Shown here: piece after piece, positions 1 through 49,511 of the stretch | Numbering within the stretch: the stretch's first letter is position 1 | Layout: the number at the start of each line of letters is the position of its first letter | Origin: a virus | IMG/VR virus record: IMGVR_UViG_3300042471_000310 | Coordinates: 1-49,511 of that record | Reading direction: 5' to 3' (one strand) | DNA: 49,511 nucleotides | The notes under the pieces: generated by a model | What the model was told of the DNA's origin: nothing | The model's database searches: none | What the model saw: only the letters and a program-made list of their open reading frames with translations | Program-made: the position numbers and the translations under genes

Positions 1-3000
1 GCCGCTAAGCGTGGCGCTATAGGTGGTGCATTCGCTGCCGAATATGCGCCTATGTCGGGTAGCAATTTGTCCGAGGCTCTCGAAGCCGGACAGCCACTTG
101 ACCAGGCCAACGCGCTACGGGCCGCTGCTATCGGCATTCCGCAAGCAGCAATCGGCGTCGGTAGTGAGTACGCATTACTTAAGCTGATCGGCGAGCAAGC
201 CACTAAGCGTGCCGCTGTTGAAGGCGGCGTATTTGCAAACTTTGCGAAGCGGTTAGGCACCGGTGCGCTCCAAGGCGGTGCTATCGAAGCCACCACTGAA
301 GTAGCTCAAGAAGGCATTAGCGTCCTAAACCGCGCTGACCTAGACCCGCTATTTACTGCAGAAGACGCCAAGATGCGTCTCGCAGAAGCTGCGTTTGCTG
401 GTTTCTTTGGCGGTGCTGCTCCTGGCGGTGCTGGTGGCGCTATAGGCGGAACGCTAGACGCTGTGTCGTCTATGAAGCCTGGCCAAGGAGTGCTTACTAA
501 TGTAGGCAACATTGTAGAAAAGGCTAAAGGCTTCCTAGAAACAGCTCGCGGGCAGCGCGTTGATCAGCAGATCAACAACGAGCAGTTCGGCGATGTGGCG
601 GCTGGCTTAACAACTCCCGAGTCTGAAGGCGACATCGACGCTCAGCTCCGTGCGATGGTTGATCCGTCTAGCGGCAAAAAAGCCGTGTGGATTGCTGGTG
701 CCGCTCCAAAATTTAACGCTCCGCAAAACCGGGTTAAGACGGCTAGCATTAATGGAACACTGGCATATTCAGCATTTGTCCCAGGCCGAGGCACAATCGT
801 CTCTACTGACGAAGACGTAGTGCGCGAAGTTATTGCAGCCGGTGCATCAGATAAGGCCTTGCAGATCGCCCTTGGTTATAGCGCCGTAAAAGATTATTCC
901 GCTCCCGGTGACATTGTTGTTCAGGCACTCGACCGTAACGGTCGGGTCATCTCTGAAGAAGTCACGTCGCCAGAGGGGGTAAGTGCTGCTTTCGAAGCCG
1001 CTCGTAATCTGATGCCCGAAGGTGGCAGCATCCAACAGACTACTGTAGAAAAGGCGCTCGAAGATCGTAAGCGCCGCTTTGAGTCAGAGCAGCGAGTCGA
1101 GGTTCGTGACATTGACTTGTCTGACGAACAGACCGACGAGACAGACGCTGACCAGGTAGAGATGTTCGGCCAAGGCGTGCAAGCCGTAGAGGGGCAACGC
1201 ACAGTTGTTCGAGCGTATGGTCGTAAGACTGACCCGAACCGAGTGTTTGATAACACACAGTCCGCCCGTGCCTCTTACGACACGGTGTTCGGTGAGACTA
1301 ACTGGGCTGACCCGCGTTTCGCGTCTATGACCGAAGCGATGCTTAACGCTGCTGTAAATGAGCAGCGCAGTAACCCAGACTCAGCGGTATCTATTGAAGA
1401 CACGCCAGATGGTGGGTATCAAATCGTTCGCGATGATTTTGGCGATCTGTTCCGCTCAATTGATACGGCTGGCAACGAAGTACGTCTAAATCTCCCTGAG
1501 TTTTTACGTTCTGCCATACAGAGAGCACGCCGAAGCAAGTACGCTCAGAACTCTCGCGTTACTATTGTTGGCCCAGACGGAAAAAAGTCAGCCGTAAACC
1601 TTGTTGACCTTACTGCGGCTGGGCAGCGCTTACTAGAAGGCCGTGAAGGATCTGGGTTTCAGTTGCGCCAAGACCCACGTACCGGCGCTACATACGTATC
1701 TCCAGAAGCAGCCGCCAGGGCTGGTTTGCTTGAAGTCTTGGGCGATTTGGCTGTTGAAGGGTACGATGTACAGATCGATGGGCAGTCGCTTTTCCCTGGC
1801 TTCCAGCTGACGCCTGACCGTAATCAGGCTGCTGCTGGCCGTATCCCTGCTCGATTAGGCAACGTAACTGCGGCAGTTATTGGCGGCCGTCAGCGATCTT
1901 TGAACGATCTTCTGAACCCCGTCCAAGAGTCGGTGATGACGGCAGAAGAGCGCCAAGCTGCGCTTGCTGCTGAACCGCTCGGCCCGCCAAGAGATGATGT
2001 TTCAGACGGCCGTACCGAAACAGAACGTATGATCGAGTCGAGCGTTACGGGCGGTGAGCTCCTAACGCCGATGAACATCGACACGCCGCGCTCAGCTATT
2101 GATCTGCGCGCTGGTCGTGCTCCTACTACTGTAAGCCCGTTGGCCGAAAGACGCTCGGCGCAAGAGCGTATCTCTAACGCCATCAACAGCATGGTCGGCG
2201 ATATTGTTCGCGACCTGTTTGACTCGCTCAAGTTTGCCGACCCGCCGCATATTTTTACGTTCGCTGAACTCATAGCTATGTCGGATGACCAGCTATTGCA
2301 GCTGTTTGGCGGCGCGTTGAATCCAGTACGCGAAGCAATCGCTAGCATGCAGAATAGCTCCACAAAGATGGGCATGCATATTTCTGGACAGTTTGGAAAG
2401 ATAATTATCCTTCGAGAGTCCGGCAACGTACTGCAAGACGCTCTTGTTATTGCGCACGAAATTGGCCACAGCCTCTACAAAGAGGAGCGGAATAAAGCGC
2501 TTGAGAACTCCGCTATTCGTAAGCGGCTGTTTAGAGCCTATCAGTCATCCCCATCGTTCAAAGACCTAAAGGACAAGTACGGGTTTGATCTCGGCTTTGA
2601 AGAGTGGTTCTCTGACCAGGTGGCTTTGTGGGCTAACAAGCGGTACAGAAGCCGTCAGAAGGCTGATAGTCTCGTTAAGAAGTTCTTCAAGGACTTTGCG
2701 GCTCGCCTTGAGTCGCTCTGGAAGCAGACATCGGAGTCTTTCCGTAAACGGTTTGGCGGACGACTTGGAGCCGTCAACGAAGACTTCGAGACGTTCATGG
2801 ACGCTGTCCTTGAGTCCAGAAAGTCACAAGTAAAGGAAAACGGCTTATCCTTTACTGAGCGAGCGTTCGTATACGAGCTTAACGACCTTAATATTGCCAA
2901 CGGCGGCGCAGCCCGAGCGGCGCACTGGCAGTCGAAGATCTCGCAGCTTAAGAAGAGCCCATACGTTAAACCTATCCTTCGGCTTGTATCGACGGCCGAT

Positions 3001-4848
3001 GGCATCCTGCGTATGTACGCCGGTAACGAAATAGCGGATATGTTTTACGTACGGGCCCAAGATCCGACCGGCAAAGGCCGTCTTGGTTTTGTACCGCAGT
3101 CGGCGCGTACGTTTGACTTGTATAAGAACCGACTTGATACGGAGTTAGGGTCATTTGATGATCCGGCTCTGGACGCAGAGTTCGATAAGGCAGCGTCAGA
3201 CACGCCGACCGCACAGTTGACCGGTAAGGCGCTGGCCATCCGCCAGTTCCTTGAGGACTTCTACTCAGAATACGTCAGCCCATCGAAGACTAAGATCGGC
3301 TTCCAGCGCGACTACTTTCCGCGTCTGCTTGATCTTGTGGCTATCTCAAATGACCCGCAAGCATTTGTCGATTTGATTCTGCAGGCCGACCCAAGTGCAA
3401 ACCGCGCAAAAATAACTAGCAGAGTTCAGAAGCTCGTAGACCTTCAGCAGGCGGTAACTAACGGCGCCGACGTAGAAGGCAACCCGTTGGACCCGGCCGC
3501 TAGCGTTAACGAGGCGCTTGAGTTAACGAAGAACTTAACTCGCCAGCAGCTTCGAGATAACGGCTTTTTGCTCCCGCCAAAGCAGGCGTTTTCTGAGTAC
3601 GTCCGCAAGGTAATCAAGCGCGTCGAGTTCGACCGCGCTACCAAAGATGACCAGGGTAACGATCGCCTCAAGCCGCTGCTGGATGCTCTTGCACCAGAGG
3701 ATCGCGAGCAGGCGCTGCAGGTTATCAACACCTACATGGGTTATCGCGCTCCGCTCAGTCCGTTCTGGCGAAAGCTGAACAGCTGGGGGCAGTTCATTCA
3801 GTTCGTGACTATCCTGCCGTTTGCTGCAATCTCGTCTGTGACAGACCTGGCTGGTCCGGTTATCGCGTCAAAAGAGTTTGGCGACCTGACGACTGGCATG
3901 AAAGAGGTAGTAGCGACTATCAAAAACCGCGAAGAGGCCAAACAGTTGGCTCGCGACATCGGTGTCGTTACGCCAGAAGCCGTGGCTAACGCGTGGATCA
4001 CTGATGCGGACGCCGACTATATGGATCCGACCGCTCGTAAGTGGTCTGACCACTGGTTCTCGTTGACTGGTTTGAACTGGTTCACTCGGTTCACTCGTGA
4101 GTTTGCTACCGGCATGGGCGTGCAGTTCATTACGAAACACGCACGTAATGAGTTCAATAACCCGCGATCGGATCGGTACCTCGAAGAGCTTGGTCTGACC
4201 CGAGCCGATGTAACGAGCTGGCTCAACAGTGGGCGCAAGCTTTCGACGCCAGAAGGTAAGAAGGTTACTCAGGCGCTGCAGCGATTCGTTGAATCTTCGA
4301 CGCTGCGTCCTAATGCTGCAGAGCGACCGGTGTGGGCGTCTGATCCGCACTTCGCTTTGATATGGCAGCTGAAAGGTTACTTTTACTCCTACGGTAAGGT
4401 CATCCTAGGCGGTATGTTCTCGGAGGCTGAAACCAGACTTCGTGAGCAGAATATTGGAACCCCGTGGCAGCGTGTTGGGTCCGCAGCCGGGCTGCTCGCG
4501 CTTACTGCGGTAGCGACTATGCCGCTGGCAATGCTTGGTATGGAACTTCGCGAGTACGCAAAGTTTGGCCTGGCAGCGTTCTTACCGTTCGTTGAGGCCG
4601 ACCAGAAGTACTTCCGGACCGACCGTATGGACTGGTCTGAGTATCTCGGAACGGCCTTTGAGCGGTCAAACTTTAGCGGGCCATTTGGGCTAGCTACAGG
4701 GGCTTCAAATGCTGCTAACTTTGGCGACAGCCCACTGTTTACGCTTCTTGGACCCACGACAGAGACTATCGATACCGCTATGACTAATGGCTGGCGGATA
4801 GACCGGACGTTGAAAGACCGGCTGCTGCCAATTTATAACCAGCTGTAA
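1..4848 (+). CDS. Giant internal virion protein with zincin motif (5' partial)
   Basis: The reading frame is open from base 1, so the N-terminus lies outside the window; 1615 residues are visible. A small/Gly-rich hydrophobic stretch near visible residues 130-150 could insert in a membrane. HEIGH at visible residues 819-823, with a Glu pair (FEEWFSDQ, about 867-868) 44 residues later, fits a zinc metallopeptidase. The last 400 residues hold two hydrophobic segments (about 3810-3870 and 4480-4550) and a conserved-looking WQLKGYFYSYGKV stretch, as in large polyvalent phage proteins of the LPD type. Position just before the lysis genes and size suggest an ejected internal virion protein; the peptidase could act on cell-envelope or virion proteins. 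Substrate unknown. A first Met at 52 exists but nothing supports it as the start. Confidence 0.8.
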   Translation, partial: AAKRGAIGGAFAAEYAPMSGSNLSEALEAGQPLDQANALRAAAIGIPQAAIGVGSEYALLKLIGEQATKRAAVEGGVFANFAKRLGTGALQGGAIEATTEVAQEGISVLNRADLDPLFTAEDAKMRLAEAAFAGFFGGAAPGGAGGAIGGTLDAVSSMKPGQGVLTNVGNIVEKAKGFLETARGQRVDQQINNEQFGDVAAGLTTPESEGDIDAQLRAMVDPSSGKKAVWIAGAAPKFNAPQNRVKTASINGTLAYSAFVPGRGTIVSTDEDVVREVIAAGASDKALQIALGYSAVKDYSAPGDIVVQALDRNGRVISEEVTSPEGVSAAFEAARNLMPEGGSIQQTTVEKALEDRKRRFESEQRVEVRDIDLSDEQTDETDADQVEMFGQGVQAVEGQRTVVRAYGRKTDPNRVFDNTQSARASYDTVFGETNWADPRFASMTEAMLNAAVNEQRSNPDSAVSIEDTPDGGYQIVRDDFGDLFRSIDTAGNEVRLNLPEFLRSAIQRARRSKYAQNSRVTIVGPDGKKSAVNLVDLTAAGQRLLEGREGSGFQLRQDPRTGATYVSPEAAARAGLLEVLGDLAVEGYDVQIDGQSLFPGFQLTPDRNQAAAGRIPARLGNVTAAVIGGRQRSLNDLLNPVQESVMTAEERQAALAAEPLGPPRDDVSDGRTETERMIESSVTGGELLTPMNIDTPRSAIDLRAGRAPTTVSPLAERRSAQERISNAINSMVGDIVRDLFDSLKFADPPHIFTFAELIAMSDDQLLQLFGGALNPVREAIASMQNSSTKMGMHISGQFGKIIILRESGNVLQDALVIAHEIGHSLYKEERNKALENSAIRKRLFRAYQSSPSFKDLKDKYGFDLGFEEWFSDQVALWANKRYRSRQKADSLVKKFFKDFAARLESLWKQTSESFRKRFGGRLGAVNEDFETFMDAVLESRKSQVKENGLSFTERAFVYELNDLNIANGGAARAAHWQSKISQLKKSPYVKPILRLVSTADGILRMYAGNEIADMFYVRAQDPTGKGRLGFVPQSARTFDLYKNRLDTELGSFDDPALDAEFDKAASDTPTAQLTGKALAIRQFLEDFYSEYVSPSKTKIGFQRDYFPRLLDLVAISNDPQAFVDLILQADPSANRAKITSRVQKLVDLQQAVTNGADVEGNPLDPAASVNEALELTKNLTRQQLRDNGFLLPPKQAFSEYVRKVIKRVEFDRATKDDQGNDRLKPLLDALAPEDREQALQVINTYMGYRAPLSPFWRKLNSWGQFIQFVTILPFAAISSVTDLAGPVIASKEFGDLTTGMKEVVATIKNREEAKQLARDIGVVTPEAVANAWITDADADYMDPTARKWSDHWFSLTGLNWFTRFTREFATGMGVQFITKHARNEFNNPRSDRYLEELGLTRADVTSWLNSGRKLSTPEGKKVTQALQRFVESSTLRPNAAERPVWASDPHFALIWQLKGYFYSYGKVILGGMFSEAETRLREQNIGTPWQRVGSAAGLLALTAVATMPLAMLGMELREYAKFGLAAFLPFVEADQKYFRTDRMDWSEYLGTAFERSNFSGPFGLATGASNAANFGDSPLFTLLGPTTETIDTAMTNGWRIDRTLKDRLLPIYNQL

Positions 4849-4857
4849 GGGGTACCT

Positions 4858-5013
4858 ATGGAACTCTTTGAAATCTTTACTCGCGCATGGCCAGTTATTC
4901 TGGCGATGATCACCCTTATCATCGTGCTGTCTAAGCTGGATCTGCGGGTCGCGGTATTAGAGGATAAGATCAAGACCTTGTTTGATCTGCTTAACAAGAG
5001 GAACGAAAAATGA
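4858..5013 (+). CDS. Small one-TM protein, candidate holin accessory
   Basis: 51-residue protein beginning MELFEIFTRAW. One transmembrane segment (about residues 11-26, PVILAMITLIIVL), then a short charged amphipathic helix ending in KRNEK. The start lies 10 nt after the stop of the giant protein, behind AAGGGG, and its stop overlaps the next start in ATGA. Lying directly before a 3-TM holin and an endolysin, it is likely a lysis accessory (antiholin or second holin). It could instead be a small virion membrane protein. Confidence 0.7.
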   Translation: MELFEIFTRAWPVILAMITLIIVLSKLDLRVAVLEDKIKTLFDLLNKRNEK

Positions 5014-5495
5014 TGACTATGATTAGTACCTTCCTGTCATTTTTGGCAGGCGGTCTTCCTAAGATTTTGCAGATTTTTCAAGATCGACAGGACAAGAAAC
5101 ACGAGTTGGCCTTGGTTGCCGCGCAGAAGGAGCGTGAGTTGGCTTTGGCCGAGAAGGGCTTTCTTGCTCAGGCTCGGGTTGAAGAGATCAAACTGGAGCA
5201 AATCCAAACTCAAACGGCAGGCGAAGAGCGCCAATCCCTGTATCAGCACGACATTGAGATCGGCAAAGGTGCATCCCAGTGGATGATTAACCTCCGGGCC
5301 TCCGTTCGCCCGGTCGTCACCTACATCTTCGTGTTGGAGCTTGTCGCCCTTAACATTACGGGCATCTGGTACGCCTGGAACCAAGGCGTACCGTTCGCCG
5401 TGGCTATGGAGAACGTGTTTGGTGATGACGAGATGTTGATCCTCAGCAGCATAATCGCCTTCTGGTTTGGCACTCAGGCGTTCAACAAGAAGTGA
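5010..5495 (+). CDS. Holin, GTA-type 3-TM family
   Basis: 161 residues. A short hydrophobic N-terminal segment (about 5-20) is followed by a long charged helix (about 25-90, rich in Lys/Glu/Gln) and two strong transmembrane segments (RPVVTYIFVLELVALNITG, about 100-122, and MLILSSIIAFWFGTQAF near the C-terminus). This arrangement and the RPxxTY entry to the second segment match the 3-TM holin family first described for gene transfer agents. It would form the inner-membrane lesion that releases the endolysin encoded next. It overlaps the upstream gene by ATGA and the downstream GTG start by four bases. Confidence 0.8.
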   Translation: MMTMISTFLSFLAGGLPKILQIFQDRQDKKHELALVAAQKERELALAEKGFLAQARVEEIKLEQIQTQTAGEERQSLYQHDIEIGKGASQWMINLRASVRPVVTYIFVLELVALNITGIWYAWNQGVPFAVAMENVFGDDEMLILSSIIAFWFGTQAFNKK

Positions 5496-6007
5496 AAGTC
5501 TCCCCCGCCGCCATCCAGATGATCAAGCACCACGAAGGGGTGCGGACTAAGCCTTACCGCTGTCCTGCCCTTTTGTGGACGGTCGGCGTGGGCCACGTAA
5601 TTGACCCAACCCACACGAGGATAAAGTATGAGGAGCGGCGTAATATATCGGTACCCCCTGGCTGGGACAGAGTCCTCTCCGTGGGAGAAGTTGACGCTCT
5701 TCTTGCTGAAGACCTTGGCCGTTTTGAGCGTGGTGTACTTAGACTGTGTCCTGCTGCTGCTGGCCGTCAGGGAGTTTTCGATTCTCTCGTCAGTTTTGCC
5801 TTCAACGTGGGCCTCGGCAATCTCCAGCGTTCTTCCCTTCGGATGAAGACCAACCGGGGCGAGTTTGAGGAAGCGGCTGATGAGTTCCTGAAGTGGACTA
5901 AGGCCGGTGGCCGGGTACTTCCTGGCCTGGTCAAACGGCGTATGGACGAGCGTTCCTTGTACTTGTCCGGCGTGCATTGTACAAACGATCCTGCTAATAT
6001 CCGGTAG
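5492..6007 (+). CDS. Endolysin, T4-type lysozyme (GH24 muramidase)
   Basis: 171 residues from a GTG start overlapping the holin stop (GTGA). The catalytic signature E-x8-(D/C)-x5-T is complete: Glu15 in HHEG, Cys24, Thr30 in WTVGVGH. The usual Asp is replaced by Cys, a known functional variant in this family. The substrate-fold helix FDSLVSFAFNVG follows, then a C-terminal R-R-x-x-E motif (VKRRMDERSLY). No signal peptide or SAR segment is visible, so export should depend on the holin. It cuts the MurNAc-GlcNAc bond of peptidoglycan. Confidence 0.93.
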   Translation: MKVSPAAIQMIKHHEGVRTKPYRCPALLWTVGVGHVIDPTHTRIKYEERRNISVPPGWDRVLSVGEVDALLAEDLGRFERGVLRLCPAAAGRQGVFDSLVSFAFNVGLGNLQRSSLRMKTNRGEFEEAADEFLKWTKAGGRVLPGLVKRRMDERSLYLSGVHCTNDPANIR

Positions 6008-6038
6008 GGGATCTCTACCTCCACACGAAGGGTTTAAG

Positions 6039-6371
6039 ATGGCAGAGAAAATTAAACTCGTTCAAGGGGACACCCGCCCTCAGGTGCGCCTCACGCTTAC
6101 CGACGAAAATACGGGTCAGGTCATAGACCTAACGGGTGCTACCGTTACCCTACACTTTCGCTCTGTCGGCGCTACTACTTCGTTGTTTTCACGGCAAGGC
6201 GTAGTTATTGACGCCCCAAACGGCATCGCTGTCGTTTCCTGGCAAGCGGGAGATCTCAACGTCCCGGCCGGTGAGTACGAGGGGGAGATCGAGGTCTACT
6301 GGTCCGCGACCAACGCGCGCCAGACAGTTTACGACCTGTTGAAGTTTAAAGTCCGTGAGGACATCGCGTGA
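6039..6371 (+). CDS. BppU-like N-terminal-domain virion protein
   Basis: 110 residues, starting at the ATG of MAEKIKLVQGD rather than at an in-frame Met 44 codons upstream, which would sit inside the lysozyme gene. The pattern KLVQGDTRPQVRLTLTDENTG..IDLTGATVTLHFR is typical of the N-terminal domain of baseplate upper protein/DUF2479-type phage proteins, a beta-sandwich that anchors fibres. Here the domain stands alone. It overlaps the next GTG start (GTGA), so it is probably translated together with the repeat protein downstream and may act as its adaptor. Confidence 0.7.
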   Translation: MAEKIKLVQGDTRPQVRLTLTDENTGQVIDLTGATVTLHFRSVGATTSLFSRQGVVIDAPNGIAVVSWQAGDLNVPAGEYEGEIEVYWSATNARQTVYDLLKFKVREDIA

Positions 6372-8275
6372 AACTGACTGCCGCTTGGACAGTCATAAAG
6401 AGCGCCATTACAGCACAGGCGCTCTCTGCCACGGCATCGGCCGCGCAGTTGACCGCAGCTACCCAAGCAGCGGTGCTCACGCTCGTTTATGAGCTTGGTC
6501 TTTTTCTTCTAATTGTCGATCGGGAAGACCGGGCTACGTTCGAGGACAGCCTAGAACGGTCCTTTTCAAAGGCGCTGACTGAAGCGTTTGATGCGCTGGA
6601 TCAACATGCATTTGCGGTTGGGAAGCCTGTTCAAGACGGGCTAGAAATCTCTGATGCTCAGTTGCTTGCGTTTGCCAAGAACAACGCCGACGAGATTGCG
6701 GTCATTGAGGCCAGATCTATCCTTCTTGCAAAAGCGTTGGAAGACGGCACGCTGACCGAAGACACGTTGATCACCGCCGTCAACAAGGCACTTATCGATA
6801 CTGCATCTGTTCTCGAAGAACATACTTTTACTACGGACAAAGTGTTGTCCGAGACGACTTTGGTTGCAGAAGAACTGCGCTCGACTTTGTTTAAGGCGCT
6901 TATCGAATCAGCTGCTTTATCAGACTCTCAACAAATCGAAGTAGCTAAGGTTTTTTCCGACGTAGTCGGCGCTACAGACGACCTCGACGGGAACTTGTCC
7001 ATTGAGGACGATCAGTCTGTAGAGTTTTTTAAATCAACCAGCGACATTGCGGCTGCGGTCGACTCGTTTGACCGACAAGTTGATTACGTTCGGCAATTTG
7101 ACGATGCGGCATTAGCTACAGACGTTCAAACGCTGTCTCTTGCAAAGCCGTTCAGCGACGAGACGCAAGTCTTAGATTCTGCTACGAACGATGTTTCTAA
7201 GGTTACTGAGGAAAATACTACTGTCGCAGACAATGTTGCTCAAGAATTTACCAAGTCTTCGACAGACGAACTTATTGTTGCTGACTTGACTTCAACTGCT
7301 TTCTTTTCTGATAAGGCCGATGACTTAACGGTAGTTGATTCTGACGCACTTGAAGTCGGCAAGAATTTAAGCGACGACGGCAACCTCGCAGATAACTCAA
7401 CACTTGTTTTTGACAAGAACGTAACTGAGATTACTGCGGTTGCTGATGCAAACGCTATTAGCATAAGCAAACCATATGATGACGCAGCTAGTGTGGCCGA
7501 CGCGTCTACGGTCAACACGGGCAAAGTATTTGCCCACGAATCCCAGATCAGCGACACCTCGACGCTCAGCATTGGCAAAGGCGAGACAGAGTCGCTGTCA
7601 CTCGCTGACTCCATTGTACAGTCCGTCCAGAAGGCGATAGAAGATTTCATCACCACGACGGACGACCTCGACGGTGTCGCCTCTGTTGACGACGATCAGA
7701 ACGTTCAGTTCGTTAAGGTTATTGGGCATATTGCGACCGTTACTGATCAGATCCTGATCGCGCTCGTATCTCTGCGTGACCTGGCTGACGCCGGTGTCCT
7801 GTCTGATAGCGATGTACTCGCGGTCGAGAAGGCGCTCGGCGAGCAGATCTCTGCACTCGATGCGGCGGTGCTCGCGAATTCAAAGACGCTGCTCGACACT
7901 GCTTCGCTGTTCGACGCCGTTGCGGTTCAGCTCTCGAAGCCTCAGTCCGACAGCATGCTGGTCTCGGACGACGATGTCCTTACCACGTTCAAGGTACTTA
8001 CCGAGAGCGCTCAGCTGGCGGATACGTTCGCCTTGGTCGCTACGTTTGTACGTAGCTTTACTGATTCTTCTATAGCGATTGACCAGTTGGTTCAGTCGCT
8101 TTCAAAAATCCTGTCTGACTCTACTAGTGTTTCGGATCTGCCTATCAAGCAGCCGAACCTTGGTAAGTCGGAATCTGTGTCAGTAGGAAGTTCGGGAACG
8201 CTACTGATGCAAGGGTACTGCGATATCACGTATTTCGCAGAAGACTTTGTTGGTAGTTCTCGGTCATTTACTTAG
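6368..8275 (+). CDS. Tandem-repeat virion protein (fibre or spike shaft)
   Basis: 635 residues from a GTG overlapping the upstream stop. After a hydrophobic N-terminal stretch (about 30-50) almost the whole chain is an imperfect repeat of about 20-23 residues, with a kernel like K-x-L-S-D-x-A-x-L-x-D-x-x-x-L-x-x-x-K. Two longer blocks starting TDDLDG and followed by a DDQ-V-F-K pattern occur at about residues 202 and 431, so a larger unit was duplicated as well. It is acidic and has no cysteine in the repeats. The C-terminus (about 600-635) departs from the repeat and contains GSSGTLLMQGYCDITYF. Probably an elongated tail appendage; no enzyme motif seen. Confidence 0.65.
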   Translation: MKLTAAWTVIKSAITAQALSATASAAQLTAATQAAVLTLVYELGLFLLIVDREDRATFEDSLERSFSKALTEAFDALDQHAFAVGKPVQDGLEISDAQLLAFAKNNADEIAVIEARSILLAKALEDGTLTEDTLITAVNKALIDTASVLEEHTFTTDKVLSETTLVAEELRSTLFKALIESAALSDSQQIEVAKVFSDVVGATDDLDGNLSIEDDQSVEFFKSTSDIAAAVDSFDRQVDYVRQFDDAALATDVQTLSLAKPFSDETQVLDSATNDVSKVTEENTTVADNVAQEFTKSSTDELIVADLTSTAFFSDKADDLTVVDSDALEVGKNLSDDGNLADNSTLVFDKNVTEITAVADANAISISKPYDDAASVADASTVNTGKVFAHESQISDTSTLSIGKGETESLSLADSIVQSVQKAIEDFITTTDDLDGVASVDDDQNVQFVKVIGHIATVTDQILIALVSLRDLADAGVLSDSDVLAVEKALGEQISALDAAVLANSKTLLDTASLFDAVAVQLSKPQSDSMLVSDDDVLTTFKVLTESAQLADTFALVATFVRSFTDSSIAIDQLVQSLSKILSDSTSVSDLPIKQPNLGKSESVSVGSSGTLLMQGYCDITYFAEDFVGSSRSFT

Positions 8276-8289
8276 TGAGGTCTTTTTAG

Positions 8290-8751
8290 ATGAATACGCT
8301 TGAAAATTTAAAGGTTAAGGGCCGTTTGACTATCGTCCTCCGTGACGAAAACGGCAACGTCAAGGATGAGCGTGACGTCGACAATCTCGTCGTCAACTCT
8401 GGCTTGGCATACATCATCAGCCGTATGGTCGGCACGTCCAAGGCTGTGATGACGCATATCGGCCTCGGATCTGGTACCACGGCTGCTGCTGCCGCTCAGA
8501 CGGATCTTGTAAGCGTCCTCGGCTCTCGTGAGGCGCTGGACTCGACCACGATCGCTGGTGCGAATCTGAACCAGGTGGTGTATGTCTCTTCGTTCGAGGC
8601 TGGCGACGCCACGGGCGCTGTCACCGAAGCGGGAATTTTCAATGCCGCAACGGCTGGCGACATGCTTTGCCGCACGGTGTTCCCGGTGGTGAACAAAGGT
8701 GCTGCAGACGCGTTGACCGTCACTTGGACGATTACGTTGTCGGCAGTCTAA
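8290..8751 (+). CDS. Conserved virion/tail structural protein
   Basis: 153 residues, preceded by GTGAGG 10 nt upstream. The N-terminal part (LTIVLRDENGNVKDERDVDNLVVNSGLAYI) and the HIGLGSGTTAAAAAQT...EAGIFNA sequence are typical of small beta-rich proteins encoded among phage tail-fibre genes. Exact role not known; likely a tail or fibre connector. No signal peptide or TM segment. Confidence 0.65.
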   Translation: MNTLENLKVKGRLTIVLRDENGNVKDERDVDNLVVNSGLAYIISRMVGTSKAVMTHIGLGSGTTAAAAAQTDLVSVLGSREALDSTTIAGANLNQVVYVSSFEAGDATGAVTEAGIFNAATAGDMLCRTVFPVVNKGAADALTVTWTITLSAV

Positions 8752-8763
8752 TAGAGACTGTAG

Positions 8764-8976
8764 ATGTCAACGGTAACTCTTAGAAACGTCAAAGGATCGC
8801 CGCTGACCAATGCGGAGGTTGACGCTAACTTTTCGAACCTGAACACAGATAAGGTAGAGAAGAGCAACAACCTCAGCGACCTCACTAGCGCGAGTACCGC
8901 CCGGAGTAATCTGGGCGTGTACTCAAGCGCTGAGGTGGACAATCAGGCGATCGCGATGGCTATTGCTCTGGGGTAA
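8764..8976 (+). CDS. Short tail-fibre N-terminal-type protein
   Basis: 70 residues. The sequence GSPLTNAEVDANFSNLNTDKVEKSNNLSDL is the motif usually found at the N-terminus of long phage tail fibres, where it leads into trimerising repeats. Here it is a free protein ending AMAIALG three bases before the next ATG. Either it is a small trimeric connector or a fibre gene remnant that still has an intact frame. Confidence 0.7.
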   Translation: MSTVTLRNVKGSPLTNAEVDANFSNLNTDKVEKSNNLSDLTSASTARSNLGVYSSAEVDNQAIAMAIALG

Positions 8977-8979
8977 CAC

Positions 8980-9306
8980 ATGGCTTTTAAGTCGATCGCA
9001 TTGCCGAACATCGGCACTTCAGGATCGCCCTCAACGCTAACGGCGACAGTTCAGGCTGGGCAAACCCAGACCCTGATTGGGTTAGCTTTTGCTAACTCAA
9101 GCGGCGTTAACGTGACCATTTCGGCGAAACTAAATAAAAGTGGCGGCGCTTCTGCGTTCCTTATTAAGGACGCTCTGGTTCTTCCAGGCGGAGCGCTTGC
9201 GGTGGTAGGCGGCGATCAAAAGCTGGTACTAGAAACCGGTGATACAATCACCGCGTACGCTAGCGCCGGAAGTTCGGTTGATGCCACTCTGTCTTACCTC
9301 GTTTGA
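8980..9306 (+). CDS. Small beta-rich virion protein
   Basis: 108 residues, rich in Gly, Ser, Thr, Ala and Val with no charged clusters, consistent with a beta-sandwich decoration or fibre-associated protein. It lies between the short fibre-type gene and the first receptor-binding cassette, three bases after the upstream stop. Comparable single-domain proteins often lie among phage fibre genes; I do not recognise a named family. Confidence 0.6.
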   Translation: MAFKSIALPNIGTSGSPSTLTATVQAGQTQTLIGLAFANSSGVNVTISAKLNKSGGASAFLIKDALVLPGGALAVVGGDQKLVLETGDTITAYASAGSSVDATLSYLV

Positions 9307-9316
9307 GGATTGAGCA

Positions 9317-10243
9317 ATGGGTTATATTGGTAACGCTCCGTACAGCGGACTGGTCACTGGGGACAACGTCCTCGACGGGTCAGTCAACACAGCCGATATA
9401 ACTAACGGAGCAATTACGGCTGCTAAGCTAAGCACAACTGCCATTACAGATAAGCTTGGATATACGCCGTATAACGCAACCAATCCTAGCGGATATATAA
9501 CGAGCTCCGCATCAATCACCGGCAGCGCGGCGACGCTAACGACGGGCCGCACGATTGGGATGACGGGGGACGTCACCTGGACGAGCGCCGCTTTTAACGG
9601 ATCTGGAAACGTTACCGGCACGGCGACGCTGGCAAACAGCGGCGTCACAGCCGGTACGTATACAAAAGTAACAGTCGACGTAAAAGGACGCGTAACTTCT
9701 GCGACGACGCTAGCGGCTGGCGATGTTCCTACGCTTAATCAGAACACAACCGGAAGCGCCGCGACTCTTACGACTGGTCGTACGATTGGAATGACGGGCG
9801 ACGTAGCCTGGACGAGCGCGTCTTTCAACGGCTCGGCTAACGTGACAGGCACCGCAACTCTTGCCAACAGCGGTGTGTCCGCCGGAACGTATACTACTGC
9901 CACGATCACGGTTGACGCAAAAGGCCGCGTGACCTCCGCATCAAGCGGCGTTGCTGCTACAGGTACTCCCACGTTGAACGTAGTTACCGGAACAACGCAG
10001 ACAGCCGCCGCTAATAACCACTATGTTTTGACGAATGCTACTACTACTACTGTCACACTCCCGGCTTCTCCGGCGGCTGGCGACGTAGTGTGGGTCACTG
10101 TAGAGAACGGCCGCATCGACAACGTGATTGCCCGCAACGGCCAGAACATTGAAAGCATCGCGGATGACTTACTGCTCGACGATACGCAAGCGTCGTTGCA
10201 GCTCCGCTACGTCAACGCAACTATTGGATGGGTTTTGGTATGA
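9317..10243 (+). CDS. Cassette A tail fibre with VTWTS repeats
   Basis: 308 residues beginning MGYIGNAPYSG, an N-terminus echoed by cassette B (MAYIGNAPG), which suggests the same attachment site. Residues about 70-125 and 145-200 are two copies of a module containing TTGRTIGMTGDV-WTSA-FNGS-NVTGTATLANSGV-AGTYT. The C-terminal 90 residues (HYVLTNATTTTVTLPASPAAGDVVW...IARNGQNIES) form a domain shared with the cassette C fibre. An ATGA overlap couples it to the glycine-rich tip gene. Trimeric tail fibre shaft and head. Confidence 0.8.
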   Translation: MGYIGNAPYSGLVTGDNVLDGSVNTADITNGAITAAKLSTTAITDKLGYTPYNATNPSGYITSSASITGSAATLTTGRTIGMTGDVTWTSAAFNGSGNVTGTATLANSGVTAGTYTKVTVDVKGRVTSATTLAAGDVPTLNQNTTGSAATLTTGRTIGMTGDVAWTSASFNGSANVTGTATLANSGVSAGTYTTATITVDAKGRVTSASSGVAATGTPTLNVVTGTTQTAAANNHYVLTNATTTTVTLPASPAAGDVVWVTVENGRIDNVIARNGQNIESIADDLLLDDTQASLQLRYVNATIGWVLV

Positions 10244-11343
10244 CCGCATTGAGTAGTCTTGTAAGAGGCAAGAATAACGGAGCGATTTTTTCTAGGTACT
10301 TCACTTCATCTGGAAATTTTATTGCGCCGCAAACGGGGTACTACCGAATCGTCGCTATTGGCGGTGGTGGTGGCGGTGCTGCCGCCGCTCATACTGGATT
10401 TACCCGTTGCGCCGCTACTGGCGGGGGTGCCGGAGGGTTTTGCTACAAAGTCGTTCAACTTACTGCGGGCACATCGCTAACGGTTACTGTAGGTGCAGGT
10501 GGAAACGGTGCAAGTAAAAGTACTGATTCCCCCGGTGCAACGAATGGTGGTGCTGGTGGGGCTACAACTGTTGTTGGTACCGGTGTCAGCATGACTGCTA
10601 ATGGCGGCGGCAGCGGCGTTGGATCTACTTCAGGTGTCACAGTTGCTGGCGGCGCAGGAGGCACTGCATCCGGTGGAGATATTAATCATACCGGAGGTTC
10701 GGGCGGATCTTGTACACAAACTAATGGCGGTCCGTATGGAACCGGAGGCGGTTCTGTAAATTTATTTGGAGCTGCGAGTTGTAATGGCGGGACTATTACC
10801 ATTGCTTCGAATGGCTCACCAACCACTACCGGCGGTGGCGGTGTTGGTGGAAAAGGTGGAGATCGTACAACCGGAGGAAACGGTTCGGGAGGTGGCGGCT
10901 CTAGTGGGTCTGTGGCTGATAACAGCACTAACGGGGGTGCCGGTATTGATACTTGGTATTACAGAAATGCCAGCACCTTTTTCCAAATGTCTTTAAGTCA
11001 GTCAATTCCCGGCTTTGCCTACGTAACTTATAGCGGCGGCAGCGGTGGATATTCAACTAATCCGGCTATTAGTCCTCCCGGACCGGGTGGTGGTGGTGGT
11101 GGTGGTTACGGGAACAATGTTAATACAACTGGCGGAACCGCGTCGTTTTTCGCTGGCGGTGGCGGCGCTGCTATTTTTATTGACAATACTTCTTATTATA
11201 CAGCCACAGCAGGTTCAGGTGGTTTGTACGGTGGCGGCGGTGCTGCTGCTGCTGCAATTGATAATACTGGTGCAGCATATACTCAATACGCAAATGCGGG
11301 TTCCGGAAGATCAGGCGTTGTTTACGTGGAGTGCGTGGGATGA
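10240..11343 (+). CDS. Cassette A glycine-rich adhesin tip
   Basis: 367 residues from the ATG in ATGA overlap with the fibre stop; an in-frame ATG 12 nt upstream is possible. A short N-terminal domain (SRYFTSSGNFIAPQTGYYRIVAIGG) leads into many Gly runs separated by Ala/Ser/Thr/Asn, to GRSGVVYVECVG at the C-terminus. This is the glycine-rich domain seen in distal receptor-binding tips, thought to pack as polyglycine helices with variable loops forming the receptor site. It very probably sits at the end of the preceding fibre. Confidence 0.78.
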   Translation: MTALSSLVRGKNNGAIFSRYFTSSGNFIAPQTGYYRIVAIGGGGGGAAAAHTGFTRCAATGGGAGGFCYKVVQLTAGTSLTVTVGAGGNGASKSTDSPGATNGGAGGATTVVGTGVSMTANGGGSGVGSTSGVTVAGGAGGTASGGDINHTGGSGGSCTQTNGGPYGTGGGSVNLFGAASCNGGTITIASNGSPTTTGGGGVGGKGGDRTTGGNGSGGGGSSGSVADNSTNGGAGIDTWYYRNASTFFQMSLSQSIPGFAYVTYSGGSGGYSTNPAISPPGPGGGGGGGYGNNVNTTGGTASFFAGGGGAAIFIDNTSYYTATAGSGGLYGGGGAAAAAIDNTGAAYTQYANAGSGRSGVVYVECVG

Positions 11344-11717
11344 TTTACGAAATCCTGAATGACGCAGGCGAAGTCATCAATACAATCGTCGCTGAAGAAT
11401 GGTTCGTTGAGCAGAACTACCCCGGCCACTATCGTTTGGTTGGACCCGAACCTGTTCCGTATGTCGAACCGCTTATCACGAAGGCGGCTTTCCGCTTCCG
11501 CATGACCGATACCGAATACGTTGGAATTCTTTCGGCTGCCAAGACGGATGTGGAAGTCGCTGCGTGGGTAGAGACTTTTAATATGGTCACCCAGATCGAC
11601 CTCGACAACCAACGCACAATTGATGGTGTTGGTACACTTGTCGTTAAGGGTTTGCTTACGCAAGCACGAGCAGATGAGATTCTGACCACTTCAGTTAACG
11701 ACGCAGAGCGTCCGTAG
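11340..11717 (+). CDS. Cassette A small partner, putative fibre chaperone
   Basis: 125 residues from the ATG in an ATGA overlap (GGAG about 9 nt upstream); a GTG nine bases earlier is less likely. The N-terminal half (MIYEILNDAGEVINTIVAEEWFVEQ..PGHYRLVG) resembles the small beta domains of fibre assembly proteins; the C-terminal half is helical (FRFRMTDTEYVGILSAAK...LLTQARADEIL). Proteins of the same size and similar C-terminal half close cassettes B and C, so it is probably a dedicated chaperone or capping subunit of its tip. Confidence 0.62.
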   Translation: MIYEILNDAGEVINTIVAEEWFVEQNYPGHYRLVGPEPVPYVEPLITKAAFRFRMTDTEYVGILSAAKTDVEVAAWVETFNMVTQIDLDNQRTIDGVGTLVVKGLLTQARADEILTTSVNDAERP

Positions 11718-11733
11718 TAGCTCGGGGTAACGC

Positions 11734-13944
11734 ATGGCATACATCGGCAACGCACCGGGGTTCTCGACACAGCGGGTTGTGACTACGTTCACGGCCACTG
11801 CTGGGCAGACCTCGTTTTCGCCTAACGGCGGGTACATCATTAACTACGTCGATGTGTACTACAACGGCGTTAAGCTGGTGGCTGGCGATGACTTCACTGC
11901 TACAGATGGTTCGGTAGTTGTTCTTGTTGTAGCTGCAACGCTAGGTGACTCCGTTGAGATTGTTTCGTACAACCCGCGAGGTTTAAGCGACGGGTACACA
12001 AAGGCGGAAGCTGACGACAGATTCGGCACACCAAGTTATATCGACTTTGATACGGCGGCAGTTGTAACGCCCGCCGTCGGTCGCATGGGGTGGGACCCGG
12101 ACTCCGGCACCGTATCTCTAGGCCTGATCGGTGGAAACGTATCTTCTACCGTTGGCCAAACGCTACATGCGTATGTCACTAATGCCGAGTCTGTAACGAT
12201 CACCAAAGGTCAGGCGGTATACCTGTATCAGGCTCAAGGCGATCGAGCGACAGTAAAGCTGGCGTTCAATACCTCTGATGCAACATCGGCAAAGACCTTT
12301 GGTCTTGCCGCTGAAAACATAGCAGCAAACCAGACTGGATACGTAATCTGCCAGGGTGTTCTGAATAACGTCGATACTTCAGCGTTTTCTGTTGGGGCAA
12401 CTTTGTATTTGGGCGCCACAGCTGGGTCATTAACTTCGACCAAGCCCGTTGCTCCTAATCACATGGTTTATATCGGCGTGGTAGAGAGAGCCAACGCTGG
12501 TGCTGGCCAAATCTATGTTCGCCCCCAGAACGGGTACGAGCTGGACGAGATCCACGACGTATTGATTACTTCTCCTGCTACTGGCCAAGTGCTGAGGTAT
12601 GACGGCACTACCAGCCTTTGGAAGAACCAAGCTCTCTTGGCATCGGACATTCCCGAGTTAACGCTCGAAAAACTGCCAAGCGCCGCATTCAAGCGCAGCG
12701 TAAAAGCCGCTACGACCGCGAATATTACGCTCTCCGGTACGCAGACACTTGACGACGTTGCTGTCGTTGCAGGCGATCGTGTGCTCGTCAAAAACCAGAC
12801 GACCGCGTCGCAGAATGGCATTTATTTAGTTGCTGCAGGGGCCTGGTCTCGAGCGGCCGATGCAGACGCGGTCGGCGAAATTGCCTCAGCCGTCGTCAAC
12901 GTAGAGAACGGCACCGCCAACGGCGGCGAAATGTGGACGACAACCTTCAAGGGAACGGACACGCTCGGCACGACCGCGATGAACTGGTTCGAGGTGCTTT
13001 ACAACTCTGGCACCTGGGGTATCTCAGTTACCGGTAACGCCGCTACCGTTACTAACGGTGTCTACACAAATAATGCTCAGACGATTTCTGGTGCAAAGAC
13101 CTTTTCTGGCGTTAGTAAGTTCGCCGAGATTGGATACGTAAACGCATATACGCAGAGCTTTGCTCAGTCCTATGTGCCCACCAGCTATCTTATCGCTGGA
13201 GAGTTTCAACCTATTTTGACTGTAACACCAACCGGAAGCTCCCAAAATTACGAAGTTAGTGGGCGGATATTTGTTCAGTCCGGTTCGGTTGTTCAGATAA
13301 TTGACTTTAATGTGGGGCTTCGATCCAACACATTGCCCGACCTATCTTGGGAAACCAGCTATTCCGAAGAGCTAATCGGCGGAACTGCTTTTGTTCGCCC
13401 GGTACTGTGGGTCAAAGAAACGACTACGGCTGCATTCCAACTTGCGCTAGAGGGTTTGACTTCGTCAGTTCATAACATCAGTTTAAAGCTCGATGTGGTA
13501 AATCGCGGCGCTTACAACAACGTCGTCTTTAATACTGTAGTCACGTCTGACGTAGCTGCTGTTGCAGCTGGTTACACCTCGTACCCGTTCGACAAAATAT
13601 CGACGATTAATAACGAAGCTATTACCTTCGTTAATTCTGTCACCGCTCCATCTTTTTTGGGAAACGCGACGTCAGCGACTACAGCTACAACGGCGACGTC
13701 GGCAACGACTTTAGCTACTGGTCGAACCATTGGCATGACCGGCGATGTGACCTGGACTAGTGCTTCATTTAACGGGTCTGCCAACGTCACTGGCACAGCG
13801 ACGCTAGCAAATTCCGGTGTTACGGCTGGCACATATACGACTGCAACAATCACTGTTGATTCAAAAGGTCGCGTTACAGCAGCGACTAACGGTGTTGGCG
13901 GTGGTACGCCGGACTTTATTCTCCAATCCTACGGACTTGTTTGA
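11734..13944 (+). CDS. Cassette B long tail fibre
   Basis: 736 residues, the longest of the three fibres. The N-terminal 90 residues (MAYIGNAPGFSTQR...INYVDVYYNGVKLVAGDDFTA) are a widespread phage fibre attachment domain. A middle domain contains AATTANITLSGTQTLDDVAVVAGDRVLVKNQ split by ordinary fibre sequence, then an ASQNGIYLVAAGAWSRAADAD pattern common in phage fibres. One VTWTS repeat module lies near the C-terminus (about 13705-13839). It lacks the C-terminal PASPAAG domain of fibres A and C and ends TPDFILQSYGLV. Confidence 0.8.
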   Translation: MAYIGNAPGFSTQRVVTTFTATAGQTSFSPNGGYIINYVDVYYNGVKLVAGDDFTATDGSVVVLVVAATLGDSVEIVSYNPRGLSDGYTKAEADDRFGTPSYIDFDTAAVVTPAVGRMGWDPDSGTVSLGLIGGNVSSTVGQTLHAYVTNAESVTITKGQAVYLYQAQGDRATVKLAFNTSDATSAKTFGLAAENIAANQTGYVICQGVLNNVDTSAFSVGATLYLGATAGSLTSTKPVAPNHMVYIGVVERANAGAGQIYVRPQNGYELDEIHDVLITSPATGQVLRYDGTTSLWKNQALLASDIPELTLEKLPSAAFKRSVKAATTANITLSGTQTLDDVAVVAGDRVLVKNQTTASQNGIYLVAAGAWSRAADADAVGEIASAVVNVENGTANGGEMWTTTFKGTDTLGTTAMNWFEVLYNSGTWGISVTGNAATVTNGVYTNNAQTISGAKTFSGVSKFAEIGYVNAYTQSFAQSYVPTSYLIAGEFQPILTVTPTGSSQNYEVSGRIFVQSGSVVQIIDFNVGLRSNTLPDLSWETSYSEELIGGTAFVRPVLWVKETTTAAFQLALEGLTSSVHNISLKLDVVNRGAYNNVVFNTVVTSDVAAVAAGYTSYPFDKISTINNEAITFVNSVTAPSFLGNATSATTATTATSATTLATGRTIGMTGDVTWTSASFNGSANVTGTATLANSGVTAGTYTTATITVDSKGRVTAATNGVGGGTPDFILQSYGLV

Positions 13945-13955
13945 GGTAGTTTGAC

Positions 13956-14339
13956 ATGGCAACAGCAGCTCAATATGCAGCAACCCCGCGCGCGGCACTC
14001 GGTCAAGTCGTCACGGCCAACGCCGCACGCGATGGCACTGGCACGATCGCTACGATTTTCACAGCTGGGGCTTCCGGCTCGCGCGTGGACGACATCAAGA
14101 TTCAAGCCCTAGCTACCACGACGGCCGGTGTCGTTCGTCTGTTTCTACATGACGGCACTAACGCTCGTCTGTGGCATGAAGTGATGGTTACGGCGACAAC
14201 GCCAAGCACCACCGTGCAGGCGTTCAACACAACGCTGTACAACCAAGCATTAATCCTGCCAAACGGCTGGTCGCTTCGTGCGTCTACGAATAACGCTGAA
14301 GGGTTCAACGTTATCGTCACTCGCGCGGGAGACTTCTAA
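13956..14339 (+). CDS. Cassette B extra small virion protein
   Basis: 127 residues, beta-rich, no TM segment (LGQVVTANAARDGTGTIATIFTAG...VDDIKIQALATTTAGVVRLFLHD). Similar small proteins accompany fibre genes in other phages. It occurs only in cassette B, between the fibre and the glycine-rich tip, where fibres A and C carry a C-terminal head domain instead; it may replace that domain as a separate subunit. Its stop overlaps the next start as TAATG. Confidence 0.62.
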   Translation: MATAAQYAATPRAALGQVVTANAARDGTGTIATIFTAGASGSRVDDIKIQALATTTAGVVRLFLHDGTNARLWHEVMVTATTPSTTVQAFNTTLYNQALILPNGWSLRASTNNAEGFNVIVTRAGDF

Positions 14340-15436
14340 TGAACCCTGGTACATACGCAGGAGTTGGTAGCGCCGCATCTGGCGACGCAATCACCGGATT
14401 TCAACAATCACATATCATCCAAACTTCACAATCTATTACAGCGCCAGCTGGAACAAAACGTATTGAGGCGTTAATTGCTGGCGGCGGCGGCGGCGGAAGT
14501 TACGGTAGCGGCGGCGGCGGCGGTTTTGGCGGGCTTGCTGTTATGGGCATTCCTGTGACTGGGAGACCATACGACATAGTCGTTGGAGCTGGTGGCATTA
14601 ATAGTGCGCCTGGCAACCCGTCTCAAGTTTGGTCGGCAGGAATGATGTATGCCGAAGTTGGCGGTGGTGGTGGTCATACAGGTGGCGACGGTAAAAACGG
14701 TCGCTCTGGAGGTTCCGGAAGTGGTTCACCGTCGCAATACTTTGGCGGACATGGGGGAGCGCCACCGATTGGTGAGTTGCTTTGGTATTACGCGCCAACT
14801 TATCCGAGCGTAAATTGGCAAGCAAGGAATACGGCATATCCAGAGACCATATACGGCACTAGTAATGCTGGATTCGGCGCGTATCACAACGGAAACAGCG
14901 GCACATATACTTTACAGGCGACGCGCGGATCGTTAGGCGGAGGCGGCGGTGGAGGTTCTGCTCAAGTTGGTCCGGCCTACGGAGGTGGCGGCGGTGGTGG
15001 TGATGACGCTTATGGATACACTAATGGGTTACTAGGAGGCGGTGGCGGCGTAACTAACCAAGGTACCGCTACGTCTGGTGGTTCATTTACGTCGGTAAAT
15101 ATTTGGGGGGTTACAGGCAAAGCAAATGGCGTTGGCGCGTCTAATGGCGCCGGTGGCGGCGGTGCGCTGCTTAGTGCTGGTGCAAATGGATCGTATACGC
15201 AGGGCGCGTTGCTGGGGTATGCAGAAGATTGGACGCCCATATATTACGGGATTTGGGTTGGTGGTAATGGCGGTGATGGCGGTGGCGGTGGTGGCTCTGT
15301 TTATATCCCCGGCTATGTACGTGTTGTATATGATACGTCAGGGAACTGGTGGGACGCGTATATTCAGCCAATTGGTCCTGGCACGCGTGCCGGATACGGT
15401 GGAAATGGATTTGTTATCCTCCGGTTTTTCTTTTGA
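14339..15436 (+). CDS. Cassette B glycine-rich adhesin tip
   Basis: 365 residues. N-terminal lead FQQSHIIQTSQSITAPAGTKRIEA, then long Gly tracts interspersed with loops rich in Tyr, Trp, Asn and Ser, ending GNGFVILRFFF. Same architecture as the tip of cassette A, but the loop sequences differ, which would give a different receptor. Start overlaps the upstream stop (TAATG). Confidence 0.78.
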   Translation: MNPGTYAGVGSAASGDAITGFQQSHIIQTSQSITAPAGTKRIEALIAGGGGGGSYGSGGGGGFGGLAVMGIPVTGRPYDIVVGAGGINSAPGNPSQVWSAGMMYAEVGGGGGHTGGDGKNGRSGGSGSGSPSQYFGGHGGAPPIGELLWYYAPTYPSVNWQARNTAYPETIYGTSNAGFGAYHNGNSGTYTLQATRGSLGGGGGGGSAQVGPAYGGGGGGGDDAYGYTNGLLGGGGGVTNQGTATSGGSFTSVNIWGVTGKANGVGASNGAGGGGALLSAGANGSYTQGALLGYAEDWTPIYYGIWVGGNGGDGGGGGGSVYIPGYVRVVYDTSGNWWDAYIQPIGPGTRAGYGGNGFVILRFFF

Positions 15437-15444
15437 GGTGCAGT

Positions 15445-15849
15445 ATGGGACTTTATGCCATTGTTAAAGGCGGAATTGTTGATGCTGTCGTTGTAGCCGA
15501 TTCGCCACTCGAGACTGACGGGATCTGGGTTTGCATAGACGAGGTGAACCCACAGCCGTTTCGTGGATGGACATACGAAGATGGCGTGTTTTCTTATGAA
15601 GCGCCAAAAGTATATGTAAAGAAATCGACAATCCGCGCAGTCTTGTCGGACGTGTGGGCGAACATTGAGACTGCCGCGTCATCGGACGACAACGTAAAGC
15701 AATGGCTTGATAAGATTACGTCGCAAGAATCGCAAGAATTTACTCAAGAATACATAGATGAATTGCTTTCACTTGTTAAAGGCAAACTAATTACGTTGCA
15801 GCAATTTGAGAAATTGCGTCCGAATAGCGGCTTTTACTTTGAGATCTAA
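15445..15849 (+). CDS. Cassette B small partner, putative fibre chaperone
   Basis: 134 residues from ATG 15445, preceded by GAGG; the open frame continues upstream but those codons overlap the tip gene. An N-terminal beta domain (MGLYAIVKGGIVDAVVVADSP...GWTYEDGVF) is followed by a helical, charged C-terminus (STIRAVLSDVWANIETAAS...LITLQQFEKLR). It occupies the same position as the last gene of cassettes A and C. Role inferred from position. Confidence 0.6.
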   Translation: MGLYAIVKGGIVDAVVVADSPLETDGIWVCIDEVNPQPFRGWTYEDGVFSYEAPKVYVKKSTIRAVLSDVWANIETAASSDDNVKQWLDKITSQESQEFTQEYIDELLSLVKGKLITLQQFEKLRPNSGFYFEI

Positions 15850-15868
15850 ACCGGACTGAGGAGATACT

Positions 15869-17605
15869 ATGTCCCGCGCTAGACTACTTGCTGCAGCTTT
15901 CGGTGCTGATGGCACCCTCAATACCTCAGACGTTGCGGGGCTTTCGACTGTTGCCGTTTCTGGTCAGTACACCGATTTGCTTGGAAAGCCGGTACTGGCA
16001 ACAGCCGCTACAAGTGGGTTATTTGCGGATTTACTTAGCAAGCCTACAACTATTTCTGGGTATGGAATTAGCGACGCGCAACCGCTTGATGCAGACCTTA
16101 CCGCTATTGCGGCTTTGTCTGGAACGAGCGGCTTCCTTAAGAAAACCGCCGCGAACACTTGGTCGCTTGACACAAACACATATCTCACTGGGAACCAAAG
16201 CATTACGCTCTCAGGCGATGCCAGCGGTAGTGGTACTACGGCTATTTCCCTCACGCTTGCTAACAGCGGCGTCACCGCTGGTACGTATACAAAAGTCACC
16301 GTTGATGCGAAAGGCCGCGTTACTACTGGAGCATCACTAGCTTCGGGTGATCTTCCTACCTATACCGGTACTATTACCTCAAGCCAGGTAACTACAGCGC
16401 TTGGTTATACGCCTCTTAGCCTAGCAGGCGGTACGATGACCGGCGCGATTACATTCGCAGCCGGACAGACATGGCCGACATTCAATCAAAGCACAACCGG
16501 TAGTGCCGCTACTCTTACAACTGGCCGCACTATCGGCATGACCGGTGATGTTACTTGGACTAGCGCATCATTTAACGGCAGCGCGAACGTTACCGGGACA
16601 GCGACGCTTGCTAATAGCGGAGTTACGGCCGGCAGCTACGGCTCCTCGACAGCGGTTCCGGTGATTACCGTCGACGCAAAAGGGCGCGTTACCGCTGCAA
16701 GCACTCAGGCAATATCTGGTTCTCTGACGTTTACGGGCGACGTTACCGGCACAGGATCGACCGGATCGAACACAGCTCTCACACTCGCAAATAGTGGTGT
16801 CAGCGCTGGAACGTACCGCTCAGTAACTGTTGACGCAAAAGGGCGCGTCACCGCCGGTACTAATCCAACGACGCTTTCTGGTTACGGAATAACCGATGCC
16901 CTTGCGCTGAGTGGCGGCACCCTGACAGGCAACGTTACGGTCGGCACCACTGCGTCACCTGCCACTGTGACTGTCGTTCGCAATTTTGGGAACAACAGCT
17001 CGAACTTTTCTTCTCGCCCTATTGGCACCGCCCAAGGCCAGATCAGTGGTTACACCCTGTACGCAACCTTTCAAGGTACGGGTGACAATGGCCCGCGCCG
17101 CGTTGCTGATATCTGGGGTGGGTACAACGGCGGCGCTTGGGGTACTGAATACCTCGCGTTTGGCGTTGCGAATGCCGGTGATTCTGCGAACCAAACTACA
17201 GAGCGTCTCCGTATAGGACCAGCTGGACAAATCGGAATCGGAGGTGCCAACTACGGAACGTCTGGTCAAGTTCTTACCAGCAACGGGGCTGGCGCCGCTC
17301 CATCATGGCAAACGGCTGGCGGTGGTGGAACGCCGACCATGAGCGTAACTAGCAGCACGTCGTTTACAGCTGCTGCTAGCACTCATTATGTGCTTGTTGG
17401 TGGCGCTACGACGGTTACTTTGCCAGCCTCTCCTGCTGCTGGTGCTGTTGTTTGGATCACTGTTGCTAACGGGCGTACCGATACAGTGATCGCACGAAAC
17501 GGACAAAACATAAATAGCTTGGCGGAGAACATGACGGTGGACAGTGCGTTCGCTGGTCTACAGCTTCGCTTCGCAGACGCAACGAGAGGATGGGTGTTTA
17601 CATGA
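15869..17605 (+). CDS. Cassette C tail fibre with VTWTS repeats
   Basis: 578 residues, with GAGGAG 7-12 nt upstream of the ATG. The N-terminus differs from A and B and carries GKPVLA..SGLFADLLSKPTTISGYGI-type sequence, common in lambda Stf-like fibres. One full VTWTS module (about 16499-16640) and two partial ones (LANSGV-AGTY-VTVDAKGRVT) follow. A further domain near 17000-17230 leads to the PASPAAG...IARNGQNINS C-terminal domain shared with cassette A. An ATGA overlap links it to its tip gene. Confidence 0.8.
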   Translation: MSRARLLAAAFGADGTLNTSDVAGLSTVAVSGQYTDLLGKPVLATAATSGLFADLLSKPTTISGYGISDAQPLDADLTAIAALSGTSGFLKKTAANTWSLDTNTYLTGNQSITLSGDASGSGTTAISLTLANSGVTAGTYTKVTVDAKGRVTTGASLASGDLPTYTGTITSSQVTTALGYTPLSLAGGTMTGAITFAAGQTWPTFNQSTTGSAATLTTGRTIGMTGDVTWTSASFNGSANVTGTATLANSGVTAGSYGSSTAVPVITVDAKGRVTAASTQAISGSLTFTGDVTGTGSTGSNTALTLANSGVSAGTYRSVTVDAKGRVTAGTNPTTLSGYGITDALALSGGTLTGNVTVGTTASPATVTVVRNFGNNSSNFSSRPIGTAQGQISGYTLYATFQGTGDNGPRRVADIWGGYNGGAWGTEYLAFGVANAGDSANQTTERLRIGPAGQIGIGGANYGTSGQVLTSNGAGAAPSWQTAGGGGTPTMSVTSSTSFTAAASTHYVLVGGATTVTLPASPAAGAVVWITVANGRTDTVIARNGQNINSLAENMTVDSAFAGLQLRFADATRGWVFT

Positions 17606-18141
17606 GTACTCTTTCGCAATTCATGCCTGGGGGTAAACCTCGGCAAGTCACTGTGTATACGAGTGGCTCCGGCACTTACACGCCGGTTTCCCCAAACTCA
17701 TGGTGTTATGTAACCATGATTGGAGGCGGAGGTTCCGGTGGAGGCGGTTACGCCTGCTATAGCACGTTTTACGGCGGGTATGGGGGTTCCGGAAAACTCC
17801 TTGAGCAGTGGACTAAAGTCGTGTCAACGGCGTCCTACGCAGTCGGCGCCGGTGGTTATTGGTATAACCTCCAGAACCCTTACGATAACTGGCAGCAAGT
17901 GGCTGGCGGCACATCGACATTCAATGGACTGTCTGCAGCGGGCGGAGGCAACGGTGGTGGCGTTCGCGTTGACGGGCAAATTACTTCAGCCGTTATGGGG
18001 CTTGGCTATTACACGCATGGCGGAAACTACGGCGTAGCGGGTTGGGGGACGACAGTAGGTAACAGTAATGGGTGCAGTAGCTGGTCAAATGGCGGAAACG
18101 GCAACGGCGGAATTATCGTAGTACAGGATTTTGGCCCATGA
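17602..18141 (+). CDS. Cassette C glycine-rich adhesin tip (short)
   Basis: 179 residues from the ATG in the ATGA overlap; an in-frame ATG 12 nt upstream is possible. N-terminal lead RQVTVYTSGSGTYTPVSPNSWCYVTMIGG matches the pattern of tips A and B, then Gly-rich repeats to GNGNGGIIVVQDFGP. It is about half the length of the other two tips yet keeps both the entry and exit motifs, so it looks like a compact version rather than a truncation. Confidence 0.75.
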   Translation: MSTLSQFMPGGKPRQVTVYTSGSGTYTPVSPNSWCYVTMIGGGGSGGGGYACYSTFYGGYGGSGKLLEQWTKVVSTASYAVGAGGYWYNLQNPYDNWQQVAGGTSTFNGLSAAGGGNGGGVRVDGQITSAVMGLGYYTHGGNYGVAGWGTTVGNSNGCSSWSNGGNGNGGIIVVQDFGP

Positions 18142-18593
18142 ATACTTGGTTGAAGATTTCTAACGGTGTTGTGATTAACGTCGTTAAGCAAGATGCCACC
18201 CCGCCGGACGATGAGCTCGGTGCTTGGGTAATTCAGACACACCCGATGCAAGGTCCGGGCTGGTTTTATGACGAAAGCGGCGTCCTTCGTAGACCGCTCG
18301 ATCAGCCGTGGTTCATTATCACCAAGCAAGCGTTTATTGATCGATTTACCACAGATGAGTGGTCTGCAATCCAGCAAAACGCGTTAAATACTCCGGCTAT
18401 TCAGAGCGCTTTAGAGTATTTAAACGGAGTTGAAAAGGTTGCGCTACCTGCATCATCGACTCTTCGTGCGATAGAAGCCTTTGTAAATTCCGGATGCGTG
18501 ACGCGCGAACGAGCAAACGAGCTGATCGTTGCCGCACACGAAGACGAAGTAGCAGACATTACCGCCCCGTCCGTGCCGTCTGAGGGGCCCTAA
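18138..18593 (+). CDS. Cassette C small partner, putative fibre chaperone
   Basis: 151 residues, start in ATGA overlap. N-terminal beta domain MNTWLKISNGVVINVVKQDAT with an aromatic region GPGWFYDESGVLRR, then a helical C-terminus (KQAFIDRFTTDEWSAIQQ...SGCVTRERANELI) that resembles the C-terminus of the cassette A protein (LLTQARADEIL). The last 20 residues are acidic and Pro-rich. Likely fibre assembly or cap protein. Confidence 0.6.
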   Translation: MNTWLKISNGVVINVVKQDATPPDDELGAWVIQTHPMQGPGWFYDESGVLRRPLDQPWFIITKQAFIDRFTTDEWSAIQQNALNTPAIQSALEYLNGVEKVALPASSTLRAIEAFVNSGCVTRERANELIVAAHEDEVADITAPSVPSEGP

Positions 18594-18598
18594 CCTGC

Positions 18599-19198
18599 AT
18601 GATGTTCCATAAAAGGAGCAAAATTGCTTTTCTATTAAACCCTAGATGCGGTAGTACATCGTTACGTGAGTACCTAGACCAATTTGGTTTTACGTATCCG
18701 TTGATACGAATAAATGAAGAGCCTTACTTTCATTGGCATCCGACCTACGAAGAATGTGTCGCGACATACCCGGCTTTAAAGCAGTATCAGATGTATGCAA
18801 TCTTTAGGGATCCATTAGACAGGTTTGTTAGCGCTTTAGAGTTTGCCTTTACGATTGAGTCTTTAAAGCTCAGCAGAACGAAGTCATATGACCAGGTAAT
18901 CGACAAGCTCTTTCGCTGGGACCCAACACGTACGCTATTGGGTATTCCGGGCGAGTTATTTACCCCGCAAGTACATTGGGTTTTAGGCGATAACGTAGAA
19001 GTAATTCCGTACAACGGTTTTACAGAGCGAGTTCGGGAGGTTGTAAGTGTTTGTGGTGGGTTAGAGAAAAAGATCGCTAAATACAACGCGACTTCTCGAA
19101 AGGTACTAAACGCCCCGTCCGACGCGGTTCGACAATTTGTGTCTGAGCGGTTCGCTAATGACTACGTTTTTGGGCGGGGGGCTGGGCTCCTTGTTTGA
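18599..19198 (+). CDS. Sulfotransferase family protein
   Basis: 199 residues; starts at the first of two adjacent ATGs. The 5'-phosphosulfate loop is LLNPRCGSTSLREYL (residues 12-26) and the 3'-phosphate motif is FRDPLDRFVSALEF (69-82, Arg70, Arg75, Ser78), both characteristic of PAPS-dependent Sulfotransfer_2-type enzymes. The expected reaction is transfer of sulfate from PAPS to a sugar or Tyr hydroxyl in the cytoplasm. It directly follows cassette C, so a role in modifying host surface glycans or a phage appendage is possible but inferred. No signal peptide. Confidence 0.82.
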   Translation: MMFHKRSKIAFLLNPRCGSTSLREYLDQFGFTYPLIRINEEPYFHWHPTYEECVATYPALKQYQMYAIFRDPLDRFVSALEFAFTIESLKLSRTKSYDQVIDKLFRWDPTRTLLGIPGELFTPQVHWVLGDNVEVIPYNGFTERVREVVSVCGGLEKKIAKYNATSRKVLNAPSDAVRQFVSERFANDYVFGRGAGLLV

Positions 19199-19208
19199 CG
19201 CACTAAGA

Positions 19209-19388
19209 ATGGTTAGCTCGGAAGAACTGGTAAAACGACTACGTACGTGCCTTGACTGTGAAAACAACGTCGTCGGGTTTTGCAAACTCTGCGGCTGTTT
19301 GATCCAGGCCAAGATTCGGGTGGCTAGCACCTCCTGTCCGATTGGTCTCTGGCAGGAGGAAAGCGCCTCCACGTCCGAGCCACCTTAG
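19209..19388 (+). CDS. Small Cys-rich zinc-binding-type protein
   Basis: 59 residues from ATG 19209, chosen because it lies 10 nt after the sulfotransferase stop; an ATG at 19158 inside that gene is possible and neither has a clear ribosome site. The pattern C-x2-C...C-x2-CGC...K-x-R...CPIGLW is a recurring small phage family that probably binds a metal. Function unknown. Confidence 0.65.
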   Translation: MVSSEELVKRLRTCLDCENNVVGFCKLCGCLIQAKIRVASTSCPIGLWQEESASTSEPP

Positions 19389-19390
19389 GC

Positions 19391-19418
19391 TTGTTGGGGG
19401 TGTCAGTTCTGTTAATAT
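19391..19418 (+). promoter_or_regulatory. Weak sigma70-like promoter candidate
   Basis: TTGTTG (19391-19396) and TAATAT (19413-19418) are 16 nt apart in the 61-nt gap before the gene at 19450. The -10 box matches only 4 of 6 consensus positions, so this is tentative. Confidence 0.25.
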
Positions 19419-19449
19419 ACGGGTAGGAAGATCCCCTTTAGGAGGCAGC

Positions 19450-19698
19450 ATGACCGAGGTTTCTGCGACTGTAACCATTGGCGATAAACAGTATGAAATC
19501 GCCAAATTGTCAAACGAGGTAAAGGAGTTGATCTCTCTACACGGTCAAGCCCACGACATGATGGTTGCAGCCCGCCGTCAGGCGGTAATCCATGAGGTCT
19601 CGGTAGTTAATTTGGCTAATCTAATTAAAGTTCGGGTGGAGGCTGAATCCGATGGCAGTAAGCCAGCTGAGCCACTTTCAGGCCATGTCGTCGAATAA
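19450..19698 (+). CDS. Hypothetical protein, possible tail-fibre accessory
   Basis: 82 residues beginning MTEVSATVTIGDKQYEIAKLS. The start is set by GGAGG five bases upstream; the open frame extends further 5' but without support. No TM segment. A short beta start is followed by a helix with ISLHGQAHDMMVAARRQAV. The following gene starts inside its 3' end, so the two are probably translated together. Unknown function. Confidence 0.6.
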   Translation: MTEVSATVTIGDKQYEIAKLSNEVKELISLHGQAHDMMVAARRQAVIHEVSVVNLANLIKVRVEAESDGSKPAEPLSGHVVE

Positions 19699-19906
19699 CG
19701 GACACGATTTAGACGACCGCTATTGGGAGGTGGCCTCCCGGTTAGCCGTCCACGAAGCTATGTGCGAAGAACGATCGAAGAACATAGACGATCGTCTCGT
19801 TAAGATCGAGTCCGGTATTGAGAAGATTAACCAATGGGGAATCCTGATTGGGTTCACACTGATCTGTAGCATGGCGGGAATCCTCGTTACCTTGCTACTC
19901 AAGTGA
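19652..19906 (+). CDS. Coiled-coil protein with C-terminal TM (XhlA-like)
   Basis: 84 residues from ATG 19652 (GGTGGAGG nine bases upstream); an in-frame ATG at 19685 would shorten it by 11. A charged helix with heptad character (about 30-60, DDRLVKIESGIEKINQ) is followed by one C-terminal TM segment (WGILIGFTLICSMAGILVTLLL). This layout matches XhlA-type small phage membrane proteins and other holin partners. It lies far from the main lysis genes, so a virion or membrane-anchoring role is as likely as lysis. Confidence 0.6.
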   Translation: MAVSQLSHFQAMSSNNGHDLDDRYWEVASRLAVHEAMCEERSKNIDDRLVKIESGIEKINQWGILIGFTLICSMAGILVTLLLK

Positions 19907-19913
19907 GGTACGT

Positions 19914-21632
19914 ATGGCCTATTTTAAGCTCGACCGGTTTAGCGGCATCGCACCGGGAGTCTCACCTAGACTTCTAGCAGACCAGTTTGGCCAGACGGCC
20001 GAGAACATTGATTTTGAGTCCGGGCGACTGACCCCGACAACTAACGACGTAGACGTATTCACGCTTCAAAGCGGTCTGCGACGGTCCATTTATTTCTACC
20101 GCGATACTAACTGGCTTGAGTGGAACCAAGACGGCGTAAAAGCCGTACCTGGTCCAATCCCTGGTGACACGCTGGCTCGCCTGTACTTTACCGGCGACGA
20201 CTATCCGCGTATCGGTACCGTCAATACTATGATCGCTGGGTCGTCTGGATACCCGGCCAACAGTTATCGGTTAGGCGTTCCTGCCCCGGCAACTGCTCCG
20301 TCGATTACAAAGACGGGCACCCCTGACGAAGACCAGACGCCAGACGATGTCTCGTACGTCTATACCTTTGTAACCGCTTTTGGCGAGGAAGGTCCGCCTA
20401 GCCCTGCTACGGCTCCGATCGAGCGTACTGATACCGAAACCGTGACTATCACGATGCCGGTCAATCAGATTCCTAGCGGTAACTACAACTTTGGTGCAGG
20501 GTCGGTTAAGCGTATCTACCGTTCTAACACCGGTTCTACCAACACGGCATTCCAGTTCTTGGCAGAAGTAGGACTTACGACCACTACCTATGCAGACACG
20601 ACCCCGTCGGCAGGGTTGGGTGAAGTTATTCCGAGCGAGACCTGGATTGGCCCACCGGACGACAACACCAGCCTGTATCCAGATGGCCCTATGAAGGGTC
20701 TGATAGCCGTGGCCAACGGTGTGTTTGCAGGGTTCACTGGTAAACGGTTATGTCTCAGTGAACCGTTTTTACCGCACGCTTGGCCGATCGACTACAGAAT
20801 TACCCTTGAAGAGAACATTGTAGCCATTGGAGCCGTGGCCAACGGCATCGTAGCCCTGACCAATGGCACCCCGTACTTCGTAACTGGCACCGATCCGAGC
20901 GCCATGACCGCTGTCCGTGTTGACCTGCCACAGGCCTGTGTCAACGTAAACAGCGTGGTCGATATGGGCAGCTATCTTCTGTACGCCGGGCCGGACGGCT
21001 TGGTAGCGGTCTCTGGCGGCGAGGGACGGGTAGTGACGCAGGGGTTGGTTAGCGCCAGCCAATGGAACGCCAGCTTCAATCCTACGGGCTACCGAGCCTT
21101 CCGCCACGAGAACACTTACGTGGCGTTCTGGACTGAGGGCGGCGTACACAAGGGCTTCTGTTTTGACCCTCGGGCCGAAGAGGCTGCGTTGTCGACGCTC
21201 ACCACCGAGGCCGAGGTGCGCGGTGGCTACATGAATCCGAAGGATGGCGAGTTGTACCTTATCGTCGCCAATAAGATCCGTAAGTACCGGGGCGGTACGA
21301 CCAAGCGCACGCTAACCTGGAAGTCAAAACAGGTGGTCATGCCAAAGCCCCTCAGCATGAGCTGGGTCTCTGTCCACGCACAGGCGTATCCGGTGACGGT
21401 TAAGGTTTGGGGCGATGGGGTGCTGTTTGCCGAGTACGGTTTGTCGTACGCCACTGGCGTATATACCCAGACTGTTACTGTGCCAAACGGCGCAACGACA
21501 GGATCATTACGTGAGCCTGTGATGCGTCTTCCTCCGAAAGTAGCTCAGGTGTGGGAAGTACAGGTTTCTGGCGCGGTTGAGATCGACGAGGTCTGCCTTG
21601 CTCAGAGCATGGATGAGATCGCCAGCACATGA
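19914..21632 (+). CDS. Large virion protein (tail hub/nozzle-like)
   Basis: 572 residues, starting eight bases after the upstream stop. The N-terminus FSGIAPGVSPRLLADQFGQTAENIDFESGRL is the signature of a podovirus tail protein family. The middle has Fn3-like sequence (YVYTFVTAFGEEGPPSP) followed by repeated blades with VANGVFAGFTGKRLCLSE and IGAVANGIVALTNGTPYF, consistent with a beta-propeller. It ends with a beta domain. Probably a tail tip or nozzle component. The stop overlaps the next start. Confidence 0.65.
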   Translation: MAYFKLDRFSGIAPGVSPRLLADQFGQTAENIDFESGRLTPTTNDVDVFTLQSGLRRSIYFYRDTNWLEWNQDGVKAVPGPIPGDTLARLYFTGDDYPRIGTVNTMIAGSSGYPANSYRLGVPAPATAPSITKTGTPDEDQTPDDVSYVYTFVTAFGEEGPPSPATAPIERTDTETVTITMPVNQIPSGNYNFGAGSVKRIYRSNTGSTNTAFQFLAEVGLTTTTYADTTPSAGLGEVIPSETWIGPPDDNTSLYPDGPMKGLIAVANGVFAGFTGKRLCLSEPFLPHAWPIDYRITLEENIVAIGAVANGIVALTNGTPYFVTGTDPSAMTAVRVDLPQACVNVNSVVDMGSYLLYAGPDGLVAVSGGEGRVVTQGLVSASQWNASFNPTGYRAFRHENTYVAFWTEGGVHKGFCFDPRAEEAALSTLTTEAEVRGGYMNPKDGELYLIVANKIRKYRGGTTKRTLTWKSKQVVMPKPLSMSWVSVHAQAYPVTVKVWGDGVLFAEYGLSYATGVYTQTVTVPNGATTGSLREPVMRLPPKVAQVWEVQVSGAVEIDEVCLAQSMDEIAST

Positions 21633-24352
21633 CGAAAGCTCGTACAGTCAAAGCAACGACGGTACCTGGTATTTCGAGCATACCGTCGAGCATTACGCCG
21701 GAGCTCCGTCGTTATTTAGAAAGCTTAGCTGAAGCGGTTGAGATTCGTCTTGGCCGTCGCGGCGATGAGCGTGATCGAGCGATTACACTTCGAGAACTGT
21801 TGGATTCCGGTCTGGCCGTTGAGCTAGGTAAAAATCCATATGTGATTGGGCCCCCTCCGCCTCCGCCTCCTCCGCCTCCTCCGCCGAGTGCTACACCTAC
21901 CGCTCCGACGAACTTTACGGCGACTGGCGGATACTCGCTAATTACGTGTTTTTGGGACTACCCAAATTACGCTTATCACGGCCTGACCGAAATCTGGCGG
22001 CATGACTCAAATATCATTGGTGATGCTCAGCTGGTTGGCGTTAGCTCAGGTATTTCGTTTGTTGATCCAGTTGGCGAAGGCGCAAGCTTTTACTATTGGG
22101 CACGACACGTAAATGAGTTTGGTATTGCCGGTCCGTACAACTCTATCAACGGTACGTTGGCCGAGACCGCGCTCGATGTTGAAGAGCTGTTAGATGTATT
22201 AACAGGCGCGATTACTGAGTCGCAGCTGTACCAGGCACTACAGACGCGTATTAACTTAATTGACGGCGCGTCTAGCCTAGCGGGTTCGGTTAATGCTCGT
22301 ATATTGACCGAGACCAACGCTCGTAACACTGCGATCCAAGCGGAAGCCGCTGCGCGTACAGCAGCCATTCTGGCAGAGGCCACGGCGCGTGGTACGGCGA
22401 TAACGAACGAAGCGACTATTCGTCAATCCGCAGACGAGTCGCTGACTCAACAGATCACGACGCTGACGTCGGTTACGATTCCTGGTACGTACGCGACGAT
22501 TGCTGCGCTACAGCAAGAGACCACGGCTCGTACGACTGCTATTAGTGCTGAGGCGTCAGCTCGCGATACGCTTGCGACACAGCTTCGTGGTACTTATACA
22601 GGTACCGATGTTACCGCCCTAAGTTCAGGGCTTGTGTTTAGTGAGCGTCAAGCACGAGTCACGGCTGACAGTGCACTGGCCAGTAGATCCGATGCTTTAG
22701 AAGCTACGGTTAACAACCCTACAACTGGGCTTGTAGCTACTCGTGCGACGCTTATTAACGATTACTACACTAAGTCTGGCACTGACTCAGCGATTTCTGC
22801 TGCGTCTAGCACGCTAACTTCTAACTTTAATAACACGCTTACGGGTTACGTCACTAATGCGACGTTGACCAACAACTATTACACTGCTTCGCAGACTAAT
22901 AGTGCGATTTCAGCAGCGACGACTAATCTTGTTTCAACAACGACGCTTAACAGTACGCTTGGTAACTATGTTACTAACGCGACGTTAACAAATGGTTATT
23001 ACACTAAAACGGATACTGATAGTGCTATTAGCGCATCGGTACAGAATTTAGTTTCGACGACTACGTTTAACAATACGTTAGCTAGCTACGTCACTAATGC
23101 AACGCTTACAAATAGTTACTACACTAAAACTCAAACAGATAGCGCTATATCAAGTGCTACTAATACTGTAACAGCTAACTTTAATAACACTCTGACTAGC
23201 TACGCTACGACCGCAGCAGTTCAGCAGAACTACTACGCTAAAGCGTCTGGTGAGGCGCTTGAAGGTCAGTACACAGTTAAGATTGACCTTAACGGCTACG
23301 TTTCTGGGTTTGGGCTTGCTTCTACTGCGCCAGTAAACGGGACTCCGTCGTCAGAGTTTATTGTTCGTGCTGATCGGTTTTCGATTGCGTCGCCTGGGCA
23401 GACGACGATTATTCCGTTTATTGTTCAGGCTACGCCGACTACGATTAACGGTGTGTCTGTGCCTGCTGGCGTCTACATGAATGACGCTTATATTCGTAAC
23501 GGCACGATTACTAACGCCAAGATTGGCAACGCGGCAATCGACGACGCGAAGATTGCTAGTCTTAGTGCAGACAAGATTACGGCTGGTTCGATCGATGCAG
23601 CTAGACTGACAATCGACAACGTTACGCTGGACACGTACTACGATGGAAGTATCGGTCGTAATCGGTTGCAGATTAGGGATCTTGGGGTTACTACCGCTAA
23701 GATCGGTACTGCAGCTATTACTAGCGCCAAGATTGGTAACGCTGAAGTCGGCACGCTAAAAATTGCCGGAAACGCAATTACGTTACCAGAAACTTATGCT
23801 TCTTCTGATATTTATGTAAGCAACGCGGTAATTGAGTCTGGCGGTAGTTATACGTTTGTGGGTTTTCCAAATGGTGACTATGAGTATGTTGATGACCCGT
23901 TTTATGATTACTTTTACGTTGGCGATGGTAATGGTAGTTATATTATTAGTGGCGGTGGCACTTTATCTGGTGGCCATACAGCAATTTTAACCCCGCAAAT
24001 TAATGTGGGTGTTGATTCGACCGCTGGTGTACAGCTTGTGTTTTACGCATTCTGTGATGGAAGTGCTGTTAATGACGGCGGCCAGTTGTTGTATATGCAA
24101 GTAAATAAGTACGCTAACGGCTCGTGGTCTGGATACCAGACTGTAGCTACTAGTAGAGTTGGTGCAAGAACTACTGGCGGTGACACACAGAGCGTGTTTT
24201 CTATTGCTATGGCGCATACTGCAGTTAATTTGCAGAACATTCAGGTTAGAGTGATAGTCGGGTCTCAAGCTGTGCATTTACCACTTGGTACCGCAAGTCA
24301 ACCAACTTATCTTCGTAATATTACGCTTTCTATTCTTGGTGCAAAACGATGA
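21629..24352 (+). CDS. Lambda J C-terminal-like tail fibre with polyproline linker
   Basis: 907 residues from an ATGA overlap. An N-terminal helix (25-70) leads to 12 consecutive prolines (about 75-86), an Fn3-like domain (about 90-175), and a helical region with Ala-rich heptads (TARTTAI, EAAARTAAI patterns, about 225-340). Several 30-40-residue repeats follow containing YVTNATLTN-YYTK-TDSAIS (about 375-530), then DUF1983-like sequence (FIVRADRFSIASPG...GVYMNDAYIRNGTITNAKIGN, about 570-650) as in the C-terminus of lambda host-specificity protein J. The last 170 residues form a separate beta-rich tip. Likely a central or side receptor-binding fibre. Confidence 0.75.
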   Translation: MTKARTVKATTVPGISSIPSSITPELRRYLESLAEAVEIRLGRRGDERDRAITLRELLDSGLAVELGKNPYVIGPPPPPPPPPPPPSATPTAPTNFTATGGYSLITCFWDYPNYAYHGLTEIWRHDSNIIGDAQLVGVSSGISFVDPVGEGASFYYWARHVNEFGIAGPYNSINGTLAETALDVEELLDVLTGAITESQLYQALQTRINLIDGASSLAGSVNARILTETNARNTAIQAEAAARTAAILAEATARGTAITNEATIRQSADESLTQQITTLTSVTIPGTYATIAALQQETTARTTAISAEASARDTLATQLRGTYTGTDVTALSSGLVFSERQARVTADSALASRSDALEATVNNPTTGLVATRATLINDYYTKSGTDSAISAASSTLTSNFNNTLTGYVTNATLTNNYYTASQTNSAISAATTNLVSTTTLNSTLGNYVTNATLTNGYYTKTDTDSAISASVQNLVSTTTFNNTLASYVTNATLTNSYYTKTQTDSAISSATNTVTANFNNTLTSYATTAAVQQNYYAKASGEALEGQYTVKIDLNGYVSGFGLASTAPVNGTPSSEFIVRADRFSIASPGQTTIIPFIVQATPTTINGVSVPAGVYMNDAYIRNGTITNAKIGNAAIDDAKIASLSADKITAGSIDAARLTIDNVTLDTYYDGSIGRNRLQIRDLGVTTAKIGTAAITSAKIGNAEVGTLKIAGNAITLPETYASSDIYVSNAVIESGGSYTFVGFPNGDYEYVDDPFYDYFYVGDGNGSYIISGGGTLSGGHTAILTPQINVGVDSTAGVQLVFYAFCDGSAVNDGGQLLYMQVNKYANGSWSGYQTVATSRVGARTTGGDTQSVFSIAMAHTAVNLQNIQVRVIVGSQAVHLPLGTASQPTYLRNITLSILGAKR

Positions 24353-24717
24353 TTACTTTTGCATTTGATGCGACTGGTAAGTGTGTTTGTTCGGTTAACA
24401 AAGCAGTAGGAGCTGATTTTTTTCCGGATGCTCTTTATGTTGTTCAAATGCCAGTTAACACTGATGTTAATTTGGTTTGGTACGACGTTGAAAACGGACG
24501 GGTAGGATTCAAGAAACCGTTGCAAGTAACTGTTAGTACTAACCGTGTTAGTGGTTTGCCAGCCGGTAGCAAAGTAGCTGTTGATGGTGAACTACTAGAC
24601 GTAGAAGGTGAGTCTATTGAGTTTGAAGTGGACTACCCACAACTGTTGAAGGTAGTTGTTTTTAATCTTAAGCATTTGGATACGGTTGTAGAGGTGCCTT
24701 GTGAAGTACAAGGTTAA
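24349..24717 (+). CDS. Fibre-associated small protein
   Basis: 122 residues, start overlapping the fibre stop (ATGA). Beta-rich throughout (ITFAFDATGKCVCSVNKAV...LPAGSKVAVDGELLDVEGESIEF), no TM. Like the small genes that follow each tip cassette, its coupling to the fibre gene suggests an assembly or capping role. AT-rich codons resemble the 3' end of the fibre gene, suggesting they moved together. Confidence 0.55.
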   Translation: MITFAFDATGKCVCSVNKAVGADFFPDALYVVQMPVNTDVNLVWYDVENGRVGFKKPLQVTVSTNRVSGLPAGSKVAVDGELLDVEGESIEFEVDYPQLLKVVVFNLKHLDTVVEVPCEVQG

Positions 24718-24883
24718 ACAGAGCTACGCTGCTTTAAGGCGTGATAGTTATCCTGACGTAAGAGATCAGCTTGACGCACTGTGGAAGGGCGGAGAGGCCC
24801 TTGAAGAGATGCGTCGTAAGGTGTTGGAAGTTAAAGAAAAGTATCCGAAGCCGGTTACGGGAGACGGAAATGCACCAGGGTAA
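24701..24883 (+). CDS. Small fibre-cluster protein (XkdW-like C-terminus)
   Basis: 60 residues from GTG 24701, overlapping the upstream 3' end by 17 nt. YPDVRDQLDALWKGGEALEEM followed by a helical VLEVKEKYPKP end is a motif found in many small phage tail-cluster proteins, often at the C-terminus of fibre assembly proteins. Function unproven. Confidence 0.7.
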   Translation: MKYKVKQSYAALRRDSYPDVRDQLDALWKGGEALEEMRRKVLEVKEKYPKPVTGDGNAPG

Positions 24884-24974
24884 ACAGTGCCGCTTAAACG
24901 CCCCAACTAAGCCTATTAAGATGGAAAAGAAAAAACCGTCTAAGGGGTATTCTGCCCCCAAGAAGAAAAGTTAA
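24870..24974 (+). CDS. Very small basic protein
   Basis: 34 residues (MHQGKQCRLNAP...), start preceded by GGGAGACGG and overlapping the upstream gene by 14 nt. The C-terminal half is strongly basic (KMEKKKPSKGYSAPKKKS). The ribosome site and tight packing support translation; function unknown. Confidence 0.45.
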   Translation: MHQGKQCRLNAPTKPIKMEKKKPSKGYSAPKKKS

Positions 24975-25006
24975 AATCCCTTCCCAGCTACTTGGAGGGG
25001 TTCAGC

Positions 25007-25318
25007 ATGCCAGTTTCCAAGCGTATTGAAGATGGTATCCCGAAGCAGTTTAAGCTTGCCGGGCACACTATCTGTATAGCTAATATACCTGCTAAAAAAT
25101 GGAAGCACGGCAAAGACTGTGTGGGCATGTGGATGCCCGATCAGTACCGGATAGAAATTATAGGTACGTTAAAAGGTACCAATAGGCAGCAGGTATTTTT
25201 GCACGAAGCTGTGCACGCTATTCTTGACGTTGCTGGATACTACGAGCTATCGGAAGATGAGGCCCTGGTAGATAGGGTGTCCCATCTTCTACAGCAGATG
25301 CTGACTACTATGGAGTAA
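25007..25318 (+). CDS. Small HExxH metallopeptidase-like protein
   Basis: 103 residues. ATG 25007 follows GGAGGGG at an eight-base spacing; a TTG 15 nt upstream is not needed. The zinc motif is FLHEAVHAILDVAGY (HEAVH) and a downstream acidic motif LSEDEALVDRVSHLL could supply the third ligand, as in small ImmA/IrrE-like phage peptidases. It is the last late gene: its stop lies 11 bp inside the convergent minus-strand gene. Target unknown. Confidence 0.72.
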   Translation: MPVSKRIEDGIPKQFKLAGHTICIANIPAKKWKHGKDCVGMWMPDQYRIEIIGTLKGTNRQQVFLHEAVHAILDVAGYYELSEDEALVDRVSHLLQQMLTTME

Positions 25319-25538
25319 GGTTGCGAGGGTCTTTACCCTGCAACCATGACAGATACCAGCTAGCTTTGTTTGCTTCTTGCACGGTGTCGTCTTTTTCTCC
25401 ATGACGCCACAAGTATTTCATGACGTTGCCTTTGCAGTAACCACGAAATTCTTCCGGCGTTAAGCTAGCTCGCATTGCATCGATGCATTCGATATCTCCA
25501 CGTTTATAGTGGGATGGGTTGACTGCATCTTTAGTCAT
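25308..25538 (-). CDS. DUF3310 protein
   Basis: 76 residues starting MTKDAVNPSHY, with AAGGA upstream; the frame is open further 5' but overlaps the previous gene. The pattern VNPSHYKRGDIECIDAM..LTPEEFRGYCKGNVMKYLWRHG..D is diagnostic of DUF3310, a small phage domain sometimes annotated as nucleotide kinase-like, though its activity is not settled. Last gene of the leftward early cluster, overlapping the convergent late gene end. Confidence 0.88.
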   Translation of the reverse strand: MTKDAVNPSHYKRGDIECIDAMRASLTPEEFRGYCKGNVMKYLWRHGEKDDTVQEANKASWYLSWLQGKDPRNLTP

Positions 25539-25773
25539 TTGTATTTTCCTTTTGTCGGATAGCAGTAGCAAAGAACTTGGCTTCGTTGCTCCATGTTATA
25601 CGGTCACATACTTGAGCACACGCCTCCCGTTCGGCTGCGGCAACGAGGGCGGCGAAGCGTTCAAGTTCTTCAATCGGGGCCACAGTGGTTGTTAATGATC
25701 CGTCGGCATGGGTAGCAACTACACGAACAAACCCAGCCTCTCGCGCCAGTCGGATGATGTCGTCACGGGTCAT
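25531..25773 (-). CDS. Conserved small phage protein
   Basis: 80 residues. MTRDDIIRLAREAGF at the N-terminus and ELERFAALVAAAEREACAQVCD at the C-terminus are recurring motifs in small early proteins of many phages; two Cys in ACAQVC could bind metal. Start in ATGA overlap with the upstream stop; its stop overlaps the next start by eight bases. Function unknown. Confidence 0.72.
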   Translation of the reverse strand: MTRDDIIRLAREAGFVRVVATHADGSLTTTVAPIEELERFAALVAAAEREACAQVCDRITWSNEAKFFATAIRQKENTND

Positions 25774-26009
25774 TGCAGTTCACCCGCTTTCCATAGCAAA
25801 TAGTCGTATTGTTTTATTCCACGGTTAACAGCAGTAGCCATGTAGTACTGTCTAACGCCCCATTTTTCTACTAAGTCTTTGTATTTGACACGTTCCAGGT
25901 TGGCACGGGCATGTTTCTTTCGTTCGACAAGCACTTTGTATTGCTCGAACGTAAGTTTAGGGTTGAATCGAGAGAGCCTGGTGTAAGGCTGTTCTATGCG
26001 TCTAGTCAT
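25770..26009 (-). CDS. Hypothetical basic protein, possible HTH
   Basis: 79 residues, basic, mostly helical. The segment LVEKWGVRQYYMATAVNRGIKQYDY could form a helix-turn-helix, suggesting nucleic-acid binding. Overlaps the upstream gene by eight bases. No family recognised. Confidence 0.6.
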   Translation of the reverse strand: MTRRIEQPYTRLSRFNPKLTFEQYKVLVERKKHARANLERVKYKDLVEKWGVRQYYMATAVNRGIKQYDYLLWKAGELQ

Positions 26010-26250
26010 AACTTAAAGCAATCCTTAGTTCTGAGATTTCACTTTCTAAAGATCTAATTCTAGATTTAAGTTCTAGAGCTTGATTCTTTAAGTCTTGGAT
26101 TAGTGTTTCTTGGCTAGCAATAGTCTGAGCCTGGCTAGTTGCTAATTGTGCTTGGACAGAGGCGAGATTATCAGCTCTGTCTACCGCTTCTCGTAGCACA
26201 GCAAGCTTTGTTTTTTCGTGTATCACGCCTAAGTGCAATTCGTCAGTCAT
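26002..26250 (-). CDS. Coiled-coil hypothetical protein
   Basis: 82 residues from ATG 26250 (MTDELHLGV), supported by GGAG upstream and an ATGA overlap with the small TM gene before it; the frame extends 14 codons further but without support. Almost entirely heptad-patterned (ADNLASVQAQLATSQAQ and later ELKSRIRSLESEISEL). Probably an oligomeric partner of a neighbour. Confidence 0.62.
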   Translation of the reverse strand: MTDELHLGVIHEKTKLAVLREAVDRADNLASVQAQLATSQAQTIASQETLIQDLKNQALELKSRIRSLESEISELRIALSYD

Positions 26251-26414
26251 TGGCTTGCTCCAATTAAGTAACCGAACCAAAGCCCAACGCAAACCCCAAA
26301 TAGTATGAGGGCTATTTCTGTAGCTGTTTTTTCTGAGTGGTAACTACGATATGCAGCTATTTCTTTTTCTAGTCTGGATATTTCCCGTTCTAAACGGTTT
26401 TTATTGCTTTCCAT
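26247..26414 (-). CDS. Small coiled-coil plus TM protein
   Basis: 55 residues read directly: MESNKNRLEREISRLEKEIA, a linker, then one TM segment (TEIALILFGVCVGLWFGYLI). Start overlaps the 3' end of the upstream gene; stop overlaps the next start (ATGA). Together with the coiled-coil proteins on both sides it suggests a small membrane-anchored complex. Confidence 0.6.
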   Translation of the reverse strand: MESNKNRLEREISRLEKEIAAYRSYHSEKTATEIALILFGVCVGLWFGYLIGASQ

Positions 26415-26659
26415 ACTTCGCTTATCTCTTTTTTAAGGCGAGCGTTAGTAGCCAGTGTTTCCATTTCTCTGGCTATTGTTTCAGTTAGCTGGTTCATCAG
26501 CTTAGAGTTCTGGTCTTTAAGACGCTCGGACTCTGCTTTAGCTATCTTGAGGGAGTGTTTTAAGTCAGCTATTACTTCTCTTAGCTGGCTTACAGATGCT
26601 GGTCCTTTGAGAATTTCTTCTCTCCAGGAGTCGGGCGGACTTTCGTTATCGATAGTCAT
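26390..26659 (-). CDS. Coiled-coil hypothetical protein
   Basis: 89 residues from ATG 26659 (MTIDNESPPDSW), chosen because it overlaps the nuclease stop as ATGA and has GAGG upstream; earlier in-frame Mets lie inside the nuclease gene. Residues 20-89 form a long heptad helix (LKIAKAESERLKDQNSKL). No other motif. Confidence 0.6.
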   Translation of the reverse strand: MTIDNESPPDSWREEILKGPASVSQLREVIADLKHSLKIAKAESERLKDQNSKLMNQLTETIAREMETLATNARLKKEISEVWKAIKTV

Positions 26660-27057
26660 ATAGCCTCTATGCATGTCTTGTTGTGTATCCATTTGGATAC
26701 ATCTGCAAACTGTACGGCTTTGTTTATGAAGTCTTGTTTAGGTATGTACTCTGACCAGGTTTTATCAGTGAGGACAACGGCTAACTTTTCACAGCCAATG
26801 ACAACAGCTACGGGCTGGTTGAGGTCGTGTAGTCTATTTAGCCAATGGATCTGTTGTGTGCTGAGACTGGTACGTATTGGGCTGGTGTTTCGTTTGGGAA
26901 ATGCTTTTACGTACTTGTATTCTACGAATAGAGTACTTACAGGTCCGGCGTAAAAAGCGTCAGGTACTCCGCCCGCAAACGTATCATGGATCTTCCACCG
27001 GAAAACTTCCGATGGAAGATCCACATGTACAGCTCGTATGAAGCCGTGTTCGTTCAC
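26656..27057 (-). CDS. PD-(D/E)XK (VRR-NUC-like) nuclease
   Basis: 133 residues from GTG 27057, three bases after the SSB-like stop. The motif GGVPDAFYAGPVSTLFVEYKYVK gives the D...E-x-K core of PD-(D/E)XK enzymes in the VRR-NUC arrangement; conserved STQQIHWLNRL follows. Expected to cut branched or flap DNA in phage replication or recombination, consistent with its place beside SSB and helicase genes. Confidence 0.75.
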   Translation of the reverse strand: MNEHGFIRAVHVDLPSEVFRWKIHDTFAGGVPDAFYAGPVSTLFVEYKYVKAFPKRNTSPIRTSLSTQQIHWLNRLHDLNQPVAVVIGCEKLAVVLTDKTWSEYIPKQDFINKAVQFADVSKWIHNKTCIEAI

Positions 27058-27060
27058 TGA

Positions 27061-27735
27061 TTAGTCAACGATCCGACCAGTATGTTGTCCATAAACGGAC
27101 TTGGCATACTCATAGTCTTCTTCGGTGGCCCAACCTACAAAGTCAGCTTCCAGATTCATGAACTGGGCACCGGCTTTGTTAGTGACAGAGACAGACTTAA
27201 GTTTCCAAAGACCCGAGAAACGGTTACCGCCTTTCAGGCCGATGACTGAATTCCAGTTGCGCGAGATGCGCATCTTCGAACTCGAGAAGTCCATGATCAC
27301 TGGCGTACGGTCGAGTTCACCTGTTTCCGGGTTCTTGATCAAAAGCACATGTGAATGGGTATCAGTGATGGTGTAGTCCTGCGGCTTGTCTTGGGACTTG
27401 ATGGCTTCTTGAGCTTCGGCCAACGAGTTGAATGACCCAAGGATACCGCCGCCTGAATCGCGGTTACGCCATACAACGAACTCGTTGCGGAACAACAAGT
27501 TGATTACGTACAGCTCTTCGCCATAGTTCTGACCGGTCAAGGAGTTTAAGAAGTGACCAGGTTCAGCGCCTTGAATGTACTTGGAGTTGTACTTGTCCAC
27601 CTCATCAGACATCTTTTGGAGAAGCTTGACGCGAGGGATAGTTACGTTTTGGCCGACATTCTCGTTACCAAGGCCAGTGCCTTGCATAACGTGGGCAGGA
27701 ACGTTGGACGATACAAGAGCGATTGCATTAGACAT
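27061..27735 (-). CDS. Single-stranded DNA-binding protein-like
   Basis: 224 residues. The pattern PRVKLLQKMSDEVDKY..IQGAEPGHFLN and later LFRNEFVVWRNR and PVIMDFSSSKMRISRNWNS matches a family of phage proteins annotated as ssDNA-binding. There is no classical acidic SSB tail; the end is QHTGRIVD. It lies between nuclease and helicase genes. Family assignment is from sequence resemblance, not proof of binding. Confidence 0.7.
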   Translation of the reverse strand: MSNAIALVSSNVPAHVMQGTGLGNENVGQNVTIPRVKLLQKMSDEVDKYNSKYIQGAEPGHFLNSLTGQNYGEELYVINLLFRNEFVVWRNRDSGGGILGSFNSLAEAQEAIKSQDKPQDYTITDTHSHVLLIKNPETGELDRTPVIMDFSSSKMRISRNWNSVIGLKGGNRFSGLWKLKSVSVTNKAGAQFMNLEADFVGWATEEDYEYAKSVYGQHTGRIVD

Positions 27736-27755
27736 GTTTAGGTATATTCCTATGT

Positions 27756-28127
27756 TTAGAGTGAACGAAAATTGATCTTACGGATTGTCCTTGGTGAAAG
27801 GCCGGGGACTCCTTCCCCGAGTTTCAACAGCTCTTTATAAGCCGTTGAGCTTACCCGTCTTTGGATCAAGCTAAAGTCACGGGTAGAAATAACGTGATTG
27901 TACAAAGCGTCCCAATCTTCTACTTCCGGTACCGTGTCTTCATTGATGGATACTGAGTAATCGCCATTCGCAGTGCGAGACAATCCCTCGGCGTCCATTT
28001 TCTTTAAAAGCGCCAGGTCGATTTCGTCCTGAGCGGTTTTCAAATCTTTCAGCCGGTTGTTCAGCTGCTCGGTTTCGCGCTTGATCTCAGCGCGACGTTC
28101 TATGAGGTCATTGATGCTTGCAGTCAT
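27756..28127 (-). CDS. Conserved replication-cluster protein
   Basis: 123 residues; AAGGAAA precedes the start, which overlaps the helicase stop. An N-terminal coiled coil (ERRAEIKRETEQLNNRLKDL) is followed by a conserved domain with VEDWDALYNHVISTRDFSLIQRR and a SSTAYKELLKLGEGVPGL-type end. Such proteins recur next to SSB/recombination genes in phages; molecular role unknown. Confidence 0.65.
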   Translation of the reverse strand: MTASINDLIERRAEIKRETEQLNNRLKDLKTAQDEIDLALLKKMDAEGLSRTANGDYSVSINEDTVPEVEDWDALYNHVISTRDFSLIQRRVSSTAYKELLKLGEGVPGLSPRTIRKINFRSL

Positions 28128-29473
28128 GCTATTTTCCTTGCTGGGGTAAGTTGATTAAGGATCTGTAATAGGTCGTCCATACGTTCGAGTTTGGTTTGTA
28201 GTTTGGTATATACATCAGGTTCCCACGTATTGTCTGCTGCAATGTGGATGATTTCTGTTTTTTGAGTTTGACCAGCACGGTAGATTCGGCGGTTGAACTG
28301 CTGATAGTGTTCAGCGTTGTACGTTGGCGATGCCCAGATGACTGTTGTTGCAGTGGTTAGCGTCAAGCCATGACCTGCTGACTGCGGATGGGCAAATACG
28401 ACTTTAAGCTGGCCAGCCTGCATGCGATCGACGATGTCTTTGCGTTTGTTAGCTGGCGTGTCACCGTCAATTACACCGTACTCAAGGCCCATTTCTTGAG
28501 CAAGGCGAACAAGATGTTCGCGTTCGTGTCGCCAATTGAACGCCACTAATGAGTGTTTGCGCTCGGACACTAGCTGCATTACAAGCTCGTAACGTTCGGA
28601 GTGTATCCCACAGGCTACACCGTCTTCTGTATAGACAGCGCCGGTACATAACTGCAGGAGCTTCTTGACGCGTGCGCCTGCGTTGATGGCGTTGATGGTT
28701 TCTTTACCTGTGTAAAGAACAGAGTCGGCAGCCAGGAGTTCGTACTGTTTCATGATGTCAGGCGTCAGTTGTACACACATTGTGTGTACAGACTGTTCTG
28801 GCATGTCGATGCAGTCTTCTAGCTGGTAACGGATGTTGATGTCTTTAATAGACGCTGCAACGATTTCCTGGGCGTTGGGCTTGTCTACCCACTCATTGGC
28901 AAAGCCATTGAACCGTGAAGTACAGACAGCTGATCGAAAGCCGTAGAAACGTTTACCTAGCCGTTCACCGTCGTCCACGATTAGTGTTGGATGCCAGATG
29001 TCCAAGATTGTGTTGCTGTTCGGCGTACCGGACATAGCGATGCGGTACTTAAACTTGGCAGCTAGCTTAAGCACTGCTTTGCTACGCTGACTGTCTTTGT
29101 TTTTGAACGCCGTGAATTCGTCAATGCAGATGGTGTCGAAGCCCTGAAGAAGCTTTTCGTTCTTGGCTATCCACTTAACAGCGTCGTGGTTGGTTATTAC
29201 GATGTCGGCTTTAGATTTGAACGCGGCTTCTCGGTTCTTAGCATAAGCAACGACGTAGGTCAGCTTGGGCTGGAACTTCTTGATGTCGTCTCCCCACGAA
29301 GCAGAGAGGATCGACAAAGGCGCAAGTACGAGCATGCGTCCTTCTTTCCGTTGAGCATAAGCGTCGATGACGCTGCGGGTTTTACCAGTTCCTGGATCGG
29401 AAGTGATAAGTGCTCGGGGAGTTTTTAGAAGGAAATTAGTAGTTTTAACTTGATGATCAAAAGGTTTAAGCAT
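28124..29473 (-). CDS. SNF2-type SF2 DNA helicase
   Basis: 449 residues. Walker A SDPGTGKT (25-32), motif Ia APLSILSASW, motif II IDEFTAFKN (about 115), motif III MSGTPNSN, and C-terminal motifs including HGLTLTTATTVIW and the arginine-finger region QFNRRIYRAGQTQKTEI. This is the SNF2/helicase-C arrangement common in phages. Likely remodels or unwinds DNA during replication or repair. The weak upstream GAGAA suggests modest translation. Confidence 0.9.
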   Translation of the reverse strand: MLKPFDHQVKTTNFLLKTPRALITSDPGTGKTRSVIDAYAQRKEGRMLVLAPLSILSASWGDDIKKFQPKLTYVVAYAKNREAAFKSKADIVITNHDAVKWIAKNEKLLQGFDTICIDEFTAFKNKDSQRSKAVLKLAAKFKYRIAMSGTPNSNTILDIWHPTLIVDDGERLGKRFYGFRSAVCTSRFNGFANEWVDKPNAQEIVAASIKDINIRYQLEDCIDMPEQSVHTMCVQLTPDIMKQYELLAADSVLYTGKETINAINAGARVKKLLQLCTGAVYTEDGVACGIHSERYELVMQLVSERKHSLVAFNWRHEREHLVRLAQEMGLEYGVIDGDTPANKRKDIVDRMQAGQLKVVFAHPQSAGHGLTLTTATTVIWASPTYNAEHYQQFNRRIYRAGQTQKTEIIHIAADNTWEPDVYTKLQTKLERMDDLLQILNQLTPARKIA

Positions 29474-29515
29474 TGATTAGTTCTCAGTAAAGATCAGATA
29501 CTAACTCGAGTTTTG

Positions 29516-30193
29516 TCAATGTTCAACAAAGAATACAGGTTTTTCACTGTGCCAACAGTACGCACAGTCGCCACATGAGGCGGCTTTGCCCAATTGTTCA
29601 GGGCATACGACTCCGGTTGCTTGTTGCGGAGAAGCAACAACTTGTGACCGAAACTCGACGTTTGGGTCATCTGAGAACCGTACACGCCAGCGATCTGGAA
29701 AGGTCACGTTTAAGTTACCTATTAGTTGTCCAACTGGAGTGTTGTGCCGATGATGTGTGTACCCAAACACTCGTAGTCCAGGTAGAACTAGCAGCATGGT
29801 CATCCAGAAGCGGACGTAGTCTGGAGAGTAGAAATCGCCAAGTACGTGCAAACGGACAACGAATCCTTGTTCGTGGCGCTTGGACAGTTGCAAGAGGTCC
29901 GTGGTCAGTGCTTCTTCGAAATGAGGGTGGGTGTGGTCATATCTGTGAGCAAACGGCATGTTGTTGCCGTAACAGTTGGTCCATTGCTCACAGGTAGATG
30001 GGCAAGAAGCTCGTTCTTCAAGCGTCAGGGAAAAAATCGGGAGCCCCTTCCACATTCCTTTGCGGACGGAGCCCCCTAGCTTTTTGTTAGCTTTGCCGGA
30101 TTTCAGCATTGTTAGCGTCGGTTCCTTGACGCTTTTTCTGAACCGGGTTCTTGATAACGGTATAGCTATTTGAGTTTGAAGTAGAGGTTTCAT
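29516..30193 (-). CDS. GP88-like Cys-rich phage protein
   Basis: Up to 225 residues. LTLEERASCPSTCEQWTNCYGNN, followed by a HVLGDFYSPDYVRFW core and C-terminal cysteines (CPEQLGKAASCGDCAYC), matches the gene-product-88 family; the cysteines could hold a metal or Fe-S cluster. Activity unproven. The start is uncertain: ATG 30193 has poor ribosome-site support and overlaps a small gene by 107 nt; ATG 30109 would cut that to 23 nt. Confidence 0.78.
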   Translation of the reverse strand: MKPLLQTQIAIPLSRTRFRKSVKEPTLTMLKSGKANKKLGGSVRKGMWKGLPIFSLTLEERASCPSTCEQWTNCYGNNMPFAHRYDHTHPHFEEALTTDLLQLSKRHEQGFVVRLHVLGDFYSPDYVRFWMTMLLVLPGLRVFGYTHHRHNTPVGQLIGNLNVTFPDRWRVRFSDDPNVEFRSQVVASPQQATGVVCPEQLGKAASCGDCAYCWHSEKPVFFVEH

Positions 30194-30263
30194 TTTGTTC
30201 TCGTAACTTTTTAAGAAGTAAGATTATTTCTAGAGCTGTTACCAGCTTCAAGAAAAGGGACAT
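30087..30263 (-). CDS. Small hypothetical protein with strong RBS
   Basis: 58 residues (MSLFLKLVTALEIILLLKKL...). A near-perfect AAGGAGG lies five bases before the ATG, better than that of the overlapping GP88-like gene. The N-terminal 18 residues are hydrophobic enough to insert in a membrane; the rest is polar and basic. First gene after the terminator at 30301-30328, so either read-through or an unseen promoter expresses it. Confidence 0.6.
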   Translation of the reverse strand: MSLFLKLVTALEIILLLKKLREQNETSTSNSNSYTVIKNPVQKKRQGTDANNAEIRQS

Positions 30264-30300
30264 GAGTCCTCCTTATGTTACGACGAGCTTTTAATGCTCA

Positions 30301-30328
30301 CAAAAAAACCCCTCACTAGGAGGGGTTT
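30301..30328 (-). terminator. Rho-independent terminator, leftward
   Basis: Inverted repeat AAACCCCTC (30306-30314) / GAGGGGTTT (30320-30328), loop of five. On the minus strand the hairpin is followed by a run of seven T. It sits 34 nt after the Cas4-like gene stop and should end the primase/polymerase transcript. Confidence 0.88.
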
Positions 30329-30362
30329 GAAAGGTCCGTAACAGGACGGTCCTACAGGAGAA

Positions 30363-31112
30363 CTACTTAACGCCCCAAGTACACTCGGGGTGCTCACCTT
30401 TGCCATAGGGACACCATCGACAGGCGTCTTTACTTGGTGTCGGGGTGAAGTCTTCACAGGTTGTCATGCCTATTGCTCGGCTGTGGAAGCCTGGCGCAAA
30501 TTGCATGGCTTCTTGACGTGTAAAGCCGCGCATTGTTGACTCGCCTTTGTCTAGGTACCAGAGCTCGGTCCGAACGTACTGAAGCTGCGGGTACCGGAAG
30601 AACGTTGCAATTGCGTATAGCAAACACTGTTGGGCATGCGGGATTTCGTTGCCGAATTTCTTGCCGGTTTTAAAGTCGATGACTCTTGCGCTGGTGTCGT
30701 CCTGGTGGACTAAGGCATCTAGTTTAATCCGTGCCCAAGTCTGCGGGACCATCCAGCCTACAGGTTCCCATTCGATGCTGAAGCCCCATTCGCCTTCGAG
30801 TTCTACTTTAGCGTCCGCGAAAAGCGTACGTAACTCGTGGAACTCGTCTTCGAACTTTTCAAGCTCAGCTGGGAGTTCGCCTATTTCGCCTTTAACAAAC
30901 TCTTCGGCCAGCTTGTGGATTGCTGTGCCTCGGTCTGCCGCAGGACTAGGCGGCTCAGGGATCTTTTTAACACGTTGAATGTAGGTCCGGTAAGGACACT
31001 CTTCAAAGGTCTTGAGCGCCGAATAGGACCAGGTGGGGACAGGACCGAACTTCTCAGGTTTAAGTAAACCGTCTTCAGAGTCCGGCCTGGTACTCTGCGT
31101 AAGTTTAATCAC
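30363..31112 (-). CDS. Cas4/AddB-like PD-(D/E)XK nuclease with Fe-S-type cysteines
   Basis: 249 residues from GTG 31112, chosen because it begins 10 nt after the primase stop; an ATG 40 codons upstream would overlap that gene by 110 nt. His66 in RGTAIHKL, a downstream Asp in KLDALV and IDFKTGKK form the RecB-type nuclease core. Four cysteines, Cys39 (FEEC) and Cys231, Cys234, Cys244 (CRWC...C), match the Fe-S arrangement of Cas4 and AddB. Likely an exonuclease for end processing or recombination. No CRISPR array is present. Confidence 0.85.
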   Translation of the reverse strand: MIKLTQSTRPDSEDGLLKPEKFGPVPTWSYSALKTFEECPYRTYIQRVKKIPEPPSPAADRGTAIHKLAEEFVKGEIGELPAELEKFEDEFHELRTLFADAKVELEGEWGFSIEWEPVGWMVPQTWARIKLDALVHQDDTSARVIDFKTGKKFGNEIPHAQQCLLYAIATFFRYPQLQYVRTELWYLDKGESTMRGFTRQEAMQFAPGFHSRAIGMTTCEDFTPTPSKDACRWCPYGKGEHPECTWGVK

Positions 31113-31122
31113 TATTACTGAC

Positions 31123-33666
31123 TCAGTTGGAATTGACCTTGTCAGTATAGCTAATGTTTGTATTTTGCAACAGTCGTTGGTCGGTCCCATCAAAATAGAT
31201 GTTGATGAGACGTTGACGCTCGAGGTCGTCAATGTTCCAAGTGACTGTTACCCCGCTAATAAGGTTGCTGTCACGGCTAGCATTAGCAGCTCGTTTTCTG
31301 GATGTCTCGATCCCGTTACGGCTCATTTGTTTTGTGAACTCACGTTGGGACAAACGGTTGCTTGACTCAGTTTGTACGTGATACACAGTGCGAAGATGCT
31401 CCATCGGGATGATGTCGTACTTCTCTTTGGCGTTAGCAATCCAGGTTTTTACAAAGCGTTGCGCCGTAGCAACTTCGTTCATGTTCTGAACGTTGGCTGT
31501 GTTGATGTCCAAGATGTCGCTAAAAAACAACAGATTGCCGCGTTTGATAGCCTCCGAGAACTCTTCCATGAGCGACATAGAAACGTGTCGCATATGGTTC
31601 TTGGCCTGGTTGTCAATGCAGGTATGAACCATGCGCTCATTAACTACGAAGCTATGCAAAATAGATCCGAAGCTAAACAGTTCGTCTTCTAGTTTATCGA
31701 GGTTCTTGAGAAGTTCTGGGTGAGCTTCTTCTAACTTAAACTCCTGGCGTGGCGGAATGTTGTACCGACGATCGCCGTTCTCAATTTTTACCGCGTCGTT
31801 GCGGTTAGTAAGAAAGATGAAGTTAGTGAAGTTAGGGACTTCAACTTGGTTAGTGCGCATTGCGCGGATTGTGATTGTATCTTCTGTGATCTGATTCTTA
31901 AGCTTGTCAGCAATCTTCATAGCGCCAAGCGAAGACGAGGCCATGTGGAATTCGTCGACAATCAAAAAGATTGAGTTACGCATGTAGAGATTGAAGTGTT
32001 CTTCAATGCTCTGCAGTGCTCGCATTGGTACGTGCTCAGAACCAAACAAGGGACGAAGTACCTTGCTATAGAACAAACCTTTACCGGTTCCTGGTACGCC
32101 GCCAAGTACCCAGGCTGTCTTGGCTTTCTTGCGTGTCTGGAATATGTAAGCCAGCCAGTTGATAAAACGTTCGAACTCCTGGTCACCGTTGCCAAGAACG
32201 TGATGTATCAAGGTATAGATTAGTGGGCAGTGGTTCGATATCAGTTTTGCTTGGCCAAACTCTAGTTTAAAGCCAAGGTCTTCAGCTCCTAACATGTACT
32301 TAGTTTTACGGTACATGTTTACGAAGTATGGGACATTGTCGAAATCAATGGCTGGACTGTTAGATGTAGGGTCAAACACAACGCGTGCGTCACGGATAAA
32401 GTCTGGTTCCGGACGTCCGTGGCTTAGCATGAAACTTTCAATGCTGGTCTTGCTAGTCGGGATTAACGGGTATTCTTCTGTGAACTGATTTAAGTTCGGG
32501 TCAAATACTCCGTTGTAGTAGACGTCGGTGTAATAGTCACGAAGAACAACCGGGTAAGTAGACTTACCGACTTTCTCGAGATGCTGTTGAAAGATCTCGA
32601 AGATGCTTTTGTAAAATTCCTTGTCGGCTTTTTCAATCTCGAATATTGGTTCGTCCTTAAAGTTGTACATGTACGTCGGACGTTCGATGTTGAAGTAGTA
32701 GCCGCCACTATCGCCGCCATTGATATTGCAGCGGACCCAAGGCATTGCTGAACTGTCAGCAATTGAGATGGACATTTTGTCTGGGTTTAACAGTACTTCG
32801 TGAGCCTGGTGCTCAATAGTCATTGTCTGGTACTTACCAGACTTTTTGCGGATGCCTTTGCCTTCGCGAAGGTCATCTTTAATCTGTTGTCCGATTTGAA
32901 AGACAGTCTCTGGATTGAGACTTGCCATGGCTGCTGCCATGTCAAACGTTGCGTTGTCTCTGTCGACGCGAATAATGCGGTCGTCGTCAGCCACGAATGG
33001 GTTTTTAGTCGAGTCTTCAAACGTCGGTGGCGATATAAAGATTAGTTTGCTGTTATCAGCAACCGACACGTCTAATGGGTGTTTGATTGACTGGCCGTTA
33101 GCGCTTAACTCAAGTTGTGGCTTGAGAAGATCTGAAACGTAATTGATGTTTTGTAGCCAAAGCTTTATGGACTTAGGTGGCATAGCCACTGTAAGCATTA
33201 TAAAGATGTGTAACGAAATACGGTCGCCTTTAAGACCAAGGCTAGCTGATGCCTGCGCGATATAACTGACGTTATGAAGTTCAGGTGGAAGCTCAGCAAT
33301 GATCTGTTCAGAGATCAGTTGTACGTCATTAGCGCTCAGCTTTTTCGAACGTACAATTCGCCGCGGTAATGTGATTGCATCAAAGTCGAGTACAAGTAAA
33401 TTGCTAACGGCAAGCCTGTCGCTTTTTTGTGCGCGGCTTTCGTTTACAAGTTGGCGACGCAATGGGCCTTTCAGCATGCAGTTACCTTTTGCAGCATGCT
33501 GGCGAATCAAATTTTCAAGCTGCACTAAACCAGCTTGATCATTAGGTATTGTGTGCTCGTACGAAGTTACGTCTTTTACATACGGATACGGTCGTGATTC
33601 GCCACTTGTAAAGTAATGTTTGCTAAGTGGAGTGCCGTTTGAGCTCTCCAGAAACGTAACCTTCAT
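31123..33666 (-). CDS. Primase-helicase (AEP-like N-terminus, SF3/DUF5906 helicase)
   Basis: 847 residues, GGGGAG six bases before the ATG. The N-terminal region has LLVLDFD (about 88-94) and a later SLHIFIML patch, consistent with an archaeo-eukaryotic primase-type fold. The C-terminal ATPase shows NWLAYIFQ...WVLGGVPGTGKGLFYSKVL (Walker A about 521-528), FLIVDEFH (Walker B about 566) and FIFLTNRNDA, as in DUF5906/SF3 helicases. It would open and prime the phage replication fork beside the family A polymerase. The primase assignment is less certain than the helicase. Confidence 0.85.
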   Translation of the reverse strand: MKVTFLESSNGTPLSKHYFTSGESRPYPYVKDVTSYEHTIPNDQAGLVQLENLIRQHAAKGNCMLKGPLRRQLVNESRAQKSDRLAVSNLLVLDFDAITLPRRIVRSKKLSANDVQLISEQIIAELPPELHNVSYIAQASASLGLKGDRISLHIFIMLTVAMPPKSIKLWLQNINYVSDLLKPQLELSANGQSIKHPLDVSVADNSKLIFISPPTFEDSTKNPFVADDDRIIRVDRDNATFDMAAAMASLNPETVFQIGQQIKDDLREGKGIRKKSGKYQTMTIEHQAHEVLLNPDKMSISIADSSAMPWVRCNINGGDSGGYYFNIERPTYMYNFKDEPIFEIEKADKEFYKSIFEIFQQHLEKVGKSTYPVVLRDYYTDVYYNGVFDPNLNQFTEEYPLIPTSKTSIESFMLSHGRPEPDFIRDARVVFDPTSNSPAIDFDNVPYFVNMYRKTKYMLGAEDLGFKLEFGQAKLISNHCPLIYTLIHHVLGNGDQEFERFINWLAYIFQTRKKAKTAWVLGGVPGTGKGLFYSKVLRPLFGSEHVPMRALQSIEEHFNLYMRNSIFLIVDEFHMASSSLGAMKIADKLKNQITEDTITIRAMRTNQVEVPNFTNFIFLTNRNDAVKIENGDRRYNIPPRQEFKLEEAHPELLKNLDKLEDELFSFGSILHSFVVNERMVHTCIDNQAKNHMRHVSMSLMEEFSEAIKRGNLLFFSDILDINTANVQNMNEVATAQRFVKTWIANAKEKYDIIPMEHLRTVYHVQTESSNRLSQREFTKQMSRNGIETSRKRAANASRDSNLISGVTVTWNIDDLERQRLINIYFDGTDQRLLQNTNISYTDKVNSN

Positions 33667-33684
33667 AACAACTCCCCAGAAACA

Positions 33685-33885
33685 CTAGCCCTTGTCTTGC
33701 TCCGAAGAGCCGGGGCTTTCGTCTAAAGTTTCTTTCCGGTCAATAATTATTGACGGGTCAGCGACGAAAGCAATGCGAACTTGATTACGATCTATGCGAC
33801 AGACTTTTACTTCAACAAGGACTTTACCGTTGTGTTGAACAACAACGGTTTCGTTTAAACGCCTTGTTAAAACAAGCCTGGACAT
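33685..33885 (-). CDS. csrA: CsrA/RsmA-family RNA-binding regulator
   Basis: 66 residues. LVLTRRLNETVVV aligns with the first strand of CsrA (LILTRRVGETLMI type), VCRIDRNQVRIAF with its central strands, and ADPSIIIDRKE with the conserved end, keeping the key Arg although His-Arg is Asp-Arg here. CsrA dimers bind GGA motifs in mRNA leaders and block or stabilise translation. Encoded between DNA polymerase and primase; its ATG overlaps the polymerase stop as TAATG. A GGA-rich site lies 10 nt upstream of the ATG. It could regulate host or phage mRNAs. Confidence 0.87.
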   Translation of the reverse strand: MSRLVLTRRLNETVVVQHNGKVLVEVKVCRIDRNQVRIAFVADPSIIIDRKETLDESPGSSEQDKG

Positions 33886-35708
33886 TACTTACTGTACATC
33901 CTGTCATAGCCACCTTCAGCGGATAACGGTAGATCCGGGGCCCAGCTGGGTGGGGTGCAAAGATCGTCAATGATTTGAGCCATTGTAGCATCGGGATTTT
34001 CATCTGATGCAACAATTACTACTTCGTCATGTACGGTAAGGGCAACGCATCCGTTGCGTAAGTTCTTGTCTAGCCTCAATAAACTGTCAGTAATTACTAT
34101 TCTTGATAAAGCCTGAATAACGTTTTCAGTTATTCGACCACCATAAGTTGACTCATGGCTAAACCCGCGCGTTTCGTAAGTCATGCCTTGAGGAGTCATT
34201 TGTAAGTTCTCGTATCTCAAAGCCATTCCATTAGGCAAGACAAGAGAACGATCTTGTATTGTTAAGACTCCGTTGCGGTAAGTAACGCCGTAGTTGTTTC
34301 GGTCTAGTGATTGCTTCAAGAGGTTTTCCATTCGCCCCCATAAGAGCGGAATGCAGCTGTAGCTAGACCTGTATGTGTGTACAACGTTTAGAGCATCAGA
34401 CTCTGAGATCTGCATAGCCGGTCCGGCGGCTCCGGATTCCAGAGTAAGTTTGAACTTCTTGTGTCCCATGCCGTAGCCAAGACCTAGAATTGCGGTCTTA
34501 CCTACAAATCGTTCGGTAGGGTGTTGTTGTTTGTTTACCGGCTTGTTGTAAATCTTCGAAGCAAAATTACTGTATATATCCTCACCCTTGCGAAACTGGT
34601 CCAGAAGGTCGTATTGCCCTGCGAGCCACGCAAGCATGCGGGCTTCGATATTGGACAAGTCTGCTACGTAAACGAGCATACCTTCTGGTGCTATAAGACA
34701 TTTGCGTAGCTCACTACCTCGGGGTAAGTTCTGTAGGTTGATTTTTTCTGTGCCACCGAAGCGGCCGGTATGGGCTGCGTAATACTTAAGCGGGACACTA
34801 ATAGTGTCGTCGCTGTGGGCTACGTCTAAAAATCGTTTAGACCGAGTCTCACTGATGCGTGACTTGACTGCTGTTCTAGCATCCCAGAGAGCTTTGTGCT
34901 CTGGGTACTTAGCCATTAGCTGCTTCCAACCTGCGTCGTTTTTACCAAACGCCGGGATCATGTTACCGGTGCTTGGGCTGCGTTTTACTGGCGGCGTAAT
35001 CCCAAGTCTTTCAAGGAGCGCAACGAACTTGACGTTGCTTGAGAGTACATCCTTAGAAACGCCGGAGTTCTTGATTAAATCTTCAGCGCGAGTGAATTCC
35101 TGATCGTGGTACGTGGTCAGTCGTTCACGGTCAATCTTAAGAATCGGCTGACAGAACATCTTGGTTGTGAGATGAATAAGGTCCAACTCAGACTGTGGGT
35201 AATTAGCCACAAGTTTGTTGTAAACAGCGTAGGTCAGATCTACGTCTTGTACACAGTACTTGGAGATAGCCTCTTCAATGTCTGGTGGAAGGTCGTAAAG
35301 TCCCTTGGCTTTAACAAGGTCTTCGCCTTTACGCATAGATTCGTCGTCTGGGAACAAGCGAATACTTGTCTCTTTAAGAGATGCAGATAAGCCAGGAAAC
35401 GCGCCGCGTGCCATTGCTGCGGTGTCGAGATAGTACGCGGGCGTTATGCCGTAATGCCTGGCTAATATGTAGCCGTCGAACAAAGTGTTGTGACAAAGCA
35501 ACTTGACGTTGCTCCAGTCAAATTGACGCAAACAGTCTTCAGCTTCGTCTGCTCCAAACCATTCTGTTGGTTCATCGTTGACTTTAACGCCAACACCCCA
35601 GACCTTAAACATGTCATCTTTGACATATTCCATGGTGGTCATTTTGGTAAGACTGAGCTTTACGTCGTAGTAAGTTTCAAAGTCCAAAGTCACAAGAGTC
35701 TCTGACAC
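33885..35708 (-). CDS. Family A DNA polymerase with 3'-5' exonuclease
   Basis: 607 residues from GTG 35708, which has AAGAAGGA at ideal spacing and begins after the upstream stop; an ATG 18 codons earlier would overlap that gene. Exonuclease motifs: LDFET (8-12), CHNTLFDGY (Exo II) and YCVQDVDLTY (Exo III). Polymerase motif A VADLSNIEARML (about 347-358, the usual Ser-Gln-Ile-Glu replaced by Ser-Asn-Ile-Glu), motif B RFVGKTAILGLGYG (about 400-413), motif C VHDEVV (about 557). Replicative phage polymerase; no 5' nuclease domain. Confidence 0.95.
   Translation of the reverse strand: MSETLVTLDFETYYDVKLSLTKMTTMEYVKDDMFKVWGVGVKVNDEPTEWFGADEAEDCLRQFDWSNVKLLCHNTLFDGYILARHYGITPAYYLDTAAMARGAFPGLSASLKETSIRLFPDDESMRKGEDLVKAKGLYDLPPDIEEAISKYCVQDVDLTYAVYNKLVANYPQSELDLIHLTTKMFCQPILKIDRERLTTYHDQEFTRAEDLIKNSGVSKDVLSSNVKFVALLERLGITPPVKRSPSTGNMIPAFGKNDAGWKQLMAKYPEHKALWDARTAVKSRISETRSKRFLDVAHSDDTISVPLKYYAAHTGRFGGTEKINLQNLPRGSELRKCLIAPEGMLVYVADLSNIEARMLAWLAGQYDLLDQFRKGEDIYSNFASKIYNKPVNKQQHPTERFVGKTAILGLGYGMGHKKFKLTLESGAAGPAMQISESDALNVVHTYRSSYSCIPLLWGRMENLLKQSLDRNNYGVTYRNGVLTIQDRSLVLPNGMALRYENLQMTPQGMTYETRGFSHESTYGGRITENVIQALSRIVITDSLLRLDKNLRNGCVALTVHDEVVIVASDENPDATMAQIIDDLCTPPSWAPDLPLSAEGGYDRMYSK
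33896..33902 (-). promoter_or_regulatory. Candidate CsrA-binding/ribosome site AGGATGT
   Basis: On the minus strand AGGATGT lies 10 bases before the csrA-like ATG, within the last codons of the polymerase gene. It equals the RGGAUGU core of the known CsrA consensus and is the only Shine-Dalgarno-like sequence there, so binding would compete with ribosomes. Confidence 0.4.
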
Positions 35709-35712
35709 GGCG

Positions 35713-35874
35713 TTATCCTTCTTCGTACGCTGTAGCGTCCTGCAGTATTCGGTAAATTTCATCGACCCGTTGTTTTGGGATCTTGAGTTTTGTTTCTATT
35801 TCAGTGGTAGTGTAGCCATTAAGCAACAGATCGCAGACCTGCATAACTTCTACACTTTCAGTGAAGTGACCCAT
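35713..35874 (-). CDS. Small HTH protein
   Basis: 53 residues from ATG 35874 (MGHFTESVEVMQVCDLL), four bases after the upstream stop. LLLNGYTTTEIETKLKIPKQRVDEIYRIL is a clear helix-turn-helix of the sigma-region-4/RNAP-sigma-like type. Could be a transcription regulator of the early cluster. No ribosome site seen, so it probably depends on coupling; its own last codons (GAAGAAGGA) form the ribosome site of the polymerase. Confidence 0.65.
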   Translation of the reverse strand: MGHFTESVEVMQVCDLLLNGYTTTEIETKLKIPKQRVDEIYRILQDATAYEEG

Positions 35875-35878
35875 CGTG

Positions 35879-36097
35879 TTAACGATAGGCTTCAAGGACG
35901 GCGAGTACCGCATTTGCACGCTTCTGTGCTCGTATGCGAGATTTCGCATACAAAGAGTCAGTCATTATAGTGGCAATTTCTTTAAGCCCTTTGTCTTCGG
36001 ACAAAGTGCCAAGTGCAATGGCCAGGCTAGTAAGGTTGATTTTATTAGCCGTAGATACGGCTCGGGGAAAAATGAGTTCTTTCGTGACTCGAGGCAT
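35879..36097 (-). CDS. Hypothetical protein
   Basis: 72 residues, AGGAG seven bases upstream of the ATG. Helical and basic toward the C-terminus (YAKSRIRAQKRANAVLAVLEAYR). It begins the polymerase transcript segment after the VWA operon. No family recognised. Confidence 0.62.
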   Translation of the reverse strand: MPRVTKELIFPRAVSTANKINLTSLAIALGTLSEDKGLKEIATIMTDSLYAKSRIRAQKRANAVLAVLEAYR

Positions 36098-36145
36098 AAA
36101 GGTCTCCTACCTTTGCGTTGAGGATAGTTAGTAACTGAGTTTGTA

Positions 36146-37264
36146 TCAAGAGGGTAAATATACAGTAGTACCGAATGGCGCTTGTGAGTGTCGCGTTGTA
36201 GCTACCCAAAGCGTCGGTGCAATGCAGTTACGTTCGGCTTCGTCGAAGTCGCTGGACTCCAAATCTGTGAGATACACAATTGCCTGGACATCCGGATGGT
36301 GCTCTTTAATGTAAGCAAATGCCGGGGCAAATGCTGTACCACCACGGCCTTTGAATGTACGTTTGTTGTCCGTGATCCGTTGTCCACGGTCAAACACATG
36401 CACGTCCTGAACGTTAGCGTCGCACTGTATAAATACAACCGACTCAGGTCGGACTTGGGCAAGCACTGCGTCTAGTTCGCTAAAGAACTGGATGCCTTGC
36501 TCGTCGGAAATAGATCCGCTGGAGTCAGCGACGATTGCAACTTTACCGCAGGCTTCTTCGTACATTGACGGAAGATATTCGTCTTCCGAAATGTAAGCAC
36601 GATTTGGTTTACGCCAGGTAAAGTCGTCGTTGGTAAGATCGGTAAAGAATGGCCAGAGAATGGTACGCCAGTCGACCTTCGGGTCAAGAATATCGGTCAG
36701 CGCAAGCTCTAAATGGCCTGGCATCTTTCCGCGTGATTTGGCTACCGAGAGTGCTTCACCAACAGCGATTTGCCATTGGGATTCCATCTCGGCAGCAGAA
36801 CCAGACTCTATGCTGCCGCTGTTTGCGTCAAGAACAATACCCCAGGCGCACGGCTTGTGCTTCTTGGGTTCTTGTTGAAGTTTGCTGTAGATGGCTTCTG
36901 CAGACATGTCTTTATAAGCCGGATCTACTAAGCCGCCTTTAGGCAGAATAAAACCCGCGTCCACAAGGTGGTTGTTTATAGCGTAATCGCAAGCAACATT
37001 CCACAAGCTGTGGTCGCGGGCTTGTCTGCGGGTTTGATGGTTAAAGACGCAATGCATAACTTCGTGAGCAATTAACCCACGAAGCTGCATTGGATCTAGT
37101 TTCCGTATGAAATCAGAGTTGTAGAAAAAACTTGTGCCGTCAGTGGCTGCCGTCTTTACGTCCTCTTTCTCAACGGGGCGTAGTCTCAAGGCCAGCGTTC
37201 CGAAAAACGGCTGTTCCATGAGCAGTTGCGATCGCGCCTTAATAAGTGCGCTTTCAGCAGACAT
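36146..37264 (-). CDS. Metallopeptidase-like (DUF2201) plus VWA-domain protein
   Basis: 372 residues, AGGAGG six bases upstream. N-terminal zincin-like domain with HEVMH (67-71) followed by HQTRRQARDHSLWNVACDYAINNHL, diagnostic of DUF2201-type putative metallopeptidases. C-terminal von Willebrand A-like domain with MIDAS motif VADSSGSIS (about 243-251) and a TDLESS element. Paired with a MoxR-type AAA ATPase encoded two genes upstream. Such pairs act like chaperones that remodel protein complexes or insert metals; N4-like phages also carry an AAA/VWA pair. Phage role unknown. Confidence 0.85.
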   Translation of the reverse strand: MSAESALIKARSQLLMEQPFFGTLALRLRPVEKEDVKTAATDGTSFFYNSDFIRKLDPMQLRGLIAHEVMHCVFNHQTRRQARDHSLWNVACDYAINNHLVDAGFILPKGGLVDPAYKDMSAEAIYSKLQQEPKKHKPCAWGIVLDANSGSIESGSAAEMESQWQIAVGEALSVAKSRGKMPGHLELALTDILDPKVDWRTILWPFFTDLTNDDFTWRKPNRAYISEDEYLPSMYEEACGKVAIVADSSGSISDEQGIQFFSELDAVLAQVRPESVVFIQCDANVQDVHVFDRGQRITDNKRTFKGRGGTAFAPAFAYIKEHHPDVQAIVYLTDLESSDFDEAERNCIAPTLWVATTRHSQAPFGTTVYLPS

Positions 37265-37265
37265 G

Positions 37266-37958
37266 TTAGCCTCCTACTAGTTTTGCGGTAAGTACTACTT
37301 CATTTACAAATGAGTCGTCGAATTGAACTTCTTCTCGGATCTGTTTGGCACGCTCGACACGAGTGACTTTGGTGTACATGCGTGTCTTGTGTTCGTGTCC
37401 AACAAACGATTCGCCTGCTGGCCAGGTGGTAAGCAATTGCTTAACCGTCGTGCAAGCGTCCAAAAGATCTTTGATTTTCTTGGAATAGTCATGTTGCTCA
37501 GCATAGTGATCAACAATGTCTTTAGAAAGTTGCTGCAAAGGGCCAGCAAGATCTGCACGCGTCTGCGCACTGAAGTCCTCAAAGCAGAAATCTGCTGTGC
37601 CCCAGGACGAGCCTCGGAAAAGCTTGATCTGGGGTACCATCTCAATCTGAATAGTCTTGTTAGTACCGTCTGGGAAAGACGTAGTACCGAAGTTGGTTTT
37701 AGAAGACAGATTGATAACAGCGTCAGTGGTCTGAGCTACGTTGTTAGGCACTCCGCCAAGCGAAGTGAATGTGTAACGGTTACGTGTTTCGTACATGTCT
37801 TTTAGAACCTTGTACGCTTCGGATCCCATGATGCCGTCGCGGATTCGGTCAGAAAGCCAAGTGGTAGGCTTGGGCATAGGTTTAGCAACCTTGAAAGCTT
37901 CCATAGCGTTACGGTGAATATCGCTACGGATTTCGTTGGTTAATCGTACAGAAGCCAT
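37266..37958 (-). CDS. Conserved protein between AAA ATPase and VWA genes
   Basis: 230 residues, AAGGAG eight bases upstream. Starts RLTNEIRSDIHRNAMEAF; C-terminal helical part includes LLDACTTVKQLLTTWPAGESFVG. The ends weakly resemble the Nmad5 family (predicted nucleotide-modification associated), but I would not assign that function. One base separates it from the VWA gene and ten from the ATPase gene, so it is probably the third subunit or substrate adaptor of that system. Confidence 0.65.
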   Translation of the reverse strand: MASVRLTNEIRSDIHRNAMEAFKVAKPMPKPTTWLSDRIRDGIMGSEAYKVLKDMYETRNRYTFTSLGGVPNNVAQTTDAVINLSSKTNFGTTSFPDGTNKTIQIEMVPQIKLFRGSSWGTADFCFEDFSAQTRADLAGPLQQLSKDIVDHYAEQHDYSKKIKDLLDACTTVKQLLTTWPAGESFVGHEHKTRMYTKVTRVERAKQIREEVQFDDSFVNEVVLTAKLVGG

Positions 37959-37968
37959 GTGGTTCTCC

Positions 37969-38967
37969 TTAGATGACTACTTCTACGTTAGCGGTGGTCC
38001 AGTCCTTGAATGCCTTTTCGTTAATCAAAGTACGTTCTTTAGCCAAGCAGTCGCGGACAAGAACTACTTGGAACTCGCGTGGCAAGCGTCTGTTGTAACG
38101 CATGATCGCGTCGAAGTTCAGCTGGTCTACGCGTGATGCCAGCGCACCGGCAATTGCGTACAGAGCTGATGGGTCGCTCGGAACGTGGCTGGTTGACGGG
38201 TTCTTGATGAGGTCTTCGATGTCAGGCAAATCCTTGTGGATTGCTTTGTGAGCCAAGTACTCGCCAGCCGGGCCGTCGCCGACAAGCGATGCAACGCCGT
38301 AGAACATGTCGTTCATATGCGGCAACTTGCGGCTGACCATCTCCCAGGTACGGGGCGACGGGAACGCGTAGTCGTTGGCGTCCAAGCTGTGAAGCAGACT
38401 CGGACGGTAACGAAGGAACGAGATGATGCTGTCGTCGATCTTGTTACGAAGCGCCCAGGCTACCCAGTCGTCGATGTTTGCCTCGAGCGTGTAGTGCGCG
38501 AAGCGGTTTTTAACAGGCGTTGGCATCTCGTGCACAGCAGCACGATCTTGCGAACGGTTGCCTGCGCCAACGATGATGGTGTTTTCTGGGAGGACGTAAG
38601 TGCCGATCTTGCGATCGAGTGTCAACTGCAGCAACGCGTTCTGCGTAGCTTTAGGTGCATTGGGCAACTCGTCGATGAGCAGCACGACAGTGCCCTGATA
38701 GTTGGTATCTGGGTAATCCTCAGGTACGCCGTAACGAGTTCGGTACGAGCCGTCGGCTTGCTCAACTACTTTGAGACCGCCGCGAACGTCGACGGGATCG
38801 AACAAGTTGGCACGAAGTTCGAAGACCTTGGCGTATAGGTCGTTGGAAAATTGATAAACAATCTGAGATTTACCGAGGCCTGGCGGGCCCCAGATCATGC
38901 TTGGCACGCGGGCCAAGGCGTTGGCTTTTAGTTCGGACTTGAGTTGTGATGGGCGAATAGTGCGCAT
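37969..38967 (-). CDS. MoxR-type AAA+ ATPase
   Basis: 332 residues, AAGGAG seven bases upstream. Walker A GPPGLGKS (27-34), Walker B VVLLIDELPNAP (about 92-103), sensor 1 TIIVGAGNR, and an arginine-finger region TPVKNRFAHYTLE. Best fit is the MoxR/RavA group of AAA+ chaperones, which partner with VWA proteins. First gene of a three-gene operon, behind a structured leader RNA (39000-39089). Confidence 0.92.
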   Translation of the reverse strand: MRTIRPSQLKSELKANALARVPSMIWGPPGLGKSQIVYQFSNDLYAKVFELRANLFDPVDVRGGLKVVEQADGSYRTRYGVPEDYPDTNYQGTVVLLIDELPNAPKATQNALLQLTLDRKIGTYVLPENTIIVGAGNRSQDRAAVHEMPTPVKNRFAHYTLEANIDDWVAWALRNKIDDSIISFLRYRPSLLHSLDANDYAFPSPRTWEMVSRKLPHMNDMFYGVASLVGDGPAGEYLAHKAIHKDLPDIEDLIKNPSTSHVPSDPSALYAIAGALASRVDQLNFDAIMRYNRRLPREFQVVLVRDCLAKERTLINEKAFKDWTTANVEVVI

Positions 38968-38999
38968 TGTTTACTCCTTAAGTAATGCGATAGGTCTAA

Positions 39000-39089
39000 C
39001 CTCTGACCAGTTACAGACAACGACTCTTGGCTTGCACTGGTCACCAAGAGCTGGGTTCAAGGGGGTTGAAGTCTGTAACCGGCCAGAGG
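39000..39089 (-). ncRNA. Three-way-junction leader RNA of the AAA ATPase operon
   Basis: Arms 39000-39018 and 39071-39089 pair over 19 positions. Read as minus-strand RNA the two non-Watson-Crick positions are G-U wobbles; read as plus-strand RNA they are A-C mismatches, so the minus strand is the functional one. Inside are TTCAA-CCCCC-TTGAA (39056-39070) and CTCTTGG/CCAAGAG (39024-39030/39044-39050, 13-nt loop). It ends 33 nt before the ATPase ATG. No T run follows, so it is not a plain terminator. Class unknown. Confidence 0.65.
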
Positions 39090-39100
39090 CCAGATGTTAG

Positions 39101-39406
39101 TTAACGGTTTTTAGTTTTAATGACAGTGACCCAAGCTAGCTTTCGATATGGAAAGCGCTTGGTCTTGATCCACTTGAGTTCTTCTTGTGGCACGTTGCGT
39201 TTAGCCCACCACAGGAATATAGATATAAGGGCACCGGCCCAGAGGCCAGCCATCATACCGGCGAAAGTACCGGCAAAGATCCAGATAAAGAAGAACGTAA
39301 GTACTACGTCCAGGAAGATGTCGTACTTTGCGATACGTCGTAGGTTAAGTTTGAGTAGCAAGAAGATCATTGCTAAGGCTGCAAGTAAGCCGGATAAAAA
39401 GAACAT
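39101..39406 (-). CDS. Small membrane protein with about three TM segments
   Basis: 101 residues, CGGAG upstream. Hydrophobic segments at about 2-18, 29-48 and 50-68 (IFAGTFAGMMAGLWAGALISIFLWW), then a basic cytoplasmic-type tail. No family recognised; an early inner-membrane protein that might affect the host envelope or superinfection. Confidence 0.68.
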   Translation of the reverse strand: MFFLSGLLAALAMIFLLLKLNLRRIAKYDIFLDVVLTFFFIWIFAGTFAGMMAGLWAGALISIFLWWAKRNVPQEELKWIKTKRFPYRKLAWVTVIKTKNR

Positions 39407-39419
39407 TGTTAGTGCTCCG

Positions 39420-39605
39420 TTATTCGTCGTCAGTTTCTATTGGATCGATGCTGATGCTTAAGCAGTAGGGGCAAGCGTCGTATTCAATAGGCTCGAAATA
39501 AATGCCGTCGCCTATGTAATGCACGTCGCTGCCTTCAGATACGCAGGCTGTTTCTGATTCGTCGAAATTTATGCCACACGATTGGCATGCATATTGACTT
39601 GCCAT
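39420..39605 (-). CDS. Small zinc-ribbon-like protein
   Basis: 61 residues. CQSCGINF near the N-terminus and CPYC near the C-terminus form a two-knuckle zinc ribbon, with an acidic linker and acidic tail. Start has AGGA close by and lies inside the upstream gene's 3' end. Function unknown. Confidence 0.65.
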   Translation of the reverse strand: MASQYACQSCGINFDESETACVSEGSDVHYIGDGIYFEPIEYDACPYCLSISIDPIETDDE

Positions 39606-39916
39606 AATCCTACCCAGTGTTGTTTGTGTTCGTCTGATGTGTATTCTGGAAATTTGTGTTTGTTGGTTTTTACGTATTCGTGTGCTTCGTATACTACGTT
39701 AGAGTTTTTTCTAGAGAAAAGAATAGTGTCTGTATGGAAAGAGTTACGCAGTTTGCTGGTAATTCGTGGTTTATCTACAGGTAAAAGCAAAAAGTCTTGT
39801 ACGACTTCATAGTTTACGTATTCCACTCCGTTGAAGGCTGCTAGGAGTAGCACACTGTTATACATGTCGTAGTCGATTAATATTTTCCCTGGTGGTATTA
39901 CGTTTGGTTTTTTCAT
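39569..39916 (-). CDS. Hypothetical early protein
   Basis: 115 residues (MKKPNVIPPGKILIDYDMYN...). Mixed alpha/beta, no TM, no metal motif, aromatic-rich near the C-terminus (HKQHWVGLWQVNMHAN). Overlaps the zinc-ribbon gene by 37 nt. No family recognised. Confidence 0.6.
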   Translation of the reverse strand: MKKPNVIPPGKILIDYDMYNSVLLLAAFNGVEYVNYEVVQDFLLLPVDKPRITSKLRNSFHTDTILFSRKNSNVVYEAHEYVKTNKHKFPEYTSDEHKQHWVGLWQVNMHANRVA

Positions 39917-39921
39917 GGTAG

Positions 39922-40038
39922 TTACCAGTAATCACGGCCGCTGCGTTTGCATGCCCAGTTGGGCGGCGGCACATGACGCCAGTCATAGTCTTTAATAGAG
40001 TTGATTCTTTTAATAAAAGCGCGGAGTGCTTTCAGCAT
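39922..40038 (-). CDS. Very small basic protein
   Basis: 38 residues: MLKALRAFIKRINSIKDYDW, then a Pro-rich stretch and a CKRSGRDYW end. It starts three bases after the upstream stop and ends six bases before the next start. Compact packing and non-random composition suggest it is real, but no strong ribosome site is seen. Confidence 0.45.
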   Translation of the reverse strand: MLKALRAFIKRINSIKDYDWRHVPPPNWACKRSGRDYW

Positions 40039-40040
40039 AG

Positions 40041-40298
40041 TTAGAACTCAATGTCTTCGTCGTCGAACGCTGACACTGGAAAGTCACTAACATGCAGCAT
40101 GGGAAGCTGGGCGGCACGCATGATATCTAGTACAAATGTGTTTACTTGTTCGATGTTGTCGAACGTGTGCATTGGGTAGTTGAACTTGAATAGTTTTCCC
40201 TGTTCGTCGTAAGTAACTACGCACAATGCTATGAACGGGTCTTCTTCATAAAGTGGAGACTGGGACTCAAATACGATGAATCGATATTCTTGTTTCAT
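40041..40298 (-). CDS. Small acidic protein, paralogue of its upstream neighbour
   Basis: 85 residues ending FDDEDIEF. YRFIVFES, VVTYDEQGK, DNIEQVNTFVLDIMRAAQLPML align in order with RIIVQHN, EVYYEDDGT, DNLEELQSLVNRLQTALSHPVL of the neighbour at 40303, so the two are probably tandem duplicates. Function unknown. Confidence 0.62.
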   Translation of the reverse strand: MKQEYRFIVFESQSPLYEEDPFIALCVVTYDEQGKLFKFNYPMHTFDNIEQVNTFVLDIMRAAQLPMLHVSDFPVSAFDDEDIEF

Positions 40299-40302
40299 GT
40301 GA

Positions 40303-40530
40303 TTAGTCCTCTTTGAAAATGGAGTTGTCTAGTACTGGATGGCTTAATGCTGTTTGTAGTCGGTTAACCAGAGACTGGAGTTCTTCTAGGTTGTCACCGC
40401 ACATAAACGGATCGCTGTAGCTTGTGGGAGTACCGTCGTCTTCGTAGTACACCTCTTTAAAGTGGTAGGTTGTTTCTACTCCTCCGAGGTATTCGTTGTG
40501 CTGTACTATTATTCTGTGGTTCCAATGCAT
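40303..40530 (-). CDS. Conserved small phage protein
   Basis: 75 residues, AAAGG upstream. WNHRIIVQHN...FKEVYYEDDGTPTSYSDP is a pattern I recognise from small early proteins of many phages, with a LEELQSLVNRLQTAL helix at the C-terminus. No known function. Confidence 0.7.
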   Translation of the reverse strand: MHWNHRIIVQHNEYLGGVETTYHFKEVYYEDDGTPTSYSDPFMCGDNLEELQSLVNRLQTALSHPVLDNSIFKED

Positions 40531-40536
40531 ACAGTT

Positions 40537-40797
40537 TTACCTTTTGTGATCTATGCATCCAAAGTCTTCACGGGTGTAAAGACATGCGCTGTAGTCGCTT
40601 GCGTCCTGGACGAACGCTCGTTTGTGCGCAAACTTCGGGTTGATTTCTCGAGTGAACGGCTCTTCTTCTAGCCATTCGCTAGCGTCCCACCACATCATCA
40701 CCATGTTGCAGTTGCCCATGCGAGATGTGAACGTGGCTTGGTCGGTGACTTTATGTTTCCATCGACGCCAGTGTTTGCAGGTGCTGCAGGTGTTCAT
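40537..40797 (-). CDS. Small Cys-rich protein
   Basis: 86 residues. N-terminal CSTCKHW...GNCNM and C-terminal QDASDYSACLYTREDFGCI give five cysteines in a spacing common to small phage proteins that probably bind zinc. Stop and start lie within a few bases of both neighbours. Function unknown. Confidence 0.72.
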   Translation of the reverse strand: MNTCSTCKHWRRWKHKVTDQATFTSRMGNCNMVMMWWDASEWLEEEPFTREINPKFAHKRAFVQDASDYSACLYTREDFGCIDHKR

Positions 40798-40799
40798 GA

Positions 40800-41057
40800 T
40801 TAGTTAGCTTTGGGCGGGGTGAGTTCAGTCGTGCGTCGGGCGCATGACTTAATGAACTCAGACATGCTGTCGATCTGCAGGTCAATTTCTTCTAGCGGGA
40901 TCTTTTTTTCTGTAGATACGTGAAGCGCACCGAATACAAAGCCGAGAGTTCCGGCTACGGTGCTAATGAAGTCAAACAAGTTGTCGCTGTCGATGCCCTG
41001 CGCAACGAGGTCATCGAGCGCGGTCTTCATGATTTGTTTTGTATTGAGAGATGTCAT
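40800..41057 (-). CDS. Hypothetical early protein
   Basis: 85 residues, AAGGA upstream. Helical with a hydrophobic central segment (DFISTVAGTLGFVFGALHV) that is borderline for a membrane segment, then an amphipathic helix. It is the first gene after the terminator at 41086-41120. Confidence 0.58.
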   Translation of the reverse strand: MTSLNTKQIMKTALDDLVAQGIDSDNLFDFISTVAGTLGFVFGALHVSTEKKIPLEEIDLQIDSMSEFIKSCARRTTELTPPKAN

Positions 41058-41085
41058 TGTGTGGTTGTCCTTTTGCGTTGGGAAT

Positions 41086-41120
41086 AAAAAAGCCCGCTTG
41101 ACCTGCTGGCCAAACGGGCT
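41086..41120 (-). terminator. Rho-independent terminator, leftward
   Basis: AGCCCG (41091-41096) pairs with CGGGCT (41115-41120), extended inside by TTG-ACC/GG-CAA with a small loop. On the minus strand the hairpin is followed by TTTTTATT. It ends transcription coming from the structured region on its right. Confidence 0.87.
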
Positions 41121-41132
41121 GTGGTAATAGGT

Positions 41133-41329
41133 GGAAGTCAGGGCTGGATAGAGGGTTAGCCTTCTCCAAGCGTCCGGTGGAGGCCATACATTACTGCTGG
41201 CCAGGCCCTAAACTTCCGGTTCGATAATTATGGCACGCTATCAATCTGGCGGCCAGAGGTTGATCCCTCCCCGCCGAGGTATCAACGACGGGGAGGGACC
41301 GTGGTCGTTTTGGTCAAGGGTGACGACCA
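41133..41329 (-). ncRNA. Highly structured region, candidate leftward small RNA
   Basis: No gene lies here. GGAAGT/ACTTCC (41133-41138/41212-41217) and AGGGC/GCCCT (41140-41144/41205-41209) form an outer stem enclosing CTCCA/TGGAG (41164-41168/41178-41182) and a GCCA/TGGC hairpin. To the right are CCCTCCCCG/CGGGGAGGG (41265-41273/41289-41297), a competing GTTGAT/ATCAAC (41259-41264/41281-41286), and TGGTCGT/ACGACCA (41302-41308/41323-41329). The intrinsic terminator follows about 12 nt after the outer stem, as expected of a discrete RNA. No promoter identified. Confidence 0.5.
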
Positions 41330-41347
41330 ACCTTCTCTAGGGTTTGG

Positions 41348-41992
41348 TTACGCGGCGCGCAGCTGCTTCATAAAGTCAGCAACTTCGTTAGCCTCGGATT
41401 CCTGCTGGAGACGGGCGACGATGTCGTCCATAACCGGCATGGCCTGCGAGAACGAGTTACACACCGTCTCGACATACCAGTTGCCGTCCTCGTCCTTGGC
41501 GCGCTGCTCGAAATGATAGAGCGGAGCGATGTCGGTGAGGTACGCCATCTTGGCGGCGAGCAAAGTGTGCAGGCGGGTGAGCGCCATAAAGTCGCTATCC
41601 ACCAGCTCGGGGATACGCTCGTTAGCAGCGTAGACTCCGACATAGTCACCGACGTCTTGTGAGAAGTCGATGCCGTTGCCGAATTCCTGCTTGTCGTTCG
41701 CTACATACAAGCGGCGAGCGGCCCAGCAGACACCGTTCATGACGGACTGAATGAAGCTGAGCAGACGCTCCGGCTTGAACGGCGGTCCCTCAACCGGGAC
41801 TCCCTGCTCAAGCTCGGCGGTTACTGCAGCCTGACGAGCGCGCTGCAAACGGAAGAATGCAAGAGCAATACGCTCGAGCGGATCGTCCGCTTGCTGAGAC
41901 TCCACGTATTTGGCGATGGAGCCAAGGGTCGTGTTCTTCTCTGACATGTAGCCGATAACGTTGGGGATGAAAGTCTGATCTTTAACGGTCAT
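41348..41992 (-). CDS. Hypothetical early protein
   Basis: 214 residues, overlapping the upstream gene by 11 nt. Almost entirely helical; contains ERIALAFFRLQRARQAA, FGNGIDFSQDVGDYVG and a C-terminal helix VARLQQESEANEVADFMKQLR. No catalytic motif or TM segment. GC-rich codon use compared with neighbours suggests a different history. No family recognised. Confidence 0.65.
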   Translation of the reverse strand: MTVKDQTFIPNVIGYMSEKNTTLGSIAKYVESQQADDPLERIALAFFRLQRARQAAVTAELEQGVPVEGPPFKPERLLSFIQSVMNGVCWAARRLYVANDKQEFGNGIDFSQDVGDYVGVYAANERIPELVDSDFMALTRLHTLLAAKMAYLTDIAPLYHFEQRAKDEDGNWYVETVCNSFSQAMPVMDDIVARLQQESEANEVADFMKQLRAA

Positions 41993-42185
41993 TGTAGTTA
42001 CCTATGGTTGTTAAGTTGTAGTCGGAAAGCAGCTTTGCCAACTGGCTGGCATTGTCTGCATCGTCAAACGCTGTATCGATATCAACGTCTGATGATTCGT
42101 GGTTAGCCAACTGGTTCTCGTGATCAACGAGCCAATCCCAGTGGACAGTGTTTAGATTTAGAACCGTATACGGATTTGAAGCCAT
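41982..42185 (-). CDS. Small acidic hypothetical protein
   Basis: 67 residues, AAGGA upstream. Very acidic middle (DVDIDTAFDDADNA), possibly a DNA-mimic-like or adaptor protein, but nothing specific is recognised. Confidence 0.58.
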   Translation of the reverse strand: MASNPYTVLNLNTVHWDWLVDHENQLANHESSDVDIDTAFDDADNASQLAKLLSDYNLTTIGNYNDR

Positions 42186-42202
42186 GGTTAAGTATCCTTT
42201 GG

Positions 42203-42370
42203 TTACTTGGAGACATCGTCTAAGTCATCTTCAATGTCTAATAACAGGATAGTCATTAGTGCGAGCATTACTTCATCTGGGTGCTCCTTAGCATATTGGA
42301 TTGCTTGTTGTAGTTTGTGAGTGATCCGTTGTGCGTGGTTAGTTGTTAGTGGTAATTGCAACTGTTTCAT
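42203..42370 (-). CDS. Small hypothetical protein
   Basis: 55 residues from ATG 42370 (MKQLQLPLTTNH); the open frame runs 29 codons further but those encode the hairpin element and the end of the previous gene. A hydrophobic stretch (VMLALMTILLLDI) is followed by an acidic end. It is the nearest gene downstream of hairpin element 1. Confidence 0.55.
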   Translation of the reverse strand: MKQLQLPLTTNHAQRITHKLQQAIQYAKEHPDEVMLALMTILLLDIEDDLDDVSK

Positions 42371-42404
42371 ATTGGTACCTGTTAATTGGATCACTGGTTG
42401 CACC

Positions 42405-42432
42405 GACCGCGAGCGCGGAACGCGCGAGCGTT
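42405..42432 (-). promoter_or_regulatory. 28-nt hairpin element, copy 1
   Basis: Plus-strand layout GACCGCGA + GCGCG-GAA-CGCGC + GAGCGTT. Lies 34 nt upstream of the ATG at 42370; its right end touches the stop codon of the previous gene. Flanks and loop equal copies 2 and 3, stem differs. Confidence 0.7.
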
Positions 42433-42644
42433 CAGAACTCCTCGGTTGGAGTCTCAAGTTCGCGCAGCTTTTCTTCGGCCATCATGCGCATGTGCGCCAT
42501 GGAGTAGATGGCATAGGCTGCTTCGTTGGTTAGACGGAGGGTTTCGTACATGGATTTAGAGTCCTGGTCGGGGACAGACTGGAGAGAGCTTAGGGCTTGT
42601 TTTAGCCCTTCAACGGCTACTACGTAGCATTGTTCGTCGTTCAT
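42432..42644 (-). CDS. Small hypothetical protein
   Basis: 70 residues from ATG 42644 (MNDEQCYVVAVEG), in ATGA overlap with the upstream stop. Helical, with EKLRELETPTEEF at the end. No family recognised. Confidence 0.58.
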   Translation of the reverse strand: MNDEQCYVVAVEGLKQALSSLQSVPDQDSKSMYETLRLTNEAAYAIYSMAHMRMMAEEKLRELETPTEEF

Positions 42645-42970
42645 ATGGATGGGTGTCCTGCTCCCCAACGGTGCCAAGAGGCTACGTCAGCAGCCTCAGA
42701 TTCTGTCTGGTAGTAGTCCGAAATACGGTCGTACGGCTCGTACCACCAGCGGTTAGTTACTTCGTCGAAGTTAAACCCGGCACGTCCGACATACCAGCCT
42801 GCGCCTGAACGCAGTGGGATAGGTGGGCTGACGGCAAGCGTGCCGTGGGGGAACGTGTTAGCAAAATCCTTAGTTACTAACATGAAGAACTGGTCAAGGT
42901 TAGCGACTGGGGCATCGTCGCAGTAGATGACCATTGGGTCGAAGAGATCGATTTGCTGTGGCTCGGACAT
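42641..42970 (-). CDS. Hypothetical early protein
   Basis: 109 residues, AGAGG nine bases upstream. Aromatic-rich (RWWYEPYDRISDYYQTE); begins MSEPQQIDLFDP. First gene downstream of hairpin element 2, so probably a first gene of a transcript. Function unknown. Confidence 0.62.
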   Translation of the reverse strand: MSEPQQIDLFDPMVIYCDDAPVANLDQFFMLVTKDFANTFPHGTLAVSPPIPLRSGAGWYVGRAGFNFDEVTNRWWYEPYDRISDYYQTESEAADVASWHRWGAGHPSI

Positions 42971-43015
42971 GGTTGATACCTCTGGTTGTTACATAAATGA
43001 ATCAATAGAACATCT

Positions 43016-43043
43016 GACCGCGAATCGGGAACCGATGAGCGTT
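43016..43043 (-). promoter_or_regulatory. 28-nt hairpin element, copy 2
   Basis: Plus-strand layout GACCGCGA + ATCGG-GAA-CCGAT + GAGCGTT, 45 nt upstream of the ATG at 42970. The space between contains no other gene. Confidence 0.72.
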
Positions 43044-43095
43044 GTCCTGTATAAGTGAACAGTGGTTAGTGGTCAGTTCTAACCGTTAGTTTGAG

Positions 43096-43104
43096 TTATC
43101 CACA
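43096..43104 (+). promoter_or_regulatory. Perfect DnaA box
   Basis: TTATCCACA, an exact match to the strong DnaA box consensus, four bases before the first of the 9-bp repeats. A single 9-mer can arise by chance; its position makes it more credible. Confidence 0.5.
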
Positions 43105-43107
43105 GAG

Positions 43108-43435
43108 TGTGTGCAGGTAACGGTCTAAATGTGTGCAGCAAACAGGGCAATGTGTGCAGCAAACGAGGGGGTGTGTGCAGGCATTTTTCCTTATAAATCA
43201 ATGTGTGTTCAGTGTGTGCAGGCATTTTTTCAGTTCGCAAGAAAAACAACATGTTGTATTTTTCAAATTGCACCCTGTTTTAAAAACAGTCAAAACCCTG
43301 CACACACTGCACACATTTCGTGTACGCAGGGTATTAAACGCTTGTGAATCAGGCACTTGCATGCGTTTGTTTGCAACAAACTTGCCTGCACACATGCCTG
43401 CACACAAACCGTAATCGCTGCACACACTGCACACA
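43108..43435. repeat. Opposed 9-bp iteron array, candidate replication origin
   Basis: TGTGTGCAG occurs exactly five times on the plus strand (43108, 43130, 43151, 43172, 43213) and six times inverted as CTGCACACA (43298, 43307, 43386, 43398, 43418, 43427); spacing in the left block is about 21-22 bp, or two helical turns, for the first four. Between the blocks is AT-rich DNA with two palindromes: ACAACATGTTGT (43246-43257) and CTGTTTT-A-AAAACAG (43275-43289). No gene lies in 42971-43575. Opposed iterons around an AT-rich core beside a DnaA box fit an origin; a regulatory or partition site is the alternative. Confidence 0.65.
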
Positions 43436-43536
43436 TGCCTGTGTGAGCCGACCATGGACCACGAACCACGGGCAACTGGCCATGAGCACATGACCGTTGT
43501 CCACTGGCACATGACATGTGTTGCGTGCAAACAACA

Positions 43537-43566
43537 ACTGACCACGGTACGTTGACCGTGGTCAGT
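43537..43566. repeat. 12-bp perfect inverted repeat
   Basis: ACTGACCACGGT (43537-43548) / ACCGTGGTCAGT (43555-43566) with a six-base loop, just right of the iteron array and 10 bp from the stop of the gene at 43576. The arms have no T run, so operator, cruciform or processing site rather than terminator. Confidence 0.6.
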
Positions 43567-43575
43567 GGCTAGTTG

Positions 43576-43737
43576 TTAGTCGTTGGAGAGCAGTGATACG
43601 AGGGTGCCGATAATGGCTAAGCCGGTAGCGATGATGAGTGAGTGGCTAACCGGGGGCTCAGTGAAGAACGAGCCGAGGAAGGTGATGTTTGCGAGGATGC
43701 TGAAGGCCAGTGATGTCTTGCCGCTGGTGAGGGTCAT
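43576..43737 (-). CDS. Small two-TM membrane protein
   Basis: 53 residues, AAGGA eight bases upstream. Two hydrophobic segments (LAFSILANITFLGSFF and SLIIATGLAIIGTLVSLL) joined by a short loop. Holin-like size, but it lies in the early cluster, so an early membrane effect is equally possible. Confidence 0.65.
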   Translation of the reverse strand: MTLTSGKTSLAFSILANITFLGSFFTEPPVSHSLIIATGLAIIGTLVSLLSND

Positions 43738-43790
43738 TGGATAGTTCCTTGTGGTTAGAGATGGGAGGTTGGAAGTCCCTCCCGATTGGA

Positions 43791-43958
43791 TTAGCTGAAG
43801 AGGTTGAGTACGCCGAGGACGAATAGAGCTGCCATGTCAGGCTTCTCTTTAGCGTAGGTGATGACAGACTTGGATGCTTCTTTTGCTTTCTCAGCAGCGA
43901 GATACATCTGGTCCGGTTGTTCGTTGATGTTGTTGGTTGTATTGGCTTGGTTGTCCAT
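43791..43958 (-). CDS. Small hypothetical protein with hydrophobic end
   Basis: 55 residues, AGGAG about ten bases upstream. Polar Asn/Gln-rich start (MDNQANTTNN), a charged helix, and a hydrophobic C-terminus (MAALFVLGVLNLF) that may anchor it. Nearest gene downstream of hairpin element 3, hence probably the first leftward early gene. Confidence 0.62.
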   Translation of the reverse strand: MDNQANTTNNINEQPDQMYLAAEKAKEASKSVITYAKEKPDMAALFVLGVLNLFS

Positions 43959-44001
43959 GAGTAATTACTCCTAGTTAATTGACAGATACATAAGATCTAC
44001 T

Positions 44002-44029
44002 GACCGCGAGACACGAAGTGTCGAGCGTT
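44002..44029 (-). promoter_or_regulatory. 28-nt hairpin element, copy 3
   Basis: Plus-strand layout GACCGCGA + GACAC-GAA-GTGTC + GAGCGTT, 43 nt upstream of the ATG at 43958. A second small hairpin AGCGT-TG-ACGCT overlaps its right flank, unlike copies 1 and 2. Confidence 0.72.
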
Positions 44030-44167
44030 GACGCTGGGGGGTTACTGGGCGACAAGGTTCCACGATTCTGGTTAAAAACAAGGTTCCAATGGCTAAATTC
44101 CGGGAAAGGGGTTGGTGCTGGAGGCGAGGGGGGAGACTATGAGTGAGCAAAATAGATAGAAAAACGC

Positions 44168-44236
44168 ATACCCCCTTCTATAAAAATTTTTTCTGCAAAA
44201 TTTTTCTATAGGAATTTTTTGCGGAATCAAGGGTAT
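44168..44236. promoter_or_regulatory. AT-rich divergent control region
   Basis: Two 17-bp direct repeats differing at two positions, TTCTATAAAAATTTTTT (44176-44192) and TTCTATAGGAATTTTTT (44204-44220), 28 bp apart, enclosed by ATACCC (44168-44173) and GGGTAT (44231-44236). They lie between leftward early genes and rightward packaging genes; promoters or operators are likely but I cannot place a -35/-10 pair. Confidence 0.5.
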
Positions 44237-44285
44237 ACTCCGGCAACTTCATCCGGCGCAGGAGATCGGCAGTCGGTCTTCCGGT

Positions 44286-44768
44286 GTGGTTGTACTAGTG
44301 CCAGACACTAAGACATGCGCTCGCTGCCAGACGGACCTGCCCATAGCGAGCTTCGAGATGATGAAAGGCGGCTTCAGGACAATATGCCGCCCCTGTAACC
44401 AGTCAGTCCGCCGTCAATCACGGTCCACGGGCTACGAACCGTACTTAACGAATCTCGTATCTACGAGCAAAAGTAAGAGCCGTAGCCGTGGGTTCACGGA
44501 CTACGAGGTTACGGCCGAGTACCTCATTGATCTCTGGCAACGGCAAGGTGGCCGTTGTGCGATATCAGGGGTAGTTCTTACCCATCACAATGATGGGTCA
44601 GGTGCTAAGGACTTCAACGCCAGCATCGATCGGATCGACAGCCAGCAAGGGTATATACCTGGGAACGTGCAGCTGGTTGCTCTACGGGTTAATCTCTTAA
44701 AACAGAGCTTAAGTACAGATATGCTGTACTGGTGGGTGAAGACTATTTACCAGTACTCTTGTGATTAG
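44286..44768 (+). CDS. HNH endonuclease with zinc ribbon
   Basis: 160 residues from GTG 44286; GTG 44298 is an alternative. An N-terminal zinc ribbon CARC...CRPC (11-14, 34-37) is followed by an HNH-type nuclease: GGRCAISG at about 88-95 and NASIDRIDSQQGYIPGNVQLV at about 112-132, the pattern of phage HNH enzymes with treble-clef folds. HNH enzymes next to terminase genes can assist DNA packaging; it could also be a homing-type enzyme. First rightward gene after the control region. Confidence 0.85.
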   Translation: MVVLVPDTKTCARCQTDLPIASFEMMKGGFRTICRPCNQSVRRQSRSTGYEPYLTNLVSTSKSKSRSRGFTDYEVTAEYLIDLWQRQGGRCAISGVVLTHHNDGSGAKDFNASIDRIDSQQGYIPGNVQLVALRVNLLKQSLSTDMLYWWVKTIYQYSCD

Positions 44769-44789
44769 ACAGGAGCAGGGCTAATATAA

Positions 44790-45068
44790 ATGCTGCCGAA
44801 AGTCCAGGTGTTCGCGATAGAGGGCTTCGAAGACGCCATTATCGGTACAGCGTATCGGGGTGGCCACGAAGTCTTGGTCTATGACGGGTGGATGTTTGAG
44901 GCAATCGCTGCCTCGCTTGACCCCAACTCGACCAGTATCCACGAATATCTGACCAAGATCCGCTTGCACGAGCTAGGGGATCGGGCACCTGTTCTTGTTT
45001 ATCTGGACGAAGAAGTTGTTGGAGAGCTCGCCGATTCAATCAGAGACCCAAACGCCCCTGTCCACTGA
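44790..45068 (+). CDS. Hypothetical protein upstream of terminase
   Basis: 92 residues (MLPKVQVFAIEGFEDAIIGTAYRGGHEVLVY...), mixed alpha/beta, no TM. Lies between HNH and small terminase genes; GGAGCAGGG about 10-18 nt upstream supports the start. No family recognised. Confidence 0.62.
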   Translation: MLPKVQVFAIEGFEDAIIGTAYRGGHEVLVYDGWMFEAIAASLDPNSTSIHEYLTKIRLHELGDRAPVLVYLDEEVVGELADSIRDPNAPVH

Positions 45069-45090
45069 CATAGCTCAGACTGATGAGTTG

Positions 45091-45558
45091 ATGTCCCACA
45101 CTGAGTTCCAGGCCATGACCCCATACATGGGGCTGACGCTTGGAGCTCTGACTGTGCAGCAGGAGCGGCTGGTTCTATACATGGCGCGCGGCATGACGAT
45201 TGCCGCTGCTGGCCGTGCAGCTGGATACGCAAGTTATCAGACGGCGTTGGACGCGGCTAAGCGCCCGGCAGTGGTTCAGGCTCTGAACTTCTTTCGGGAG
45301 CAGATGCGGGAAGAGGTGAAGTTCACGCGGACGCACGCGCACCAGATGTACCTGGACGCGTACAACGCTGCAGTGAATGCGACCGAGATGAAGAACACGG
45401 TTGACTCGTTGGTGAAGCTGCACGGGCTAACGGCCCCAGACACCGCCATGCAGGTCAACATAAATTTGAACCCCGCTCAGATAGAGCGGATGACTGATGA
45501 AGAGTTGTTGAAGCTGGCTGGTAAGGATGTCGGTTACTTGGAGCCTGACGCGCCTTGA
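45091..45558 (+). CDS. Terminase small subunit
   Basis: 155 residues from ATG 45091, after the upstream stop; the frame extends further 5' but that part overlaps the previous gene. LTVQQERLVLYMARGMTIAAAG followed by GYASYQTALDAAKRPAVVQAL is the helix-turn-helix DNA-recognition domain of small terminases, with a helical oligomerisation region and an acidic C-terminus. It should bind the packaging site and recruit the large subunit, whose TTG start overlaps its stop. Confidence 0.8.
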   Translation: MSHTEFQAMTPYMGLTLGALTVQQERLVLYMARGMTIAAAGRAAGYASYQTALDAAKRPAVVQALNFFREQMREEVKFTRTHAHQMYLDAYNAAVNATEMKNTVDSLVKLHGLTAPDTAMQVNINLNPAQIERMTDEELLKLAGKDVGYLEPDAP

Positions 45559-47225
45559 CAGACGAGATCCCAACTATTGAGTGCTTGAAGTGCAAGAAGC
45601 TCCATCCGGAGACCTTGTACTCAGGTAAACATAAAGGGGTATGCGTCTATTGTCTTGCGGACGCGGAGGACGCACTGCTTAACCCAGTGCAGGTGAAACC
45701 CGACAACGAACCACTGTCCGAGGCAGCTAAGAAAGAGTTCGATGTAAAGGAACAGGCGCGGAAAGAATTAGCTGAACGAATACTGTCGCGTAAGCGGCTT
45801 CTACCGTTCGTGGAAAAGTTCAATCCAGACTACAACGCGGGTTGGGTACACAAAGATGTCTGCAAACGACTTGAACAATTTTCTCGCGACGTGGTGGACC
45901 AAAAGTCTCCACGGCTTATGCTCTTTATGCCACCGCGTCACGGGAAGTCGACGCTTGCTTCTATTTCGTTCCCGGCTTGGCATCTGGGTCGTAACCCTTC
46001 GCATGAGTTTATTAGCTGCTCGTATTCGGGCTCGCTTGCGATGGGTTTTAGCCGTAAGGTACGTCAGGTGCTTCGTGAACCGTCCTATAAAGCGATTTTT
46101 CAAACGCGGTTGGATCCGGATAGTCAAAGCGCTGAAGCATGGCTAACGACAGATGGCGGTGGCTACGTAGCCGCTGGTGTCGGTGGCGGTATTACGGGAA
46201 AAGGTGCTCACGTTCTCGTTATCGACGACCCGGTGAAGAACCGGGAAGATGCCGAGAGCCAGAACAATCGGGATGCTAACTGGGACTGGTATACGTCAAC
46301 GGCGTACACCCGTCTTGCTCCCGGCGGTGGCGTGTTGGTCATTCTAACGAGGTGGCATGATGATGACTTGGCTGGTCGACTTCTTAAAGCGGGTTCTCAA
46401 GGTGGAGACGAGTGGGAAGTTGTCAGATATCCCGCCATCGCCGAAGAAGACGAAGAGTTCCGTAAGGCTGGTGAAGCCCTCCACCCCGAAAGGTACGACG
46501 TCCAAGCGCTCAGGCGCATCGAAAAAGCCGTAGGCCCGCGTGACTGGTCGGCGCTCTTTCAGCAAAACCCTGTTGCTGACGACGGCCAGTACTTCACCCG
46601 CAGCATGATCAACTACTACGACTTCGACGAGATTGACCAGGACTCCATGCGGTATTACTGCGCGTGGGACTTGGCGATCGGTAAGAACGATCGTAACGAC
46701 TACAGCGTCGGGATAGTAGTTGGCATCAACGAGTATGACGACATGTTCGTCATGGACTGCGTGCGCGGTCGGTTCGACGGCTTCGAACTCGTCGAACGAA
46801 TACTTGATCTGTACATCCAGTGGAAGCCATCGATTGTAGGCATCGAAAAGAGCCACATCGAAATGGCGCTAGGCCCGTTCCTAGAAAAGCGCGTGCGTGA
46901 GCGCGGCTTGTTCGAGGCGTACTTCAAAGATCTTAAGACTGGGCGACGCGATAAAGAAGCGCGTGCTCGAGCCATCCAAGGACGCATGCAGCAGGGAAAA
47001 GTGTATTTCCCTCGCGACGCATCGTTCACTGGTCCGTTGATTGCGGAACTTCTTAGGTTCCCGAACGGTATGCATGACGACCAGGTAGACGCCTTGGCGT
47101 GGATTGGTCTCATGATGTCTGAGTTCTCTACATATCAAGCTCCAGTAGTCCATACACAGTCTTGGCGGGACAAACTTCTATCTCTTACTCGCGGACCCCG
47201 CCAAAAATCCGCGATGAGTGCGTAA
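45555..47225 (+). CDS. Terminase large subunit with N-terminal zinc ribbon
   Basis: 556 residues from TTG 45555 (TTGA overlap). Cys10, Cys13, Cys30 and Cys33 form a C-x2-C...C-x2-C zinc ribbon not usual in large terminases. ATPase: Walker A MPPRHGKS (about 125-132), Walker B VLVIDDP (about 219-225). Nuclease of RNase H fold: CAWDLA (about 370), VGIEKSHIE, and DDQVDALAW near 508. It powers DNA translocation and cuts the concatemer. The ribbon may contact DNA or the small subunit. Confidence 0.95.
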   Translation: MTDEIPTIECLKCKKLHPETLYSGKHKGVCVYCLADAEDALLNPVQVKPDNEPLSEAAKKEFDVKEQARKELAERILSRKRLLPFVEKFNPDYNAGWVHKDVCKRLEQFSRDVVDQKSPRLMLFMPPRHGKSTLASISFPAWHLGRNPSHEFISCSYSGSLAMGFSRKVRQVLREPSYKAIFQTRLDPDSQSAEAWLTTDGGGYVAAGVGGGITGKGAHVLVIDDPVKNREDAESQNNRDANWDWYTSTAYTRLAPGGGVLVILTRWHDDDLAGRLLKAGSQGGDEWEVVRYPAIAEEDEEFRKAGEALHPERYDVQALRRIEKAVGPRDWSALFQQNPVADDGQYFTRSMINYYDFDEIDQDSMRYYCAWDLAIGKNDRNDYSVGIVVGINEYDDMFVMDCVRGRFDGFELVERILDLYIQWKPSIVGIEKSHIEMALGPFLEKRVRERGLFEAYFKDLKTGRRDKEARARAIQGRMQQGKVYFPRDASFTGPLIAELLRFPNGMHDDQVDALAWIGLMMSEFSTYQAPVVHTQSWRDKLLSLTRGPRQKSAMSA

Positions 47226-47228
47226 ACC

Positions 47229-49379
47229 ATGGCTAAGATCAAAACCCCTTCGATCGAAGAACAGCAGCTTGCCCAGCAGCAGTGGAACCGGTACGTCCGG
47301 GCCAGAGACAACGGGCACCTGCAGTACGTCGAGATGGCTAAGAAATGCGACGCGTTCTATCGCGGCGATCAGTGGGACGAGACTGATCTGGCTAAGCTGG
47401 AGGCGGAAGGCCGCCCGGCACTGACCATTAACACCGTACTCCCGACAGTGAACACTGTCCTCGGAGAACAGTCCACACGCCGTGCCGACGTGCAGTTCAA
47501 ACCGCGCCGTGGCGGTGATCAGGACGTAGCGAGCGTGCTGACTAAGTTGTACATGCAGATCGCTGACAACAACAAGCTCGACTGGGTTGAGCAGACGGTG
47601 TTCAGCGACGGTCTCATCATGGATGGCCGTGGTTACTTTGACGTTCGTATGGACTTCAGTGATCACGTCGAAGGTGAGATCCGCATCACGGCCAAAGATC
47701 CTATTGACATCCTGATTGACCCGGATGCGAAGGAGTACGACCCGAAGACCTGGAACGAGGTGTTCGAGACCAAGTGGATGACGCTCGATGAGATCGAGGA
47801 ACTCTACGGTAAGGACAAGGCTGAGGCGCTTCGCTTCGTAGCCGAGAATGGCAACAGTTTTGGTCGGGACTCCATCGAATACGAAGAGACCCGCTATGGT
47901 AAGACGGATACGTCGCAGGATTACTTGGGTGCCGCTATCCCAGGAAACGAAGATTATCGCAATGTCCGCGCACTGCGCGTGATCTCGCGTCAGTATCGTA
48001 AGATGGGCCGCGCGGATTTCTTCGTTGACCCGAATACCGGCGACCAGCGCGAAGTGCCTGAGAACTGGAACGACCAAAAGACTAAGAAGTTTGCCAAGCA
48101 GTACGGCTTGAGCATTATCTCTAAGGTGGTTCGACGTGTGCGTTGGACCGTCACCTGCGACAAGATCGTGCTGCATGACGACTGGTCACCGTACGATGAC
48201 TTCACCATCGTGCCGTACTTCGCGTACTTCCGTCGCGGTCGTCCATTTGGAATGGTGCGTAACTTGCTCTCGCCGCAGGAGCAGCTCAACAAAATTGCTA
48301 GCCAAGAGCTGCACATCGTAAACACCACTGCCAACAGCGGCTGGATGGTCGAGAGCGGATCGCTTGTCGGTATGACCGCCGATGATCTTGAAGAGCACGG
48401 TGCAGAGACCGGCTTGGTGCTGGAGTACAACCGTGGCTCGCAGCCGCCGGTCAAAATTCAGCCGAACCAGATCCCGACTGGACTTGATCGTATTAGCCAG
48501 AAGGCGGCGATCAACATTAAGACCATTAGCGGCGTGAACGACTCGATGCTCGGGTCTGACGGCGCTGAGGTCTCGGGTATCGCGATCCAGGCTAAGCAGA
48601 ATCGCGGCGTCATCATGATCCAGGTACCGCTGGATAACCTGCGTAAGACCCGGCACTATCTCGCAGAGAAGGTGCTAAACCTGGTTCAGAAGTTCTATAC
48701 TGAACAGCGAGTGATTCAGATTACCAACGAAGACGATCCGCTCAAGCCCCGCGAGCCGCTCGTGTTGAATGAGATGACTCCGGAAGGCCGCGTGATCAAT
48801 GACCTCACTCTTGGTGAGTACGACGTCGTTATTGGTACCGCTCCGGCCCGCGATTCGTTCGACGAGATGCAGTTCGCTGAAGCTCTCAACCTGCGCCAGG
48901 TCGGTGTTGCTATCCCGGATGACGCCATCATTGAGTACAGCCACCTTGCCCGTAAGGGTGAGCTTGCCAAGCGCATTCGCATGATGACGGGCGTCGAGCA
49001 GACACCGGAACAGCAGGAAGCCGCAGCAGCCCAGAACGAGATTGCCATGCAGCAGGTTCAGCTCACGCTGGCGAAGATGCAGGCGGAAGTTCAGAAGCTG
49101 CAGTCCGAGGCAGCGATCAACATCGCCAAGGTCCAGGATGTGGCGGATGTCCAACCGCAACTCAAGATGGCCGATCTGCAGGCGCAGATCGCTATGAAGG
49201 AGCAGGAGTTGCAGCTGCGGCGTGAGTTGGCCAACCTGACCAACCAGACTCGTCGTTCGCAGCAAGAAACTGCCGCCGCGACCCGCATCGCTGCCACCGT
49301 AATGCAGACTGCTGCAAAGACGCAGACCCAAGCCGCATCGCGACCCGCCCCATTGATGCGGCCGATTACCCCGCAATAG
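47229..49379 (+). CDS. Portal protein, P22-like
   Basis: 716 residues, three bases after the terminase stop. The pattern FYRGDQWDE...GRPALTINTVLPTVNTVLGEQ, LIMDGRGYFDVRMDF and ITAKDPIDILIDPDAKEYD is typical of P22-type portals, and the length agrees. The last 120 residues are Gln/Ala-rich coiled coil (AKMQAEVQKLQSEAAINIAK), as expected for the barrel or tail-facing helix. Twelve copies would form the packaging vertex. Confidence 0.93.
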   Translation: MAKIKTPSIEEQQLAQQQWNRYVRARDNGHLQYVEMAKKCDAFYRGDQWDETDLAKLEAEGRPALTINTVLPTVNTVLGEQSTRRADVQFKPRRGGDQDVASVLTKLYMQIADNNKLDWVEQTVFSDGLIMDGRGYFDVRMDFSDHVEGEIRITAKDPIDILIDPDAKEYDPKTWNEVFETKWMTLDEIEELYGKDKAEALRFVAENGNSFGRDSIEYEETRYGKTDTSQDYLGAAIPGNEDYRNVRALRVISRQYRKMGRADFFVDPNTGDQREVPENWNDQKTKKFAKQYGLSIISKVVRRVRWTVTCDKIVLHDDWSPYDDFTIVPYFAYFRRGRPFGMVRNLLSPQEQLNKIASQELHIVNTTANSGWMVESGSLVGMTADDLEEHGAETGLVLEYNRGSQPPVKIQPNQIPTGLDRISQKAAINIKTISGVNDSMLGSDGAEVSGIAIQAKQNRGVIMIQVPLDNLRKTRHYLAEKVLNLVQKFYTEQRVIQITNEDDPLKPREPLVLNEMTPEGRVINDLTLGEYDVVIGTAPARDSFDEMQFAEALNLRQVGVAIPDDAIIEYSHLARKGELAKRIRMMTGVEQTPEQQEAAAAQNEIAMQQVQLTLAKMQAEVQKLQSEAAINIAKVQDVADVQPQLKMADLQAQIAMKEQELQLRRELANLTNQTRRSQQETAAATRIAATVMQTAAKTQTQAASRPAPLMRPITPQ

Positions 49380-49389
49380 GAGATTGATC

Positions 49390-49511
49390 ATGTCCGAGGA
49401 TAAGAAGGAAGTTACTCTCGACCGTATGCCTGGTTCAGACCCGATTGAGGACGCTCAAAGCCCCTCGATTGATCTGAACTTTGGCCTTGGCGAAGAGCCT
49501 AAGGCCGCTGC
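49390..49511 (+). CDS. Start of scaffold-like gene (3' partial)
   Basis: Forty residues (MSEDKKEVTLDRMPGSDPIE...) before the window ends; GGAG upstream. Acidic, low-complexity, directly after the portal gene, as expected of a scaffolding protein, but too little is visible to be sure. Confidence 0.5.
   Translation, partial: MSEDKKEVTLDRMPGSDPIEDAQSPSIDLNFGLGEEPKAA

Follow-up and report, generated by a model that had tools for sequence, protein, structure and literature searches.

The question raised by this locus is whether a cluster of short, opposed repeats in a viral genome marks the site at which replication begins and, if so, which protein recognizes it. The window, meaning the whole 49,511-base IMG/VR record IMGVR_UViG_3300042471_000310, is without end repeats. 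Besides a P22-type portal and a large terminase, its genes specify a family A DNA polymerase and two helicases, one of which is a primase-helicase (DUF5906). The repeats lie in a non-coding gap within a leftward gene set, between minus-strand open reading frames at 42641-42970 and 43576-43737; they adjoin the replication cluster, and gene direction changes elsewhere, at about 43.96-44.29 kb. A reading made earlier from the sequence alone had described the region as free of genes and beside the replication cluster, and both statements hold, as a check of the open reading frames over the array found no credible gene and only frames that read through the repeats. The features discussed below are these.

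43096-43104, plus strand: DnaA box TTATCCACA, the sole perfect DnaA box of the record
43108-43221, plus strand: left iteron block, TGTGTGCAG at 43108, 43130, 43151, 43172 and 43213
43204, plus strand: twelfth site, TGTGTTCAG, one mismatch to TGTGTGCAG, abutting the last plus-strand copy
43222-43297, no strand: AT-rich core between the blocks, 68% AT, candidate unwinding element
43298-43435, minus strand: right iteron block, TGTGTGCAG at 43298, 43307, 43386, 43398, 43418 and 43427
43347-43359, plus strand: IHF-type site AATCAGGCACTTG, an exact match to WATCARNNNNTTR, between inner pair and outer block
31123-33666, minus strand: primase-helicase of 847 aa, proposed initiator, AEP-type primase with SF3/D5-type helicase (DUF5906)
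33885-35762, minus strand: family A DNA polymerase (PolA), presumed replicase extending from the origin
41348-41992, minus strand: 214-aa protein without a Pfam match
44995: small terminase gene, 1.6 kb from the array

All 11 exact copies of TGTGTGCAG fall within 43108-43435 and none occurs elsewhere in the record. The exact count of five copies followed by six opposed copies in the sequence-only reading is correct, but the one-mismatch site at 43204 forms a left inner tandem pair with the copy at 43213, mirroring the minus-strand pair at 43298/43307, and the array is thus 6+6. The commonest 9-mer in 43080-43460 has 11 copies; 1000 dinucleotide shuffles of the region gave at most three, and in 50 shuffled windows no 9-mer exceeded three copies per 400-bp stretch; the array is not a chance product. 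The AT content of the core compares with 0.49 in the flanks, and the two palindromes attributed to it are present (ACAACATGTTGT at 43246-43257 and CTGTTTT-A-AAAACAG at 43275-43289). Comparison among the arrays of relatives showed that these palindromes are not conserved, and core hairpins across arrays were inconsistent (mean z -1.35). GC skew, which had been proposed as a check on the full record, has no turning point at the array.

Several other observations concern the surroundings of the array. Loose quasi-repeats (ACCGTGG / CCACGG / GTGGTCA) flank it at 43442-43575 and 43050-43085, similar ones occur in many relatives (e.g., L106, L088 and L091), and one such pair, at 43537-43566, makes a stem of 12 pairs with a T-rich stretch after it on the minus strand. 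A search with the 2.5 kb around the array found no DNA similarity to cultured phages beyond 22 bases around TTTTTCCTTATAAATCAA (43183-43204), identical to intergenic DNA of Warwickvirus coliphages (E = 0.4); this match is too short for much meaning, and the intergenic region there is also AT-rich and on inspection had no such array. The replication cluster also encodes a MoxR-type AAA ATPase (37969-38967, minus strand) grouped with a VWA/DUF2201 metallopeptidase-like protein (36146-37264, minus strand), with an Nmad5 nucleotide-modification-associated protein (37266-37958, minus strand) between them.

A scan with the primase-helicase gathered 70 related viral loci; a pattern scan of bacterial genomes found no host or prophage relatives. 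Most of the contigs extending into the corresponding region, amounting to over 20 related contigs in this family of aquatic phages, carry an array built on the same plan: typically outer sites, a tandem inner pair spaced by about 9 bp and an AT-rich core, followed by the mirror image. The iteron letters vary by lineage (TGTGTGCAG, TGTGTGTCG, TGTGTACCA, TGTGTGCCA, TGTGTGTCA, TGTGTTCCA, TGTGTACAC, GGTGTGACA, CTGTGACA, TTGTGCCA and TGTGCGCG, and also TGTGACA), and the copies within one genome change in concert, which suggests that a single sequence-specific protein recognizes them all. Of the 244 sites with at most one mismatch in 22 arrays (a set that includes near-identical ones), 223 are oriented toward the core, and the commonest site count is six, found on the left in 13 arrays and on the right in 8. 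Inner sites are 83-99 bp apart in the arrays compared, and the core is AT-richer than the flanks in all 23 of 23. Core length is bimodal, at 83-87 and mostly 94-99 bp; helical phasing was considered and rejected, as a 10.5-bp period fitted no better than 11 or 12. The perfect DnaA box that the sequence-only reading had placed beside the repeats is real, but it is not a constant part of the design, being kept only in the window clade, one other lineage (L102) and KPP25; since most relatives are missing it, host DnaA would be at most accessory.

The sequence-only reading missed a further element. The IHF consensus WATCARNNNNTTR has 19 exact matches in 21 arrays, whereas shuffles gave 0.77 on average and never more than 3 (25-fold enrichment), and these sites lie between inner pair and outer block at mirrored positions, mostly -83 to -98 from the centre for minus-strand matches and +63 to +91 for plus-strand ones. 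In the window, the right site alone is exact. Binding by IHF is what the consensus would imply; the inner letters (often ..AC) vary less than IHF requires, so a different protein may bind there.

Cultured Pseudomonas phage KPP25 (AB910393.1) carries two arrays of TGT[TC]ACGA sites (TGTTACGA).

KPP25 array 1, record 26394-26825 (L114 11395-11826): early region
KPP25 array 2, record about 58257-58542 (L114 43258-43543): among late genes

The centres of the KPP25 arrays have the inner pair, AT-rich core and inner pair of the window family, with outer sites in mixed orientations and no IHF-type site in either array, and the presence of two arrays suggests two origins in one genome. Cumulative GC skew of KPP25 peaks near an array; gene direction also changes near this peak, and the skew is therefore not used as evidence. 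To see whether arrays accompany this protein elsewhere, copies of repeated 8-mers were counted over 1.2 kb downstream (3') of the related gene for eleven distant phages and compared with each phage's own shuffles. An array was found 3' of the related helicase gene in six of the eleven, each above its own shuffles (maxima 3-5).

NrS-1, L118 17062-17377: 11 copies of one 8-mer, orientations ---+-+++--+, directly 3' of the gene
Clavibacter 33, L125 5659-6052: 8 copies, 0.7 kb 3' of the gene
Mcat3, L128 5220-5501: 7 copies, directly 3' of the gene
Stenotrophomonas S1, L129 2489-2733: 7 copies (----+++), directly 3' of the gene
Mcat9, L119 26661-26860: 5 copies (--+++), directly 3' of the gene
JWX: 4 copies, directly 3' of the gene

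The positive control, alpha of satellite P4, gave 5 copies 3' of the gene, and the 5' flanks of the related genes held at most three. No array was found beside the related gene in the other five distant phages (Lodos, Vibrio 1.111, KpV52, YuA and phiA008), and KT1 has no repeat cluster anywhere. These 3' arrays are the strongest link between array and protein. The arrays are unannotated in the cultured phages NrS-1, Mcat3, Stenotrophomonas S1, Mcat9 and Clavibacter 33; those of NrS-1 and S1 overlap an annotated small open reading frame that is perhaps no real gene.

The primase-helicase was modelled from a 30-sequence alignment (pLDDT 81, pTM 0.45), the pTM leaving its domain arrangement unsure. 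Foldseek matched the model to the NrS-1 helicase region (CTR), SaPI5 PriRep1 with dsDNA, pox D5/E5 and ASFV PrimPol; NrS-1 and SaPI5 PriRep1 were the best matches, the latter (7pds/7ola) with E down to 2e-9. Whole-length matches were to AEP primase-helicases (D5/E5, AsfvPrimPol) and not to a TOPRIM-type primase. By structural match, the modelled protein belongs to the Rep/PriRep helicase type and may be self-loading. Its last 120 residues have the element order of a winged helix in predicted secondary structure, recognizable also in KPP25, and a C-terminal winged helix at about residues 729-810 is probable, with a profile search of the C-terminal region returning no solved relative. Co-variation of the winged-helix region with the iteron letters was not above that of other protein regions, nor was this region the best window.

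We consider it likely, from comparative sequence evidence, that the array is the replication origin of the window phage and its family, at which the primase-helicase binds the six-iteron blocks and melts the core. The genome comparisons establish the architecture and its conservation, the concerted change of the iterons, the AT-rich core, the IHF-type sites and the association with helicase genes; that the primase-helicase is the protein that binds the array is probable on the same grounds. Both the candidate origin and the guess at its initiator in the sequence-only reading are thus well supported by comparison. In the mechanism we propose, the primase-helicase would bind each six-iteron block through its C-terminal winged helix, and one hexamer would assemble per block, so that two hexamers face each other. 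IHF or a similar protein would bend the DNA that separates the outer sites from the inner pair, allowing six sites to serve one ring. The two rings would then open the AT-rich core and travel away from each other, priming both leading strands for the phage PolA and giving bidirectional replication from the array. Points against this reading are the 9.4 kb between array and primase-helicase gene in the window, a winged helix drawn from predicted secondary structure, the co-variation null, the five of eleven distant phages without an array, and the mixed outer orientations and missing IHF-type site of KPP25.

An unlikely alternative is that the array is an origin whose iterons are recognized by another protein, either a small phage initiator or host DnaA, with the primase-helicase recruited later. 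The distance from the primase-helicase gene, the DnaA box adjoining the array in the window clade and the fact that co-variation of winged helix and iterons was not shown would all fit this, as would the 214-aa protein, whose gene lies 1.1-1.8 kb from the array in almost every relative and which has matches in 55 loci at identities down to about 25%. However, its model is a helical fold (pLDDT 89) for which a structural search of the PDB returned no match, DNA-binding or other, KPP25 has arrays yet no homologue of it was found there, the DnaA box is missing in most relatives, and in distant phages the arrays adjoin the primase-helicase gene. As a DNA-binding initiator the 214-aa protein was rejected for want of a supporting fold; it may be an origin-linked replication factor. 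Appreciably less probable is an operator, with the repeats serving a phage repressor or activator in the control of early transcription: phage control regions often hold repeated binding sites and the array lies in a long non-coding gap near a change of gene direction, but a search of 42900-44320 found no sigma-70-type promoter match, the mirrored 6+6 sites, fairly constant core length and IHF-type sites exceed regulatory need, the KPP25 arrays are split between the early region and the late genes, and the distant-phage arrays lie 3' of the primase gene. A role for the array in packaging (as a pac site) or in other DNA processing by terminase is highly improbable, since, despite the nearby small terminase gene in the window and a terS closely following the array in NrS-1 and Stenotrophomonas S1, the second KPP25 array is about 35 kb from that phage's terminase genes, P4 repeats of the same kind are annotated as origin and crr, and the JWX repeats adjoin the primase in a stretch whose annotation, as far as examined, lists no terminase gene.

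With an origin served by the primase-helicase as the preferred reading, known systems can be compared. In iteron plasmid origins of the RepA/TrfA type, a Rep winged-helix protein binds direct repeats that all lie to one side of the unwinding element; these repeated initiator sites border an AT-rich region, and DnaA boxes and IHF sites are often present. Unlike these, the window sites are mirrored on both sides of the core rather than in one orientation, and no Rep-type protein was recognized among the window proteins scanned; nor is a DnaA box conserved in the family, as a host DnaA-dependent origin would have it. The opposed blocks bear out the statement in the sequence-only reading that the layout is unlike a simple tandem set, although it has precedents in P4 and in phage-inducible chromosomal islands (SaPI/PICI), whose origins always have two iteron sets around an AT-rich region, an arrangement that the authors of PMC6092414 regard as found in no other known bacterial replicon. 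The window array shares this layout, and SaPI5 PriRep1, a helicase with fused primase, is of the same structural class as the window protein (PMC6092414, PMC7581432). In contrast, a PICI origin lies immediately 3' of rep, a position found instead in NrS-1, Mcat3, Mcat9, S1 and JWX, and the window array is carried by a tailed phage with its own portal, terminase and polymerase rather than by a satellite island; neither IHF-type sites nor a 6+6 count were found for PICIs in the passages of these papers that were covered. Not being next to the initiator gene or in a satellite, the window element is not filed as a PICI origin. In P4, ori1 and crr have opposed short type-1 repeats (TGTTCACC) resembling TGT[GTA]nCA, including a 9-bp tandem pair, and alpha, a fused primase-helicase like the window protein, has a C-terminal winged helix through which it binds the origin repeats (cited in PMC4234260). 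P4 differs in having fewer repeats without the 6+6 mirror, in needing two separated elements (ori and crr), and in the TOPRIM-type primase of alpha; the window primase is of the AEP kind, and the element is therefore not filed as P4-type. The NrS-1 primase-polymerase (DUF5906/PF19263), the closest solved structure to the window helicase part, likewise has an 11-copy array 3' of its gene, differing in its mixed orientations, and no description of that array as an origin was found in the papers covered.

From these comparisons we conclude that the window element would work like PICI and P4 origins and is a variant of that type. The layout itself is known from satellites, and what is new is the 6+6 count, the presence of IHF-type sites and the distribution across tailed phages; no earlier description of such origins was found in the collections and literature covered, and the subscription literature may hold one. 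SaPI Rep is reported to bind its own iterons via its C-terminal domain, apparently as two hexamers (PMC7581432), which makes the 6+6 count attractive but not proof. It is conceivable, and in our judgment rather doubtful, that these arrays form a distinct class of phage origin, a 6+6 mirror array with an IHF-type bend per half that brings the outer sites onto the inner pair, in which each half templates one primase-helicase hexamer, two opposed rings are placed around one AT-rich core, and the GTG of the sites also lies on the template strand from which outward leading-strand synthesis is primed. GTG is the primase recognition motif of pRN1 ORF904 and NrSPol (PMC8718748), and in the family sites it is on the strand from which each block would prime outward; the TGTTACGA sites of KPP25 are without GTG, so outward priming stays a side idea.

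Taken together, a two-sided iteron origin across a tailed-phage family, with arrays at related primase-helicases, suggests that satellites and phages share a mode of starting replication. The mirror symmetry allows the placing of a self-loading helicase as two opposed rings to be tested directly, and iteron letters that differ by lineage provide natural swaps for mapping initiator specificity. Such arrays would also allow origins to be predicted in uncultured viral contigs.
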